NCBI GenBank assembly: GCA_027483445.1 | Contig: JAIXUS010000069.1 | Location: 62,001 to 126,000 of the forward strand | Source: Bacteroidota bacterium | GTDB taxonomy: Bacteria > Bacteroidota > Bacteroidia > M30B66 | Reading direction: 5' to 3' | Length of the DNA: 64,000 nucleotides | Shown: one piece after another, positions 1-64,000 of the stretch | How the letters are laid out: each line of letters opens with the position of its first letter | Numbering within the stretch: position 1 is the stretch's first letter | The notes under the pieces: model-generated | Told to the model about the DNA's origin: nothing | Seen by the model: only the letters and a program-made list of their open reading frames with translations | Database searches by the model: none | Made by a program: the position numbers and the translations under genes

Positions 1-755
1 GAGGTACGGCCTGGCATGTCATCACCCTGCACCACCAAACCAAAAAAGGCGCGGTTTCCCCAACGGGTGTCCTGATCAATGGAGCCTTGCTTAAAATACT
101 GGTCGTAACGCGACACCAAATCCAAACCTGTCGGATCCCAGGGGTTGCGCTCATAAAGCATGAATCGGTTGTAGCCGCGGAACGAAGCCATGGTCATGTC
201 GGAAATTGAGAGCCATTGGATACCTCCGGCATTTACCGACAATTTGCCATACCGCGTTTGAAACTTACCATTGAGATTCATCCCAAGATTCAAACCCATG
301 CTCCGCCCCATGCGCGCACCCAACAAAGGGTTTTGAACCGATGGCCGAAGAGAATCGGGAATTTGTGTACCATAACTGCTGCCGATTACTCCGGTAAGAA
401 ACTGGAACATCATAATGTCGAAACCCCAGGAGGTTTTTTCCGAAGGCTTACCGCTTACATTAATCAAAAGATTGGGCAGCTGACTGTCGTCGCCAATAAA
501 GAGGTTCCTTCCACGAATGGTGTCCTGAATAATGGGATTGAGCAGATAAGGCTGGTTTTGCCGCTGGTATGTGCCGAAAAACCGATAGAAACCGGAAATC
601 TGAAGGTTCTTCAGTCCGCCGGGATCTTTCTTGGGCATCATCCCGATTTCGACCGGGGGCAAAGCCACCTTCGATGTATCGAGCTGAGCCTGAGCGCTAA
701 ACGAAGACAACAATAGCCACGCCGCACAAACCAATCTGGGTATTCGTTTGCTCAT
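1..755 (-). CDS. Putative outer-membrane/secreted protein, 3' part missing (runs off window edge)
   Basis: An open frame of 251 codons starts at an ATG (753-755, minus strand) and is still open at the window's left edge, so the C-terminus is not visible. The N-terminus has a Sec signal peptide: basic MSKR, a hydrophobic stretch, and a small-residue site near SAQA. The mature part is rich in Gly, Asn and aromatic residues and mentions no recognisable catalytic motif; alternating patterns such as LNLGMNLNGKFQTRYG suggest an outer-membrane beta-barrel or surface protein. A Bacteroidota-type promoter lies just upstream. The family was not recognised, so the barrel call is inference. It is co-directional with the glycoside hydrolase at 820, 64 bp upstream, but has its own promoter. 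Confidence 0.7.
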   Translation of the reverse strand, partial: MSKRIPRLVCAAWLLLSSFSAQAQLDTSKVALPPVEIGMMPKKDPGGLKNLQISGFYRFFGTYQRQNQPYLLNPIIQDTIRGRNLFIGDDSQLPNLLINVSGKPSEKTSWGFDIMMFQFLTGVIGSSYGTQIPDSLRPSVQNPLLGARMGRSMGLNLGMNLNGKFQTRYGKLSVNAGGIQWLSISDMTMASFRGYNRFMLYERNPWDPTGLDLVSRYDQYFKQGSIDQDTRWGNRAFFGLVVQGDDMPGRT

Positions 756-771
756 GTGATTTTGGGATGAG

Positions 772-801
772 TAAAACTACCACTTTTTGTTACATTTACA
801 A
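772..801 (-). promoter_or_regulatory. Bacteroidota-type promoter (TTG-N19-TAGTTTTA)
   Basis: On the minus strand TTG (799-801) is separated by 19 bases from TAGTTTTA (772-779), one mismatch from the -7 consensus TAnnTTTG. The start codon at 755 lies 16 bases downstream, so the leader would be short. It would drive the truncated surface-protein gene independently of the upstream glycoside hydrolase gene. Confidence 0.5.
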
Positions 802-819
802 TAAGTCATCAATTTTTTC

Positions 820-2154
820 TCAGAGGCTCATCTTTTTGAAGGAAACCGCCCGCGCCGGCTCTGCATTTTTGTCGCGCGGAACCACATAAACAGGCGCATT
901 TCCGTAGGCATAATGGCCTTTTCCGTCGGTAATGGTTACAAAAACCCGATAGGCGCCCTCGGCACGTGGTGCGCGAAAACGGGCTTGCTCGCCTTTGTTT
1001 TTAAGCAATGATCCTGGAATAGCCTGGGGTGCTGTTTCGGCATCACCGCCTGCGCGGATGTCGGTACTTTCAGGGATGAGCTGCCAGCTTACCTTGAGTT
1101 TATCTCCATCAGGGTCGTTAATCGCAACGCTGGTTTCGAAAACCGACTCTGCCACAAGATAAATCGGGCTTCCCCGCTCCTGCCCTTCTACCTTCAATGA
1201 ATCGATTCCGGGAGCGCTGTTCGCGGATGGCTTACCGGTCCAAATGCGTTCAATGCGATCTAAGGCTTCACAGGCTTCACCGCGCTCTGAGAATAAGCCA
1301 TACCAGGTTGAGGTGGTCTCCTGTTTTTGCCCCCATAGAAACACGTACGACCCGATACACATCTCCTTGTCGCCGGCAATAAATTGGGTATACCGCTCTT
1401 CGTAGGAGTTTGCTTTTTCAGTGCTGGTTTGCTCAACAGGAGCTCCCCACGCTGTTTTCGAAACCTCCCAATGCCCATTCGGGCCCCACTCAGATATAAT
1501 GTATGGCCCTTGCCATCCCGCTTTGCGGATACCCTCTTTTACCTTTCCCAAATCGCCGTAGGTATTAATGCCGTAAATATCGATGTGAGGCGCCTTGGCC
1601 TGAATCAAGCGCACCTCTTCAGGGTCGAGACCTGCTGTTACTGTGCAGGTTGGATGGTTGGGGTCTACTTCATGAATCATTTTGGCAATGTCGTTCACTG
1701 CATCCCAAACACTGGTGTTTTTGTAGAAGAGATCGACTTCGTTTCCAACGCCCCAAAGCAGTAACGCAGGGTGGTCTTTCAGCTCCTTCACCACCTGGGT
1801 AAACGCTTCAAGCTGGAGCCGCACTTTTTCTTTGTCGTTGTAATCGAAACCATGTCGCTCATGCTGAACCCAGAGCCCCATCATTACGGTTAGGCCTTTG
1901 GCATGCGCGGCATCCAGTACTTCACGCGCATTGTCGGTACTCCATGTACGAATAGAATTGCCGCCTATCGATACCAGCTTGTCGAGCTGAGTGCTCCCGC
2001 CGGCACCCTTGATATAATACGGTTCTCCGGCCCGGTAAAGCTGCCAGTTCCCATCGTCGGCCTTACGGATTTCCACCTTAATAGCCTGAGCGTTTGCCGT
2101 AACAAACCCTGCCATCCAAACCAAAATGCACAACAAACGCAACGATGTATACAT
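820..2154 (-). CDS. Secreted clan-A glycoside hydrolase (GH2-like TIM barrel) with C-terminal Ig/PKD-like domain
   Basis: 444 aa with a signal peptide (residues 1-23, ending ANAQA). Residues about 40-300 look like a (beta/alpha)8 retaining glycosidase of clan A. WGVGNEVD places the likely acid/base Glu at 139 after the usual Asn, and IISEWGP places the likely nucleophile at Glu222. Residues about 313-430 resemble an Ig-like/PKD domain (NDPDGDKLKVSWQL, YRVFVTITDGKG). No T9SS sorting domain is visible, so it is probably periplasmic or lipid-free secreted. It begins 11 bp after the stop of the Nudix-like regulator, so the two are probably one transcript. The substrate cannot be read from sequence; the adjacent CBM-like protein and sugar permease suggest an oligosaccharide, perhaps a glucan. 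Confidence 0.78.
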   Translation of the reverse strand: MYTSLRLLCILVWMAGFVTANAQAIKVEIRKADDGNWQLYRAGEPYYIKGAGGSTQLDKLVSIGGNSIRTWSTDNAREVLDAAHAKGLTVMMGLWVQHERHGFDYNDKEKVRLQLEAFTQVVKELKDHPALLLWGVGNEVDLFYKNTSVWDAVNDIAKMIHEVDPNHPTCTVTAGLDPEEVRLIQAKAPHIDIYGINTYGDLGKVKEGIRKAGWQGPYIISEWGPNGHWEVSKTAWGAPVEQTSTEKANSYEERYTQFIAGDKEMCIGSYVFLWGQKQETTSTWYGLFSERGEACEALDRIERIWTGKPSANSAPGIDSLKVEGQERGSPIYLVAESVFETSVAINDPDGDKLKVSWQLIPESTDIRAGGDAETAPQAIPGSLLKNKGEQARFRAPRAEGAYRVFVTITDGKGHYAYGNAPVYVVPRDKNAEPARAVSFKKMSL

Positions 2155-2165
2155 ATATTACAGTG

Positions 2166-2921
2166 TTAAAATTCAAATGAAAACCCATTCGCCTTCATCT
2201 CCTGATAGCGCTTAGCATCAAAAGAGTACAACAATGATGGTCGGTGAGAAACACCCCGCTGTGCCTCCTCTAATTTTTGAAGAAACTTATACTTCACAAC
2301 CTTCTTTCGAAAATTGCCTTTGTCGAAGGTTTTGCCGAGTATAGTCTCAAACAACTCCTGAAACTGGGTAAGACTAAACTTCGCTGGAAGCACCTTGCTC
2401 CATAAGTCTTCATGTAATATGCGAGAACGTAGCTCCTCCAATGATACTTCTAAAATTTCCTGGTGATCGAATGCCAACTGTGGAACCTCCGCAATTGGAT
2501 GCCATCTTGTGTCGCGAGCCCAGGAGGAAGCATGTGGGGCCAGGTCGGTTGGCTCCACCAAGGCCAAATAAGCAATGGTAATTACCCGACCTAAAGGGTG
2601 GCGGTCGACCTTGCCAAAGGTTTTTACCTGCTTAATGGGAATATTGGTTAGCGAGGTGAGGTCGTTCAAAATCCGCAAGGCGGCCGAATCTAAATCCTCA
2701 TTCGGATACACCAGATCGCCCGGCAAGGCCCAATAGTTCTCAAAAGGCTCTGTTCCACGTTGAATCAACAATACCTTAAGCTCCGCTTCATGATACCCAA
2801 AGATCACACAGTCAACAGAGAACGCCGATTTGAAGAAAGCATCGATGGGTATCGAATACAAATCATCCTGCAAAAGCCGTGGCTGATATGATTTCATGGC
2901 AATATCATGGGTTTTGAACAT
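2166..2921 (-). CDS. NrtR/AraR-type regulator: degenerate Nudix domain plus winged helix
   Basis: 251 aa from the ATG at 2921; an in-frame TTG lies one codon upstream and MKSYQPRLL at 2894 is an alternative start. Residues about 30-165 form a Nudix fold (CVIFGYHEAELKVLLIQRG, WALPGDLV). The Nudix box keeps Gly and the first Glu, but the catalytic REUXEE core is replaced by RILNDL, so hydrolase activity is unlikely. Residues about 165-250 match the winged-helix domain of this family (FSLTQFQELFETILGK, NFRKKVVKYKFL). Family members bind sugar or nucleotide metabolites and regulate adjacent catabolic genes. It lies between a glycoside hydrolase and a divergent carbohydrate-binding protein gene, so local control of glycan use is the natural inference. 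Confidence 0.8.
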   Translation of the reverse strand: MFKTHDIAMKSYQPRLLQDDLYSIPIDAFFKSAFSVDCVIFGYHEAELKVLLIQRGTEPFENYWALPGDLVYPNEDLDSAALRILNDLTSLTNIPIKQVKTFGKVDRHPLGRVITIAYLALVEPTDLAPHASSWARDTRWHPIAEVPQLAFDHQEILEVSLEELRSRILHEDLWSKVLPAKFSLTQFQELFETILGKTFDKGNFRKKVVKYKFLQKLEEAQRGVSHRPSLLYSFDAKRYQEMKANGFSFEF

Positions 2922-2943
2922 CAAAGCTAAACAAGAGAATGCT

Positions 2944-2951
2944 CAAAGTTA
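2944..2951 (-). promoter_or_regulatory. -7 element TAACTTTG for the Nudix-like regulator
   Basis: TAACTTTG on the minus strand matches TAnnTTTG exactly and would give a leader of about 18 nt before the ATG at 2921. No TTG at ideal spacing is visible. A second exact match, TAGCTTTG (2922-2929), abuts the start codon and may be chance. Confidence 0.4.
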
Positions 2952-2963
2952 TAAAAAAGCTTT

Positions 2964-2992
2964 TTGTATAAATTACAATTAGTGTATATTAG
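2964..2992 (+). promoter_or_regulatory. Promoter of the CBM-like protein with possible operator between its elements
   Basis: TTG (2964-2966), an 18-base spacer, then TATATTAG (2985-2992), one mismatch from TAnnTTTG. The spacer region contains TGTATA twice (2965-2970 and 2983-2988), an 18-base direct repeat overlapping both promoter elements. That is a plausible binding site for the divergently encoded Nudix-like regulator, but the operator assignment is inference. Confidence 0.4.
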
Positions 2993-3026
2993 CATCCTGT
3001 AACCCAAAAATCAAAATCAAGAATCT

Positions 3027-5756
3027 ATGAAAAAACTGTTACTTTCCTTTGCGGGAGCGTTACTTTCGGTAATCGGGCTCGCACAGCAAATGGACCTTCC
3101 GGTTACATTTGACCAGGCAGGAGTAGACTACGGTGTGATTGGATTTGAAGGAGCGGAAGCGTCTACCATAGAACCCGACCCAACAAATCAATCCAACACT
3201 GTGGTAAAAGTCATCAAAGCGGCAAACGCCCAACCATGGGCAGGCACTACCATTACCAATGCCGCACAGGAAGGACTTGCCAACCCTATTCCGTTTAACG
3301 CCGGAAACACACAAATGTCGTTACGCGTTTGGTCGCCCGACGCCGGAATTCAGGTGCGCCTGAAAGTGGAAGACTGGCAAGACCCAACCCGATCGGTGGA
3401 AACAGAAGCCACCGTTACAACAGCCGGTGAATGGCAAACCCTTACCTTCAATTTTGCCAACCAGGCCAACGGAACCGCGGCACTCAACCTGAGCTACAAC
3501 TACAACAAAGCCTCTGTGTTTTTCAACTTTGGTGTGGATGGCGCAACGGCCGGTGTGAAAACCTATTACTTCGATGATCTGGAATTCGTGGGCGGTGGTG
3601 GTCCTTCGGCCTTCAACGTTACGTTTAGCGTCGACATGAACAATGTAGCACCCGGATTTAGTACACCAGAGGTTAATGGAACATTCAACGGCTGGTGCGG
3701 AGGTTGTGCACCAATGGCTGATGCCGATGGTGATGGCATCTGGACACTCACCGCTTCAATTCCGGTTGGAACCCACGAATTTAAATATGCCTACGACAGC
3801 TGGGCTGGATCAGAAACCCTCATTTCGGGGTCTTCTTGCACCGTAACAAACGGAAACTTTACCAACCGTTCGCTGGTTGTGGCTAATGGAGACATTGTGT
3901 TGCCAACCGTATGCTGGGGAAGCTGCGAAGCCTGCCAAACAACCAGTCTGGAGCAGATGGATTTGCCGGTAACTTTTGAAGACGACAACGTTGAATACGG
4001 AGTTATCGGTTTCGAAGGTGCGGAAGCCTCAACCATCGAGGCAGATCCTACCAACCCGGCTAACACAGTAGTTAAAGTAATCAAGTCGGGAACCGCACAG
4101 CCTTGGGCCGGAACCACTATTACCAACGCCGCTCAGCAAGGCCTCGCCAATCCTATTCCATTCACAGCCACCAATGCAACCATGACCCTCCGCGTTTGGT
4201 CGCCCGATGCCGGAATTCAAGTGCGTCTGAAAGTAGAAGACCACTCAAATTCAACCATTTCTGTTGAAACCGAAGCCACAGTGACTACAGCCGGCGCATG
4301 GGAAACACTCACCTTCAACTTTGCCAACCAGGCCAACGGAACCGCCGCACTAAACCTGAGCAACAGCTACGATAAAGCATCAGTGTTTTTCAATTTTGGT
4401 GTGGATGGCGCAACGGCCGGAGAGAAGACCTACTTCTTCGACGACCTGCAAATGGGTACTTCCAGCGAAGAACCCGACACCTTTAACATCACTTTCCAAG
4501 TGGATATGAATCAGGTAACCCAAACCTTTGATGTGCCTGAACTGAACGGCACTTTCAATGGATGGTGCGGGGGCTGCGCTCCGATGAGCGACGACAATGG
4601 CGATGGTATTTATGAACTCACCGTTGGACTGCCTGCAGGAACTTACGAATATAAATTCGCAGCCGACTCATGGGCCATTTCTGAGCAGCTTGCTGATGGC
4701 CAAAACTGCACCATCAACAACAACGGATTTATTAACCGGGCACTTACAGTTTCCGGCGACGCAACTCTTCCCGTTGTATGTTGGGGAAGCTGTGCTCCTT
4801 GCCTTACCGACACCGGAGCTCCTTACACCGTAGTTTTCCGCGTAGATATGAGCGAAGTAACCCAAGCGTTTACTACCCCTGAAGTAAACGGAACATTCAA
4901 CAACTGGTGTGGCAACTGCGCTCCTATGGAAGATCCTGATGGTGACGGTGTTTGGGAACTAGCCATCGAACTTCCGGCTGGCACTATTGAATACAAGTTC
5001 AGCGCCGACAACTGGGGAATCCAGGAGGAACTTGCTCCGGGTGGATCCTGCGTAATCACTACCGGACAGTTTACCAACCGAACCCTCAATGTAACCGGAG
5101 ATATCGTTCTTCCTGAAGTGTGCTGGGCAAGCTGCGCACCATGCAACGACCCAAGCGGACCATTTAATGTAACTTTCCAGGTAGACATGCGCGAGGTTAC
5201 CGCCAATTTCACTACACCTGAAGTAAACGGAACCTTCAACAACTGGTGTGGCAACTGCGCACAGCTTAGCGATGAGAATGGCGACGACATCTGGGAAATT
5301 GTTGTTTCCTTGCCCGCCGACACCTTCGATTACAAATTCTCTTACGACAACTGGGCTGGTCAGGAAAACCTTACACCAGGCAGCACCTGCACGGCTACTA
5401 CCGATAACTTCACCAACCGAAGAATCATCGTTGCCGGCGATATCACCCTGCCGGCAGTATGTTGGGGAGCTTGTGACCCATGCATTACCGGAATCGAAAA
5501 CATGGCCGGTAACGAAGGACTCAACCTTTTCCCCAATCCAGCCTCCGCAAGCATTACGCTGAGCTTCGAAGAGTCTCCCACAAACGATGTTCAAGTTGAA
5601 ATACTTGATGCCTCAGGCCGCGTGGTTTTACAAAGCACCTTCGCCGCCGAAAAACAAATTACCCTCAACACCAACACCCTTTCCGGAGGGCTCTATATTG
5701 CGAGAATCAATACCGGAAAATTGATGCTCAACCGGGCTTTTGTGGTTGAACCCTAA
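3027..5756 (+). CDS. Secreted multi-module carbohydrate-binding-like protein with type A T9SS sorting domain
   Basis: 909 aa with a signal peptide (about 1-19) and an internally repeated structure. Two copies of a beta-sandwich module (A1 about 22-190, A2 about 310-478, opening QMDLPVTF and containing TVVKVIK and AQPWAGTTITN) alternate with four copies of a second module (about 196-305, 486-595, 600-710, 712-823). The second module reads VDM...PEVNGTFNxWCGxCA...DGDGxW...EYKF...TNR...LPxVCWxSC and resembles starch/glycogen-binding CBM48/AMPK-type folds. Each copy has six cysteines in register, enough for three disulfides. The C-terminus (about 831-909, starting LNLFPNPAS and ending in the VVEP strand) is a type A sorting domain, so the protein should be exported by T9SS and attached to the surface. 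No catalytic domain is evident. Its neighbours suggest it holds glycan at the cell surface. Confidence 0.82.
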   Translation: MKKLLLSFAGALLSVIGLAQQMDLPVTFDQAGVDYGVIGFEGAEASTIEPDPTNQSNTVVKVIKAANAQPWAGTTITNAAQEGLANPIPFNAGNTQMSLRVWSPDAGIQVRLKVEDWQDPTRSVETEATVTTAGEWQTLTFNFANQANGTAALNLSYNYNKASVFFNFGVDGATAGVKTYYFDDLEFVGGGGPSAFNVTFSVDMNNVAPGFSTPEVNGTFNGWCGGCAPMADADGDGIWTLTASIPVGTHEFKYAYDSWAGSETLISGSSCTVTNGNFTNRSLVVANGDIVLPTVCWGSCEACQTTSLEQMDLPVTFEDDNVEYGVIGFEGAEASTIEADPTNPANTVVKVIKSGTAQPWAGTTITNAAQQGLANPIPFTATNATMTLRVWSPDAGIQVRLKVEDHSNSTISVETEATVTTAGAWETLTFNFANQANGTAALNLSNSYDKASVFFNFGVDGATAGEKTYFFDDLQMGTSSEEPDTFNITFQVDMNQVTQTFDVPELNGTFNGWCGGCAPMSDDNGDGIYELTVGLPAGTYEYKFAADSWAISEQLADGQNCTINNNGFINRALTVSGDATLPVVCWGSCAPCLTDTGAPYTVVFRVDMSEVTQAFTTPEVNGTFNNWCGNCAPMEDPDGDGVWELAIELPAGTIEYKFSADNWGIQEELAPGGSCVITTGQFTNRTLNVTGDIVLPEVCWASCAPCNDPSGPFNVTFQVDMREVTANFTTPEVNGTFNNWCGNCAQLSDENGDDIWEIVVSLPADTFDYKFSYDNWAGQENLTPGSTCTATTDNFTNRRIIVAGDITLPAVCWGACDPCITGIENMAGNEGLNLFPNPASASITLSFEESPTNDVQVEILDASGRVVLQSTFAAEKQITLNTNTLSGGLYIARINTGKLMLNRAFVVEP

Positions 5757-5770
5757 AAAGCGTTAACATG

Positions 5771-5808
5771 CAAATAAGCCTGCCTCTGCGCAGGCTTATT
5801 TGTTTTTG
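5771..5808 (+). terminator. Rho-independent terminator
   Basis: A perfect 13-bp inverted repeat (CAAATAAGCCTGC at 5771-5783 and its complement at 5790-5802) with a 6-base loop, followed by TTTTT. It closes the carbohydrate-binding protein gene and separates it from the MFS gene. Confidence 0.9.
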
Positions 5809-5882
5809 GACACATCAACAGCGTGAATAACTTCCGCCCTCAGCCCTTTTCAACCAACCGAATTTAACTGATATTGTCGCTG

Positions 5883-7337
5883 ATGAAAAACAACAAAGCG
5901 TTTATTACGCTCATCTCCGTTTTCTTTTTCTGGGGCTTCGTAGCTGCCAGTAACGACATTCTGATTCCCGTTTTTAAAGAAAAACTGAATCTCGAGCAAT
6001 GGCAAAGCCAGATGATTTCGTTCGCTTTCTACGTGGCTTATACCGTAGGTTCGGTATTGTATTTTGGTCTTTCAAAAGCGCTCGGAGGCGACATCCTCAA
6101 CCGAATCGGCTATAAAAACGGGATTGCCCTTGGCCTCGTTATCTCAGCCTTCGGCACTTTGATGTTCTACCCGGCGGCAGAAATCAGTTCTTTCCCATTG
6201 ATGATTCTCGGTCTGTTTATCGTCGGGCTGGGCTTCTCGCTTCAGCAAACCGCCGCAAACCCGCTGGTAATCAGCATTGGCGACCCCAGTCAGGGCTCGC
6301 AGCGGCTGAGCATGGCCGGAGGAGTCAATAACTTTGGCACCACCATCGGGCCACTCATTGTAAGCTTCGCCATCTTTGGCGCCGTTGGTACGAGTACGCA
6401 AGTCGATTCGCTCGATGCCGTGAAAGCTCCTTACCTCATTCTTGGCGCCGCTTTCCTGCTGGCGGCCTTGTTGTTCAAAACCTCTTCATTGCCTAACCAA
6501 ATCAACACCGCATCTGAGGAAACGCGATTACCCGAAGAAGCTTTAGACAATCAAGCCGGTACTCAAAGAACAGATAAAACTTCGGCTATTGCATACCCAC
6601 AGCTTTGGATGGGCATGATTGCCATTTTCCTCTACGTAGGAGTTGAAGTATCAACCGCTTCTAACCTGCCTGAATTTATGCGGGTTCACCTTAACACACC
6701 CACCGAAAAAATTGCGCCGTACGTCTCGCTGTTTTGGGCCAGCCTCATGATTGGCCGATGGACCGGCGCAGTGGGCGCATTTAACCTGAGCCAAGGCCTC
6801 AAAGGCGCATTCCGCTTCCTGATGCCATACATCGCCTTTGGGGTTTTTCTGGTGGCCAATCAAATTGCCGGTCACAATACTTCGGCACTGTGGCCCTATG
6901 CGGGTGTTATCCTCGTGCTCATTGCTGCCGACTACATCAGCCAGGGAAATCCGGCCCGACAGCTTCTGCTTTTCTCGCTTTTCGGCTTGAGCGCCTTAGT
7001 GGTTGGCATGTTGGCCGATGGAATGGTTAGCGTTTACGCCTTTATGAGTGTAGGTCTGTTCTGTTCCACCCTTTGGCCCTGCATTTTTACGCTCGCAATC
7101 GCAGGCCTTGGCAAGCACACCAACCAAGGCTCGGGCTTCCTGATTATGATGATCATGGGTGGCGGCATTATAAGCTTGCTTCAGGGTGTGGTGGCCGAAG
7201 ACAATCTTCTGGGCATCCAGTATTCCTACATTGTGGGTGTACTCTGTTTTGCCTACCTCGCATTCTATGGCTGGAAAGCCGCTTCTATTCTGAAGAAGCA
7301 AGGCATCAGCTACGAAATGAGTAGCGGAGGGCATTAG
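5883..7337 (+). CDS. Sugar MFS transporter of the FHS (glucose/galactose/fucose) family
   Basis: 484 aa from the ATG at 5883 (MKNNKAF); an in-frame TTG three codons upstream is less likely. About twelve hydrophobic segments are visible, with features of the fucose/glucose-galactose:H+ symporter group: FFFWGFVAASNDILIPVFK in TM1, GFSLQQTAANPL near TM4, and a variable central loop around residues 200-240. It would import a monosaccharide across the inner membrane. It lies downstream of the carbohydrate-binding protein and behind a strong terminator, so it is probably separately transcribed. The specific sugar cannot be assigned. Confidence 0.88.
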   Translation: MKNNKAFITLISVFFFWGFVAASNDILIPVFKEKLNLEQWQSQMISFAFYVAYTVGSVLYFGLSKALGGDILNRIGYKNGIALGLVISAFGTLMFYPAAEISSFPLMILGLFIVGLGFSLQQTAANPLVISIGDPSQGSQRLSMAGGVNNFGTTIGPLIVSFAIFGAVGTSTQVDSLDAVKAPYLILGAAFLLAALLFKTSSLPNQINTASEETRLPEEALDNQAGTQRTDKTSAIAYPQLWMGMIAIFLYVGVEVSTASNLPEFMRVHLNTPTEKIAPYVSLFWASLMIGRWTGAVGAFNLSQGLKGAFRFLMPYIAFGVFLVANQIAGHNTSALWPYAGVILVLIAADYISQGNPARQLLLFSLFGLSALVVGMLADGMVSVYAFMSVGLFCSTLWPCIFTLAIAGLGKHTNQGSGFLIMMIMGGGIISLLQGVVAEDNLLGIQYSYIVGVLCFAYLAFYGWKAASILKKQGISYEMSSGGH

Positions 7338-7382
7338 TCCTTATCGCTTAAGAACAACCACACGCTCTGACTTAACTCGTTC

Positions 7383-7408
7383 GGCGGAAATTGTATTTCC
7401 GCCATTTT
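7383..7408 (+). terminator. Probable terminator after the MFS gene
   Basis: GGCGGAAA (7383-7390), loop TTGTA, then TTTCCGCC (7396-7403): an 8-bp perfect stem followed by ATTTTA. It is 45 bp after the MFS stop codon. Confidence 0.55.
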
Positions 7409-7436
7409 ACCCACTTACCCCCAATTGCCAATACAG

Positions 7437-7714
7437 TATCGTCTCTCTACCGCGGAAGGTCAGAGTGAGAGTGTAGAGCGAGAGTGACCCACGTCAACCA
7501 CGAAACTTCTCTTTCATACCCAAACTCCGCTTTACCGTGAAGTATCATCTCTCTCCCGCGGAGAGAGACAGGAGAGAGAGGTAAATTCAGAGTGAGAGTG
7601 TAGAGCGAGAGTGACTCACGTCAACAACGAAACTTCTATTTCATCCCCAAACCCCGCTTTACCGTGAAGTATCATCTCTCTCCCGCGGAGAGAGACAGGA
7701 GAGAGAGGTACCAA
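7437..7714. repeat. 127-bp tandem repeat, two full units plus a partial one, running into the acyltransferase 3' end
   Basis: Unit 1 (7461-7587) and unit 2 (7588-7714) are nearly identical, both starting CAGAGTGAGAGTGTAGAGCG and ending with CTCTCTCCCGCGGAGAGAG and a GAGAGAGGT tail. The segment just before (7437-7460) resembles the end of a third, decayed unit. Each unit carries a short hairpin (TCTCTCTCC / GGAGAGAGA around CGC). The last part of unit 2 encodes the final residues of the acyltransferase gene. The rest of the 7338-7658 gap holds no gene. Confidence 0.85.
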
Positions 7715-8753
7715 CAACCAACTTTTGCTCAATATAGTGGTAGCTTAGCCATGAAATCACCAGCATCAGGCTGAGCTGAAGGCCGAAATACCACCAGCCC
7801 TGTAAAGCATGTGGGAACGACATAGCCCTCAACGCCTTCGGTGTGGCATGTAAAACAATAGGGTGAATGAGGTAGAGCGAATAGGAAATGGTTCCCGGAA
7901 AAACAAGCCATTGCGGAAATCGAAGGGCACCGCTTCGCTCTGCAACAAGGAGTGTGGTCATCAGCGCAGCGCACACCAAAATTGTTTGCAAATGCGGCGT
8001 AAATAGCTTGATTTTTCCGGCATAAAGCAGAAAAAACAAACCAAACGATAGCAATACCATCAGCTTTAACAACCAAGCGGGCTGCGTGATAGGAATTGGT
8101 CTCCGAAACAGAAAGCCGAGTAGTAAGCCGGCTACGAAAAACAACAGCACCGGATGCCCCATCAACTGCAAATAGCCCGGCCAAGGGTAGGTTTGACTCA
8201 GGTTTTGAAGGTAGTAGCCGGGCTGAATTAGCGGAAAAACCAAAACCGGAATCAACAGAAGCAAAAAGAGACTTGCCCATCGAAGTTTCCCAAACAACAG
8301 GCTGATGCTGAGTAAAATGTAAAAGTACATTTCGTAATTCAGCGACCAACCTACTTCCAAGGGCGGCATGCCCAGTGACGGCCCCACCGGATTGGAGAAT
8401 GTGGGGACGAAAAAAAGCGTTGATAAAAGAAATTGTGGATGCTCGGTATAAAACGACCACTGCTGCAGCACGCTAATGTAAACCAGCGTGGCTAGATAAT
8501 ACAGCGGACCAATGCGCAGCCATCGTCGGCCCATAAACCGGAGCGCAACGCGAGGACCACGCTCTTGTTCCCGGGCGCTGTGCACCATGATAAAGCCGCT
8601 AATCATAAAGAACAGCGGTACACCCAAAGATCCACTGCCAAAGAGCGTTTTCCCGATTTGCTGATCGGGTAAAAGCCCCTTCATGTGAAAAAAGCACACC
8701 ATCAGTGCGGCAAAGCCACGCAAGAACTGAATGCTATTGATGCGCCTGTCCAT
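7659..8753 (-). CDS. Acyltransferase 3 family (OafA/YrhL-like) integral membrane protein
   Basis: 364 aa, ATG start. The N-terminus INSIQFLRGFAALMVCFFHM has the family's RG(L/F)AA and conserved His. About ten hydrophobic segments follow, including ISYSLYLIHPIVL near the end, as in OafA-type transferases that O-acylate surface polysaccharides in the inner membrane. The last about 18 residues (from TSLSCLSPRERDD) are encoded by the tandem repeat and are hydrophilic, unlike the natural family ending after SYHYIEQKL, so the original stop was probably lost to repeat insertion. The transferred acyl group and substrate are unknown. It may share a transcript with the XRE gene upstream (36 bp gap). 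Confidence 0.85.
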   Translation of the reverse strand: MDRRINSIQFLRGFAALMVCFFHMKGLLPDQQIGKTLFGSGSLGVPLFFMISGFIMVHSAREQERGPRVALRFMGRRWLRIGPLYYLATLVYISVLQQWSFYTEHPQFLLSTLFFVPTFSNPVGPSLGMPPLEVGWSLNYEMYFYILLSISLLFGKLRWASLFLLLLIPVLVFPLIQPGYYLQNLSQTYPWPGYLQLMGHPVLLFFVAGLLLGFLFRRPIPITQPAWLLKLMVLLSFGLFFLLYAGKIKLFTPHLQTILVCAALMTTLLVAERSGALRFPQWLVFPGTISYSLYLIHPIVLHATPKALRAMSFPHALQGWWYFGLQLSLMLVISWLSYHYIEQKLVVGTSLSCLSPRERDDTSR

Positions 8754-8789
8754 TTTAGCGCAGAAAGTTAGGTAAGATGAGCGCGTAAA

Positions 8790-9137
8790 TTATCTGCTCG
8801 ACTTCCGAAGCATTTCAATAACTGATTTTTGGAGAGTTACCAATTCACGGAGCGTTTCATTTTCGCGACGTAAAAACTCCAATTCCTTATTCAAGTTGGA
8901 ATAGTTCGCAGCCGGCTCCTCGAAGTGTTGAAATCGCTTGACAAGGAATTGCTCGTCTTCTGTTTCGGGACTTAATTCCAGAATTCGTAAAGCATCGTAA
9001 TATGTTAGGTCGTTTACTTTGCCGGTTTTCTCTGCAAATGAAACAAGTGAGCGCGTCTTTCCAAGCAAGCGGGCTAACTCTGACTGAGAAATGCCGAGTT
9101 CTTCTCTTCTTGTTTTAATGCGCGCTCCTCTGTTCAC
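8790..9137 (-). CDS. Small XRE-family regulator with C-terminal coiled coil
   Basis: 115 aa. Residues about 5-55 form a helix-turn-helix (RIKTRREELGISQSELARLLGKTRSLVSFAEKTG). Residues about 75-112 are a predicted coiled coil (LNKELEFLRRENETLRELV) that would allow dimerisation. The start is a GTG (9135-9137): an in-frame stop lies nine codons upstream and no in-frame ATG occurs before the C-terminus, so GTG is the best choice. This organisation is common in Bacteroidota stand-alone XRE proteins. Its targets are unknown; it lies directly upstream of the acyltransferase gene on the same strand. Confidence 0.75.
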   Translation of the reverse strand: MNRGARIKTRREELGISQSELARLLGKTRSLVSFAEKTGKVNDLTYYDALRILELSPETEDEQFLVKRFQHFEEPAANYSNLNKELEFLRRENETLRELVTLQKSVIEMLRKSSR

Positions 9138-9551
9138 AAACCAAAGTTGATGCGAATGATGTCAAACATCGACGACGTTTTAATCTACATTCGTTCAGCA
9201 GGCGGACAAATTAAAAATTTATATGGCCTTGGTTATCAATTTTGAGCAATCAAACGGGGCTTTAATTTAAGAACCCAGAGCCGTGCGAAAGCGTGCGTTG
9301 AAGAAGAGTTCTCGTAAAAACAATACATAGTGGGGCGCCTGCCTCGCTGAACAATACGTTACAAAGAGGGCTTTCGACCGGGCACCGCACTTTACGCCTT
9401 TAGCCCCGAATGGCCGAATACCGAAACGCCCAAAACTTCACCTTCCGGTTTTGGAAAAGACACCAATTATAGCTGCTGCATGTAAAGGTCGGCCAAAAAT
9501 TCGGGGGCTGCCGGCTTCAATTGCTTGCGCAACTACGTGTTGGCTCTAGCC
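9138..9551. other. Gap without a supportable gene; possible decayed coding remnant
   Basis: No intact frame with coding character was found. On the minus strand, about 9400-9535 reads as a gene-like stretch (LRKQLKPAAPEFLADLY, then SFPKPEGEVLGVSVFGH) interrupted by stop codons, so a fragment of an old gene is possible. Its family was not recognised. The region abuts the MITE-like element, consistent with a site that tolerates insertions. Confidence 0.3.
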
Positions 9552-9796
9552 AGGGCTTGCTGAAAAACACTCAATAGTTTTATTTTTAGCACTTTAGCTT
9601 CTGTTTGAATGAGGCTTAATGCAAGGGTTTTGAGTTCGGCTTTTGAAAATCCATGCACAATTGAATTCAAGGAGCTCAGTTTTTCGTTAGCCAGAAATGC
9701 AGCATCTGCTTCGTTACCCGCGGCTCGTGGTTTTCAATATACAGCTTCGCCTTGTCGCCACGCATCTGCTGCCTTTCTGAATTTTCAGCAGGCCCT
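9552..9796. mobile_element. MITE-like element, copy 1 (245 bp)
   Basis: Bounded by imperfect terminal inverted repeats: AGGGCTTGCTGAAAAA at the left and ATTTTCAGCAGGCCCT at the right. The left about 150 bp aligns closely with a second element at 49539-49714 (shared CACTCAATAGTTTTATTTT, AAAATCCATGCACA and TCGTTAGCCAGAAATGCAGC). Copy 1 has about 70 extra bp near the right end, flanked by inverted arms (CAGAAATGCAGCA and TGCTGCCTTTCTG). No transposase frame is intact. The clear inverted ends and lack of coding suggest a non-autonomous element or a deleted IS. No clean target duplication is obvious. Confidence 0.65.
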
Positions 9797-9840
9797 AACT
9801 ATTTACAATTTTCGCGCTCCGCTTTCCTCGAAACTATATT

Positions 9841-9879
9841 ACATGAAAAAGCCCCGGGAAATTCGGGGCTTTTTCATGT
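9841..9879 (-). terminator. Strong terminator for the porP-gldKLMN operon (bidirectional)
   Basis: ACATGAAAAAGCCCCG (9841-9856) pairs perfectly with CGGGGCTTTTTCATGT (9864-9879) around a 7-base loop, a 16-bp stem with A/T runs on both sides. It lies about 30 bp beyond the gldN stop codon and marks the end of the secretion operon. Confidence 0.9.
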
Positions 9880-9911
9880 AAGCGTGGAGGTTAAACAAAA
9901 ATTTCAACGTC

Positions 9912-10754
9912 TCAGAATTCCCAGAGATCGTGCTCAAAAATAATGATTTCTTCTTTGATGCGGTTCGATTCCAACAGCGCGTCCATCCCTTTTTTGTATT
10001 CGTTGATAGAGCGGTCGTACACGTTTTCTTCCTTGAAGATATAGCTGCTAAACTGTCGTTTCCAGAATATATCATCAAACGAGCGACGTTCCTGTGGATT
10101 CTGACGGTTAAACACATCATAACGGGCCAACTCTTTTCGGGCTTCAGGGAAATATACCCAAAACAAAGGTTGATCTCCTTTTTCCTTGTCTTCCTGCTCA
10201 TACATTGGGCAAATTCCAATAATACGAACATCCAGCACAGAACGCTGCTTGTCGAAGAACCACTCTTCCTTGATCAGGTACTTCTTCACGCGGTTTGGAG
10301 AAAACGACTCCGTTACGATAATCGTAGTGTCTACTGATGGATCCAACATCGACGGAATCACTTTTTCATAGCTTTTCTCCGTCATTTTCTTCACCTCGGT
10401 AGGCGTAATCTCCTGCGTAAAGTCATCAACAGCCCCGCTGTAAACCCGAAGAGAAACCTCTTCAGTTACCGCTTTGTACAGCACGTTTGTGAGGCTTCTT
10501 AGTCCATTCACATCGTTACCAAGCGGGTAATACAAAGGCAAGTTGATTTTCTCCCTGAGGTCGATGATCCGCCAAATTCTGCGTTTCCACATTACATCAG
10601 CCTCACGGATTGGCGTGTAAGGAATGGGCTTGCGATTCTGGATGTGCTCCACTTTCACAATACCATCCTGTACCTTATCGTCGAGTACAGACTGCGCCTG
10701 TGATGCAACCTGAGCTGCAAACAGCGCTACGACCGATAGAATTAGGCGTTTCAT
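9912..10754 (-). CDS. gldN: Gliding motility / T9SS protein GldN (PorN)
   Basis: 280 aa with a signal peptide (1-20, ASQAQ). The sequence carries the GldN pattern: an early DDKVQDGIVKVEHI segment, DVMWKRRIWRIIDLREKINLPLYYP, and RSFDDIFWKRQFSSYIFKEENVYDR towards the C-terminus. GldN is a periplasmic partner that, with the lipoprotein GldK, forms large rings under the outer membrane in the type IX secretion system. It is the last gene of the operon, 21 bp after gldM and just before a strong terminator. Length and position agree with Flavobacteriales homologues. Essential for T9SS secretion in studied species; here that is inferred from family. Confidence 0.95.
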   Translation of the reverse strand: MKRLILSVVALFAAQVASQAQSVLDDKVQDGIVKVEHIQNRKPIPYTPIREADVMWKRRIWRIIDLREKINLPLYYPLGNDVNGLRSLTNVLYKAVTEEVSLRVYSGAVDDFTQEITPTEVKKMTEKSYEKVIPSMLDPSVDTTIIVTESFSPNRVKKYLIKEEWFFDKQRSVLDVRIIGICPMYEQEDKEKGDQPLFWVYFPEARKELARYDVFNRQNPQERRSFDDIFWKRQFSSYIFKEENVYDRSINEYKKGMDALLESNRIKEEIIIFEHDLWEF

Positions 10755-10775
10755 GGTTTCAGGTTTTCCTGTTAA

Positions 10776-12356
10776 TTACTTGATTTTGTATGAGGCATTC
10801 AACGTACGGGTTGACCCATCAGGACCCTTCGCTTTGATATCGCTGAAGAAGATACGGTTGCCCGGCTTCACCTGCTTCAAAAGCGCAGTTACCTGGCCAT
10901 CGAACTTGTTACCGGTAACCTGAGCGGTTTTATACATACCACCAATGTTGGCTCCGAATTCAAACGAAACAACGCTGAAGTTCGCCTGGAAGTCGAAGTT
11001 TTCGAGAACACACGACAAATAGCCGGCAGAGTTTAACTCTCCTACTGATATCGACTCACCACTACGCTTACCCAAAAGCATTGGAACAGGGTCAGGAATA
11101 CGCTTGATACGAAACTCCGGAGCGCCCATTGAGGTTGTTCCTTTTCCATCGGCTTTCTTCACGCTAACGGGAATGGTGCACTTAGAACCTCCAGTAATCT
11201 TAGCAATGTAGTTTCCGGCAGAAACCTTGGTCAGTGAACCTTGAGCTCCGGTTAAACTAGCTTCAATCTTGTCTGGAGCAGAACCCGCTACCGAAATCGA
11301 AACCGGGTTGTCAACACCAATGTAGAATACGTTCATCTTGGTTGGAGAAACAACGGCGTTAGGCTTAACGGCATTGTAAACGAACTCCTTCTCAGAAACT
11401 TCATCCTGGCCATCCGCATTCTTAAACTTCACAGAGGCCTTGATTTTCTGCTCACCTTCGGTAGATGGACGCGCTTTAAATACGACAAAACCATTTTCAT
11501 CAACTTCTGTAATCACTCGACCATTCACAGTTACATCAGGAATAGAAGAGGTATTGAGGGCTGCAACGAAGATTTTAGCCGTAAACTCATCGCCGATGGC
11601 CACAACGTTGGCCGATGGCACAAGCTGCGCAGCGAGTTTGTCAACTTTAATGGTACGTGCACCAATCGACTTGAATAACTCGTTCAATACAGTTCCTTCG
11701 GCATTGCGCACTTCTGTTTGAAGCTGAGTTAATACGGTAACCATCGCCGCTATTGGAAGGTGATAGAACTTCTGGGTTTCCCAGGTTTCAATCTGCGTTC
11801 CTTTACGTGGAGGATCTTCAGTACTTAGACCAAGATTGGTAGACTTTTTCACCGCTTCAGGAAGAATGCTAATCAAATTCTTCTTGAATTCAATGATTTT
11901 ATTCTTCAACTCAGAGGCCTTGCCTTTTGCATTAGCGGTACCGTCTCCACACATAATCCGTGTAGAGTTATCGTACTTGTCTTTGTTCTGCACCGTTGCC
12001 AGGCTGTCGAGCTTTTTAACCACTTGTTCTTTAGGAACCTGGTCTTCGGCTACGATAAGCTCTGTTTTAATGTCGGCGATATACTGGTGCATATCGTTTG
12101 CCCACTTCTTCAGCTTTTTAGCATTGTCTACGGCTACACGCGCCCTTACAGGGTCGTTCGCTAACTGTGCTTCAAGCGAAGAATAGAGCAGATTGTTATT
12201 GTTGGTGAAGTTTTTATCGGTCTGAACAAGACCGTTATTCACCACCACGAATGCATCGAGGATCTCCTTGGATACGTTCAGCGCGAGGAGCGCTGTAAGC
12301 ACCAGGTACATCATCCCGATCATCTTCTGTCTCGGGGTTTCCTTACCACCTGCCAT
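10776..12356 (-). CDS. gldM: Gliding motility / T9SS motor protein GldM (PorM)
   Basis: 526 aa. The N-terminus MAGGKETPRQKMIGMMYLVLTALLALNVSKEIL is the hallmark single transmembrane helix that couples to GldL. The rest is periplasmic: a helical D1 region (about 40-220) followed by beta-rich domains (D2-D4), as in the known GldM/PorM periplasmic structures. GldM dimers and GldL form the proton-driven rotary motor that powers gliding and T9SS export. It follows gldL after 39 bp and is co-transcribed with gldK, gldL and gldN. The length is typical. Confidence 0.96.
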   Translation of the reverse strand: MAGGKETPRQKMIGMMYLVLTALLALNVSKEILDAFVVVNNGLVQTDKNFTNNNNLLYSSLEAQLANDPVRARVAVDNAKKLKKWANDMHQYIADIKTELIVAEDQVPKEQVVKKLDSLATVQNKDKYDNSTRIMCGDGTANAKGKASELKNKIIEFKKNLISILPEAVKKSTNLGLSTEDPPRKGTQIETWETQKFYHLPIAAMVTVLTQLQTEVRNAEGTVLNELFKSIGARTIKVDKLAAQLVPSANVVAIGDEFTAKIFVAALNTSSIPDVTVNGRVITEVDENGFVVFKARPSTEGEQKIKASVKFKNADGQDEVSEKEFVYNAVKPNAVVSPTKMNVFYIGVDNPVSISVAGSAPDKIEASLTGAQGSLTKVSAGNYIAKITGGSKCTIPVSVKKADGKGTTSMGAPEFRIKRIPDPVPMLLGKRSGESISVGELNSAGYLSCVLENFDFQANFSVVSFEFGANIGGMYKTAQVTGNKFDGQVTALLKQVKPGNRIFFSDIKAKGPDGSTRTLNASYKIK

Positions 12357-12395
12357 TGTTTATCTATTTTAGAGTATGAGGTTGGAAAGAAACGA

Positions 12396-13211
12396 TTAAC
12401 GATTGAAGTTCATGGCATTCAACATGTTGCCATAAATTGTGTTGAGCGAAGAAAGGTTTGTTGTCAATTGCGACATTTCTTCTTTGTAACGCTTGGTGTC
12501 ATTAGCCGACTCTTGTAGGTTGTTCATCAATTGTTCAATACCATCATAGAAACGGCTTGTGGCTTGTGCATGCTGCTCAGCACCACGCAGTTGAAGCTCA
12601 TATACAGAGTTCAGTTCTGACAGGTTTTTAGAAACCTTCTGAAGCTGTTCACCATACGACGCACCATCGGTGTTAGTCAATGTGATGCTATCCAACGACT
12701 CTGATGCTTTCAAATAGTGCTCTGCAAGCGTTCCTACGCGGTCAGATGCTGTTTTAATGTTGCTCACGTACTCGTTGGTTGCAACAGAAGCATCGGTAAT
12801 GTCGGCCAGCTTGGAAGTATTATCGCTCAAAGCCTTAAATGAGTTACCAAGGCTTTCGAGTAATTCAGGACCAATTTTGGCGTCTTCGAGCATTTTGTCA
12901 AGTTGCTGCGAAATGCCATCTGTTTTAGCAGCTCCTACTTTTTTCTGCTTGTCTTTTGAAGCACCCGGTTCATCATGCATACCGGCAAGCTCTGGATAAA
13001 CCAAAGTCCAATCCGGTTCTTCATGGGGCTTTTCAAACGCAGAAATAAAGAAGATTCCAGCCTCTGTTAAGAGACCCACCATAAGCATCTCGTTGGCACC
13101 AGGCCAGTGGAGGATCTTGAAAAGAGCACCTACGATAACGATTGCGGCACCGATACCGTAGATCATGCCCATCACTCTTTTTCCTTTTTTCGATGCAAGA
13201 AAATTCGCCAT
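12396..13211 (-). CDS. gldL: Gliding motility / T9SS motor protein GldL (PorL)
   Basis: 271 aa. Two transmembrane helices occupy about residues 14-60 (GMIYGIGAAIVIVGALFKIL, then EMLMVGLLTEAGIFFISAF) joined by the conserved HWPGANE turn. A Glu within TM2 (LLTEAG) corresponds to the acidic residue proposed to carry protons. A cytoplasmic coiled-coil tail follows (about 100-271; many heptads such as LQKVSKNLSELNSVYELQL). GldL forms the ion-conducting ring around GldM. It sits between gldK (74 bp) and gldM (39 bp) on one transcript. Confidence 0.95.
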   Translation of the reverse strand: MANFLASKKGKRVMGMIYGIGAAIVIVGALFKILHWPGANEMLMVGLLTEAGIFFISAFEKPHEEPDWTLVYPELAGMHDEPGASKDKQKKVGAAKTDGISQQLDKMLEDAKIGPELLESLGNSFKALSDNTSKLADITDASVATNEYVSNIKTASDRVGTLAEHYLKASESLDSITLTNTDGASYGEQLQKVSKNLSELNSVYELQLRGAEQHAQATSRFYDGIEQLMNNLQESANDTKRYKEEMSQLTTNLSSLNTIYGNMLNAMNFNR

Positions 13212-13285
13212 TGTGTTTTGATGTTAAGTGTGTGAGGATGAAGTGTTTAAAATTGGTTTATCTTGATAACGAGGCTAGAACAAAA

Positions 13286-14617
13286 TTATTCTGCAACGTC
13301 ATTTTTATCTCTACCGATGTAGGAAATCACGCAACGAAAGCCAATGTAGCATTTCGCTGTGTCCTGATATTCATAGGTACGTGTTCCTGTCTGAAGGAAG
13401 TACGAAACATCTTTCCAAGAACCACCACGAATAACCTTACGCTTCAGGGCAATTGGGTCACTCTCTTTAGCCTCATACGTGTAGTCTGGGCTATTGTCGT
13501 GAGAGAAATTATATGCTGATTCATCGTAAGCATTGCTTGTCCACTCGGCCACGTTCCCTGCCATGCAGTACAAGCCATATCCGTTCGGATTGTAAGAGTC
13601 TGCACGTAGCGTGGTTAAACCGCCATCGTCAATGTAGTTACCCCTAAGCGGCTTAAAGTTCGCCAAAAAGCAACCCACGCTATTTCGAATGTAAGGACCA
13701 CCCCATGGATAAGGGCTCAAATCGAGACCACCGCGCGAAGCGTACTCCCACTCAGACTCTGTTGGGAGACGATAATTTTGTTCGTATGAATCGCCATTTG
13801 TAAAGAGATATCCATTTCTCAAATTGGTCCTCCAGACAGAAAAAGCGCGTGCTTGCTTCCAATTCACCCCGACTACCGGATAGTCATCATATCCTGGATG
13901 CCAAAAATACATGTTGGTCAGTGGCTCGTTGTACGCGTAAGTAAAGTCGTGAATCCAGGCCAAAGTGTCGGGATACACGTTAACTGTTTCTTTGATGATG
14001 AACTTAGACCGGTCTTTAAGTCCCTGAGCGCGGTTTCCGCGACGAGCTGCTGCCTGATAATCAATCCACCAGAAATCGAAATTGAATTTCCGGGTATCGA
14101 ATTCCTTTCGCCCATAAAAACGCTCGTTTTCAGGGAGAAACATAGGCTCTAGAGCTTCGCGAATTTCTTCATCGCGCATGTCATATCTAAGGCGCTCTTC
14201 CCAGTTAAGAATAGGAACAGGGTAATCTTGTTCGTTCTCATCAACTGTAATCAACCATGTTTCTTCGTCAACCTCACCAAGGAATCGACGGGCAATAGAA
14301 TCACGAACCCAGTTTACAAACTGACGATACTCGTTGTTTGTAATCTCTGTCTGATCCATGTAATACGCAGGCAGTGAAACGGTTTTACTTTGTGAAGTAA
14401 CTCCGAATGACACATCCTGATCACTGGGGCCCATGTTGAAGCTTCCCATTGGAATATAAACCATTCCGTAGGGGTCTTCCTGAAACCAGTTCTTACGGTC
14501 TTGGACACCGGTCAAATAACCGTTTCCGTCGTTTCCGCAGCTGCTGAGCAGAACGGAGCCGGCAATTCCTGCAAAGGAAACGGTCCGGAGGGCAGCACGC
14601 TTCATGAATTGGGTCAT
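13286..14617 (-). CDS. gldK: Gliding motility / T9SS lipoprotein GldK (PorK)
   Basis: 443 aa from the ATG at 14617; a second ATG at 14605 (MKRAALRT) would also keep the signal peptide, and an upstream in-frame TTG adds an unlikely leader. The lipobox VLLSSC places the lipidated Cys at about 27. The body is a formylglycine-generating-enzyme/sulfatase-modifying fold without evident enzymatic role: YGMVYIPMGSFNMGPSDQD, YRLPTESEWEYASRGG, NVAEWTSNAYDE, IRGGSWKD. GldK is anchored to the outer membrane and forms the periplasmic T9SS ring with GldN. It follows porP by about 100 bp. Confidence 0.95.
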   Translation of the reverse strand: MTQFMKRAALRTVSFAGIAGSVLLSSCGNDGNGYLTGVQDRKNWFQEDPYGMVYIPMGSFNMGPSDQDVSFGVTSQSKTVSLPAYYMDQTEITNNEYRQFVNWVRDSIARRFLGEVDEETWLITVDENEQDYPVPILNWEERLRYDMRDEEIREALEPMFLPENERFYGRKEFDTRKFNFDFWWIDYQAAARRGNRAQGLKDRSKFIIKETVNVYPDTLAWIHDFTYAYNEPLTNMYFWHPGYDDYPVVGVNWKQARAFSVWRTNLRNGYLFTNGDSYEQNYRLPTESEWEYASRGGLDLSPYPWGGPYIRNSVGCFLANFKPLRGNYIDDGGLTTLRADSYNPNGYGLYCMAGNVAEWTSNAYDESAYNFSHDNSPDYTYEAKESDPIALKRKVIRGGSWKDVSYFLQTGTRTYEYQDTAKCYIGFRCVISYIGRDKNDVAE

Positions 14618-14719
14618 AACGTTGGTTTCTTGTTTGTGGAGTAGAAACGGGTACAATCGTTCTTGGCCTTAATTAAAGAAAGTAAACGGGTGTTGGGGAA
14701 TCTCAGTTACAGACAAATT

Positions 14720-15631
14720 CTACAGATATCTTACGTTTCTATAGATCTGGCGAGGCTTATCAGTTTTCACCTTGAAGCAATAGTTCAGCATAAACTCAAG
14801 GGTGCCGTTGTTGTAGGGATTCAGCTTAGATGTATTCACATCGTAAGCGAGGGCGAGTCGCAAATCTTTGTAAACATTTCCTCCAACCATTACAATGAAT
14901 GCATCCTGCATTCGGTATGAGAGTCCGGCGAAGTACTTGTTTTTATAGTGAACGTTTGCATTCACATCCAATTGTGTAGTTGCCGCATTTTTTAAGAAAA
15001 TGGATGGAACAATCATGAGATCCGGGTTCGCCAGTTGCCAGTTGTAGCCAGCCATCAAATAGTAATGGCGTCGAGCCTGATACTGATAAGTATCTAAGTT
15101 AAAGGTCGACTGAGGCAAGTGAGTGGTTGAAACACCGGCATAAAAGCGCTTGGTAGAATAATAAGCACCAAGCCCCATATCGAAAACTGTTGCGCCTACT
15201 GCACTGGTTGGAATGGCGTTGTCGCCCGGCTGGAGTGGATTTAGCCCGCCATTGAGGTTCTTATTCATCATGCCCAGTTCAATACCGGCCCCCAAAGTTC
15301 CTTCACCGAGCTTGAGATGGTAGGAATAAGCCAATTTCGCATTGACATTGTTCTCAACACCAATTTGGTCGCTCATAATCGATAACCCCAATCCTCCTTT
15401 CAGGATTTGTATTGGAGCATCAATGTTCAACACAAATGTTCGAGGTGCGCCCTCAAATCCAATCCATTGTTGGCGCCCTATGGCCGTTCCACAAATAGCT
15501 CCGGTAGTTCCGGCATAACCTGCGTTAACCGCCATGCGGTTAAACATGTTCATACTGAATTGTGGATCCTGTTGTGCGCTTGCTGAAAATGCACATACAA
15601 TAAGGGCTGCGACGGTAAACCGTATTTTCAT
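14720..15631 (-). CDS. porP: PorP/SprF-family T9SS outer-membrane protein
   Basis: 303 aa with a signal peptide (MKIRFTVAALIVCAFSASAQQ). The family motif QDPQFSMNMFNRMAVNAGYAG follows at once, then Gly- and aromatic-rich strands of a beta-barrel and a final strand TLEFMLNYCF. PorP/SprF proteins are outer-membrane components or substrate-linked partners of T9SS. Lying directly upstream of gldK-L-M-N, this copy reproduces the porP-porK-porL-porM-porN order of Porphyromonas, supporting PorP rather than one of the many SprF paralogues tied to individual adhesins. A promoter candidate lies 40 bp upstream. Confidence 0.9.
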   Translation of the reverse strand: MKIRFTVAALIVCAFSASAQQDPQFSMNMFNRMAVNAGYAGTTGAICGTAIGRQQWIGFEGAPRTFVLNIDAPIQILKGGLGLSIMSDQIGVENNVNAKLAYSYHLKLGEGTLGAGIELGMMNKNLNGGLNPLQPGDNAIPTSAVGATVFDMGLGAYYSTKRFYAGVSTTHLPQSTFNLDTYQYQARRHYYLMAGYNWQLANPDLMIVPSIFLKNAATTQLDVNANVHYKNKYFAGLSYRMQDAFIVMVGGNVYKDLRLALAYDVNTSKLNPYNNGTLEFMLNYCFKVKTDKPRQIYRNVRYL

Positions 15632-15669
15632 CTAGGTAATGTGTTGAGCGTTTTCTCTTAGAAAGGTGG

Positions 15670-15701
15670 CTAAAATACGTAAATAAAAACCTTATCCGCA
15701 A
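15670..15701 (-). promoter_or_regulatory. Promoter candidate for porP-gldKLMN
   Basis: TTG (15699-15701) and TATTTTAG (15670-15677) are separated by 21 bases on the minus strand; the -7 element has one mismatch from TAnnTTTG. The predicted leader is about 33 nt. The surrounding 15632-15801 stretch is AT-rich and contains no gene. Confidence 0.4.
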
Positions 15702-15801
15702 TGAAAATTGTGAATAATCGGTTAATAATTTATTTGAAAACAATACATTATCCCTGAAAATCAAGGTATTAAAAACGAGAGTGCGGCGAAGAAATGTGGT
15801 G

Positions 15802-16929
15802 TTAGGACAGTTTTTGATAGGTATTCCACCATGTTTCGGGGATTTCCCCTTTGAGAGCCTGCTGATAATCGCCGTAATTACAAGGAACTAAATGGTAGCG
15901 TGTTGGTTTGCCATGCGACTTAGTATGAGAAGGCACGTTCATCCACCACCGACCATTCCGGTTGTTTTTATAAAACACCAGTTCATCGTCGACCTGAGCT
16001 GTACTTACTTTATAGATAAGGTAATCGCCGGGATTACCGATTTTGCCATCCGCAACGCGACTAGCTACACCGTCGGCAAAAACCCAGATCATTTGAGCAA
16101 TCAACGAAGCGGTATGAGCATCAACTCCTAGAGCATTCCATCCTGAAAAAACCGCCAATGATGTTTGGTTGCTGATTCCGGCATAGCGACAGAGTTGACA
16201 GGCCTCTTCGGCGTAAAGCCCATTGGGCCCGGTACGAAAAGAAGAGGCGGCATCAGACACCCTTACTGCCGAAAGGTCGAAGCTAAACAGGTCGGCATTA
16301 CGCAATAGCGGCTCTGCCATCTCAAAATCTTTCCTGAGTTCTCCCAAACGAAAAAGGTCAAAGTGGAAATTTTGCAAAACATCCAAATGCTCGGGATTCG
16401 ACAAGTAAGTCTGATAACCAATCAGCGAATAGCTAAACAAATGATTGGGCGTGTAAGCCACTAAATGGGTGAGCCAATTGTCTTCGCCACATAAATCGTG
16501 ATGCTCTCCCAAGTCGGGGCGATCATCAACCGAAACAACATTAATTGTCTGCGTTCGCAAGCAATAAGAAAGGTAAGCGTCAAGGCTTACCGATTGAGCC
16601 GGGGAAAGCAATACAGGAATGCAGCCGTAATCTCGGAAAGTCGCCAGGGCTTCTTGTAGCTCAGGCTTAGTCCCAACAAAGTGGCCGGCATCACCAAAGC
16701 TCAGGCGTGTTGTTCTAAAGAACAAAGCGTAAAAGGCTTCGCGTATAGCTTCAATTCCGGCCTCTTCGCCCGGTTCGCATGTAGAAAGCAACACGATTCT
16801 CGGAAATTGTTGTTCGATAAGTGCGTGCTCATCAAATACAATAATTGATTGCCCGATTTGATGCTCTTGGTAATCCAGCGACTTGAGCCGTTGAACCTGG
16901 CGTTTGTCGAAGTCCTGCCTAAAATTCAT
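15802..16929 (-). CDS. Arginase/formimidoylglutamase-family protein with degenerate metal site
   Basis: 375 aa. The fold pattern of ureohydrolases can be followed, but the Mn-binding motifs are altered. The usual GGxH appears as GDAGHF, the DAHxD motif as DDRPD (in VVSVDDRPDLGEHHD), and SxDxDxxDP as FSFDLSAVRVSDA. Several of the two-manganese ligands are therefore missing or moved, so classic hydrolysis of arginine, agmatine or formimidoylglutamate is doubtful. The gene lies 15 bp after topA and upstream of porP-gldKLMN on the same strand. Such proteins are often labelled formimidoylglutamase in Bacteroidota; a non-enzymatic or altered role is inference. Confidence 0.75.
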   Translation of the reverse strand: MNFRQDFDKRQVQRLKSLDYQEHQIGQSIIVFDEHALIEQQFPRIVLLSTCEPGEEAGIEAIREAFYALFFRTTRLSFGDAGHFVGTKPELQEALATFRDYGCIPVLLSPAQSVSLDAYLSYCLRTQTINVVSVDDRPDLGEHHDLCGEDNWLTHLVAYTPNHLFSYSLIGYQTYLSNPEHLDVLQNFHFDLFRLGELRKDFEMAEPLLRNADLFSFDLSAVRVSDAASSFRTGPNGLYAEEACQLCRYAGISNQTSLAVFSGWNALGVDAHTASLIAQMIWVFADGVASRVADGKIGNPGDYLIYKVSTAQVDDELVFYKNNRNGRWWMNVPSHTKSHGKPTRYHLVPCNYGDYQQALKGEIPETWWNTYQKLS

Positions 16930-16944
16930 AGGATTCTCAAATGC

Positions 16945-19344
16945 TTATTTTTTCTTTGAGGCCTTAACAGGTGCTTTCTTGGCGGGTGCCGCTTTTCTTC
17001 CACCGGGTTTTGCCTTTGGGCTATTAGCCGGATCCTCAATGATTTTCAGGCAATCATCCAAGGACAATCCGTGAGGGTCGGTTCCTTTGGGGATTTTAAA
17101 ATTGTCCTTGCCACGGGTTATATAAGGGCCAAACCGCCCGTTGAGCACCTGAATTTCGGGGTCAACATCAAATTTAGCAATTACCTTTTGAGCATCGGCT
17201 AAGCGCTTGGCTTCGATAATTTCTATAGCCTGATCAGAATTAATCGACAGTGGGTCGAGTGTTTTGGGAATAGAAACAAACCCATTGTTATGTCGGATAT
17301 ATGGACCAAAGCGACCGATTCCAATAACCATCGGTTTGCCTTCGAAAACACCAACCTCACGCGGCAATCGGAACAACTCCAGCGCCTCTTCTAAGGTGAT
17401 TGTTTCAATACTTTGCCCTGTGCGCAAAGAGGCAAACTTCTTGGCTTCATCATCGTCTTCGCCAATTTGGGCCAGGGCACCATACCGCCCGATACGAACA
17501 CTCACTTTCTTTCCACTTTGTGGGTCGGTTCCCAGTTCACGACGACCAGTAGCCCGCTCAGAATTGTCGAGTGTTTTTTCGACATCGGCGTGAAACGGCT
17601 TGTAGAATGCGTCGATCATCTTTGACCAATTTTTCACGCCTTCGGCAATCTCATCAAACTCCTTCTCCATCTGCGCCGTGAAGTTATAATCCATAATCCG
17701 ATCAAAATGCTCCAGTAAGAAATCGTTTACTACTGCACCAATGTCGGTGGGGAAAAGTTTGGCCTTTTCGGTTCCTGCCACTTCTGTTTTACTCTCGGCT
17801 TTGATCTCCCGATTTTTCAGCAACAACGTGCGATAGTTGCGTTGCGTTCCTGCCCGGTCTTCCTTTACCACGTAGTTGCGCTTTTGAATGGTTGAGATGG
17901 TTGGCGCATAGGTAGATGGCCTGCCGATACCCAGTTCCTCAAGTTTTTTAACCAATGAAGCTTCGGTATATCTTGGCGGCGGCGGATTAAATCGCTCTGT
18001 GGCTGTAATTTCTTGAACTTGAGCAGCTTGACCCTGCACAACAGGAGGTAGCAATCCACTATCCTCGTCGTCGGCCGATACATCACCTTCGTCGAACGAC
18101 TCTGTGTAAACTTTCAGGAAGCCATCAAACACAATTACTTCACCGGTTGCCTCTGGCATTTCTTTAATTCCGGAAAACGCAAAGCGTATGGTCGTCTTTT
18201 CGAGCTCCGCGTCGGCCATTTGTGATGCCAACGTCCGTTTCCAAATAAGCTCATAAAGCTTATTCTCCTGAGCATCGGCACCGGCATTTCGAGCATCCAT
18301 GTAGGTTGGGCGAATGGCTTCGTGCGCCTCCTGTGCACCCTTGCTTTTGGTGGTATACTTGCGCTCTTTGTGGTATTGTGGCCCGTACTGAGACTGTATT
18401 TGCTTACGTGCGGCTTCTAGAGCGGTTTCTGAAAGATTCACACTATCGGTTCGCATGTATGTAATCTTACCGGCTTCATAAAGTCGCTGGGCAAGCACCA
18501 TTGTTTGCGATACAGAATAGCCCAGTTTTCGGGCGGCCTCCTGCTGCAATGTTGAAGTTGTGAACGGAGCCGCCGGAGTTCTGCGGGCAGGCTTTTTTTC
18601 GACCGAATTTACCGATACACTGGCATTTCTGCAGGCTTCCAAAAAAGCCAATGCCTCACTTTCTGTTTCAAGCTTTCGGGGTAAAACCGCTTTAATGGTG
18701 TGCTTTTTCCCATTCACTTCTAAATCAAGCAGAGCTACTACCCGAAAAGCAGAAGATGAACTGAAGGCTTGAACTTCGCGCTCACGTTCTACCAACAGCC
18801 TAACGGCTACCGATTGAACACGACCGGCAGATAGCGAGGGTTTTACTTTCTTCCATAGAATAGGAGAAAGCTCATAGCCCACGAGGCGGTCGAGCACGCG
18901 CCGGGCCTGTTGAGCATCAACAAGGTTGGCATCGATTTGCCGTGGGTTTTCAATTGCCTTGAGGATGGCCGGCTTGGTAATTTCGTGGAAAACAATGCGA
19001 CGGGTTTTTTGCTCCGGTAATTTAAGCTCATCGTAAATGTGCCATGATATTGCTTCTCCTTCTCGGTCCTCATCGGAGGCTAACCAAACCATTTCTGCCT
19101 CCTTCGACAGCTTACGAAGCTCCTCAACAAGGGCTTTTTTATCGTCAGACACCGTGTACTGTGGTTTATACCCGTTGTTAAGGTCGATGCACAAGTCAGA
19201 CTTATTTAAGTCGCGAATATGCCCATAACTGGATCTAACCAGAAAGTCGGTTCCCAAAAAACCTTCGATGGTTTTGGCTTTAGCCGGTGACTCTACAATA
19301 ACAAGGTTGCGCGGACGATCTCCGGATGCAGACTTTTTTGCCAT
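16945..19344 (-). CDS. topA: DNA topoisomerase I (type IA)
   Basis: 799 aa from the ATG at 19344 ([19 protein letters not shown]); an in-frame extension of 21 residues upstream lacks homology. The TOPRIM domain is clear: [17 protein letters not shown] and the acidic SDEDREGE motif (Asp91, Asp93). The catalytic tyrosine is Tyr296 in [10 protein letters not shown]. The C-terminus has Topo_C repeats ([44 protein letters not shown]) rather than a set of four-cysteine zinc fingers, then a lysine/alanine-rich tail. It relaxes negative supercoils. It is divergent from miaB, and the arginase-family gene follows after 15 bp. Confidence 0.97.
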
Positions 19345-19476
19345 ATGAACAGCGATTTGGTTGTTTCTCCGATGGCAAAGAAAAACAATCTCTTCACGCC
19401 AACACAAATTTTATCACTTCGCCCCTGTTCTGATTGTCTACTCTTCCGTAGGAAGGAATTTTTCAACAGTGACAAT

Positions 19477-19506
19477 TTGTCAGCCCGTCGGCTTTCCTTA
19501 CCTTTG
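19477..19506 (+). promoter_or_regulatory. Bacteroidota consensus promoter for the miaB operon
   Basis: TTG (19477-19479), a 19-base spacer, then TACCTTTG (19499-19506), an exact match to TTG-N19-TAnnTTTG. The miaB ATG at 19528 lies 21 bases downstream. This is the best promoter match in the window and supports the miaB start chosen. Confidence 0.75.
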
Positions 19507-19527
19507 CCGCCCGCTATATTCAATTGT

Positions 19528-20994
19528 ATGCACATTCATTCAGATAAAGTAATTGACGAATCGCGCCAAGGAGAGGTTTACACTGACCCGCAACAGGAGC
19601 CGACCCGATCCAACCGCAAGCTTTTTTTAGAGAGCTACGGATGCCAGATGAACTTCTCCGACAGTGAAATCGTTGCCTCCATCTTGCAAAAGGAGGGCTA
19701 CGAAGCCACCCGAAATGTTGATGAGGCCGATCTCATCTTGGTGAATACCTGTGCCATCCGCGATAATGCCGAACAACGAGTGCGAAACCGCCTTACAGAG
19801 TTTAGCCGAATAAAGCGCAATAAGCCCGAAGCGATTATTGGTGTTCTTGGCTGTATGGCCGAACGCCTTAAGGCCAAGCTGCTCGAAGAAGAGCATCTGG
19901 TGGATGTGGTGGTTGGCCCCGATGCCTATCGCGATTTGCCCAATTTGATCCGCACTGCCGAAGACGGGCAAAAAGCGATCAACGTAATGCTTTCAAAAGA
20001 GGAAACATACGCCGACATTGAACCTGTTCGTTTGGGCACCAATGGAATTACCGCTTTTATCTCCATCACTCGCGGTTGCGATAACATGTGCGCGTTTTGC
20101 GTAGTGCCATTCACCCGTGGCCGCGAAAGAAGTCGAGATCCGGAAACCATTGAGCAGGAAGCCATCGACTTATACAACCGTGGTTACCGCGAAATTACGC
20201 TTCTGGGTCAAAATGTAGATTCTTACTTGTGGGCCGGTGGAGGACTGAAAAAGGAGATTTATTCGCAGGAGGAACTGGAAAAAGCCGTGAATTTTGCCCA
20301 ACTGCTTGAGCGTGTAGCGCTGGCGGTTCCGCAGATGAGAATTCGCTTCTCAACCTCGCACCCCAAAGACATGACAGATCAGGTGTTGGAAGTGATGGCT
20401 CGCTATGATAACATTTGCAAATACATTCATTTGCCCGTGCAGTCGGGAAACAGCCGTGTTCTTAGCTTGATGAACCGAGGCTACAGCCGCGAATGGTATC
20501 TCAGTAGAATTGAGGCAATCCGCAGAATTATTCCGGGCTGTGCGGTTTCTACCGATATTATCACCGGATTCTGTTCTGAAACCGAAGAGGAGCATGCCGA
20601 CACATTGAGCATGATGAGGTTATCTGCCTACGACTTTGCTTACATGTTTAGGTACTCAGAGCGCCCCAAAACGTTGGCAGAACGTAAGTATACCGACGAT
20701 ATTCCGGAAGAAGTTAAGCTTCGCCGCTTGAATGAGGTGATTGAATTACAAAACCGCCTTTCACTGGAAAGCAACCAACGTGATGTTGGAAAGGTGCACC
20801 GGGTGTTGGTTGAAGGGCGCTCAAAGCGATCTGAGGATTTTCTTTCCGGTCGGAATACACAAAACAAAGTAGTGGTATTCCCCAAAGAGCATTTTCAGGC
20901 TGGCGATGTTGTGGATGTTCTGGTGGAAAGCTGCACTGCTGCTACTCTTTTAGGGAAGGCCGTTGAACGAATCACCTCATACACCAAAAACTAG
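19528..20994 (+). CDS. miaB: tRNA-2-methylthio-N6-dimethylallyladenosine synthase MiaB
   Basis: 488 aa from the ATG at 19528; a longer frame upstream overlaps the promoter and has no homology. The N-terminal UPF0004 domain has its three cluster cysteines (39 in SYGCQMN, 75 in NTCAIRD, 109 in LGCMAER). The radical SAM CxxxCxxC motif is GCDNMCAFC (Cys184, 188, 191), and a TRAM domain closes the C-terminus. MiaB methylthiolates i6A37 in tRNAs reading UNN codons. It starts a plus-strand run: miaB, sigma-54 activator (2 bp later), lptE, a TPR gene and secG. Confidence 0.96.
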
Positions 20995-20996
20995 TC

Positions 20997-22241
20997 ATGA
21001 ACCTAAACGAAGTCAAAAATCGATTTGGAATCATTGGCAACGCAGCCTTGCTCGACCGGGCCATTGATACCGCATGGAGGGTTGCCGGAACCGACTTAAG
21101 CGTTCTTATCACCGGTGAAAGTGGTACCGGTAAAGAGGTGTTTTCAAAGCTTATCCACAGCTATTCGGCACGGAAGCACGGAAGCTTTATTGCGGTGAAC
21201 TGCGGGGCCATACCTGAAGGAACGATCGATTCAGAGCTTTTCGGACATGAAAAAGGCTCGTTTACCGGGGCCAATGAAGCGCGAAAAGGGTATTTTGAAG
21301 TCGTAAATGGGGGAACCATCTTTTTAGATGAGGTAGCCGAACTGCCCTTGCAAACACAAGTTCGCCTACTCCGGGTTTTGGAAACTGGGGAATTTCTTCG
21401 GGTTGGATCGTCGAAACAACAAAAAACCGATGTGCGCATTGTGGCGGCCACTAACGTGAACATTCCCGATGCCATTGAAAAAGGGAAATTCCGCGAAGAC
21501 CTTTACTACCGGCTCAATACAGTTCCCATTCAAATTCCGGCCTTGAGAGAGCGTGGCAACGACATCTTATTGTTGTTTCGAAAGTTCGCCTCCGACTTTG
21601 CGGAAAAATACCGAATGCCGGCCATTCGACTAGACGAATCAGCGACCCAGCTCTTGCTAAGCTACCGATGGCCGGGCAATGTTCGTCAACTTAAAAACGT
21701 TACTGAGCAGATTTCAATCATTGAAAACGAACGTATGATTGGGGCTGAAGTGCTCAGCAGATACTTGCCCGGGCATGGAAGCAGTATGATTCCCGCCTTG
21801 AGCCGGCCCGATCAACAGGCCGAACTTTCGGAACGGGAAATCCTGTACAAAGTATTGTTCGACATGAAGCGCGATATGGTAGAGGTGAAGAAAATACTTG
21901 CTGAGGTAATCGGCGGACAGAGCAACGATATGCACATCCGAGAAAATCACGCGCAGTTCTTTTCTCAGCTTCAGCAAGATTTACAGCCCGGTTCATTCGT
22001 CGCCCAACCGGTGGTAAGTCCTGTTTCACAACCGGTTTCTTTTGTAAGCCCGGTTTCTTCGCCCATTACCGAGCATGAAGAGCTGGAAGAAGAGAGCCTG
22101 TCGTTGGAAGATCGTGAAAAAGAACTCATCATTAAAGCGCTCGAAAAATATCGGGGTCGAAGGAAGAACGCCTCGCGCGAGCTGGGCATATCAGAACGCA
22201 CCCTGTATCGCAAAATCAAGGAATACGATATAAACTTGTAG
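20997..22241 (+). CDS. Sigma-54-dependent transcriptional activator lacking a receiver domain
   Basis: 414 aa, ATG start 2 bp after the miaB stop. The AAA+ domain has Walker A GESGTGKE (40-47), the sigma-54 contact loop GSFTGA (87-92, Ser in place of the usual Ala), Walker B GGTIFLDE (105-112), and YRWPGNVRQLKN. There is only about 20 residues before the AAA+ core, so no receiver, GAF or PAS input is present. Between about 285 and 375 is a poorly conserved linker. The C-terminal Fis-type HTH is RKNASRELGISERTLYRKIKEY (383-410, shown here only in part as ELGISERTLYRKI). It would activate sigma-54 promoters; a sequence of that type lies upstream of groES. The activating signal is unknown. Confidence 0.92.
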   Translation: MNLNEVKNRFGIIGNAALLDRAIDTAWRVAGTDLSVLITGESGTGKEVFSKLIHSYSARKHGSFIAVNCGAIPEGTIDSELFGHEKGSFTGANEARKGYFEVVNGGTIFLDEVAELPLQTQVRLLRVLETGEFLRVGSSKQQKTDVRIVAATNVNIPDAIEKGKFREDLYYRLNTVPIQIPALRERGNDILLLFRKFASDFAEKYRMPAIRLDESATQLLLSYRWPGNVRQLKNVTEQISIIENERMIGAEVLSRYLPGHGSSMIPALSRPDQQAELSEREILYKVLFDMKRDMVEVKKILAEVIGGQSNDMHIRENHAQFFSQLQQDLQPGSFVAQPVVSPVSQPVSFVSPVSSPITEHEELEEESLSLEDREKELIIKALEKYRGRRKNASRELGISERTLYRKIKEYDINL

Positions 22242-22245
22242 CTAG

Positions 22246-22752
22246 ATGGCCTTTCTTCTCCGACAATGGCCGGGCATCCTGATGCTCAGTGCACTGCTGT
22301 TGCTTACGGCGTGTCGAATCTCTTTGAACGCCGGAGATGCGGGGAATGCCAAAACCATTAGCATTGCCTTTTTCCCCAACAACGCCAGTTTAGTTCAGCC
22401 AACACTCAGCCAGGCATTTACAGAAGATTTGAGAAACTTTTTTCAAACCCAAAGCCGTTTAACGCTGGTGCCCCAGGGTGGCGATTTACGCATTGAAGGC
22501 TCAATTACAGACTACCGCGTGAATCCGGTTGGTGTAAGCACGGGTGGAGCGCAGTCGAACCGACTAACCATTACCGTAATGGTTCAGTTTACAAACACAT
22601 TGGACGCCGAAAAGGATTTCGAAACCAGTTTTAGTCGATTCGCAGACTTTCCGTCTTCCAGCAACCTAACATCTGTTGAAACCGAGCTGATTCGGGAGAT
22701 AAACCAACAGCTGGCCCAGGACATTTTTAACAAAGCTTTGATTAATTGGTGA
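22246..22752 (+). CDS. lptE: LPS assembly lipoprotein LptE
   Basis: 168 aa. Lipoprotein signal peptide with lipobox LLTAC (Cys23). The mature part follows the Bacteroidota LptE pattern: KTISIAFFPNNASLVQPTLSQAFTEDLRNF, then an Asp/Gly turn and SITDYRVNPVG. LptE plugs and assists the LptD barrel that delivers lipopolysaccharide to the outer leaflet. It lies 4 bp after the sigma-54 activator and overlaps the next gene by one base. The same gene order is common in Flavobacteriales, supporting the assignment despite low sequence conservation. Confidence 0.85.
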   Translation: MAFLLRQWPGILMLSALLLLTACRISLNAGDAGNAKTISIAFFPNNASLVQPTLSQAFTEDLRNFFQTQSRLTLVPQGGDLRIEGSITDYRVNPVGVSTGGAQSNRLTITVMVQFTNTLDAEKDFETSFSRFADFPSSSNLTSVETELIREINQQLAQDIFNKALINW

Positions 22753-23798
22753 TGAACGCGGACTCCATCGTGTCGATGCTGCTGAACTTAAACCAGGAAT
22801 CGGGGCTAAAACCCGAAGATGGCGAGGCTTTACTCCAGCGCTATCCTTATTTTGAAGCCGGACGATTTGCATTGCTTCTCAAGCTTCGCGAACAAGGCGA
22901 CTATCGCTTTCAGGAGCAACTCAAACTGGCCGCGGTGCATTGTTCCGATCGAAAAGCCCTCTATCACTTCGTGGAGCGCGAATCCGATGAACATCAGGTT
23001 AATCGCTCTTCTCAGGCTGTTGTAGAAACTTTGGCCGCCTCCCCGGCGGATGACCTCAGCGTAACCGAAGCCCCGCAATCTCTGGTGAATCAACTCCAGC
23101 CTGAGTCGACGGAAGTGGAATTGGTTAACGTTGAATTTACAGGTGACGGACTGTCATCAACCCCAAAACCTGAAGAACAACCGGCCAAGGAGGCACCTGA
23201 AGTTTTACCGCCGCCCACAAATACACCACCCATCGATAGCGCCGTTCGTGTGGAGGCCGTTAAAATACCACTGGTAAACACGCCAGCACAGCGTAAGCCA
23301 AGGATTAACTGGAATCCGGACCAGGCCATCGAGGCTCCGAATGATATTTTGTCGCAAATTTTGGCCTACCCGGAACTGGGAAAAAGTGGTGTAGAAAACA
23401 GCGAATCCACAATTATTCAGGAAGAATCGCCTGAAATCTCCGAGCATCCCGAGAAAAAACAGACGGCAGAACCACGGCGCTTCACGGACTGGCTCAAGAC
23501 GACGAAGTCTGCGGGTGTTTTCCCAAAAGCATCAACGCCCTCTGTGGAAAAAGTGGTCGAAAAGCCACAACAGGAAGAAAAATCAACCCCTAAAGCCAGC
23601 TTCTTTAATCCTGTAGAAATGGCCCGCAAAAGCGTAGAGGACCGCGACGATTTTGTAACAGAAACCTTGGCGAAAGTGTATTTAAACCAGGGTGATACGA
23701 CCCGTGCAATACGCATCTACCATAAATTAAGTTTGTTATATCCTGAAAAAAGTGCTTACTTTGCCGCCCTTGTTGAAAAAATTGTAAAACCGAGCTAA
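22752..23798 (+). CDS. Conserved Bacteroidota protein with C-terminal TPR-like helices
   Basis: 348 aa from the ATG at 22752, overlapping the lptE stop (TGATG). The N-terminal about 80 residues are helical (LLNLNQESGLKPEDGEALL, YFEAGRFALLLKLREQ). The middle (about 90-280) is Pro/Glu/Ser-rich and probably disordered. The end (about 295-348) has a TPR-like helical pair (LAKVYLNQGDTTRAIRIYHK). No signal peptide is present, so it should be cytoplasmic. It is regularly found between lptE and secG in this phylum; the function is not known. Confidence 0.8.
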   Translation: MNADSIVSMLLNLNQESGLKPEDGEALLQRYPYFEAGRFALLLKLREQGDYRFQEQLKLAAVHCSDRKALYHFVERESDEHQVNRSSQAVVETLAASPADDLSVTEAPQSLVNQLQPESTEVELVNVEFTGDGLSSTPKPEEQPAKEAPEVLPPPTNTPPIDSAVRVEAVKIPLVNTPAQRKPRINWNPDQAIEAPNDILSQILAYPELGKSGVENSESTIIQEESPEISEHPEKKQTAEPRRFTDWLKTTKSAGVFPKASTPSVEKVVEKPQQEEKSTPKASFFNPVEMARKSVEDRDDFVTETLAKVYLNQGDTTRAIRIYHKLSLLYPEKSAYFAALVEKIVKPS

Positions 23799-23803
23799 GT
23801 CCC

Positions 23804-24157
23804 ATGTCTTTAATCTTTTCGATTCTCATTTTAGTTGTTTGCGCGCTACTTATTTTGATTGTTCTTGTTCAGAACTCCAAGGGTGGCGGATTGTCATCGA
23901 CCTTTGCATCCTCCAATCAAGTGATGGGTGTTAGAAAGACTGCTGATTTTTTGGAGAAGTCTACCTGGGTTTTAGCCGCAGCCTTGATTGTTTTGTGTTT
24001 AGCATCTACAGCCAGTACAATGACGCCCGAGGATTCAAGCCGCGAAACCATTTCGACGCGCAAAGCAGAAGAAGGAGGCACTTCGGCCCCTGCGCCTGCC
24101 GCTAAACCGACTACTGCTCCTGCTCCGGCTCCAGCTCCAGCAGCACCGGCGCAATAA
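23804..24157 (+). CDS. secG: Protein translocase subunit SecG
   Basis: 117 aa. Two transmembrane helices (about 3-23 and 50-70) flank the SecG signature VLVQNSKGGGLSSTF and the loop SSNQVMGVRKTADFLEK. A C-terminal Ala/Pro/Thr-rich tail of about 45 residues is a common addition in Bacteroidota. SecG assists SecYE in Sec export. It is the last gene of the miaB operon and is followed by a terminator. Confidence 0.94.
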   Translation: MSLIFSILILVVCALLILIVLVQNSKGGGLSSTFASSNQVMGVRKTADFLEKSTWVLAAALIVLCLASTASTMTPEDSSRETISTRKAEEGGTSAPAPAAKPTTAPAPAPAPAAPAQ

Positions 24158-24183
24158 AGCATTTTAGGGAATTATCGCCCTTA

Positions 24184-24222
24184 AAACGTGTCAGGCTGAC
24201 AGACAGCCGGGCACGTTTTTTT
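24184..24222 (+). terminator. Terminator after secG
   Basis: An imperfect hairpin pairs AAACGTG and AGGCTG with CAGCC and CACGTTT, followed by a run of seven T. It separates the miaB-secG operon from groES-groEL. Confidence 0.7.
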
Positions 24223-24275
24223 GTTTTTTGGCAGAACCGCTGTCAAAATTTCCAACTTAACTGCGACTGGTACGG

Positions 24276-24293
24276 TTGGCACATCCTTCGCTA
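24276..24293 (+). promoter_or_regulatory. Sigma-54-type promoter sequence upstream of groES
   Basis: TTGGCACATCCTTCGCTA carries the invariant GG (24278-24279) and GC (24290-24291) with exactly ten bases between them and matches most of YTGGCACG-N4-TTGCW (TTCGC replaces TTTGC). A start site about 12 bases past the GC would give a leader of about 33 nt before the groES ATG at 24337. No TAnnTTTG element and no CIRCE inverted repeat were found in this gap. The match is by eye. Confidence 0.45.
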
Positions 24294-24336
24294 ACGGCGG
24301 GCAAAACTCTCAATTCTAATTCAAAACACTTGTAAT

Positions 24337-26270
<1,934 letters not shown>

Positions 26271-26298
26271 CAGCCGAATTTAGAATAGCATACGCGAT

Positions 26299-26330
26299 AA
26301 GCCCCGGAAGTAAGTTTTCGGGGCTTTTTC
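26299..26330 (+). terminator. Terminator after groEL
   Basis: AAGCCCCG (26299-26306) pairs with CGGGGCTT (26319-26326), with further GAA/TTT pairing inside the loop, followed by a T run. Confidence 0.85.
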
Positions 26331-26399
26331 GTTTAAATTCAAATTAAACTATCATGACCTTGTGGATATCTTTTGGTAAGTTGCCAATTGCTCAAGGAC

Positions 26400-27164
26400 G
26401 TGAAAATAAATCTACTCCAATTCGTCTTTATCATCGGAATTTTTGGTCTTCGTTTAGAAGCCCAAACCTTTCATTTTGGCGCAACTGGAGCGTATGGCAT
26501 TAACTATTTGCTCAACGCAAACATCGACTTTGAAGGCCAGGATACCGTTTACGTTTTTTCTACCGGTCGCTCTGCCGGCTTAACCGCAGCCTATTACTTT
26601 GATTTTGGAGGATATTACTACCGAAAGATGTATGGTGTAAAAACAGAGTTAAACTTTTCGACCGTAAATCAGGCATACAAGGTTTTTCCGGGGGCAGGTC
26701 CGGCAAACCCCAATATTTTTTACCAATACAAAGCTCGGCTTTCCTACATTGACGTACCGCTGATGTTTAATTTTTGTCCAACACACCATCAGGGGTTCAC
26801 TCTGGAAGTTGGTCCACAGGTTTCGTTCCTGCGCAACGCAGTGATGGTTCCTGAAGAATCTAGGGTTAGCAATCCACTTTACCCCAATCTCGATAAATCC
26901 GATTTTAGAAACACTATATTTTCTGCGGTATTAGGCATTGGCTGCTTCTACAATTTTACTGAGCGATTTGCCATGGTAAGTACATTCCGCATGGGATATT
27001 CATTTTCAGATGTAATGCTCAATTCCGATCAGATTCAACCTTATGCGCCTACACACCGTGCTTGGGCACACGCCACATTGGGTGCAGTCTATAAACTGAA
27101 TAAGTACTATTCTGATCGCAACCGGGGCTATAAGTATTATGTGAAGAAATTAAAAAAACGATGA
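26400..27164 (+). CDS. Outer-membrane beta-barrel protein (porin/PorT-like)
   Basis: 254 aa from a GTG at 26400, which gives a proper signal peptide (KINLLQFVFIIGIFGLRLEAQ); the longer frame from a TTG at 26373 would precede it with non-signal residues. The rest alternates polar and aromatic residues in beta strands with Tyr-rich turns (YYFDFGGYYYRKMYGVKTEL, SYIDVPLMFNF, GFTLEVGPQVSFLRNAV). The SYIDVPLM strand is typical of PorT-like outer-membrane barrels. The chain continues past the last strand in a basic tail (YKYYVKKLKKR). Its stop overlaps the next start (ATGA). Function unknown. Confidence 0.8.
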   Translation: MKINLLQFVFIIGIFGLRLEAQTFHFGATGAYGINYLLNANIDFEGQDTVYVFSTGRSAGLTAAYYFDFGGYYYRKMYGVKTELNFSTVNQAYKVFPGAGPANPNIFYQYKARLSYIDVPLMFNFCPTHHQGFTLEVGPQVSFLRNAVMVPEESRVSNPLYPNLDKSDFRNTIFSAVLGIGCFYNFTERFAMVSTFRMGYSFSDVMLNSDQIQPYAPTHRAWAHATLGAVYKLNKYYSDRNRGYKYYVKKLKKR

Positions 27165-27796
27165 ATGTTCTTGTAGCCGGCCACACCGGACTTACCGGAT
27201 CATTTCTGGTAGATTTGCTCCTAGACAACCCAAAAGTTACGTGTGTTTACACGTGGGGAAGACGACCCTCAGATCGGCAAACGGAAAAACTCGTGCACCT
27301 CGGGTTTATGGAGAGTGCTAACCCTCAAATTCCATCCGTAGCAATTGCATTTTGCACGTTGGGCACAACCATCAGAAATGCAGGAAGTCGTGAAGCCTTT
27401 AAGGATGTTGATGTAAGACTTGTTGCAGATTTTGCGCAGTTTGCGCTCCGTTGTGGGGCAAGGAGTTTTGTTCTACAGTCCTCTGTTGGCGCTGGCAAGC
27501 CTGGAAGTAACTTTTACCTGCGCTGTAAAGCAGAGGCCGAAGAAATTTGCAGCAAGCTCGGTTTTACTTGTGTTTTCATTGTGCGCCCATCAATGTTAGC
27601 TGGGCCAAGGAAAGAGTTTAGACTAGGCGAACGCGTTGGTTTGGTGTTGATGCGAGCATTTCATGGGATAATCCCTCGACGCTATCGTGTTGTAGAGGCC
27701 AAAACTGTTGCAAAAGCGATGGTTAACCTTGGATTCAGTCAAACTCCCGGAGTTTGGATTAAAGAATCGGAAGACTTGGCCAATTGGGCATCATAG
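27161..27796 (+). CDS. Atypical SDR oxidoreductase (TIP30/HTATIP2-like, NAD(P)-binding)
   Basis: 211 aa. The N-terminus NVLVAGHTGLTGSFLVDLLL contains the glycine motif GxTGxxG of an extended/atypical SDR Rossmann fold. CTLGTTIRNAGSREAFKDVD and FVLQSSVGAGKPGSNFYLRCKAEAE (the YxxxK region is YLRCK) follow the pattern of the TIP30-related group. It overlaps the beta-barrel gene by 4 bp. Its 3' end overlaps the convergent DUF983 gene by 58 bp. The substrate is unknown. Confidence 0.83.
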   Translation: MNVLVAGHTGLTGSFLVDLLLDNPKVTCVYTWGRRPSDRQTEKLVHLGFMESANPQIPSVAIAFCTLGTTIRNAGSREAFKDVDVRLVADFAQFALRCGARSFVLQSSVGAGKPGSNFYLRCKAEAEEICSKLGFTCVFIVRPSMLAGPRKEFRLGERVGLVLMRAFHGIIPRRYRVVEAKTVAKAMVNLGFSQTPGVWIKESEDLANWAS

Positions 27797-28149
27797 GCAA
27801 TAAATAGGTTCATGTATAAAGCCCGCGACCACCGAAAAATGAATGGTGCCAAAAGAATTAAAACCACGGTATTCGACAGAAAATAAACCAGTGGATTAAA
27901 TCCCAGAATCACATTTACAATAACAACCGCCACGCTAAAGGCCACTCCTAAAGCATAGCTCACGTACATGGCTCCTTGGAAAAAACCGGGCTCCATTTCA
28001 TAATGCAAACCACAATGGCTGCAGTTGGCGTGCATTTTATCCCAGTTTTCAATTTTGTATGGGTTTTTGTTAATGAACAAATCGCCTTGGTGGCAACGTG
28101 GACAGGATTGGCCAACAACAGAGCGAAGCTTCATTCCCAAAGCATTCAT
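27739..28149 (-). CDS. DUF983 family membrane protein with zinc ribbon-like N-terminus
   Basis: 136 aa from the ATG at 28149. The N-terminus has two Cys pairs (SCPRCHQG and NCSHCGLHY) as in the DUF983 family, followed by the motif EMEPGFFQGAMYVSYALG and two hydrophobic helices. The frame can be extended upstream by 30 residues but that part lacks homology. The role is not known. The gene converges on the SDR gene and its last 58 bp overlap that gene's end, a compact but ordinary arrangement. Confidence 0.85.
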   Translation of the reverse strand: MNALGMKLRSVVGQSCPRCHQGDLFINKNPYKIENWDKMHANCSHCGLHYEMEPGFFQGAMYVSYALGVAFSVAVVIVNVILGFNPLVYFLSNTVVLILLAPFIFRWSRALYMNLFIAYDAQLAKSSDSLIQTPGV

Positions 28150-28227
28150 AGTTTCAAATTTATTCAGGTGCAAAGTTAAGTGATTACACAAGGTGTATAT
28201 TGTGACAATTCTCACGGAGTATCGGAT

Positions 28228-28235
28228 TACCTTTG
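28228..28235 (+). promoter_or_regulatory. -7 element TACCTTTG, leaderless arrangement before the ABC-F gene
   Basis: TACCTTTG exactly matches TAnnTTTG and ends 6 bases before the ATG at 28242, so transcription would begin at or next to the start codon. The -33 element is weak. The same TACCTTTG-N6-ATG spacing occurs before the PBP1A gene. Confidence 0.55.
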
Positions 28236-28241
28236 CCACGT

Positions 28242-30182
28242 ATGATAACGGTTGGCAATTTATCGGTGTTGTTTGGCGGGGTTCCTTTGTTTGAGGAGAT
28301 CTCGTTTATGATTCAAGCCCGCGACCGGGTGGGTTTAACCGGAAAGAATGGGGCGGGCAAATCAACGCTGTTGAAAATCATAGCCCGCAAACAAGAGCCC
28401 AGCAGCGGAACGGTCGCTGTTCCTCAAGGTTATCGAATTGGTTACCTGCCTCAAGAGATGAAGCACAATTCTGGAAAGACCATTTTTGAGGAAGCCAAAA
28501 CCGCCTTTGCCGAAGTGCTCTCGCTGGAAGATGAACTCAACCGATTGGGAAAAGAACTAGAAGTCCGAACAGATTATGAAAGTGAGGCCTATCATAAAAT
28601 AATCGATCGCATAAGTGAAGCCAGCCAGAGACTCTCGGTATTAGGCTCAGGAACAATCGATGGTGAAACGGAAAAAGTGCTGAGCGGACTTGGGTTCAAA
28701 CAGGAAGACATGGACCGTCAGATGGATGAGTTTTCCGGAGGATGGAAAATGCGCGTTGAGTTGGCGAAAATCCTCTTGCAAATGCCCGATGCGGTGCTGC
28801 TCGATGAGCCAACAAACCACCTCGACATTGAGTCGATTCAATGGTTAGAGTCGTTTCTGAGCGATTACCCCGGCGCCGTAGTGCTGGTATCGCACGACCG
28901 TGCATTTCTTGATGCTGTGACCAACCGCACCATAGAAATCACCCTGGGTAAAATTGAAGACTACAAAGCTTCGTACTCCAAATACGTGGAGTTAAGAAAG
29001 GAGCGCCGTGAACAGCAAATGGCGGCCTACCTCAACCAAAAGAAGATGATTGAGGACACTGAGAAGTTCATCGAACGCTTCCGTTACAAGGCCAGCAAAG
29101 CGGTACAAGTTCAGTCGCGCATTAAACAATTGGATAAGGTAGACCGGATTGAGGTCGAAGACGAAGACACTTCAGCCATTCATTTCAGATTTCCACCAGC
29201 GCCCCGATCAGGCAAAGTGGTTTTAACCGCAAGCGGGATTAGCAAAGCGTTTGGCGAAAAAACCGTCCTCAAACCTTTGAATTTTCTCGTAGAACGCGGT
29301 GAAAAAATTGCTTTTGTGGGGAAGAACGGAGAAGGGAAAACCACCTTGTCGCGCATTATTACCGGGCAGCTCGATTCTACCGGAACGCTTGAGCCGGGGC
29401 ACAATGTGAAGCTGGGTTATTTTGCTCAAAACCAGGCCGACATGCTCAACCCCGACATTACGGTAATGCAAACCCTTGAACAAGTGGCCGGAACTACCAC
29501 CACTCAACAAATTCGGAATTTATTGGGAGCCTTCCTGTTTGGAGGAGATGCGGTAGATAAGAAGGTGAAGGTTTTATCGGGTGGGGAAAAGGGGCGTTTG
29601 GCCATTGCCCGACTGTTATTGGAGCCTGTGAATTTCCTGGTGCTCGATGAGCCCACGAATCACCTCGACATGCGTTCGAAGGACATTCTGAAGGAGGCCT
29701 TGAAACAGTATGACGGCACTTTGATTTTGGTTTCTCACGACCGGGAATTTCTGGATGGGTTGTGCAACAAGGTTTTCGAATTTTCGGGCGGTAACATAAA
29801 GGAGTTCCCCGGTGGTATTTTTGAGTTTTTGCAAAGCAGAAAACTCGAAAGCCTGAAAGCACTAGAAGTTCCCGTTAAACAGGCTTCTCCGGTGAAAGTG
29901 AAGGAAGAGCCTCGGCAAAATCGGCAGGCACAGCAACAAGGCGACAAAGAAAGGAAGCAGCTCGACACGCGAATACGCAATCTTGAGGAACGCATTTCCA
30001 CGGCTGAAGCTGAAGTCTCAAGGCTTGAAGAAAAGTTGGCCGATCCTGAGGTGTATGCTGACCGCTCGGCATCGTCGGCTTTATTGGCAGACCATGCAAA
30101 GGCAAAGACCGCTCTCGATGCGTTAATGAGCGATTGGGAAGATGCAGTATCGCGGCGTGAGGCTTTAGAAGGAGCCGGTTAG
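28242..30182 (+). CDS. ABC-F family ATPase (ribosome-associated)
   Basis: 646 aa from the ATG at 28242; an in-frame TTG upstream lies inside the -7 element. Two ABC domains are present without membrane segments: Walker A GKNGAGKST and GKNGEGKTT, signatures FSGGWKMRV and LSGGEKGRL, and Walker B ending DEPTNHLD twice. The inter-domain linker (about 240-310, KERREQQMAAYLNQKKMIED) matches the P-site tRNA interaction motif region. The C-terminal about 80 residues form a coiled coil (RIRNLEERISTAEAEVSRLEE). This architecture fits Uup/EttA-type translation factors. It could also confer antibiotic protection, but nothing singles that out. Confidence 0.92.
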   Translation: MITVGNLSVLFGGVPLFEEISFMIQARDRVGLTGKNGAGKSTLLKIIARKQEPSSGTVAVPQGYRIGYLPQEMKHNSGKTIFEEAKTAFAEVLSLEDELNRLGKELEVRTDYESEAYHKIIDRISEASQRLSVLGSGTIDGETEKVLSGLGFKQEDMDRQMDEFSGGWKMRVELAKILLQMPDAVLLDEPTNHLDIESIQWLESFLSDYPGAVVLVSHDRAFLDAVTNRTIEITLGKIEDYKASYSKYVELRKERREQQMAAYLNQKKMIEDTEKFIERFRYKASKAVQVQSRIKQLDKVDRIEVEDEDTSAIHFRFPPAPRSGKVVLTASGISKAFGEKTVLKPLNFLVERGEKIAFVGKNGEGKTTLSRIITGQLDSTGTLEPGHNVKLGYFAQNQADMLNPDITVMQTLEQVAGTTTTQQIRNLLGAFLFGGDAVDKKVKVLSGGEKGRLAIARLLLEPVNFLVLDEPTNHLDMRSKDILKEALKQYDGTLILVSHDREFLDGLCNKVFEFSGGNIKEFPGGIFEFLQSRKLESLKALEVPVKQASPVKVKEEPRQNRQAQQQGDKERKQLDTRIRNLEERISTAEAEVSRLEEKLADPEVYADRSASSALLADHAKAKTALDALMSDWEDAVSRREALEGAG

Positions 30183-31292
30183 CTCGAAGCGTTTCCCCGG
30201 CAAGCTCTTGACCATGCCTTTAAACTCCATGGAGAGAAGTAGCGCCGACGCTGAGCCTACAGCCATCTCTGCCTGAAAGGCAATTAAATCGAGCTCATGT
30301 GTACCCTTGCGAATAATATTGAGTAGTGTTTCTTCTGCTTCGTTTGCCGGTATCGGTAAGCTAAGCTGGGTGTTTGCTTTTTGGGGGTTCGCGGCGGATT
30401 TCCAACCCAGGTGCCAGGCCAAATCAGATACGGTGGTGAGAATCGCCGCCTTATTGTTACGAATCAGCTTGTTACACCCGGCGGCATACGCATCGCCAAT
30501 TCTTCCGGGAACGGCAAACACGTCGCGGTTGTAGCCCAAGGCAAAACCCGCAGTAATAAGCGCCCCGCCACTTTCTGCTGCTTCTACAACAACCAGGGCG
30601 TCGCAGAGACCGGCGATAATGCGGTTGCGCATCGGGAAGTTGCTTCTATCTGGACGTGTTTGTGTAGGGAAATCGGAGACGAGACCACCGTGATCTTCCA
30701 TGCGAACGGCGAGATTTTGGTTGGAGGTTGGGTAAACCCGATCGAGCCCATGCGCCAAAACACCAATGTTTTGCACTCCGGCCTGGAGCGCGGCGCGATG
30801 GGCTGCCGTATCGATGCCATAAGCCAGACCGCTCACAAGGGTGCCGCCTAAGGCCTGTATTTCAGCCACCAGCGCTTCGGCAACCTCAACCCCGTAATGG
30901 GTGGCGTTTCGGGTGCCCACGACCGAAACTACGCGTGGGGCATTCAGTTGAAGCCGGCCTTTGGCGAAGAGCACGAGCGGACTGTCGTCGCAAGCCTTAA
31001 GCCGCCTTGGGTAGTCGGCTTCATGGATGCCCAACAAACTGATGTTGTGTTTTTCGGCACGCTTCACCTCTTGTTCGGCACGGCGAATGGCCGGCCATAC
31101 ATTGGCTTCGAGCAATGGGCCCTTCCTTAGAACTCCTTCACGGGCGCGTTTCCAGGCGGAGAAAAAGGCGGTGGCCGTTTCGAATTCCATAAGTATTTTG
31201 CGTGCGGTAACCGGACCAATACCAGCAATGAGCGAAAGTGCCAAAAGGCATTGAATTTCGGACTCGTCTTGTGCAGTTGAAGAATTGTACAT
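30165..31292 (-). CDS. dprA: DNA processing protein DprA
   Basis: 375 aa from the ATG at 31292; a longer upstream frame overlaps the divergent gene and has no homology. An N-terminal helix-hairpin-helix region (LALSLIAGIGPVTARKIL) precedes the Rossmann-like DprA core: VSVVGTRNATHYG, GGTLVSGLAYGIDTAAHRAAL, FPMRNRIIAGLCDALVVVEA, SGGALITAGFALGYNRDVFAVPG. A winged-helix (DML1-like) domain closes the C-terminus. DprA loads RecA on incoming single-stranded DNA in natural transformation. Its 3' end overlaps the ABC-F gene by 18 bp; it is divergent from the TonB receptor gene. Confidence 0.95.
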   Translation of the reverse strand: MYNSSTAQDESEIQCLLALSLIAGIGPVTARKILMEFETATAFFSAWKRAREGVLRKGPLLEANVWPAIRRAEQEVKRAEKHNISLLGIHEADYPRRLKACDDSPLVLFAKGRLQLNAPRVVSVVGTRNATHYGVEVAEALVAEIQALGGTLVSGLAYGIDTAAHRAALQAGVQNIGVLAHGLDRVYPTSNQNLAVRMEDHGGLVSDFPTQTRPDRSNFPMRNRIIAGLCDALVVVEAAESGGALITAGFALGYNRDVFAVPGRIGDAYAAGCNKLIRNNKAAILTTVSDLAWHLGWKSAANPQKANTQLSLPIPANEAEETLLNIIRKGTHELDLIAFQAEMAVGSASALLLSMEFKGMVKSLPGKRFELTGSF

Positions 31293-31326
31293 TACATTGC
31301 AAATTACTAATCGACCACGCTTGTCT

Positions 31327-33795
31327 ATGCAACTGTTTACAAATCGCCGAACCCTGTCGTTATTCGCCATTTTTTTTGCCTTAAGCACTGTAATTGTGAG
31401 TGCGCAGGTAGAGCGCGCAAAACTCAGGGGCAAAATTACCGATGAAAAGGGCGAGCCCTTGGTGTCGGTAGCCGTGTTTGCTCGAGGCAGTGAAACGGCA
31501 GGCGTGGTGAGTTCGGTTGAGGGCGAATACCTATTAACCCTGATGCCCGGCAGCCGGGTTGTGGTGTTTCAGCAGATTGGCTTTGTTACCCGAGAGCTGG
31601 AGCTTTCGATTAATCCGGGCGAAGAGCGCCGGATGGACGTGGTGTTAAAATCGAGTTCGACCGAACTAAAGACTTTTGTGACAACTGCCGGGAAGTATGA
31701 GCAAAACATCGAACAGCTTACCGTTAGTATGGAGGTATTAAAGCCCAACATTATTGAAAACAAAAACACGACTTCGATTGATGATGCTTTGCAACAAGTG
31801 CCCGGTATGACCATTGTTGACAGCGAGCCACAAATTAGAAGCGGAAGTGGATATTCGTTTGGAGCCGGAAGCCGGGTGATGATTTTGGTGGATGACTTAC
31901 CGATTCTATCGGGCGATGCCGGAAGGCCCAGCTGGGGTTTCATTCCGGTTGAGAACATTGAACAGGTTGAGGTGATTAAGGGCGCTTCGTCGGTATTGTA
32001 TGGTTCGGCCGCCTTAAGCGGAGTGTTGAACATACGTACGGCTTATCCACGCGATGTGCCTCAAACGAAAATCAGCCTTTTTTCGGGGGTTTACAACAAT
32101 CCTCGAAATCGGGAGGCCATTTACTGGGGCGACAATAATCCAACCTACACGGGTGTTAATTTCTTTCACTCCAGAAAAATTGGGAATCTCGACCTCGTTG
32201 TTGGGGGTAACTTTTTCAACGACAACGGGTTCAAAGGCCCGGCGCCGATTGATATCAGCGACACCACGTTTAACCCATTGGCCGAACAGCGAGGCGAATT
32301 TGAGAACCGTGGAAGATTGAACATGAACCTCAGGTATCGCTTTAAAAAGGTCGAAGGCCTGAGTGTAGGGCTGAACGCTAACGCGATGCTTTCGCGGTCG
32401 ACAGGCGCCTTGTTGTGGCTGAATGCCGACTCAGGCATGTACCGCGCCTACCCCGGATCGCTAACCCTGACGTTACAGACGGCCGCTTATGTTGACCCTT
32501 TTGTTCAGTATCTGGGTAAAAAGGGTTACCGCCATGTGCTTCGCAACCGATGGTTTCACCTCGACAACAACAACGACAATAACCAAAGCAACCGCAGCAA
32601 TCTCTTTTTTAGTGAGTACCAGCTTCAGAAACGTTACGAAAACGGACCTTTCAAAGGATTGATACTCACGGCCGGAGCACTTCATTCCTACACCAGGGGC
32701 GTTTCGGAGCTTTATAAAGGGAATTTGTCGGACACCCTCAACCTGCAAGCCTTCTCAGACAACCGGAATATTGCGGCTTATCTGCAGTTGGAACGCACAT
32801 TCTGGGAACGATTAACCCTATCGGCCGGAGCACGTTATGAGCATTTTAGCATAAGCAGCCCACGGTATAACCAAAACGATAGTGCAACCTTTACTCGTGA
32901 AGGCCGGCCCGTGTTTAGAGCGGGCATGAACCTGAAGCTGCACAAAGCGACTTTCTTCAGGGCTTCGTTTGGTCAGGGTTACCGTTTCCCAACCATTGCC
33001 GAGAAGTTCATCCGCACACAGGTGGGCCCGATTCAGATTTATCCGAACGACAGTATTCGCTCAGAGAGCTCATTTAATGCGGAGGCTGGCATAAAGCAGG
33101 GCTTCAAGATTGGTGGTTTTCAAGGTTATCTGGATGTGGTTTACTTTTTACAGCAATTTGAGGACAACATCGAATTCAACTTTGGCCTGTTTGGGCCGCT
33201 CGATCCGGCGCAGTTCTTCGGTTTGGGCTTTGCCTCGCTCAACATTGGCCGAACGCGGGTAAGCGGCTGGGACGCCTCGTTGGTTGGCCAGGGGAAAATT
33301 GGCAAAACCGGAATCGCCCTTTTGAGCGGCTACACCTACACCTTGCCCGTTGCCCTTGAGCCTCAGCTTGGTTACCCTGTGGAGCTGAGTGGAAAACCGG
33401 TTACTTATGCCACATCCTCTTCCGATTCGACCGACAATATTTTGAAATACCGTTTTCAGCATTTGTTTAAAACCGATATCGAGGTGAGTCGCGGCAAATG
33501 GGCAATTGGCTTTAGTGCACGCTACAATAGCTTCATGCGGAATGTGGATAAGATTTTTGAAGATTTGGATGACTTTCTTGGGTTGCTGGGGCAGCCACAG
33601 CCCGGGCTAAAGGCTTACCGACAGGCGAACAACCAGGGTGTTTGGGTGCTCGATGCGCGCGTGGTGTTCAATGCATCAGAAACTGTGGGGCTCGTGTTCG
33701 TAGTAAACAACCTGATGAACAAGGAATACGCCTTGCGGCCGATGGCGATAGAGTCGCCGCGTACCACAGCGATTCAGTTGAACGTGAAGTTTTAG
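31327..33795 (+). CDS. TonB-dependent receptor with N-terminal carboxypeptidase-regulatory-like domain
   Basis: 822 aa from the ATG at 31327 (MQLFTNRRTLSLFAIFF, a signal peptide). Residues about 30-110 form the carboxypeptidase D regulatory-like domain (KLRGKITDEKGEPLVSVAVF). The plug follows (about 120-240: SIDDALQQVPGMTIVD, VEVIKGASSVLYGSAALSGVLNI). The rest is a 22-strand-type barrel ending TTAIQLNVKF. No SusD-like lipoprotein is adjacent, so it is more likely a siderophore/cofactor-type or single receptor than a Sus pair. Ligand unknown. The divergent gap to dprA is only 34 bp, so promoters must overlap coding DNA. Confidence 0.93.
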   Translation: MQLFTNRRTLSLFAIFFALSTVIVSAQVERAKLRGKITDEKGEPLVSVAVFARGSETAGVVSSVEGEYLLTLMPGSRVVVFQQIGFVTRELELSINPGEERRMDVVLKSSSTELKTFVTTAGKYEQNIEQLTVSMEVLKPNIIENKNTTSIDDALQQVPGMTIVDSEPQIRSGSGYSFGAGSRVMILVDDLPILSGDAGRPSWGFIPVENIEQVEVIKGASSVLYGSAALSGVLNIRTAYPRDVPQTKISLFSGVYNNPRNREAIYWGDNNPTYTGVNFFHSRKIGNLDLVVGGNFFNDNGFKGPAPIDISDTTFNPLAEQRGEFENRGRLNMNLRYRFKKVEGLSVGLNANAMLSRSTGALLWLNADSGMYRAYPGSLTLTLQTAAYVDPFVQYLGKKGYRHVLRNRWFHLDNNNDNNQSNRSNLFFSEYQLQKRYENGPFKGLILTAGALHSYTRGVSELYKGNLSDTLNLQAFSDNRNIAAYLQLERTFWERLTLSAGARYEHFSISSPRYNQNDSATFTREGRPVFRAGMNLKLHKATFFRASFGQGYRFPTIAEKFIRTQVGPIQIYPNDSIRSESSFNAEAGIKQGFKIGGFQGYLDVVYFLQQFEDNIEFNFGLFGPLDPAQFFGLGFASLNIGRTRVSGWDASLVGQGKIGKTGIALLSGYTYTLPVALEPQLGYPVELSGKPVTYATSSSDSTDNILKYRFQHLFKTDIEVSRGKWAIGFSARYNSFMRNVDKIFEDLDDFLGLLGQPQPGLKAYRQANNQGVWVLDARVVFNASETVGLVFVVNNLMNKEYALRPMAIESPRTTAIQLNVKF

Positions 33796-33808
33796 GCGGG
33801 CGCGGCTT

Positions 33809-33886
33809 AGGGATTGAAATGAAAAGCCCGGAGCACACGAAGCGCAGCGTAGGGCGCGAGGACTTGCAATGGAAAGCCCGGTGCCG
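33809..33886. repeat. Dispersed structured intergenic repeat, copy 1
   Basis: About 78 bp starting AGGGATTGAAATGAAAAGCCCGG and containing GCGAGGACTTGCAATGG before AAAGCCCGG. It aligns with copies at 56871-56949 and 62919-62993. It lies between the 3' ends of the TonB receptor gene and nadE. The alternating GGGC/GCCC blocks predict stem-loops. Confidence 0.65.
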
Positions 33887-33909
33887 TAGGCAAAGCCCCC
33901 AAAAACGAT

Positions 33910-35565
33910 TTAACTTAAATAACGGCCAACAATTGGCATTCGGCGGCCTGAACCAAAGGCTTTGGGCGAAATCCGCAAAACCGGCGGCGTTTGATAGCGC
34001 TTGTACTCGTTGGTGTTGACGAGTTTTAGGATTCGGTTGACGAGGGCCTCGGGATGGCCGGCGGCGATGAGTTCGCGCGGACCTTTTCGGAGTTCGATGT
34101 ATTGGTAAAGAATGGGGTCGAGTTGGTCGTATTCGGGCAGGGAATCGGAATCTTTTTGACCGGGGCGCAACTCGGCGCTGGGAGCCTTGGTGAGGATGTT
34201 TTTGGGGATGATTTCGCGGTCGCGGTTGATGTACCGGGCAAGTGCGTAAACCTGTGTTTTGTAAAGATCGCCGATGACTGAAAGGCCTCCGCACATGTCG
34301 CCGTAAAGGGTTCCGTAACCCACGGCAGCTTCGCTTTTGTTGGAGGTATTGAGGAGAATATAGCCGAATTTATTGCTCATGGCCATGAGAAGTACGCCAC
34401 GAATTCGGGCCTGGAGGTTTTCTTCGGTGAGATCGGGTGTTTTTCCTGCAAACTGAGCGCTGAGGCTTGTTTCAAAAGCCGAAAATGCCTGTTCGATAGG
34501 GATTTTCTCGGTTTTCCCGTTGAGGTTTTTTGCCAGTTCGAGCGAATCGCCGAGAGAATGGTCGGAGGAGTAGGCTGAGGGCATCATGACACCGAGCACG
34601 TTTTCGGGGCCGAGGGCTTCGATGGCGAGGGCATACACGACGGCAGAGTCGATGCCTCCGCTCAGGCCCAGAATGGCTTTGGTGAAGCCAAGTTTGCGGA
34701 AATAATCGCGGATGCCGAGGAGTAATGCCTGGTAGATGCGCTCAATTTCAATGTCGGGGTGAGCGAGGTTGAGTTCGGCGCCAAACGGTACGCTTCGTGC
34801 GGTTTTAACCCAATCGAGATCGTAAAGCAGGTAATCGGGTCGGAAATAGGCCATTTCGCTCACTACGTTACCTTCCTTGTTCATGACAAGCGAGCCCCCG
34901 TCGAAGATAAGTTCGGTTTGTGCACCGGCGTGGTTGACATAGAAAACCGGGAGCGCATATTTGAGACAGGTTTGGTGCAGAATGCGTTTGCGGCTCTCGG
35001 CGTGTCGGTAGTTAAACGGAGAGGCTGCGATGTTGATTACTAGCTGCGGTGCTTCCTTGATGAGTTCGTCCATCGGCCACCTGACGTACATTTTATCTTC
35101 GTCGACGTCCCAAAGGTCTTCGCAGATGGTGAGGGCAATTTTCTTCCCCATAAACGACAGGCATTTAAACTGGGTATTGGGCTCAAAGTAGCGGTACTCG
35201 TCGAATACGTCGTAATTCGGCAGCAGGGTTTTATGAACGACCTGCGCAATTTTCCCGTTTTGGAGGAAAAATGCGGAGTTGAAGAGGTTTTTGCCTTCGA
35301 TGTTGGGGTTGATTGATGGGGCTCCAACGATGGCTGCTACTGTGGTACAGGCTTCGGCAATGGTGTTGATGGCTTGCTGGCAGCGGGCAACAAAATCGTT
35401 GAATTCGAGAAAATCGAGAGGCGGGTAACCGCAAACGGCCAACTCGGGAAATACTACGAGATTTGCGCCGTCGCTCTCGGCGCGCCGAATGGCAGAGAGG
35501 ATTTGAGCGGTATTGCCATCAAAATCGCCGATCAGGCAATTGATCTGGGCGAGGGCAATTTTCAT
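33910..35565 (-). CDS. nadE: Glutamine-dependent NAD+ synthetase
   Basis: 551 aa. The N-terminal nitrilase domain (about 1-255) has the Glu-Lys-Cys triad: Glu41 in VFPELAVCGYPP, Lys112 in VVHKTLLPNYDVF, Cys148 in LTICEDLWD; it releases ammonia from glutamine. The C-terminal synthetase domain (about 285-551) has the PP-loop ILGLSGGIDSAVV and NKFGYILLNTSNKSE. It amidates deamido-NAD+ in the last step of NAD synthesis. Its start lies 3 bp after the stop of the beta-barrel gene upstream, so the two share a transcript. Confidence 0.97.
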   Translation of the reverse strand: MKIALAQINCLIGDFDGNTAQILSAIRRAESDGANLVVFPELAVCGYPPLDFLEFNDFVARCQQAINTIAEACTTVAAIVGAPSINPNIEGKNLFNSAFFLQNGKIAQVVHKTLLPNYDVFDEYRYFEPNTQFKCLSFMGKKIALTICEDLWDVDEDKMYVRWPMDELIKEAPQLVINIAASPFNYRHAESRKRILHQTCLKYALPVFYVNHAGAQTELIFDGGSLVMNKEGNVVSEMAYFRPDYLLYDLDWVKTARSVPFGAELNLAHPDIEIERIYQALLLGIRDYFRKLGFTKAILGLSGGIDSAVVYALAIEALGPENVLGVMMPSAYSSDHSLGDSLELAKNLNGKTEKIPIEQAFSAFETSLSAQFAGKTPDLTEENLQARIRGVLLMAMSNKFGYILLNTSNKSEAAVGYGTLYGDMCGGLSVIGDLYKTQVYALARYINRDREIIPKNILTKAPSAELRPGQKDSDSLPEYDQLDPILYQYIELRKGPRELIAAGHPEALVNRILKLVNTNEYKRYQTPPVLRISPKAFGSGRRMPIVGRYLS

Positions 35566-35568
35566 GAG

Positions 35569-36336
35569 TTAGAACAAGATGCCTACATTAAGTTGCAGGT
35601 AGTTGAGGATTGCGCTTTCTTTCACCTTATCGATATCGTCGGTATTATAGCCTGTAGCGATGTATTCCGGACGGATAAATTTGACTTGGTTTTTGAGTTG
35701 ATTGGTGAGCCCGTTATTGAATTGAATTCCAGCCACCAGGGAGGTGTTTCCGCTGAGATTGTATTCGACGCCTCCACCAACGAGGAGCGCACCGCGGAAG
35801 CTGTTCATGAAGCTTGAAGCATCGTTAAAACTCGAAACGTTACTTTGGTTACCAATAACATCCGATAATTCTGCGCTAGACCTGTAACGGAAGCCTGCAC
35901 TGAGACCGAAGTTGAGAAAGTAGCGCAGAGCTCCTATTTCTTTGGTCCGGCCTTTAATCATGAGCGGAACTTCTACGTAACGGGCTTTGTAGGTGTTTTC
36001 CCAGTCATAAACGATTGGAGCGGGTCCGCCGCTCAGGGTTGAACTTAGGGTTGAACGTCCTTGTAGGCGGCCATTGAAATAATTAATGTCGATGCCTGTC
36101 CCAACAAGAAAATTGTCGTCGAGGCGAAATTCCACAGTAGGCCCCCAGCTAAAGCCAAAACGCAATCCGCCGCCTTCTGCCTGATATTGAGAAGAAGCCC
36201 CTTGGGTGTCGAAATCGGGTTTCATCCACGAGCCCATTGGGGCTATTTTCAGGCCAAAGCGAACACGGCGCCCGCCTGATTCTTGCGCGAAAACGAATGC
36301 CGGAAGAAGGAGAGATAAAAGGAGGAGCTTTTTCAT
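35569..36336 (-). CDS. PorT-like outer-membrane beta-barrel protein
   Basis: 255 aa from the ATG at 36336, which gives the signal peptide MKKLLLLSLLLPAFVFAQ; a frame extending 91 codons upstream is not credible. The mature part has alternating strands, with FGLKIAPMGSWMKPDF, RYVEVPLMIKGRTKEIGALRYFLNFGLSAGF and a terminal YLQLNVGILF. These resemble the PorT/outer-membrane-beta-barrel group abundant in Bacteroidota. The specific role is unknown. It precedes nadE and has a clear -7 element upstream. Confidence 0.82.
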   Translation of the reverse strand: MKKLLLLSLLLPAFVFAQESGGRRVRFGLKIAPMGSWMKPDFDTQGASSQYQAEGGGLRFGFSWGPTVEFRLDDNFLVGTGIDINYFNGRLQGRSTLSSTLSGGPAPIVYDWENTYKARYVEVPLMIKGRTKEIGALRYFLNFGLSAGFRYRSSAELSDVIGNQSNVSSFNDASSFMNSFRGALLVGGGVEYNLSGNTSLVAGIQFNNGLTNQLKNQVKFIRPEYIATGYNTDDIDKVKESAILNYLQLNVGILF

Positions 36337-36374
36337 AGGTTTTGATGAAATGCCAGATGGGAAGTATTGTTTAC

Positions 36375-36402
36375 TAATTTTGGCCGTTATTGTGCAAAGA
36401 TA
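36375..36402. promoter_or_regulatory. Divergent -7 elements for gldB (+) and the beta-barrel-nadE operon (-)
   Basis: TAATTTTG (36375-36382, plus strand) would serve gldB; TATCTTTG (minus strand, 36395-36402) would serve the beta-barrel gene. Both match TAnnTTTG exactly and lie 12 bp apart, firing in opposite directions across each other. No well-spaced TTG was found for either. Confidence 0.4.
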
Positions 36403-36418
36403 GCCATCTGTGCCTAGT

Positions 36419-37459
36419 ATGACTGAGTTCATCAAACGCCTATTCTTCATTTTTTTAACAGTGTTTTCAGCCTGTTCGGGTAGCGATTCATCAACAGCGA
36501 CGCGTATTCCGGAGGCCTCAGATGTTAAAACACCCGCCATTCGTGTGCGTTTCGATCGTTTCGATCGCGACTGGTTTGCCTTAAGAAAGGAAAGCTTTAC
36601 TGACGACACCCTTTCGTTGTTTAAGCGCTATGGTGATTTTCCGGCACTATTCTCCTCAAAAATTCTCCGGACCGGAAGCCCAGATCAGCCTTTGTTTCGT
36701 GAAAATGTATTGGGATTCATTAACGATCCCGACATAAAAGCGGTATATGCTGAAGTTCAAAAGCAGTACCCGGACATCGCCTTTATGGAAAAGCCCATAA
36801 GCGAAGGGCTCAACCGTTACCACCGGGTTTTTCCGGATTCGCTGATTCCTCGAGTGGTAACGATGGTTTCGGGGTTTAATTACTCGGTTGCAGCAACAGA
36901 CTCGGTACTGGCCATTGGCCTCGATATGTACCTTGGGCAGAAAAGCCAGTTCTATGAGTGGCTGGCAATGCCTTCTTACAAAGTTAAAAATATGCACCGC
37001 GACATGATTGCCGCTGATGCGATTCGTGGGTTTGTAACGGCAAGTCATCCCTTTAACCAAAAGCAAGAAGACCTCATTGCACACATGGTTTACCACGGTA
37101 AAGTGCAGTATTTCTGTACACAGCTTTTGCCGGAGGTTCCACAAGAGCGCTTTTTAGGTTACGACAAGGCTCAGCTGGATTGGTGCAAAGCCAATGAAGG
37201 CCGCATTTGGTCGCTGTTTATTGATAAGAAGCTGTTTTATTCTACCGACTTTAACGATCAGGTAAGCTTCATCAACGATGGTCCATTCACCCCGGGATTT
37301 CCTAAAGATTCGCCACCGAAAATTGGCGTTTGGTTGGGCTGGCAGATTGTGAAAAGCTACATGGAGCGAAATCCCCAAATGGGCCTCGACAAATTATTCG
37401 AGAACACCGACGCACATCAACTGTTTAAATCATCGGGCTACAAGCCAGCAAAACTATGA
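36419..37459 (+). CDS. gldB: Gliding motility lipoprotein GldB
   Basis: 346 aa from the ATG at 36419; an in-frame GTG three codons upstream is an alternative. Lipoprotein signal with VFSACS (Cys19). The GldB pattern is clear: IRVRFDRFDRDWFAL, YGDFPALFSSKILR, FPDSLIPRVVTMVSGFNYSVAATDSVLAIGLDMYLG, and a metallopeptidase-like IAHMVYHGKVQYF segment. GldB is required for gliding in Flavobacterium and is tied to T9SS function, though its mechanism is unclear. It overlaps gldC by 4 bp. Confidence 0.93.
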   Translation: MTEFIKRLFFIFLTVFSACSGSDSSTATRIPEASDVKTPAIRVRFDRFDRDWFALRKESFTDDTLSLFKRYGDFPALFSSKILRTGSPDQPLFRENVLGFINDPDIKAVYAEVQKQYPDIAFMEKPISEGLNRYHRVFPDSLIPRVVTMVSGFNYSVAATDSVLAIGLDMYLGQKSQFYEWLAMPSYKVKNMHRDMIAADAIRGFVTASHPFNQKQEDLIAHMVYHGKVQYFCTQLLPEVPQERFLGYDKAQLDWCKANEGRIWSLFIDKKLFYSTDFNDQVSFINDGPFTPGFPKDSPPKIGVWLGWQIVKSYMERNPQMGLDKLFENTDAHQLFKSSGYKPAKL

Positions 37460-37794
37460 CCTCCGACATTCTCTTTAAAGTTAAGCTCGACCAGCATAAG
37501 GTGCCTGAGCAAATCCATTGGGACGCCACCGACAACAACGTAAAAAACCGACCTGCGAATGCGGTTATGCTATCGGTTTGGGATCCTGCGGAACAAAACG
37601 CCTTGCGGGTTGATTTATGGACGAAAGAAATGACGGTTGATGAGATGAAAAAGTTCATTCATCAAAGCTTGCTCATGATGGCCGACACCTTGGAACGCGC
37701 TACAGGAGAAAAAATCATGGCGGAAACGATGCGCGACTTTGGTCAGTATTACGCCGAAAAACTCGATTTACTCGATCCTCCAGCCCAACCTTAA
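37456..37794 (+). CDS. gldC: Gliding motility protein GldC
   Basis: 112 aa, start overlapping the gldB stop (ATGA). Small soluble protein with the GldC pattern: KVKLDQHKVPEQIHWDATD, AVMLSVWDPAEQNALRVDLWTKEMTVDEMK, and a C-terminal helix FGQYYAEKLDLL. In Flavobacterium gldC lies with gldB and improves gliding without being essential. The next gene's ATG follows immediately after the stop, with no spacer. Confidence 0.93.
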   Translation: MTSDILFKVKLDQHKVPEQIHWDATDNNVKNRPANAVMLSVWDPAEQNALRVDLWTKEMTVDEMKKFIHQSLLMMADTLERATGEKIMAETMRDFGQYYAEKLDLLDPPAQP

Positions 37795-39483
37795 ATGCTT
37801 CGGTTTGTCTTGGGTTTGTTGCTTTTTTTCCCCTATCGGGGGATGACACAACTGGTTTTGATGCCGGGCTGTTCGCTGCATGTTCAGGCCAATGCTCAAT
37901 TATACCTCAACGACAGTTTGCATATAGAACCCTTGGCGTTGCTCAATCTCAACGGAGAAGCATGGATAAATGGTTCGGTTATTAACCACGGCGTTTTTGA
38001 ATGGGCCGGCAATCTTTTTTTGGGCGAAAATCTCATTCAATCGGGCGTGCTGAATGCCACTCCAACCTCAAGGCTTATCACCGTCGGTGAATTGCACTTG
38101 CTCGGTGGTGATTCTTCAATCGCCTTGGGAGTTTGGGAAAACTCCGGTAGTGGTATGCGCCGGATTCTAAGAGACGTTTCTGTTAATCAGCTCCAACTCG
38201 ACAGTGTGCGGCTGTTTACCGGCAATTTTGCATTGCGTTTGAATGGAAACAACCAGAGTAGTCTGAGCCGCTCAGGTGGATGGGTAATCAGCGGCTTGAA
38301 CGGCGCCTTTTTCCGCAATCTCTCGGCTTCGGAGGCCTTTTTGTTTCCGGTTGGCGATAGTTTGCGGTATCGACCGGTGCAGATAGAAACGCCAACCGCG
38401 ACGGTACTCGGACTTCGTTATGCCGAGGCTTCTGCCGTTTCTGAGGGATTGCCAGTTTTTCTGAGCGATCCGCTCATTTGCTCTATCGACCCTCAGTTCA
38501 ACTATCGCATTTACCCTGAGTCAGGATCCATTTCGTTTAACGCCACTTTTCCGGCCTCTTTTTTCAATGGCCAAGCCGGATGGGCTATTCGTGGGTTAAA
38601 TGCCGGCGACGGGTGGTCGCGCCTGAACTCGAGTTTAGTGCCTCCGGGAGACTCCCTGAGAGTTGGATTTAATGATTTGCTTCAAGGTCCTTCTGCACTC
38701 TCATTGTATTCGCTTCGACCAGAAACCCCTTTGGTTCTTGGTCCCGACAGCCTCTGCGCACTAAGCACTTCAGTTTCCTATTCAGTGAGCAATCCGCAAA
38801 TGGGGCTCAACTATTTGTGGAACATCACCGGAGGGGCATTAACTGCGGAAGAGGGACCTGAGGTAGAAATCAATTGGGGCAATCAACCGCCCGGAGTCGT
38901 AGCTGTGATTGCCACAGCAGGTAATGGATGCAGTTCGCTTAGTGGAAGCCTCCCGGTTACCTTGCACCCTTTGCCCTCCGTTGATATTAACTTTACTGCT
39001 CCTGAATACCCCTTCGCGGGAGAAGTTTGGTCGTTTGAAGCTGAGTATACAGGTGCTACAATTTTTTACTGGGAGTCGGGGGGTGGATTAACCGGTTTAG
39101 GGTCATCGTTCAATGCCACCTATGAAAATGTAGGCGGATATATTGTTAACCTTGTGGGCGAATCGGAGTTCGGCTGTCGCGATACAGCCCAGGCCAAGAT
39201 TACGGTTTTAGAAGGGCTCGAGATTCCCGATTCGTTTTCGCCCAATGGAGATGGAGTAAATGATGTATTCCTGCTAAAAAACGGAGGACTTGAGGAAATC
39301 GAGGTTCGAATCTTCGACCGGTGGGGAAATTTGGTTTTCGGGAGTAATCAGACTCAAACGTTTTGGGATGGAAAAAGTCCAGGGGGCGAACTTGTTCCTA
39401 CTGGCACCTATTTCTTGTTGCTTCGTGCATTGGGCGACGGTACCATCTATGAGAAGCGAGGAAGCATTACTGTGTTTTATTAA
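37795..39483 (+). CDS. Secreted protein with type B T9SS sorting domain (gliding motility-associated C-terminal domain)
   Basis: 562 aa; ATG directly abuts the gldC stop. Signal peptide about 1-18. Residues 20-300 are repetitive beta-strand sequence (LNLNGEAWINGSVINHGVFEWAGNL) suggesting a beta-helix or lamin-like stack. Residues about 320-475 look like two Ig/PKD-type domains. The end (about 478-562) is the type B sorting domain: IPDSFSPNGDGVNDVF, VRIFDRWGNLVF, PTGTYFLLL. The protein should be secreted by T9SS without the usual type A anchor. Its tight coupling to gldBC suggests co-expression, but its function is unknown. Confidence 0.87.
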   Translation: MLRFVLGLLLFFPYRGMTQLVLMPGCSLHVQANAQLYLNDSLHIEPLALLNLNGEAWINGSVINHGVFEWAGNLFLGENLIQSGVLNATPTSRLITVGELHLLGGDSSIALGVWENSGSGMRRILRDVSVNQLQLDSVRLFTGNFALRLNGNNQSSLSRSGGWVISGLNGAFFRNLSASEAFLFPVGDSLRYRPVQIETPTATVLGLRYAEASAVSEGLPVFLSDPLICSIDPQFNYRIYPESGSISFNATFPASFFNGQAGWAIRGLNAGDGWSRLNSSLVPPGDSLRVGFNDLLQGPSALSLYSLRPETPLVLGPDSLCALSTSVSYSVSNPQMGLNYLWNITGGALTAEEGPEVEINWGNQPPGVVAVIATAGNGCSSLSGSLPVTLHPLPSVDINFTAPEYPFAGEVWSFEAEYTGATIFYWESGGGLTGLGSSFNATYENVGGYIVNLVGESEFGCRDTAQAKITVLEGLEIPDSFSPNGDGVNDVFLLKNGGLEEIEVRIFDRWGNLVFGSNQTQTFWDGKSPGGELVPTGTYFLLLRALGDGTIYEKRGSITVFY

Positions 39484-39520
39484 TGGATAGGCTTCCGGCG
39501 AGCAGCTCCAATTGCGAGAT

Positions 39521-40123
39521 TCAGCCTTTGAACAAAGGGTTCGTCTGATCGATGAATTGTAGCAGTTCATCACGACCAAGACTCGACTCGGCCGAGCTTA
39601 CAAAATGAGGCGGCATTTCGGCCCATTCTTTAAGCATTTCGCGTTTATAGGCTGCCAAATTCGATTGCAACGCTGTTGTTCCTAGTTTGTCGGCCTTGGT
39701 GAAGACTATGTGAAAAGGCACGCCGTTTTCTCCAAGCCAATGAAAAAACTTGCGGTCGATTTCCTGCATCTCAAGCCTTATATCAATCAAAACAAACAAG
39801 CACATCAAGTTGCTCCGCCCGGCTATGTAGTCAAAAATAATTTGGGCAAAGCCGCTTCGCAAGGCCTTACTGGTGCGGGCATATCCATAACCGGGAAGAT
39901 CGACCAGGTACCATGCGTTGTTGATTAGAAAATGGTTTATCAATTGCGTTTTTCCGGGTCTGCCAGATGTTTTGGCTAGGCCTTTTTGCCGGGTAAGCAT
40001 GTTAATCAACGAGCTTTTCCCCACATTCGACCGCCCAATAAAGGCATACTCCGGGAGCTTTGGTGCAGGGCAGCCTTTCACCGAGCTGTTACTAATAACG
40101 AAACTAGCTGAACGGATAATCAT
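39521..40123 (-). CDS. engB: Ribosome-biogenesis GTPase EngB (YsxC/YihA)
   Basis: 200 aa from the ATG at 40123; an upstream extension overlaps the ABC gene. G motifs are intact: G1 GRSNVGKSS, G3 DLPGYGYA, G4 FTKADK, and the G2 region KTSGRPGKTQLINHF. EngB assists late assembly of the large ribosomal subunit. Its start overlaps the stop of the upstream ABC transporter gene, so it is the last gene of an overlapping minus-strand operon. Confidence 0.96.
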   Translation of the reverse strand: MIIRSASFVISNSSVKGCPAPKLPEYAFIGRSNVGKSSLINMLTRQKGLAKTSGRPGKTQLINHFLINNAWYLVDLPGYGYARTSKALRSGFAQIIFDYIAGRSNLMCLFVLIDIRLEMQEIDRKFFHWLGENGVPFHIVFTKADKLGTTALQSNLAAYKREMLKEWAEMPPHFVSSAESSLGRDELLQFIDQTNPLFKG

Positions 40124-41865
40124 AAAGAGAAATTTCCTTGTGGTATAGCATCCAATAGGTTGCTGGTATATGGGTTGTCTGGCGTTTGACAAATTCTGTC
40201 GGCCTCACCTTCTTCTACAATCTCGCCGTTTTGCAAAACAATAATGCGATCCGACACAAAGCGCACAACACCAATGTCGTGAGAGATAAACAGACAGGTA
40301 AAGCCCATTTCTCGTTTCAGTTCATTGATGAGATTAATAATTTGAGCTTGGACTGAAACATCGAGTGCGCTAACGGCTTCGTCGCACACTAAAAAGTCGG
40401 GCTGTACGGAAAGCGCCCGGGCAATACAAAGTCGCTGACGCTGGCCTCCCGACATTTCAGAAGGATAACGACGCCGGAAACTACGGGGCAAATGCACACG
40501 ATCAAGCAACTCATCCACACGTTTTTTTAGGCTTTCCTTATCGGCGCACAACCGGTGCACTAACAGCGGCTCTTCTAGCATTTCAGCCACGGTGAGCGAT
40601 GGATTCAGCGACTGGTATGGATCCTGAAAAACCATTTGCATCCGTTTTCTCAAAGGCCTAAATTGAGATTGGCTTAGCTTGGTAATATTTTGGCCGTCGA
40701 ACCATATTTCTCCACTGAGCGGTTCTTCCAGTTTAAGAATGGCTCTACCCAGACTGCTTTTGCCTGAGCCAGACTCCCCTACCAAACCGAGCGTTTCGCC
40801 GGGAAAAACGTTAAGTGAAACGTCCTTAACCGCGCGGATTTCTTCAACACTTCTTGAGAAAATCGTTTTTCGTTGAGTGTAGCCGATATGAATATTGTGC
40901 ACCTCAAGCAAGGCCTTTTGGTTGTATAGTTTAGCGTGATTTGCTGAGCGTTCAGCCTGGTCAATAATATTCGATGGGTGGTTAGGATTAAAACGGCTTT
41001 CGGCGGCTTCTTCTGAAAGGTAATCTTGCAAAGTAGGCAGTCGAAACAATCGCTTTTCTAAAGGTGGGCGACAATTTATCAGTCCTCGGGTGTAGGCCGA
41101 TTGAGGGTGAAGAAACACGTGGTCAACCGGACCAGACTCGACTAGTTCTCCATTTTGAAGAATAAGGGCACTGTCGGCAAACCCCGACAACAGGTTTAAA
41201 TCGTGCGAGATGAACAGAATTGCAGTACCATGCTGATCACGCAGTTTTTTCATCAGCATGAGGATGTTTTTTTGCGTACTCACATCCAATGCTGTAGTTG
41301 GCTCATCGGCAATAAGCACCTCTGGTTTACAGGCCATAGCCATGGCTATCATCACCCTTTGCTTTTGTCCACCCGAAAGCTGGTGCGGATAGGCTGAATA
41401 AATTCTATCGGGGTTGTCGGGTAACACCTCGGCAATAAGCTTGAGGGCTTCATTTTTAGCTACATGCTTGGTGTTTCTTCGATGAACAAGGAACATTTCA
41501 GCAATTTGTTCCCCACAACGCATTATAGGGTTTAAGGCCGATCCCGGCTCTTGAAAAATCATGGAAAGGTGCTCCCCGCGAAAGCGGGCATACTGCTTTG
41601 GGTTGAGGCGATTGAGTGCGGTCTCGCTATTATTCGCGTCGAAAAAGCTGATTTGTTCGCTTTGAATGGTGGCTTGCTCGGGCGACAAGAGATTCATCAG
41701 CGCCAAGGCTGTTACGCTTTTTCCAGACCCCGACTCTCCGGCTATTCCTAGAATTTCGCCTCGATTTAAAGTAAATGACAGCTTATTCACAGCCGGCAAA
41801 ACATTTCCCTGCTTATTCTTGAATAGAACAGATAGTGCCGATACTGCTAAAACTGGCGTTTTCAC
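40120..41865 (-). CDS. Tandem ATP-binding protein of a peptide/oligopeptide ABC importer (DppDF/YejF type)
   Basis: 581 aa with a GTG start overlapping the upstream lipoprotein stop. Two complete ABC ATPase domains are fused: Walker [10 protein letters not shown] and GESGSGKSS, signatures LSGGQKQRV and MSGGQRQRL, Walker B ending ADEPTTALD and CDEAVSALD. After each domain is the short Cys-poor oligopeptide-family tail ([22 protein letters not shown]). This is the fused arrangement of DppD+DppF, as in YejF. The matching permeases and binding protein are not in this window. Confidence 0.92.
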
Positions 41866-42392
41866 AGAACTGGTGTTTCTCCCGATTCGGGGTTTTCTTT
41901 GTAAATGCTCAAAGAGAACTGGCCAAAATCAGACAGCTGACTTTCATCTACCATTTCAATCCGTGCGCGGGTGTTTCCTGAGATTGTAGACCAAACTAAA
42001 AATCCATTTCCCGGGGTGCTCGTGCCATACTTTTGGTTGAAAAAGGATTTAAAACCATTAAGCAACGCTTGTCCTTCGGCTGGATTCTGAAAGTTCACCT
42101 CTACCAATATCTCGTATAGTCTTTCGTTTTCAAAGCCGTACTGAATTAGATAATCGGCATTTTCGTTTAACCGCCCCTCATAGCTAAGGCTGCTTTCGGT
42201 AAATGAAGACGGTGCTGTTCCTTCATTTTGCCTTACCCGATCGGGCGAATCGCCCAGCTCACAATCTCTGAACAGGCCGTGATTGCTGCGCATAAGATTG
42301 GCGAAGTCTTCACCGTACTTTTCCAGACTTCCTTTGCACGACCACAACAGCAGTAAAACAACGGGAAGAATCAATGGGGCGTTTCGGTTCAT
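41862..42392 (-). CDS. Putative lipoprotein of unknown function
   Basis: 176 aa from the ATG at 42392. Signal peptide with lipobox LLLWSC (Cys19). The body contains no family recognised here: DCELGDSPDRVRQNEG, LSYEGRLNENADYLIQYGFEN and NGFLVWSTISGNTRARIEM suggest a compact mixed alpha/beta domain. It overlaps the ABC ATPase start by 4 bp. Translational coupling suggests it works with, or is expressed at the same level as, the transporter, but this is inference. Confidence 0.75.
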   Translation of the reverse strand: MNRNAPLILPVVLLLLWSCKGSLEKYGEDFANLMRSNHGLFRDCELGDSPDRVRQNEGTAPSSFTESSLSYEGRLNENADYLIQYGFENERLYEILVEVNFQNPAEGQALLNGFKSFFNQKYGTSTPGNGFLVWSTISGNTRARIEMVDESQLSDFGQFSLSIYKENPESGETPVL

Positions 42393-42438
42393 GGTATTGT
42401 TACGAAGCCCGCAATTTACAAGAAAGCGGCAAACCTTG

Positions 42439-43128
42439 TTAGGTTTCACTTGGGATGTTTCTACCCTGCATGGCTTCAAAGATCGACATCAGAGTGAGCA
42501 CATCCGCTTCACAGTATTCGCGAATGCTTTCAAGATCACTTTCTAACCAATACTTAGAGTAGACCGCACTTCCATCCATGCCTTGTTTCGGGTCGTCGGC
42601 GCCAAAAACCGCAGCGAGCAGACGCAATGGTGTGTAATGCTTAAAATCTCCGAATTTCCACAATTCTAAAGTGTCGAGATGATTGATTTCCCATGGTTTT
42701 TTACCCATAAGTTGAAGGCATTCAGGTAGTTCAAGTCCCAAAATAAGCATACGCCTGCACAACCATGGGTAATCGAACTCCTTGCCGTTGTGGGCGCAAA
42801 ATCGATGATGTCCGGTATAGTTCTTCTTCAGCCAGCGTAGAAAGCCACTCAGCAACTCTTCTTCCTCGTGACCATAAAAAGAGATGAGGCGCCGAGTGTT
42901 TCCTTTTCGGGCATAATATCCGAGCGAAATGCAGATTATTTTTCCGAATTCGGCATAAATACCCGCCCTTTCATAGGATTCTTCAGGCGAATCTGTGCGC
43001 CCTAAGCTATGGTGCTTTGCAACCCATAGCGATTGCCATAGCGGGCGGAGTTGGGCAAATTCCGGCGCGGCGGGGACGGTTTCGATGTCGATGAAAATCA
43101 CCGACTCTTTGGCAATGTGGTGTATCAT
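42439..43128 (-). CDS. Predicted 3'-5' exonuclease, RNase H-like (DNA_pol_B_exo2 family)
   Basis: 229 aa. The DEDD-type motifs are present: Exo I FIDIETVP (Asp-x-Glu), Exo II HNGKEFDYPWL and Exo III area with YCEADVLTLMSIF. This fits the stand-alone family related to the proofreading domain of DNA polymerase B. No polymerase domain is present. Its partner and substrate are unknown. It lies 45 bp downstream of the conserved hypothetical gene, in the same orientation. Confidence 0.87.
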   Translation of the reverse strand: MIHHIAKESVIFIDIETVPAAPEFAQLRPLWQSLWVAKHHSLGRTDSPEESYERAGIYAEFGKIICISLGYYARKGNTRRLISFYGHEEEELLSGFLRWLKKNYTGHHRFCAHNGKEFDYPWLCRRMLILGLELPECLQLMGKKPWEINHLDTLELWKFGDFKHYTPLRLLAAVFGADDPKQGMDGSAVYSKYWLESDLESIREYCEADVLTLMSIFEAMQGRNIPSET

Positions 43129-43173
43129 AATTCCGGTTTGTATTAAACGACCGGAACAACATCGGAACTCAGC

Positions 43174-43575
43174 TCAGGCGATTATGACTCCTCTTTTATT
43201 AAGCACCGGAACATTTGAGAAAAACGCTTCATCAATAGTTCCGGGTAGAAAAATGAACTTCTTGTCGTGGATTAACTCCCCAACATAAAAGCTCACCCAG
43301 TATTCGTTGTTCAAGTGGAAAACGTTCTCCATGATCGGCTCCACCCGAGCAGCACTTTTGGCCGGAACGGTTTCAATGAAATGACGTAACACCGAAGTTT
43401 TAACGTCTTCACCATCTACCTTTCCATAACCCTTTGAGCTTACCAACACACCGGTAATCTCTATCTCTTTTAGGTTTAGCAGATACACTGCCCAGCCTTC
43501 TTCCCCTTCAACTTCTTCTTTTACCACCGCAATGGCAACGTCAGTTACTGTGGGGTATTCAATGTCTTTTTTCAT
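43174..43575 (-). CDS. Conserved Bacteroidota protein of unknown function
   Basis: 133 aa, cytoplasmic (no signal or membrane segment). Sequence pattern DVAIAVVKEEVEGEEGWAVYLLN, GVLVSSKGYGKVDGEDVKTSVLRHF and KKFIFLPGTIDEAFFSNVPVL are familiar from flavobacterial hypothetical proteins, where the protein is sometimes mislabelled as a Phe-tRNA synthetase subunit; it has no such domain. It has its own promoter match. Function not known. Confidence 0.8.
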   Translation of the reverse strand: MKKDIEYPTVTDVAIAVVKEEVEGEEGWAVYLLNLKEIEITGVLVSSKGYGKVDGEDVKTSVLRHFIETVPAKSAARVEPIMENVFHLNNEYWVSFYVGELIHDKKFIFLPGTIDEAFFSNVPVLNKRGVIIA

Positions 43576-43588
43576 CCGAACTGAGCTT

Positions 43589-43617
43589 CAAAATTACATC
43601 GCTACACAACACCGCAA
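43589..43617 (-). promoter_or_regulatory. Promoter for the conserved hypothetical gene (TTG-N18-TAATTTTG)
   Basis: On the minus strand TTG (43615-43617), 18 bases, then TAATTTTG (43589-43596), an exact -7 match. The ATG at 43575 lies 13 bases further on, giving a short leader. Confidence 0.55.
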
Positions 43618-43671
43618 CAGAACCTGAATAAAGGTTTATCCGTATGGTTTGTTAATAACTTTGTTAATTGC

Positions 43672-43702
43672 TTGTTTTTCACACTTGTGGGAGTTACTTT
43701 TA
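43672..43702 (+). promoter_or_regulatory. Promoter candidate for the secreted protein at 43725
   Basis: TTG (43672-43674), 20 bases, then TACTTTTA (43695-43702), one mismatch from TAnnTTTG. A second -7 match, TAACTTTG (43656-43663), lies further upstream. Confidence 0.4.
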
Positions 43703-43724
43703 CTCCATTAAAAAGCGCTGAACC

Positions 43725-44819
43725 ATGAAACATCTTCACACTAAAAGCGTCTTACTTTCCGCTCTGGCCTTGGCCTTGAGTACGTTTAGCATCGCTCAGG
43801 ATGCCTGCATCTTAAAGGATGCCGGGAAGTTGTATAAAAAGCAGGAACGCAAACCTTCGCCGGTGATGAAAACCCGCTATCAATTCGGAGTGGGCCAAAC
43901 TTCTGGCCGGGAGTATTTGATGCAGCAAGACCTGTTCGACAGTAAGGGAAATCCAAAAAGTTCAGGGCAATTCTCCGAAGATGGCAACAAGTCGGCCGAC
44001 ATTCGCTACACATTCGATGCGAATGGAAAGTTGCAAAAACGCGAAACCAAGTATATCGGTAAAAACCTCAAGGAAGTTGTTTTGTATAACGCCAACGCTC
44101 GTCCTGAAAAACGAGAGATGCGCACCAAAGGCGACACACTTCTTACATATACGGTTTACGCCTATGACGATCAGGGATTTCCGGTTTCAGAAGAGGACTT
44201 CCGCGGCGAAAAATCGCTGGGAAAAAAACTTTTCGAAGACAAACGCTCTTCACGCGGCGATTTAATTGAAACCTGTCATTATGCTTTGGATTCAACCGGA
44301 GCACGAGTTCCCGGTCAATATCCGCTCACGGTAAATGAGTTCGACGATCAGGGAACGATACTTCAAACCACCGTTTATAACAACAAGGAGCGTCGCAAAA
44401 TGCTGAGTTGGGTGTATTTCAAGTATCAGCTCGACAATGATTACCGTATCATTCGACGCCACGGCTATAACGAAGATCAGCAGGAAACTGAGCGTGTAGA
44501 GCTTGTGTACACCGATTCCTCCATCACCTCAACCTATTACAAGGTCTGCGCCTGCCCCGAAAAAAAGCTTGAAAACAAAGGCAGTGCTGAGAGGGTTTAC
44601 AACAGCTTTGGCGAAATTGTCAGGGAAATTAAACGAGATGCTTCAGGCCTTCAAACCGAAGTAACAACCTGGCGGTATGACGACTTTGGCCTCACCACAG
44701 AGGTGGTAACCGTAAAGTCTTCTGAACCGGAAAAGCTCATCAAGTCGAGGACCATCATTGAATACTATACCGATGTTTCTGTGAATGCCCCGGTAAGTAA
44801 AGCAGGCGCTAAAAAGTAA
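43725..44819 (+). CDS. Secreted protein with RHS/MORN-like strand repeats, unknown function
   Basis: 364 aa with a signal peptide (SVLLSALALALSTFSIAQ). The mature part contains short repeats of the type FDxNGKLQKRETKYIGKNLKEVVLYNANA and YDDQGFPVSEEDFRGEKSLG, like YD/RHS-type or YwqK-like strand repeats found in bacterial surface proteins. No sorting domain is visible at the C-terminus, so it is periplasmic or released. The final residues are Lys-rich. No catalytic motif was seen. Confidence 0.72.
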   Translation: MKHLHTKSVLLSALALALSTFSIAQDACILKDAGKLYKKQERKPSPVMKTRYQFGVGQTSGREYLMQQDLFDSKGNPKSSGQFSEDGNKSADIRYTFDANGKLQKRETKYIGKNLKEVVLYNANARPEKREMRTKGDTLLTYTVYAYDDQGFPVSEEDFRGEKSLGKKLFEDKRSSRGDLIETCHYALDSTGARVPGQYPLTVNEFDDQGTILQTTVYNNKERRKMLSWVYFKYQLDNDYRIIRRHGYNEDQQETERVELVYTDSSITSTYYKVCACPEKKLENKGSAERVYNSFGEIVREIKRDASGLQTEVTTWRYDDFGLTTEVVTVKSSEPEKLIKSRTIIEYYTDVSVNAPVSKAGAKK

Positions 44820-44821
44820 GG

Positions 44822-46042
44822 CTAACGCCGGATGACTTTACACCAAGACGTTCGTCCATCTTCCTGCTCTAGTTGAAGTAGATAGATTCCGGAGTTCAGA
44901 GACTCTTCTACGTGGAAGGTTTTCGAACGGCTAGGGTTCTCCAAGCAAAGCACTGTTCTTCCCGAAAGGTCGGTAATCCGGCCCTTTGTCCAATGCACTG
45001 AGCTACGCACGGTAAACCCGTTGCTTTCAAACGGATTGGGAAAAACAACTGGAGGGCTTTGTGCATTAAGCATTCCCGCTGGGGTTTCACATCCAACCAG
45101 CCTCGCCAAAAATGGCGTTATAATTTGAAACACGGAGTCTCGGTAAATGTCATCAGTTACAAAGGGTGTGTGACCAACACCGGGCCATGAAGCAAATGGA
45201 TTTTCGATACCTAGATTTTCAAGGCGCGCCACTATCGATGCACTGCCATCTACGGGGAGCAGATTTTGTCCCAGTACATTAATTACGGCCGAACCGTAAG
45301 GAACGGTATTGTCGGCGGTGCCATGCGCAGAAACGCAGGGTGGATCTCCGGCAACAATCCAACTGGTGTCTCCGATGGCGCCGCACAAATTCACAACACC
45401 TCTTACAGCAGAGGAAAATCCGGGATTGCCGCTGTTCCCTTCGATGCCCCCATATTCAACTGGATTAATTTCGGCGGGGATTTCCGACTCTTCGTTCAGA
45501 TATGCGGCATGCAGTGCGGTGAATGCGCCCGCTGAAACGCCCCCTGAAAAAATGTAATCAGGATCAATTCTAAATGTATTGTTCCCCGCGGCTACCTGAG
45601 CGCGGAAGTAGCGTATGGCCGCCTTCATATCGCTGGATGCACGGTAAACGGTTTGTACGGCTGTTGTTGGGTTGGGGAAGAAGTTCTCATACCCAAGTCG
45701 ATAGCTAATCGAAGCTACCACATAGCCCATTTTGGCATACTTGGCACAGATTGGAACTACGTCGGGACCTGTTTTATTTCCAAAAATAAAGGAGCCTCCA
45801 TGGGCGAGTATAAGCAAAGGCCTTCGCGAAGCGGTGTCGCCAGCCGGCTCGTAAATGTCGAGCTGAAGGCTTTGGTTGGATCCGGTTACGTTTACGGCCG
45901 AACCATAGGTGATGTCGGAGCTTAAGGTTACTTCGGTAAAAATTTCTTCCCAAAACCGCCCTCCGCTACAGCTAAATTGGGCCATTAATGAATTCTGGAA
46001 AAACACTAAAAAGAACAGGGCAAAGTAGCGGTTTGGGCTCAT
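44822..46042 (-). CDS. Secreted alpha/beta-hydrolase (carboxylesterase/lipase-like) with T9SS type A sorting domain
   Basis: 406 aa from the ATG at 46042 (signal peptide ends about 21). Esterase features: oxyanion motif LAHGGSF; nucleophile Ser170 in GGVSAGAF; Asp244 in HGTADNTVP and His291 in GVGHTPF complete a plausible triad. Residues about 330-406 (VFPNPFESNGF, TDLSGRTVL, LNSGIYLLQL) are a type A sorting domain, so the enzyme should be displayed on the cell surface. The substrate is unknown. It is 4 bp beyond the NifU-like gene and shares its direction. Confidence 0.87.
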   Translation of the reverse strand: MSPNRYFALFFLVFFQNSLMAQFSCSGGRFWEEIFTEVTLSSDITYGSAVNVTGSNQSLQLDIYEPAGDTASRRPLLILAHGGSFIFGNKTGPDVVPICAKYAKMGYVVASISYRLGYENFFPNPTTAVQTVYRASSDMKAAIRYFRAQVAAGNNTFRIDPDYIFSGGVSAGAFTALHAAYLNEESEIPAEINPVEYGGIEGNSGNPGFSSAVRGVVNLCGAIGDTSWIVAGDPPCVSAHGTADNTVPYGSAVINVLGQNLLPVDGSASIVARLENLGIENPFASWPGVGHTPFVTDDIYRDSVFQIITPFLARLVGCETPAGMLNAQSPPVVFPNPFESNGFTVRSSVHWTKGRITDLSGRTVLCLENPSRSKTFHVEESLNSGIYLLQLEQEDGRTSWCKVIRR

Positions 46043-46046
46043 AGGC

Positions 46047-46313
46047 TTAGGGTTCAAAAACGGGCATGTTAACGGCAACCACGTCGCGGATTTCGGGAAC
46101 AGCGTGACGAATGGCTTCAGCGACGCCTGCTTTGAGTGTCATTACGCTCATATTGCAACTGCTGCAGGCTCCATGCAGCCTTACAACCGCCGTGAGGTCG
46201 TCCTGAATGTCATCCACAGTGATGTTTCCCCCATCGGCTTCCAGGTAAGGTCGCAAGGTTTCGATGGCTTGTTCAACTCGCGCGATGAGCAGTGCTTTTT
46301 CTTCCGTTGTCAT
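46047..46313 (-). CDS. NifU-like Fe-S scaffold (NifU C-terminal domain)
   Basis: 88 aa from the ATG at 46313; the upstream in-frame extension lacks homology. Matches the NifU C-terminal family: RPYLEADGGNI and the cluster motif GACSSCNMS (Cys50, Cys53), followed by IRHAVPEIRDVVAVN. It can hold or pass a [4Fe-4S] cluster. It lies just downstream of the Mrp gene, an ATPase involved in Fe-S transfer, which supports a shared role. Confidence 0.92.
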   Translation of the reverse strand: MTTEEKALLIARVEQAIETLRPYLEADGGNITVDDIQDDLTAVVRLHGACSSCNMSVMTLKAGVAEAIRHAVPEIRDVVAVNMPVFEP

Positions 46314-46347
46314 GGTATGTTGCCGTGGTGAAAGTAAAAATAATTGT

Positions 46348-47427
46348 TCAGACTTCGGCTGCTTGCGGCTGGGCATTGCGAATGGCTACCTGTTGAGCAA
46401 CAGCACCGGCGAGTCGAATAAACAAGTCAGAAAGCGCTCCACTTTGTTGTAAGCCCACCGGGTGACCAACATCGCCGCCTTCGCGGATACTTTGAACGAG
46501 TGGAATTTGACCCAAAACAGGCACCCCCAATCGTGCGGCCAACTCTTTAGCGCCGTCTTTTCCGAAAATGTAATATTTGTTTTCAGGAAGTTCTTCGGGC
46601 GTGAACCAGGCCATATTCTCGACAATTCCTAACACCGGAACGTTGATATTGGGCAAGCGGAACATGGCAACTCCTTTTTCGGCGTCTGCAAGTGCAATTT
46701 TCTGGGGTGTGCTCACCACGATGGCTCCTGTTAGCGGAATGCCCGACACCAAAGTCAAATGAATATCTCCGGTTCCGGGAGGCAAATCCACGATTAGATA
46801 GTCGAGTTCGCCCCAGTGGGCATCATTAAACAGTTGAGTCAATGCCTTGGAAGCCATCGGCCCCCGCCAAACAATGGCCTGAGATGTTTCGGCAAAGAAG
46901 CCAATCGACATGATTTTAACGCCGTAGCTCTCAACCGGAATCATCATCTGTTTCCCATCAATCATGCGCACCCCGGGCTTTTCTTCTTCAACGTCGAACA
47001 TAATCGGCATTGAAGGGCCATAAATGTCGGCGTCGACCAAACCAACTCGGGCCCCCAATTGACTCAGGGCTGCTGCAAGATTTGCAGCCACCGTTGATTT
47101 TCCAACCCCTCCTTTACCTGAAGCAACTGCGATAATGTTCTTTACGCCCGGTATACCTGATTTTCCTGCTTTCCCGGAAGAGGTGTTTGCGGTCATGGTA
47201 ATTTCAACTTCGGCCTCCAGACTGACGTAATGTTTAACCGCATTAACGCAGGCATTGTGAATGAGCTCTTTAAGCGGACAGGCGGGAGTTGTAAGCACTA
47301 CTGTGAACGATACTTTATGGCCATCCACCGCAATATCCTTGACCATATTCAGGGTAACGAGATCTTTACCCAAATCGGGCTCAATCACATTACTAAGGGC
47401 TTCTTTTACTTTATCGGGAGTAATCAT
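46348..47427 (-). CDS. apbC: Mrp/ApbC-family Fe-S cluster carrier ATPase
   Basis: 359 aa. An N-terminal MIP18/DUF59 domain (about 1-85: VKEALSNVIEPDLGKDLV, TTPACPLKEL) precedes the P-loop domain (about 95-345) with the deviant Walker A ASGKGGVGKSTVAANLA and DLPPGTGDIHLTL. The family transfers Fe-S clusters to apoproteins. The NifU-like gene follows 34 bp downstream. A -7 element TAGTTTTG lies upstream. Confidence 0.94.
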   Translation of the reverse strand: MITPDKVKEALSNVIEPDLGKDLVTLNMVKDIAVDGHKVSFTVVLTTPACPLKELIHNACVNAVKHYVSLEAEVEITMTANTSSGKAGKSGIPGVKNIIAVASGKGGVGKSTVAANLAAALSQLGARVGLVDADIYGPSMPIMFDVEEEKPGVRMIDGKQMMIPVESYGVKIMSIGFFAETSQAIVWRGPMASKALTQLFNDAHWGELDYLIVDLPPGTGDIHLTLVSGIPLTGAIVVSTPQKIALADAEKGVAMFRLPNINVPVLGIVENMAWFTPEELPENKYYIFGKDGAKELAARLGVPVLGQIPLVQSIREGGDVGHPVGLQQSGALSDLFIRLAGAVAQQVAIRNAQPQAAEV

Positions 47428-47443
47428 CTGTTCAATTTTTTGG

Positions 47444-47451
47444 CAAAACTA
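47444..47451 (-). promoter_or_regulatory. -7 element TAGTTTTG for apbC
   Basis: Exact TAnnTTTG match on the minus strand, 16 bases before the ATG at 47427. A TTG lies 16 bases further upstream, slightly close for the usual spacing. Confidence 0.45.
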
Positions 47452-47572
47452 ATTCAATTCGGGCCTACAATACCCGCATTTCTTAGAGCCGGCCTCATGT
47501 AAACATCCAATTGCAGGCTATGGTTCATTTCGTGTACGGAACTGAAAGCAATGGCGTCTCAAAATGGGACTG

Positions 47573-48121
47573 TTATTGATTGGTTTCAACAGAATCAGAT
47601 TCGTTAGAAGCTGTTGATGTTTTATCGCTTAAGCCTTCCCAGCGTTTTTTAAGCTCAGGGTAAAGTGCCGGAACAATGCCGCTAAGGGAGGCATATAATT
47701 GTGAGCCTTCTTCGTGGCTTTTGCTTAAGGCCGATACCTGAAATGATTGGAAAACGCCCAGAAGTACCGCACAAAGCATCAGGGCTTTGCCCAAGCCAAA
47801 TACGCCTCCGGCCAGTTTGTTAAACAAGCCCAGCATCATCAGATTGAGCGCTAAGGACAGTGATTTACCGGCCATCCAGGCCAAAACATATACCCCGGCG
47901 AAAACCAACACAAACGACAGATGAGTCATCCACGGCCCACTAACACCTTGTTCTTTTTCAAGCCATTGGGCAAGCCATCCTGAACCACGCATGGCCATCC
48001 AAATACCTAAAAAAACACCGGCTAAAAGAGCAAGTTCCATTACCAAACCACGACGAAAGCCGGCAATAAAGCCCCAAATGAGCCAGGCCAAAATCAGATA
48101 ATCGAGCAGGTTGAAATCCAA
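47573..48121 (-). CDS. cvpA: CvpA family membrane protein
   Basis: 182 aa with a TTG start (48119-48121), which gives the expected family N-terminus DFNLLDYLILAWLIWGFIAGFRRGLVMELALL. Four hydrophobic segments are visible, matching CvpA (colicin V production) proteins of the inner membrane; the last about 40 residues are polar. A later ATG would cut off the first helix. The molecular role is not well defined. Divergent from the DUF4403 gene, with only 27 bp between starts. Confidence 0.85.
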   Translation of the reverse strand: MDFNLLDYLILAWLIWGFIAGFRRGLVMELALLAGVFLGIWMAMRGSGWLAQWLEKEQGVSGPWMTHLSFVLVFAGVYVLAWMAGKSLSLALNLMMLGLFNKLAGGVFGLGKALMLCAVLLGVFQSFQVSALSKSHEEGSQLYASLSGIVPALYPELKKRWEGLSDKTSTASNESDSVETNQ

Positions 48122-48125
48122 AGTG

Positions 48126-48133
48126 TAGTTTTG
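48126..48133 (+). promoter_or_regulatory. -7 element TAGTTTTG for the DUF4403 gene
   Basis: Exact TAnnTTTG match ending 15 bases before the ATG at 48149. No ideal TTG upstream. Confidence 0.4.
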
Positions 48134-48148
48134 TGCAAATATTTCGGC

Positions 48149-49540
48149 ATGCGAAGGTATTGGTCTCCACTCTGTTTTCTATGGCTATGCTTGATTTTCT
48201 CCTGCAAAACGGTGAAGGCGCCTGAACCCGAGTTCACGGCCAGTACCAAGCGGTTTCGCAGTGTTTTGAGTACGGTAAACCTGCCTATAGAGCTGCCAAT
48301 TAAGCTCATTGAAGACCAGGTGAACAAAAAAGTAGGAACCCTGCTTTACGAGGACAATAGCTTTACAAGTCCGGCGGCCGACAATCTGAAAATGATTGTC
48401 TTGCGAAAGAAGCCCATCAAACTAAGCATTTCCGGTGGAGACTTGTTGTTCACCGTGCCCGTAAACATCTGGGCGATGGGCCGATGGGAGCCCTGTTCAT
48501 TTTGCCCTGCTGTTGAAAAGGAAACGCGCTTCGATCTCGATGTTTTTTTGAGGGCGAGACCTGAAATTCGAAAAGACTATTCCTTCGCATTAGGAGCGCG
48601 ATCAGGCGGTTTTGAATGGAAAACCAAGCCGGTGATTTCGCTGGGGCCGATCAATGTGCCGATTGACCGATTGTTGGAAGATGTAATTGAAGACCAACTG
48701 GAGGCTGTGTCGCGTGATGTTGACCGGCAAGTGAACTCGGCAATCAACCTTAGGGCTGAAATCGAAAAACTTTGGGCGCTTGCGCAGGAGCCGGTGCTGC
48801 TCGACGACAGCACTCAAACCTGGCTACAGATAAACCCCAGTGCCTTAGTAATGGCTCCGGTGAGCAGCAATAAGGAATCGATTCTCATGCAGTTTGGGTT
48901 AGAATCGTATATCGAGGGGCACATTGGACGAAAGCCCGAGTTGCTGGAGAAAAGATTGCTCCCCGAGTTGCGCCAAAGTGCAAAAAGCAGCCCCGGCTTT
49001 ACGGTTCAGGTTAGAGCCATTCTGGGTTTTAATGAAGCCAGCGAGATTGCCGCTCGCCAGATGATCGGCCAGGAGTTTTCGTACGGAAAGCGAAAATTAA
49101 AGGTGGAGGGCATTCGCATTTATGGTAAAGGGGAGCGCGCCATTGTGCATCTGGTGGTTTCGGGTTCGCTCAAAGGTGAGTTTTACTTATCGGGCAAGCC
49201 GGCTTACAACACCGCAACCGACGAGTTAAGTTTAGCGGAGCTCGACTACGACATCCAAACCCGAAGCATCCTGGTAAAGGCCGGCAGCTGGTTGCTCAGC
49301 AGCACATTTAAGAATTTGCTTCAGGAAAAACTACGCTTCTCCTTTGCTTCTGAAATGAATGCCATCAGACGAAGTCTTTCTGACGCCTTACGCCAATACC
49401 AATACAAGAATGTGTTGCGCCTTCAAGGCAATCTGCAAAAAATGGAGGTTCAAGACATTTATGTGGGCGAAAGCCAATTCGACATTGCCCTCAATCTGCT
49501 GGGAAATGCCAAGCTGACTTTGTTGGGGCTTGATATGTAG
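48149..49540 (+). CDS. DUF4403 family lipoprotein
   Basis: 463 aa from the ATG at 48149 (an in-frame TTG six codons upstream is less likely). Lipobox LIFSC (Cys19). The body follows DUF4403: STVNLPIELPIKLIEDQVNKKVG, VPVNIWAMG, DLDVFLRARPEI, a central amphipathic helix region (LLEDVIEDQLEAVSRDVDRQV) and a closing GNAKLTLLGLDM. The fold resembles lipid/hydrophobic ligand-binding (SMP/TULIP-like) domains, but no function is established here. Its stop codon lies within the left end of a MITE-like element, so the C-terminus may have been set by that insertion. Confidence 0.83.
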   Translation: MRRYWSPLCFLWLCLIFSCKTVKAPEPEFTASTKRFRSVLSTVNLPIELPIKLIEDQVNKKVGTLLYEDNSFTSPAADNLKMIVLRKKPIKLSISGGDLLFTVPVNIWAMGRWEPCSFCPAVEKETRFDLDVFLRARPEIRKDYSFALGARSGGFEWKTKPVISLGPINVPIDRLLEDVIEDQLEAVSRDVDRQVNSAINLRAEIEKLWALAQEPVLLDDSTQTWLQINPSALVMAPVSSNKESILMQFGLESYIEGHIGRKPELLEKRLLPELRQSAKSSPGFTVQVRAILGFNEASEIAARQMIGQEFSYGKRKLKVEGIRIYGKGERAIVHLVVSGSLKGEFYLSGKPAYNTATDELSLAELDYDIQTRSILVKAGSWLLSSTFKNLLQEKLRFSFASEMNAIRRSLSDALRQYQYKNVLRLQGNLQKMEVQDIYVGESQFDIALNLLGNAKLTLLGLDM

Positions 49541-49714
49541 AGCCTACTAAAAAACACTCAATAGTTTTATTTTAAGCACCTTAGTCCCTGTTTAAATGAA
49601 GCTTAATGTAGGGGTTTTTAGTCAAGCTATTGAAAATCCATGCACACTAGAATTCATGAAGCTTTGTTTTCGTTAGCCAGAAATGCAGCATTTCTGACTT
49701 TTTCAGTAGGCCCT
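49539..49714. mobile_element. MITE-like element, copy 2 (about 176 bp)
   Basis: Left end AGAGCCTACTAAAAAA, right end TTTTTCAGTAGGCCCT: inverted, imperfect. Shares CACTCAATAGTTTTATTTT, GAAAATCCATGCACA and TTAGCCAGAAATGCAGC with the element at 9552-9796. It has a perfect inner palindrome CAGAAATGC-A-GCATTTCTG near the right end where copy 1 has an about 70-bp insertion. No coding capacity. It lies between the convergent DUF4403 and scoB genes and overlaps the DUF4403 stop codon. Confidence 0.65.
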
Positions 49715-49729
49715 AAATAATGAACCCGA

Positions 49730-50386
49730 TTACAAAACCATTTCCGGAATATCGCCCTCAACGATAAGCTTTCCTTTGGTGGCATTTCGAATTTGCTCGG
49801 TTGAAATTCCGGGAGCACGTTCGAGCAGTCTGAACCCTCCTTCGGGCAGCACATCAAGTACGGCCAGCTCTGTTACGATTTTCTTCACACAACGAATGCC
49901 TGTTAGCGGCAGCTCGCACTGCGGAAGCAGCTTCGATTCACCGGCTTTGTTCACATGCTGCATGGCCACAATGATGTTCCGGGCCGAGGCTACCAGATCC
50001 ATTGCCCCACCCATGCCTTTGACCATTTTGCCTGGAATTTTCCAGTTTGCAATGTCGCCGTTCTCCGAAACCTCCATGGCGCCGAGAATGGTAAGGTCAA
50101 CTTTTCCGGCCCGAATCATTCCAAAACTCATGGCAGAGTCGAAAAATGATGAGCCCGGAACGGTGGTGATGGTTTGCTTTCCGGCGTTAATCAAATCCGG
50201 GTCTTCATCGCCATCAAACGGGAAAGGCCCAATGCCCAACAGCCCGTTTTCTGACTGTAAAACCACGTCCATACCTAAAGGAATGTAATTGGCCACCAGG
50301 GTGGGAATGCCAATCCCCAAATTCACATACATCCCTTGCTTTACTTCCTTTGCGATGCGTTTGGCAATGCCGTTTTTATCGAGCAT
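49730..50386 (-). CDS. scoB: Succinyl-CoA:3-ketoacid CoA-transferase, subunit B
   Basis: 218 aa, usual length. Motifs: MYVNLGIGIPTLVANYIP, the catalytic-Glu loop VVLQSENGLLGIGPFP, and SFFDSAMSFGMIRAGKVDLTILGAMEVSENGDIANW. It transfers CoA between succinate and acetoacetate with subunit A, encoded 23 bp upstream. This allows use or disposal of ketone bodies and branched-chain/fat breakdown products. Confidence 0.96.
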   Translation of the reverse strand: MLDKNGIAKRIAKEVKQGMYVNLGIGIPTLVANYIPLGMDVVLQSENGLLGIGPFPFDGDEDPDLINAGKQTITTVPGSSFFDSAMSFGMIRAGKVDLTILGAMEVSENGDIANWKIPGKMVKGMGGAMDLVASARNIIVAMQHVNKAGESKLLPQCELPLTGIRCVKKIVTELAVLDVLPEGGFRLLERAPGISTEQIRNATKGKLIVEGDIPEMVL

Positions 50387-50409
50387 GATTCTCTGTAATT
50401 ATGGGTTGA

Positions 50410-51108
50410 TTATTGCCGTGGGCGGATGGTTCGTTGTTCAATTCGTTTCTCGTATCCAGAGCCTTTGAAGATTCGGTGTACGTAGATGCCGGGAAGGTGA
50501 ATGTGGTCGGGGTCGAGCTCGCCCGCAGGAACAAGTTCTTCCACTTCGGCAATGGTGATTTTCCCCGCCATAGCGATGAGCGGATTGAAGTTTCTGGATG
50601 TTTTTCTAAAAATCAGATTCCCGTGGGTATCTCCTTTCCAGGCCTTTACAATCGAAAAATCAATCTCGAAGGCCATTTCCAGCAAGTAGTCTTTGTCGTT
50701 AAAACGGCGAACCTCCTTGCCTTCGGCCACTTCAGTTCCAACACCGGCCGGAGTAAAAATGGCTGGCATACCGTAGCCGGCAGCAAGGAGTCTGGTGGCA
50801 AGGGTTCCCTGCGGGATGAGATTAACTTCCAGCTCACCGCTAAGCAGTTGTCGTTCGAATTCCGCATTTTCACCGACGTACGAAGAAATCATTTTCTTTA
50901 CCTGCCGGGTTTGCAACATGAGGCCAATCCCAAAGTCATCAACACCGGCATTGTTAGAAATGCATGTGAGCCCTTTCGTACCCTTACGGATGAGCGCAGA
51001 AATGCTGTTTTCCGGAATCCCACAGAGACCGAAGCCTCCCAAACCCAATACTGCGTTGTCGGGAATGTCGTAGATTGCCTCATCGGCACTGTGTACTACT
51101 TTGTTCAT
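50410..51108 (-). CDS. scoA: Succinyl-CoA:3-ketoacid CoA-transferase, subunit A
   Basis: 232 aa from the ATG at 51108, overlapping the PBP1A stop. Motifs: [53 protein letters not shown] and [15 protein letters not shown]. Forms the heteromeric SCOT enzyme with ScoB. The frame extends upstream but that part has no homology. The coupling to PBP1A is probably only an operon convenience. Confidence 0.96.
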
Positions 51109-53369
51109 GGTATATCGTCGAAGTTTTCGCCATTGTTGGGCGAACTGATGGTTTGATTGTATTGACTGCAATTGGTCTCCACACTGAGTGTTTTGGGGCG
51201 CTCAAAGTCGGCTCTCGAAACTTTAAGCTTGCTGTCGGAGTAAACTTTTTTCATGAAAAGCCCCCAAATTGGCAATGCTGTATTTGCGCCCTGACCGAGG
51301 GCTGTAGATCGAAAATGTGCAGCGCGGTCTTCACACCCAACCCAAACGCCGGTAACCAATTCGGGGGTTAAGCCCATAAACCAGCCGTCGGAATTGTTTT
51401 GTGTGGTTCCGGTTTTTCCGGCAATGGGCATGGTAAGTCCGTATTTGCCCCGTAAGCGGGTTGCCGTTCCGCCTTCTACAACGCCTTTCATCAATTCAAG
51501 AACAAGATAGGCGGTTTGCTCGTCCATGGCTTCATCGGTGCGAGGAACAAAATCGGCGAGAACGTTCCCGTTTTTATCTTCGATGCGGGTGATAAATGTG
51601 GGTTCAAGATACACGCCCTTGTTGGCAAAAGTGCTCATGGCGCCGGTCATCTCAAACACCGAAAGGTCGGCTGTTCCCAAACAAATTGAGGGAACCGGGT
51701 CGATATGCCCTTTGATTCCCATGTGCCGGACCATGTCGATAACCGGCTGAACCCCAAACTGTTTGATCAAATACGCAGAAACCTTGTTGATGGAATGCGC
51801 CAATGCCGCATGCAAGGGCACCATGGCTCCTTCGTAGGCCTTAGAGGAGTTCGAAGGGCACCATGCTCCAGATGGCGTTGGTATACAAATGTTGATGTTG
51901 GGAACTTGGGTACAGGGCGACCATCCTTCGCGCATGGCGATGGCATATACAAACGGCTTAAACGTAGAGCCTACCTGGCGCTTACCGCTGTATACGTGAT
52001 CGTATTTAAAGTACTTCTGGTTAATTCCGCCAACCCAAGCCCGGACATATCCGGTTTGTGGCTCCATGGCCATCACTCCGGTGCGTAAAAAGAATTTACT
52101 GTAGCGAATAGAATCCATCGGACTCATTACTACAGTACTATCGCCATTCCATGTAAACACCTTCATTTTGATTTTGGTGCGGAAGGCTTTCTCAATCTCA
52201 GCCTCTGAAACGCCTTCTTCCTTCATGCGCTTGTAGCGATCGCTTCGAAGCATCGACTGCCGCATGATTTGTTTGATTTTACTTTCTGGAATGTAGGCGA
52301 ATGGTGCATTTTTCTGGCCTTTCCAATGGGCGAAAAACTCCTTTTGCAGGCTTTTCATGTGCTCCCGAACTGCCGCTTCAGCATGGCTTTGCATTCTCGA
52401 GTTGATGGTCGTATAAATGCGAAGGCCATCTTTGTAAAGATTGTATGAGCTACCGTCTGGCTTTTTATTCTTTTTACACCAGTCGGTCATGTATTCCCTT
52501 AGAAATTCGCGGAAATACGTTGCTGTTCCGGCATTGTGGCTCTCAGCCTGAAATTTACTCAAATCGATTGGCAAAACCTTGAGCGAGTCGTAGGCCTGCT
52601 CGCTGAGCTTTCCGTACTTCACCATCTGATTCAGTACAACATTCCGGCGGGTAACGGAGCGTTCGTAGTTTCGGCGGGGGTTGTAAAACGAAGGTCCTTT
52701 GAGCAATCCAACCAAGGTTGCCGCTTCTTGTATTTTCAGAGAGTCGGGTGTGGTGTCGAAGTAAACCCTTGCAGCACTTTTAATCCCAAAGGCTTGATTT
52801 CCGAAATCTACCGTGTTGAGGTACATGGCGAGGATTTCGTTCTTGGTGTAGTTTCGCTCAAGCTTGGCTGCAATGATCCACTCTTTGAGCTTTCGGAAAA
52901 TCACTCCAATTTTACTCAGGTCTTCGCGAGGAAACATGTTCTTCGCTAACTGCTGAGTGAGTGTAGAGCCCCCACCCGAATCGGAATCCCCTCCGATGAT
53001 GGTTCGAATTACTACACGGAACAGCGCCCGAATATCAATTCCGGCATGTTCATGAAAACGGGCGTCTTCTGTTGAAATCAGGGCATCTACGAGCTGAGGA
53101 GAAAGTTCCTGAAAAGTGCTGTTACTGCGATTTTCGACGTAAAATTTACCGAGAATTTCCTGATCGGCAGAAATGATTTCCGAAGCCAGATTTGAGCGTG
53201 GATTCGCCAAATCTTCAATGGTAGGAAGTTTACCAAAGAGCCCAACAGAAGTGAGCATGACCAGCAAAAAGAGAAATAGTATCGGTCCGGCTACAATAAG
53301 CCAAACCCATTTGATGAATCGGTTCGTGCCATTGGCATTGGCTGCCTTTCCCGGTTTTTTACCTTTCAT
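51105..53369 (-). CDS. mrcA: Bifunctional penicillin-binding protein 1A
   Basis: 754 aa from the ATG at 53369. A single N-terminal TM helix (about 19-44) anchors it in the inner membrane. The GT51 domain has the catalytic Glu101 in [14 protein letters not shown] and [10 protein letters not shown]. The transpeptidase has Ser468 in GSTFKP, SIN (526-528) and KTG (652-654, AGKTGTTQN). It polymerises and cross-links peptidoglycan. The C-terminal about 30 residues are polar. A TACCTTTG element lies 6 bases before the start codon, suggesting a leaderless transcript. Confidence 0.96.
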
Positions 53370-53375
53370 ACAGGC

Positions 53376-53383
53376 CAAAGGTA
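53376..53383 (-). promoter_or_regulatory. -7 element TACCTTTG, leaderless arrangement before mrcA
   Basis: On the minus strand TACCTTTG is followed by GCCTGT and then the ATG at 53369: the same TACCTTTG-N6-ATG layout as before the ABC-F gene at 28242. No good TTG lies upstream. Confidence 0.55.
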
Positions 53384-53582
53384 GGATTTATTGCCTTGAG
53401 TATTCAGCACAATCAGCATACTGAATGTTCAATGAACGGCAGCGCACCTAAAATCTTGTTTCGGTTGGGGGGCTCGCAAGACTAAAATTCGTTCTTGCAA
53501 AGCCTTTTGGTATTAGCAGGAATGGCTCGTGAATGTCTTTTCCTGAAAGCCATCAACCCCGCTAAGGAGGCGGAAGTGGCGA

Positions 53583-54008
53583 CTAAGCCAGCTTTTCTTG
53601 TGCTGCTCGTTTTTCGTTTCCAGAGCCGTGTTTCGCGAAATCTTTCACGATGCCGCCCATGCTGCAGGCTCCTGAAAAATTAGCGCCGGGCTCTATGGCC
53701 AGCTTGTTGGCCGAGATGTCGCCGTTGAGCTTAGCCGTTGCCTTTAAAGTAAGCAACTCTTGAACCGTAACGCGCCCTTTAACGGTGCCGGAAATGTCGG
53801 CGTTTTGGCAATTAAGCTCACCATCAATATTCCCGTTGGGCCCAATAACAACCTTGCCCTTGGCCACCAAATTCCCTTTCAGATTGCCATCAATCCGAAT
53901 GTTTCCATCGCATACAACGTCGCCGGTCAGGGTTGTGCCCGACATAATTTGGTTGGTACCGGCAACTTCATTGGAAGCTTGGTTTTGAGAAGATTTGGCG
54001 TTAAACAT
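53583..54008 (-). CDS. Bactofilin (polymer-forming cytoskeletal protein)
   Basis: 141 aa. The central beta-helix has the repeated bactofilin turn pattern: GTTLTGDVVCDGNIRIDGNLKGNLVAKGKVVIGPNGNIDG (shown by its turns at about 27-65), then CQNADISGTVKGRVTV and LKATAKLNGDISANKLAIEPGANFSG. Short flexible ends flank it, with a basic C-terminus. Bactofilins form filaments that scaffold envelope proteins. It lies downstream of the sprE-like gene on the same strand, as seen in other gliding Bacteroidota. Confidence 0.92.
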   Translation of the reverse strand: MFNAKSSQNQASNEVAGTNQIMSGTTLTGDVVCDGNIRIDGNLKGNLVAKGKVVIGPNGNIDGELNCQNADISGTVKGRVTVQELLTLKATAKLNGDISANKLAIEPGANFSGACSMGGIVKDFAKHGSGNEKRAAQEKLA

Positions 54009-54099
54009 AGGCGTAAACAGTGATTGGGTTAGCTTTACATGCGGCTTGCAAATATAGCGGGGTTAAGGCAATGTATGAAGAAATTTTTACAAGAGAATT

Positions 54100-56766
54100 T
54101 TACTCGTAAACCTGCTTGTAAAATTTCACATAGTCCTTCACATTGCCCTCTTTCATGAGCAATTGAAAGTTGTTGGGCGTAATTAGGAACATATCGGCTA
54201 TGTCTAAGCTTATATCCGAAAACACCTCATCATCGCTATCTAACGTTTGAATAAAATCAAACCCCGTCTTTTTGTTCTCAAACGATTGAACCATTATAAC
54301 TTGATAATTGGTTCCTTGCAAACGAGATTGGACTTGTAAATTCTTAAGCGAGAAATACTTGTTGTTGAAATTGCTCAGTTTTATCTTGAAGTCGTTTAGA
54401 TTCAGTTTAACGTCTTCAAACATAATGACGAAGTAATGCAAAGTGTCGGGTTTATAGCGGAACGATGGCTTTGCAACAGCGGCCGAATCTCTTGTTCCAA
54501 TTCCTTGTGCCTTATCTAAGCTCTTAAGCAGTTCTTTGGCTTTTACTTCAACTGTGTCGCCCGGATGATTTTTAGCCGTTTCCTGCAACGCCGTTCTGAA
54601 CGCATTTACGTCGCGCATCTGGCCGATGGCCAACGCTTTCAAAAGGCCAAACTTGGGCAACAGCTCATTTCCTGCGAAGCGCATCTCAGCATTGCGGCAG
54701 CGGTCGAGTACCGTTTTATAATCGCGCGCTTTATACAAACGGTAAGTTTCTTCATAATAGAGCTCGGCCTCCTTTTTACTGCGATTTTCGTTGGCAAAAA
54801 AGTTGGGGTCTTTGATGAGCTGAGCGTATTCGGTGTCGGGAAACTTGCTCAGCAATAGGTTTTTATATCGCTCAGCCTTCACGCCATCAGGCAATTTTAG
54901 AAAAATGCGATAGAGTTGATAGTAAATCGCCGCTTCAGACTGGTCGCCAGGGTACTTCTTCAAAAAGTCTTCGAAGGTCTCCGCCGCCTTTTTCAAGTCG
55001 GCCAAACGCTCTCGATAAATCATACCCAATTCATAGAAGGCCTCCCGAACCGAATCGGCGTAAGCCTTCTTCATTTCTGGGGTTCCGGGTAACGATTTTC
55101 GCAAAGCCTTTTTGGCCTCTGCTATGCTGTCTGCTCGGGTCTTAGGCTTGGCAATAGAATCCGGGTTTTGTCCATTCACGGTGCCTCCAGGTGCGTCGGG
55201 GTCATCATTTACAACCGGGGCCACCATTTGCTTGTTCGATCGCCTCCAATTGTCTTCCAGCTTACGCTCTCCCCAGATTTTTCGAAACTCAGAAAACCCA
55301 AAGCCCAAAGCGCTGGGGTTGTAGAAATACCATTGTCCATTACCCCCGGGAGCATTCGCCCCACCCGACGAACCCAGTCCGCTACCACCCGCTGCGGCAG
55401 CCGCATCAGCCTTGGCTTGCAATTCAGCTTCACGTTGGCGGCGCTTACGATCTTCTTCTTCCTGCTTGGCGATGATCTCCTCCAGCTTCTTTTCAAGCTG
55501 ATCGTCGGTTAAATTCGACATCCGCAGTAAGCTGTCGTAACGTTCAATGGTTACGTAACGCTTGACCAATGCCGCTAAGGCATTTTTCAAGTTTTCGATT
55601 TTCTTGTAATCCGGGTAATCCTGAGGGAGCGAACCCATACAGCTATCATAATAAGCAGCAGCAGTGCGGTACTCCTTATCGGCAAAGTGAATTTTTGCGA
55701 TGGCCAGATACGACAACCCCTTTTGAGCAGTATTGGTCGTGTTGGCGCGCAGCGACTTGTTATACTGTTCGATGGCCTTGTCGATGCGCTCTTCTTTCTC
55801 TTCAATTTCGCCCAACACATAGTAAATCTGGTCGGCCAGATCCACATTCTTCGGATCTTTCAGCATAGACGCCAATAATGCCCTGATGGCCGTGCTGTTT
55901 CCCGATTCGCTATTGTAACAGCGGGCTTTGTTGATTTGGCAGTAAAAGGCCATGTCGTAGGCCGGATTCATCTTTAAAACCTGGTCGTAAAGGAGCCCTG
56001 CGGCTTTTAGTTCTTCGGTTTTCTGGAGTAGCTGAGCCTGGATGAACAGCAGGCGTGCCTTTAACTTTTTCTTTTTGGTGTGTTTTACCGCTTCGCTGAT
56101 GGCTTCAAGGGCTTTGGGAAAGTTATTCTGGCGGAGATGAAAATCGGTTAGCGCCATATACAACGGCGTTTTCGCCTTTTGTGGAAGCGCTTTGTCGTTG
56201 AGCGAACGATCGAGGGCCATTTGGGCATCGCTCACCATACCAATATCGATGTATGCGCGGGCTTGCCAAATATTGGCCAGATGCTGGATGGGATCGCGTT
56301 TGTTGTTTTTCACCGCATCGCGTGTGACGTAGGTGAACATTTCGAGCGCAGCATAGTATTCGCGCTTGTAGTACAAGCCCTTGCCGAGCAGCATGTAGGC
56401 ATCGTCAATGTAACGGTTGGCCTGTTTGCCACGGATAAGCATGTTGTGCTTGGCAATCACCATGGAGCCCTTCTTGATGGCTTTGTCGCACAGCGGAATA
56501 ACAGCCTTGGAGTCTTCTAAGGTGCCTATTCGGTAAACCGGAATTACTTTGTAGAAGTTATCGACATGCGCGGTACTCAGGTTTAGCTCTATTTCTTTGA
56601 TAACCTCATTGCCGTTAAACCAAGCATTGTACTTTGATGTGGTGTTGTGGTAGGCTCTGTTGGTCCACTTGTTTTTTTTGGTGGAGCAACCACTAACCAG
56701 GAGCCCAAAAGCGGCCAGGAGCGCAAACAGCGAACTGCTGAAAAGGGTGGAGCGAAAAATGAGCAC
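54100..56766 (-). CDS. sprE: SprE/PorW-like TPR lipoprotein of the type IX secretion/gliding system
   Basis: 888 aa with a GTG start; no earlier in-frame ATG gives the same signal. Lipobox LLVSGCS (Cys27). The next residues KKNKWTNRAYHNTTSKYNAWFNGNEVIKEIE are the conserved entry of the SprE/PorW family. Residues about 100-420 carry TPR helices (AYMLLGKGLYYKREYYAALEM, YYVLGEIEEKEERIDKAIEQYNKSL). A Gln/Glu-rich linker and Gly-rich stretch follow, then GQWYFYNPSALGFGFSEFRKIWG, more TPRs (about 570-760) and a C-terminal domain. SprE/PorW is an outer-membrane-linked T9SS component. Family length (about 870) fits. Confidence 0.9.
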   Translation of the reverse strand: MLIFRSTLFSSSLFALLAAFGLLVSGCSTKKNKWTNRAYHNTTSKYNAWFNGNEVIKEIELNLSTAHVDNFYKVIPVYRIGTLEDSKAVIPLCDKAIKKGSMVIAKHNMLIRGKQANRYIDDAYMLLGKGLYYKREYYAALEMFTYVTRDAVKNNKRDPIQHLANIWQARAYIDIGMVSDAQMALDRSLNDKALPQKAKTPLYMALTDFHLRQNNFPKALEAISEAVKHTKKKKLKARLLFIQAQLLQKTEELKAAGLLYDQVLKMNPAYDMAFYCQINKARCYNSESGNSTAIRALLASMLKDPKNVDLADQIYYVLGEIEEKEERIDKAIEQYNKSLRANTTNTAQKGLSYLAIAKIHFADKEYRTAAAYYDSCMGSLPQDYPDYKKIENLKNALAALVKRYVTIERYDSLLRMSNLTDDQLEKKLEEIIAKQEEEDRKRRQREAELQAKADAAAAAGGSGLGSSGGANAPGGNGQWYFYNPSALGFGFSEFRKIWGERKLEDNWRRSNKQMVAPVVNDDPDAPGGTVNGQNPDSIAKPKTRADSIAEAKKALRKSLPGTPEMKKAYADSVREAFYELGMIYRERLADLKKAAETFEDFLKKYPGDQSEAAIYYQLYRIFLKLPDGVKAERYKNLLLSKFPDTEYAQLIKDPNFFANENRSKKEAELYYEETYRLYKARDYKTVLDRCRNAEMRFAGNELLPKFGLLKALAIGQMRDVNAFRTALQETAKNHPGDTVEVKAKELLKSLDKAQGIGTRDSAAVAKPSFRYKPDTLHYFVIMFEDVKLNLNDFKIKLSNFNNKYFSLKNLQVQSRLQGTNYQVIMVQSFENKKTGFDFIQTLDSDDEVFSDISLDIADMFLITPNNFQLLMKEGNVKDYVKFYKQVYE

Positions 56767-56870
56767 GCGGGTTTTAACGAGACGGAGCCAAAAATAGTGC
56801 GTTTTTCGGAATTTTTTTCCCCCATCAAAAATGAGTTGTACACCAAGCCTTGGTAAAACGATATTGCGGC

Positions 56871-56949
56871 AGGGAGTGCAGCGAATACCCCACAGCCGTG
56901 CAGCGAAGCGGAAGGGGCGAGGAGTAGCAGCGTAAAGCCCGGTTTAGCC
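56871..56949. repeat. Dispersed structured intergenic repeat, copy 2
   Basis: AGGGAGTGCAGCGAATACCCC..., then GGGGCGAGGAGTAGCAGCG and AAAGCCCGG. Same layout as the copies at 33809-33886 and 62919-62993. It sits in the 225-bp gap between the divergent sprE and GH92 genes. Confidence 0.65.
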
Positions 56950-56955
56950 GCCCCA

Positions 56956-56987
56956 TTGCTTAAAAAGTGAAAACAAACGTACTTTCG
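56956..56987 (+). promoter_or_regulatory. Promoter candidate for the GH92 gene
   Basis: TTG (56956-56958), 21 bases, then TACTTTCG (56980-56987), one mismatch from TAnnTTTG. Only four bases separate it from the ATG at 56992, so the transcript would be leaderless. Confidence 0.4.
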
Positions 56988-56991
56988 ACAC

Positions 56992-59964
56992 ATGATTCGC
57001 ACTGCTGTTCTCCTCTTGCTTGCCGCCACTTCGCTGGCTTCGGCCCAACCCGATTTTACGGCCTATGTAAATCCGTTTGTGGGTACGGGCGGGCACGGAC
57101 ATACTTTTCCCGGCGCTACCGTGCCTTTTGGCATGGTGCAGCTAAGCCCCGATACGCGCATCGACGGCTCATGGGACGGCTGTAGCGGCTATCACTACAG
57201 CGACTCGGTCATCTACGGCTTTTCGCACACCCACCTCAGTGGCACCGGGGTTTCGGATTATGGCGACATTCTGCTGATGCCCATGCCGTTTGGGAAAGCT
57301 TCGCCGAAACGCGAAGAGTACGCCTCGAAATTTTCGCACAACCGCGAAAAGGCCGGCGCTGGCTGGTATGAGGTTTTTCTGGATAAACACCGGGTTAAAG
57401 CGGAACTCACCGCATTGCCCAAAGTGGGCTTTCACCGATACACCTTTGCCGAAAACAAGGGCACTGTTGTGCTCGACCTTCGTCACCGCGACCAAACCAT
57501 TAACAGCGGCGTGGAATGGATCAGCGATCGCGTCATCCGCGGTTACCGCAAGAGCAAGGCCTGGGCAAACGAACAACACGTGTACTTCGCCATGGAATTT
57601 AGCCAAGCTTTTGTGGCACAGGGCGAAGCCAATGGCGCCGGATGGACCAAGGAATACGCCTTACTGAATTTCGACAATCTTGCCAATCGCCAGCTGGAAG
57701 TACGCGTGGGGATTTCGTTCACCTCGATGGATGGGGCCATGCAAAACCTCGAAGCCGAGAGCGACCACAGGAACTTCGATGCCGCCAAAGCCACAGCCCA
57801 TAACTATTGGCTCGATGCCCTAAGCCGCATTCAGGTGGATGGCGGCACCGAAGCACAAAAGCGGGTTTTTTACACGGCCCTGTATCACACCCTGCTGCAA
57901 CCCAATGTGGTGAGCGACAACGATGGCAAATACCGCGGCATGGACAACCGTATTCACCAAGCCGAACACGATGTGTATTCGGTGTTTTCGTTGTGGGACA
58001 CCTTCCGCGCTGCGCACCCTTTGTATGCCATTTTATACCCGAAACGGCAGGCCGATTTCATCAAGACCTTTTTGCTGATGTACCAACAAGGCGGAAGATT
58101 GCCTGTTTGGGAACTTGCCGCCAACGAAACCGACTGTATGATTGGCTACCACAGCGTTTCGGTCATCGCCGATTCATGGTTCAAAGGTATCCGCGATTTT
58201 GATGAGAAGCTGGCCCTCCAGGCCATGCAAAAAAGCGCCTCCTGGAAGCATCTCGGCTTGCCGGCCTACATGCAAAAAGGCTATCTCGCTATCGACGATG
58301 AGCCTGAAAGCGTTTCGAAAACCCTCGAATATGCCTACGACGATTGGTGCATTGCCCGTTTCGCAGAAGCCTTGGGCGACTCCAGTGTGGCGGCGAGTTA
58401 TTATCTGCGTTCGCAGGGATGGAAGCACCTGTTCGACCAAACCGGGGGCTTCGAAACCGGCTTTATGCGCCCCAAGAAGAATGGCGCCTGGCTCAATCCC
58501 TTCGATCCCTTCGAGGTGAACAACCACTACACCGAAGCCAACAGCTGGCAATACAGCTTCTTTGTACCGCACGACCTGAAAGGCCTTGCCGGCATGTACA
58601 ACAGCACCAACCTGTTGCTTACCAAGCTCAACGCTGCATTTATAGCAGACTCCAAAACCACAGGGCGCGAACAAGCCGATATTACAGGGCTAATCGGCCA
58701 GTATGCCCACGGCAACGAGCCTTCACACCACATGGCGTGGATGTTTACCGAATTGGGGCAGCCGCAGACCGGACAGCAATACGTTCGGCAAATCCTCAAC
58801 ACGCTTTACCAAGATGCCCCCGACGGCCTTTCGGGCAACGAAGACTGCGGGCAAATGAGCGCCTGGTACGTGTTCTCTTCAATGGGCTTTTATCCTTTTT
58901 GTCCGGGTCGACCCGAATACACGGTTGGCAATCCTTTGTTCGACGAAATCCGCATCACACCTTATGGTGGCCGCACCTTTACCATCAAAACCTCGGGCAG
59001 TGGCGACTGGGCCAACACCGTAAATGGCAGTAAGCGCTTTGTGCTCGACCATGCCGATATTGTTGCAGGAAAGACACTCAACATCGAGCGAAACACAAAA
59101 CCACCAATGCCCATCGAGCCGAATTTTAAGTCGCTGCCGGGGAAAGAAGTGAGTGCTGCACCAACCTTGATGCGTGCGCCAATGACTTTTCGCGATAGCT
59201 TCTTGGTAAAACTTTCCAATGAGAGCCGTTTGGAAGTGGTTCGTTATACCACCGATGGTCGCACACCGAGTGTGAAAGATCCCATTTTCCCTCGTTCGGG
59301 TTTAAAGCATTCTTATGGAACTATTGCCCTTGAAGGATTAAGGGGCCCCGAGGGTCTTACAATTCGTAATTCCTGCACCCTGAGTTTTGCTTCCTTTGAT
59401 GGGAATAGTGGTGAAATATTGAGTCCGGTATCGACGGCACGATTTTTCAAAATTCCACACAATTACACCATCAAAATCCAATCGAAGTACAACCCGCAAT
59501 ATACCGCCGGAGGCGATGAGGGCATTGTCGATGGCATGCAGGCCGACGAAAATTGGCGCAAAGGCGGCTGGCAAGGCTATCAGGCGCAGGATTTCGAGTG
59601 TGTGGTGGATTTGCAAAAAAACATGTCGATATACCAAGTAAACGCCTCTTTTTTGCAAGACACCCGAAGCTGGATTGTATTGCCCACTCAGGTGGAATTT
59701 TGGTACTCGGTTGATGGCAAAGCCTGGACCTCGATGGGCAACGACAGCCCAACTGTAAAGCCCGACGATTATACTGTGCAACGTTGGGATGCGCGTGTTC
59801 GGCTAGGCCAAAGCGACAACCAACCCGAACCGATGTTTATTGCTTCGCCTGTATTGGCGCGTTATGTAAAAGTGAAAGCGAAGAATTTCGGTAAGCTTCC
59901 CGAGTGGCACCTGGGCGCGGGCGGCGAGGCCTTTATTTTTATTGATGAGATCAGTGTGGACTGA
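56992..59964 (+). CDS. Secreted GH92 family alpha-mannosidase with C-terminal FN3-like and discoidin domains
   Basis: 990 aa with a signal peptide (1-19). GH92 signatures: YVNPFVGTGGHGHTFPGATVPFGMVQLSPD, SHTHLSGTGVSDYGDILLMP and the catalytic-domain motif NEPSHHMAWMFTELG with LSGNEDCGQMSAWYVFSSMGFYP; the calcium-dependent active site uses acidic residues in this last block. Residues about 735-840 resemble a chitobiase/FN3-type domain and about 850-990 an F5/8 type C (discoidin) domain. No T9SS sorting domain is present. GH92 enzymes trim alpha-mannose from glycans such as N-glycans. Its own promoter overlaps the start codon region. Confidence 0.96.
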   Translation: MIRTAVLLLLAATSLASAQPDFTAYVNPFVGTGGHGHTFPGATVPFGMVQLSPDTRIDGSWDGCSGYHYSDSVIYGFSHTHLSGTGVSDYGDILLMPMPFGKASPKREEYASKFSHNREKAGAGWYEVFLDKHRVKAELTALPKVGFHRYTFAENKGTVVLDLRHRDQTINSGVEWISDRVIRGYRKSKAWANEQHVYFAMEFSQAFVAQGEANGAGWTKEYALLNFDNLANRQLEVRVGISFTSMDGAMQNLEAESDHRNFDAAKATAHNYWLDALSRIQVDGGTEAQKRVFYTALYHTLLQPNVVSDNDGKYRGMDNRIHQAEHDVYSVFSLWDTFRAAHPLYAILYPKRQADFIKTFLLMYQQGGRLPVWELAANETDCMIGYHSVSVIADSWFKGIRDFDEKLALQAMQKSASWKHLGLPAYMQKGYLAIDDEPESVSKTLEYAYDDWCIARFAEALGDSSVAASYYLRSQGWKHLFDQTGGFETGFMRPKKNGAWLNPFDPFEVNNHYTEANSWQYSFFVPHDLKGLAGMYNSTNLLLTKLNAAFIADSKTTGREQADITGLIGQYAHGNEPSHHMAWMFTELGQPQTGQQYVRQILNTLYQDAPDGLSGNEDCGQMSAWYVFSSMGFYPFCPGRPEYTVGNPLFDEIRITPYGGRTFTIKTSGSGDWANTVNGSKRFVLDHADIVAGKTLNIERNTKPPMPIEPNFKSLPGKEVSAAPTLMRAPMTFRDSFLVKLSNESRLEVVRYTTDGRTPSVKDPIFPRSGLKHSYGTIALEGLRGPEGLTIRNSCTLSFASFDGNSGEILSPVSTARFFKIPHNYTIKIQSKYNPQYTAGGDEGIVDGMQADENWRKGGWQGYQAQDFECVVDLQKNMSIYQVNASFLQDTRSWIVLPTQVEFWYSVDGKAWTSMGNDSPTVKPDDYTVQRWDARVRLGQSDNQPEPMFIASPVLARYVKVKAKNFGKLPEWHLGAGGEAFIFIDEISVD

Positions 59965-60011
59965 TTTCAGGTAATGCAAATCGAATTTGCCCTTGTTATC
60001 TTACAAGGCAC

Positions 60012-60110
60012 ATGTTGAATATTCGCCGTAAAGGGCTTTTAGTGCTGGAAAATTGGCGAACAAAGAAGGGGCGAAAACCATTGGTGCTTCGAGGGGCTCG
60101 TCAGGTAGGT
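60012..60110 (+). pseudogene. 5' fragment of a DUF4143/AAA_14 ATPase gene
   Basis: The 33 codons from the ATG at 60012 encode MLNIRRKG...LVLENWRTKKGRKPLVLRGARQVG, the conserved beginning of DUF4143-type AAA ATPases (W-x-x-R-K-P-L-V-L-R-G-A-R-Q-V-G-K-T/S). Homology stops exactly at the point where the Walker A motif should continue with Lys-Thr/Ser; the following codons read FFLHLNV and then a stop. A decayed 3' fragment of the same family lies at 62600-62902, on the same strand. Confidence 0.8.
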
Positions 60111-60148
60111 TTTTTTCTACATTTAAATGTTCCTAAAATTTCAATGCT

Positions 60149-62401
60149 GTGCGCACCTCTACTCTCCAACTAAAGCCCCTTCTGTTGATCAGCCTCCTTC
60201 AATTAACATCGGTTCTTCTGGGGCAAGTTCCTCAGTTGGCGTGGGCTGAATCAATTGGTGGAGGCGGTGTTTCCGATGCCAGTGTGCTCACCATTGACAG
60301 ATGGGGGAATAGCTATATGGCAGGCACCTTCTCTGCCAGTGGAATCACTTTGGGCTCGGTGTTTTTAAACGGCAGTGGGTCAACAGAAAATGGATTTGTT
60401 GCCAAATTCGATTCCCAGGGCAACACACTTTGGGCGAAAAGGGTACGCCGGGTGGGAGGATTTCAGGATTCTACCAATCCGGATAGAATAGCCATAGACG
60501 ACTCGGGAAATGTTTACCTGTGTGGAGTTTACCTCGACGGTGCGCTCATTGATCTTACTGTACTGCCGGGCGATTTTGGATTCTTTGTGGCAAAGTTCGA
60601 TGAGGCTGGCAATTTCCAATGGGCGAGAACCACACAGTCTCCAGATGGCTTTCAGCCGTATAACAGCATCCATGTCAACAATCAACAAGAGGTGTGTATG
60701 ACGGGATTATACAATAGCACTATCCAATTTTCTGCGGACCAGATCTTAACCAACCCAAATCCCAATGGCATAGCTGGTTTTATTGTGAAATATGATGGTG
60801 ATGGAAACGTGGTCAACGCGGTGGACCTTGGTGTAAGCAATTTTGATTTTGAACCGTGGGCTCCCTACCCCACTGAATATTTTCGATATGATTTGTCAGA
60901 CCATATTTATCGTTTTGTAGAAGCAACGCGAACCTTAATGAAATATGATGGTAACGGCGTGTTATTGACTTCCCAGACATTTAATGTGGGCGAGACTATT
61001 TCTTTCGTTGATATGGCTATTAGTGCTCAAGAAGAGGTTTATCTGGCCGGCAATTTTATAGCTACCCTCCAATTTGAAAACGTAGAAATCACTGTTCCCA
61101 ATCCATCGGGGTGGGACTTCAGAGGCTTTGTGGTTAAAATCAATGATGATGGGCTTGCGCAATTGATGTACTCAACGCCAACTGGAAGTGCTCATCAGAT
61201 TAGAAAAATCGAGACCGATAGTATAGAAAATCTCTATGTCTTAGGAGCCGTTGGCACACTAGGTCTCCTGCATGTTTCGGTAACAAAACTGAATAGCTCA
61301 GGAAGTTTGCTTTGGCAGGAACAAATCTTTCCTACAGACATCACCAACAATATCGTGGGCGACATCGCTCCGCGCAATCTCGTTCAAGCACAGAATGGTG
61401 GAAATGTTTTTATTACCGGCACATACCGCAATTTTATTCGTTTCAATGAGTCCGTTAATTTTAGTACCACAGGAAACGTATGGAGAATTTTTCTAGCCCA
61501 GTACGGTCTTTGCGACATGGCCAAACCAGAGATTATTACGGCCGACTCTGCGCTTTGTCCCGGTGAAAGTGTTCAGATTTCGCCAACGACCGAGGGTCAC
61601 TTTTTATGGTCAACCGGCGACACTACAACAATACTGGAGGCCAATGTTGCCGGCGATTATTTTGCTTTCGCAGTTGACAGCCTGGGCTGTTATGCCGCAT
61701 CGAATATTGTAAGCATAACAGAACATCCTGTACCAGAACCACCCTCCATAGAAGCATCTTCTCTTTCATTTTGCGCGGGTTCGGGGGTTACAATTGCATC
61801 CAATGAAAATGAAAATAATATTTGGTCAACTGGTGAAGTTGGCGATTCTATTTTCGTTAGCAGTACAGGGTTTTATTTTGTTCAGACAGTGAACGAATTC
61901 GGGTGTTCATCCATGTCGGATGTCATCCTAATCTCAGAAAACCCGCTTCCTAATAATGCAATAGCGTTAACAGGAATAACACTTTCTGCGCAGGAAGAAA
62001 ACAGCAGTTATCAGTGGATTAATTGTGATGAAAACAATGCTCAAATTGAAGGCGCAATATTCCAAAGTTTTATGCCCTTGCAGAATGGCTCATATGCGGT
62101 TCAGGTGACTAATAATTTTGGGTGTACAGTTACAAGCGAATGTCTTCCGGTTGTAGTAACAAGTACGGAACCATTGAATACAACATCAGCATGGAGCATT
62201 TATCCTAATCCGGCTCATGAATATTTCATTGTGAATTCTGGCTTTGATCCAGTGCAAACAACAGTTTTAACGATTGATGGCAAGGTGGTATTTAATTCGA
62301 ATAGTCGGCATATAGATATTGAGCATCTTGCTTCTGGGATTTACTTTGTTAACATTCAATCGGATAAGGAACAAAAGATGGTTCGATTGGCTGTCGAATA
62401 G
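60149..62401 (+). CDS. Secreted beta-propeller-like repeat protein with Ig-like domains and type A T9SS sorting domain
   Basis: 750 aa from a GTG (60149), which gives a signal peptide (about 1-24, ending LLGQ). Residues about 30-450 have SBBP-like repeats (ID..GN.Y..GTF, FVAKFD..GN.LWAKR, DDSGNVYLCGVY, FFVAKFDEAGNFQWART). Residues about 455-620 are two Ig-like repeats with the pattern ...SALCPGESVQISP...WSTGDTT... and SFCAGSGVTIAS...WSTGEVGD. The end (about 675-750) is a type A sorting domain (SIYPNPAHEYF, TIDGKVVFN, LASGIYFVNIQ). Surface adhesin or binding protein of unknown target. It lies between two fragments of a DUF4143 ATPase gene. Confidence 0.85.
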   Translation: MRTSTLQLKPLLLISLLQLTSVLLGQVPQLAWAESIGGGGVSDASVLTIDRWGNSYMAGTFSASGITLGSVFLNGSGSTENGFVAKFDSQGNTLWAKRVRRVGGFQDSTNPDRIAIDDSGNVYLCGVYLDGALIDLTVLPGDFGFFVAKFDEAGNFQWARTTQSPDGFQPYNSIHVNNQQEVCMTGLYNSTIQFSADQILTNPNPNGIAGFIVKYDGDGNVVNAVDLGVSNFDFEPWAPYPTEYFRYDLSDHIYRFVEATRTLMKYDGNGVLLTSQTFNVGETISFVDMAISAQEEVYLAGNFIATLQFENVEITVPNPSGWDFRGFVVKINDDGLAQLMYSTPTGSAHQIRKIETDSIENLYVLGAVGTLGLLHVSVTKLNSSGSLLWQEQIFPTDITNNIVGDIAPRNLVQAQNGGNVFITGTYRNFIRFNESVNFSTTGNVWRIFLAQYGLCDMAKPEIITADSALCPGESVQISPTTEGHFLWSTGDTTTILEANVAGDYFAFAVDSLGCYAASNIVSITEHPVPEPPSIEASSLSFCAGSGVTIASNENENNIWSTGEVGDSIFVSSTGFYFVQTVNEFGCSSMSDVILISENPLPNNAIALTGITLSAQEENSSYQWINCDENNAQIEGAIFQSFMPLQNGSYAVQVTNNFGCTVTSECLPVVVTSTEPLNTTSAWSIYPNPAHEYFIVNSGFDPVQTTVLTIDGKVVFNSNSRHIDIEHLASGIYFVNIQSDKEQKMVRLAVE

Positions 62402-62599
62402 GCAAGACTCGCTTTAGTGCAATCTGCTCGCAACATAACAGGATTTAGTGCCTTACTCGGTGTAAGCCCAATGGGAGAATTAAAGCACTCCACCGGCCCT
62501 GAAAACCACGCCAATTAAGTCACACAACACGAACAGTTATTGGGGACAATACGCTGTCTAAAACAACGTCTTTTTAGAAAGTTAATGATTACCGATGAA
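62402..62599. other. Gap upstream of the DUF4143 fragment, no gene seen
   Basis: No intact frame with coding character. About 62420-62520 in one plus frame reads QSARNITGFSALLGVSPMGEL, which may be a further remnant of the DUF4143 helical domain, but is too weak to call. Confidence 0.3.
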
Positions 62600-62902
62600 A
62601 CACTTTCATGGATGCGATGTGGGCATCTGAAATGCCGTTTTAGGAAACTTTTGCCTCTCCAATCGCGCAGTAATAAAGGTGCCCTTTGGGAAAACTTTAT
62701 TATCGCCGAACGCCGCAAGTTTGGTTTTGGCGAAACAGCCACCAACAAGAGGTGGATTATATTGAGGAGAAAGACGGGGCATTTTCGGCCTGGGAATTCA
62801 AGTTCAACGACAAAAAGCCCGGTAAGCTCGTTTCAAACGGCTTATTCGGTGAAGCAAATTCAAAAAGTGAGTGCCGACAATTTCGGGGAGTTTGTAAATT
62901 GA
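62600..62902 (+). pseudogene. 3' fragment of the DUF4143 ATPase gene with several frameshifts and a stop
   Basis: In shifting frames the sequence encodes the family's C-terminal motifs. First DVGI*NAVLGNF (62620-62649 region; a TGA takes the place of the usual Arg codon), then after a frameshift SNKGALWENFIIAERRKFG, then after another QQEVDYIEEKDGAFSAWEF, and finally AYSVKQIQKVSADNFGEFVN. Each block corresponds to consecutive parts of intact DUF4143 proteins (DxGIRNA, KGALWENF, QEVDYIEE-DG, C-terminal strand/helix). It is too broken to be functional. The open frame 62540-62902 is therefore not a real gene. Confidence 0.8.
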
Positions 62903-62918
62903 AACCGAATCTCCGGGC

Positions 62919-62993
62919 AGGGATTGAAGCGGTTAGCCCACAGCCCGAAAGCGGAGCGACTCGGGCGAGGACTATGAGCGAAAAGCCCGGCCG
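62919..62993. repeat. Dispersed structured intergenic repeat, copy 3
   Basis: AGGGATTGAAGCGGTTAGCCC, then CCCGA/TCGGG stem arms, GGGCGAGGACTATGAGCG and AAAAGCCCGG. Matches copies 1 and 2. It lies between the ATPase pseudogene and the MORN-like gene, in a stretch otherwise without features. Confidence 0.7.
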
Positions 62994-63066
62994 CCCGCAC
63001 CCAACCACAAAAAACTGGCACGATTCTGACAAGACATCGCCGCTTTTCTCTCACCTTTCATGTAAC

Positions 63067-64000
63067 ATGAACATCTTACGCGCTCTTGCCCTTGGGCTAA
63101 TTGCCTTGCTCCATTTAAAGCTCCCCGCTGCGGCACAAACCAGCTTCTGGCTTAAAAAACAAGGGGCCGACTCGCTGCTTCAAATCGCTTATTACGTTGA
63201 TCACTACGACCGCGATGAGGGGTTTAATGGCACCTATTGGACCGAAGGTGGTCGTTCCCGTTTCAGCTTTCCGCACGGAACAAACCGGTTTAAAACTGGC
63301 TTGGTGAAGGGTTGGCGCACACATCGAGAGTTTCAGTTCATGGACGAAAAGGGCAACCATAGCATCGACAGTGTGTTGTGGGCCGAGGGACAAATGGTGA
63401 ATTTTCTACCCGTTGGAACTTGGCGAAAGTATCACCTCAATGGCAAGGTAGCTTTGGAAGTGAATTACTGCGATGGCCAAATCTGTGGAGTTGTAGCGCT
63501 GTATCATGAAACCGGGGCAGTAAAAACCACCGGCGCTGTTGATGAAAAAGGTTGGCCACATGGCCTTTGGAGAGGCGAATTTCCTTCGGGGAAACCCAAG
63601 TTTGAAGTAACCTATGTGAACGGCACCAACATCGGCTGGTCGAAACATTACACCGAAGACGGCCTCTTGAGTGAAGTGCATTTTACCGACAACCAATGGT
63701 CGAGCTATTACGATAAAATGAATTTGTACTATCCCAAAACAGGGCGATTGAAGGCCCGAATTGAGCGCGCAAACCAATTGGACAAAATTGTAGAAGCTTG
63801 GGATGAGGATGGCAAGCAAACCGTGTTTAACAGCAGTGGCTCAATCGCCGGGAACTTCCCGATGATCGACCAAGGGTATGTAGAATTGAGCCTCCGCGAT
63901 GGACGTGTGATAGGCGAAGAAACCCGGTATTACAACAGCGACAAGACAGAGATCCGCTCGCGTACGGTGCGCAATGCAAAAGATTCGATGCGCTTTCATC
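63067..64000 (+). CDS. Secreted MORN/YwqK-like repeat protein, C-terminus beyond the window
   Basis: Open from the ATG at 63067 to the window's right edge (311 codons), so the end is missing. Signal peptide MNILRALALGLIALLHLKLPAAAQ. The mature part contains MORN/YwqK-like repeats (GTWRKYHLNGKVALEVNY, ALYHETGAVKTTGAVDEKGWPHGLWRGEFPSGKPKFEVTYVNG, WSKHYTEDGLLSEVHF), typical of secreted Bacteroidota proteins with alternating Y/G-rich strands. Its function is unknown; YwqK-type names (antitoxin-like) are not evidence of a toxin system. Confidence 0.75.
   Translation, partial: MNILRALALGLIALLHLKLPAAAQTSFWLKKQGADSLLQIAYYVDHYDRDEGFNGTYWTEGGRSRFSFPHGTNRFKTGLVKGWRTHREFQFMDEKGNHSIDSVLWAEGQMVNFLPVGTWRKYHLNGKVALEVNYCDGQICGVVALYHETGAVKTTGAVDEKGWPHGLWRGEFPSGKPKFEVTYVNGTNIGWSKHYTEDGLLSEVHFTDNQWSSYYDKMNLYYPKTGRLKARIERANQLDKIVEAWDEDGKQTVFNSSGSIAGNFPMIDQGYVELSLRDGRVIGEETRYYNSDKTEIRSRTVRNAKDSMRFH

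Follow-up and report, generated by a model that had tools for sequence, protein, structure and literature searches.

The chaperonin genes groES and groEL of this bacterium raise the question of which sigma factor transcribes them and which regulator controls that transcription. The original prediction, made for the 64,000-nucleotide stretch of DNA analysed here (the window), placed a sigma-54-type promoter in the groES leader and pointed to a sigma-54 activator encoded shortly upstream. The explanation that best fits the comparisons described below, and that is regarded as quite probable, is that groES-groEL would belong to a chaperone regulon of the class Bacteroidia and be expressed from a sigma-54 promoter at 24276-24293, under the control of the activator encoded at 20997-22241, which would act through TGNCAG boxes. 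The features involved are the following.

20997-22241, + strand: predicted sigma-54 activator (bEBP) of 414 aa, from Pfam domains and ortholog alignment
22246-22752, + strand: LptE-family lipoprotein (PF04390)
22752-23798, + strand: protein of no assigned family, without a Pfam or NCBIfam match
23804-24157, + strand: secG (PF03840, TIGR00810)
24183-24219, + strand: terminator-like hairpin with a T tract between secG and groES, from folding, with two boxes inside it
24189-24201, + strand: candidate activator-binding dyad TGTCAG-G-CTGACA, from class-wide box enrichment
24229-24245, + strand: candidate activator-binding dyad TGGCAG-N5-CTGTCA, from the box search
24276-24293, + strand: very likely sigma-54 -24/-12 promoter element TTGGCACATCCTTCGCTA, from the sequence as read, conservation in the order and class, and matrix score
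24337-24615, + strand: groES (PF00166)
24636-26270, + strand: groEL, an ORF named from its sequence

The activator had been described as part of the operon immediately before groES. The cluster formed by the activator gene, lptE, the gene of no assigned family and secG does adjoin groES, but the hairpin lies between the cluster and groES, and the two are therefore probably separate transcription units. The folding energy is -25.9 kcal/mol for 24160-24225 (z -5.24); the hairpin is missing from the list produced by the consensus terminator scan, and the promoter and terminator consensus scan as a whole returned nothing useful at the groES leader.

The element TTGGCACATCCTTCGCTA lies between secG and groES, with 44 bp from its end to the groES ATG. 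The GG occupies 24278-24279 and the GC 24290-24291, which is the gap of exactly 10 bases that had been claimed. In the TGGCAC-N5-TTGC frame the -12 part of the window element reads TCGC, not TTGC, and if the C of the GC is taken as -12 then the spacing predicts a groES transcription start near 24303. The absence of other familiar control elements from the leader also holds: no exact TAnnTTTG occurs in 24158-24336, the nearest words being two with one mismatch at 24216 and 24271, and no CIRCE was seen on reading the leader.

The bare GG-N10-GC pair has 272 and 267 matches on the two strands of the 64-kb window (539 in total), while TGGCAY-N7-GC has 2 on each. Weight-matrix scoring, which had been proposed as a check, was carried out with a matrix of 79 class sites from 33 other families, and it places TTGGCACATCCTTCGCTA third among 127,966 window positions; because the sites were chosen by pattern, the fixed columns of the matrix are not independent evidence. 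Each of ten shuffled 64-kb strands contained between 1 and 6 positions that score equally well, so that the probability of such a match in one leader of this size is about 1%. Considerations of chance are thus weak evidence for a promoter at TTGGCACATCCTTCGCTA, and it is the conservation of the element among relatives that argues strongly, and decisively, for it.

Within the order, GG-N10-G is kept in 10/10 genomes and GG-N10-GC in 8/10. The exact GG-N10-GC pair was dropped as a test of conservation across the class, where it is found in 46/99 groES leaders against a shuffle mean of 17 and maximum of 26; since it is overly strict and also arises too often by chance, it was replaced by TGGCAY-N7-G. 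This pattern is present 20-120 bp before groES in 87/99 leaders from 38 families (shuffle mean 1.44, maximum 5, in 50 shuffles), a count that is post hoc in that the pattern was chosen after the leaders had been inspected, and when evaluated by family mean the figure is 33.5/38. The class count covers 99 of 100 leaders, one (L062) being omitted because its groES start was not found, and excludes the nine leaders from outside the class (L079-L087). The extended form TGGCAY-N7-GC is present in 37/99 leaders, and the base that follows the conserved G, when every family counts equally, is A in 54%, C in 37% and T in 8%. The expected conservation in relatives therefore holds for GG-N10-G: in these leaders the final C of GG-N10-GC is variable and is more often A, and the pair that is conserved ends with the G. 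Half of the 12 class leaders without TGGCAY-N7-G belong to a single family (f3).

Outside the class the usual control of groES is by HrcA and CIRCE, which is absent from the window's leader, and the exact CIRCE word is found in 0/99 class leaders. Among the nine leaders from outside the class, judged by eye, six have a CIRCE or near-CIRCE and three (L082, L086 and L087) have sigma-54-like words. In one class leader (L180, from genome G428) the TGGCAY element is missing and a CIRCE with one mismatch is present, and the assembly has no rpoN match; this is not read as a clean loss, because rpoN occurs in another genome of that genus and the activator has a strong match in G428 itself.

The leaders of dnaK, htpG and grpE provide a partly independent check on the post hoc pattern, and they suggest that the element is shared by a set of chaperone genes. 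In the order, the -24/-12 element TGGCAY-N5-TTG stands just before dnaK in 9/9 leaders examined, before grpE in 7/7 (5 with TGGCAC and 2 with TGGCAG) and before htpG in 6/6 (4 with TGGCAY and 2 with CGGCAY), after removal of one grpE row with the wrong ORF (L112) and three htpG rows, one at a contig end (L129) and two from fragments (L134 and L135). The sigma factor needed to read these promoters, on which the original prediction depended, is encoded in the window's own genome, and rpoN is found in 193/197 genomes of the class. Two of the four genomes without an rpoN match (G414 and G423) keep the groES element, and in these two the missing gene probably reflects an assembly gap. The presence of rpoN, the conservation across the class and the recurrence of the element before dnaK, grpE and htpG all support the promoter that had been proposed, and make it very likely that the element before groES is a sigma-54 promoter.

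Chaperonin control by RpoN had been thought unusual in Bacteroidota, and this expectation is contradicted both by the 87/99 class leaders and by published work. The available portion of a 5'-end sequencing study of Flavobacterium psychrophilum reports a sigma-54 motif, SM4, at groES-groEL, lon, dnaK, grpE-dnaJ, htpG and clpB, the reporter mutagenesis described there having been done on a gliding operon and not on groES (PMC9723704). A 2025 survey, as far as its available text goes, finds sigma-54 promoters enriched before the GroES, GroEL, GrpE, DnaJ and DnaK genes in Bacteroidota (PMC12316311). As judged from the leaders examined, groES is normally under sigma-54 control in the class. Such control of Bacteroidota chaperones is already known; the present analysis adds candidates for the activator and its operators. 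The F. psychrophilum system resembles that of the window in the -24/-12 promoters before groES-groEL, dnaK, grpE-dnaJ and htpG and in the presence of three PF00158 proteins; it differs in belonging to another family, and in the available portion of the paper its authors assign neither an activator nor a binding site (PMC9723704). No assignment of an activator or binding site to these promoters was found in the open-licence literature.

The activator at 20997-22241 consists, according to Pfam, of a PF00158 AAA+ domain with a Walker A motif (residues 12-179), a lid (184-260), a variable linker and a Fis-type HTH (HTH_8, 369-410). Only 11 residues precede the AAA+ domain and no receiver or sensory domain was detected by Pfam, as had been stated. 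The loop reads GSFTGA for GAFTGA, as it does in several relatives; the HTH core LGISERTLYRKI is identical in all 16 full-length sequences aligned, and the linker contains a conserved helix, SERE(I/L)LYKVLFDMK. Matches with an E value of 1e-45 or lower are present in 197/197 class genomes. Most of the best class matches listed are full length, with 55-82% identity, and some families score lower; most of these matches are predicted to be orthologs, those of the lower-scoring families having candidate status. The closest full-length matches outside Bacteroidia, among the matches listed, are 35-42% identical. In the 50 genomes for which both positions were listed, the activator gene precedes groES by at most 6 kb in 32, representing 15/26 families, and the two genes are not neighbours in the other 18. 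The window's own genome encodes three strong PF00158 proteins, of which the 20997-22241 activator alone has an HTH. In two other genomes (G481 and G541) the ortholog is the single strong PF00158 protein, and in G481 it is not beside groES; both genomes keep the groES element and its upstream boxes. By exclusion and by association, it is therefore likely that this activator regulates groES.

The boxes in question are TGTCA/TGACA words upstream of the promoter element. In the 89 of the 99 class leaders that have a site, 208 such words are found against 28 expected (maximum 42); at least one is present in 85/89 leaders and at least two in 67/89, and the relaxed form TGNCAG yields 215 against a shuffle maximum of 36. 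The enrichment extends to dnaK (24 boxes against a maximum of 9) and grpE (9 against 4), each with 50 shuffles, while before htpG the TGTCA boxes only equal the maximum (3 against 3) and the relaxed TGNCAG boxes exceed it (6 against 4). For most boxes the distance upstream of the -24 element is 15-90 bp. A direct repeat TGTCA-N3-TGTCA occurs in 16/89 groES leaders and in 17/111 leaders of all four genes, and the remaining pairs are inverted, with no dominant spacing. Stretches of 119 bp with at least 4 boxes occur in the window at the groES leader and at one other place, 60220-60414, which was rejected as a second dense cluster because it is inside a coding sequence. Because some of the groES boxes also belong to the stem of the secG terminator, terminators may account for some of the count. 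Taken together, the TGNCAG boxes are likely to be the operators of the activator.

The promoter could be of the sigma-54 type while the boxes are used by a different activator or by a separate DNA-binding protein. Candidates for such a role exist, since the genome encodes two more strong PF00158 proteins, both of them response regulators, and the three PF00158 proteins of F. psychrophilum are left unassigned by the authors in the available portion of their paper (PMC9723704); but neither of the two additional proteins has an HTH, one of them has GAFTSA for GAFTGA, and G481 and G541 keep the element and the boxes with the ortholog as their single strong PF00158 protein. This arrangement is accordingly regarded as unlikely. 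Less probable still is transcription of groES by the main sigma factor from a promoter of the TAnnTTTG type, with TTGGCAY serving as some other conserved operator. TAnnTTTG does occur in 18/99 class leaders (shuffle mean 7.4, maximum 14), and in family f3 several leaders have TAcaTTTG right after TTGGCATG. However, most families have a G on the -12 side at the exact spacing (the matrix itself being built on that pattern), and a main-sigma promoter was rejected on the grounds that no exact TAnnTTTG is present in the window's leader and that the available portion of the F. psychrophilum study maps a groESL start with a sigma-54 motif (PMC9723704). A chance match within 180 bp, which had been allowed for, would give TTGGCACATCCTTCGCTA an equally good score in about 1% of single leaders, but it is refuted by the retention of the element in 10/10 order genomes and 87/99 class leaders and need hardly be considered.

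Under the preferred reading, that of sigma-54 transcription with control by the 20997-22241 activator, groES-groEL would be transcribed from the RpoN promoter at 24276-24293, and the regulon of groESL, dnaK, grpE and htpG would be common to most of the class. RpoN holoenzyme would wait as a closed complex on the -24/-12 element, the activator would use its Fis-type HTH to bind the TGNCAG boxes a short way upstream, and the promoter would then be opened by its AAA+ ring. As a guess, the signal might be the release of a bound inhibitor (possibly a chaperone) that acts on the AAA+ domain or on the linker helix SERE(I/L)LYKVLFDMK. More broadly, it seems fairly likely that the chaperones have a single master activator, a receiver-less protein universal in Bacteroidia, which acts through TGNCAG boxes before groESL, dnaK, grpE and htpG and replaces the HrcA/CIRCE control of the sister classes of the phylum. 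Given a candidate box, a candidate gene beside the promoter and two genomes in which one strong activator is present, the way in which the class controls its core chaperones becomes directly testable.

The closest solved structures to the AAA+ domain of the window activator are those of NtrC, FleQ, PspF and others. PspF, the activator of the phage shock operon, likewise consists of an AAA+ domain and an HTH without a sensory domain; the window activator differs from it in that a linker of about 110 aa separates its lid from its HTH and in that its targets, it appears, are chaperones, and its score of 267.8 bits lies below the PspF equivalog cut-off of 443.55 bits. In Bradyrhizobium, the groESL3 chaperonin operon is under the control of NifA and sigma-54. 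That case differs from the present one in that it concerns a single paralog, which is regulated together with nitrogen fixation, and in that the phylum is a distant one.

Several further features of the genome were noted. The terminator-like stem after secG is built of TGTCAG/CTGACA words, here and in several other families, and may be a terminator and a binding site at once. One of the response-regulator sigma-54 activators (L003, G000:C46:214123), which has GAFTSA for GAFTGA and no HTH, is encoded about 9 kb from grpE; the other (L002, G000:C7:3728) has an intact GAFTGA and no DNA-binding domain. A search of the whole genome with the strict pattern YTGGCAY-N5-TNGC was rejected as a means of finding the regulon, as the pattern is not enriched (17 matches against 31 for a reversed control). 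Two of the 17 matches lie outside ORFs, one before groES and one before a lipoprotein gene. The latter (L099, G000:C59:37634) is a second intergenic sigma-54-like site, TTGGCACTTTCCTTGC, located 46 bp before a gene for a lipoprotein of 140 aa.
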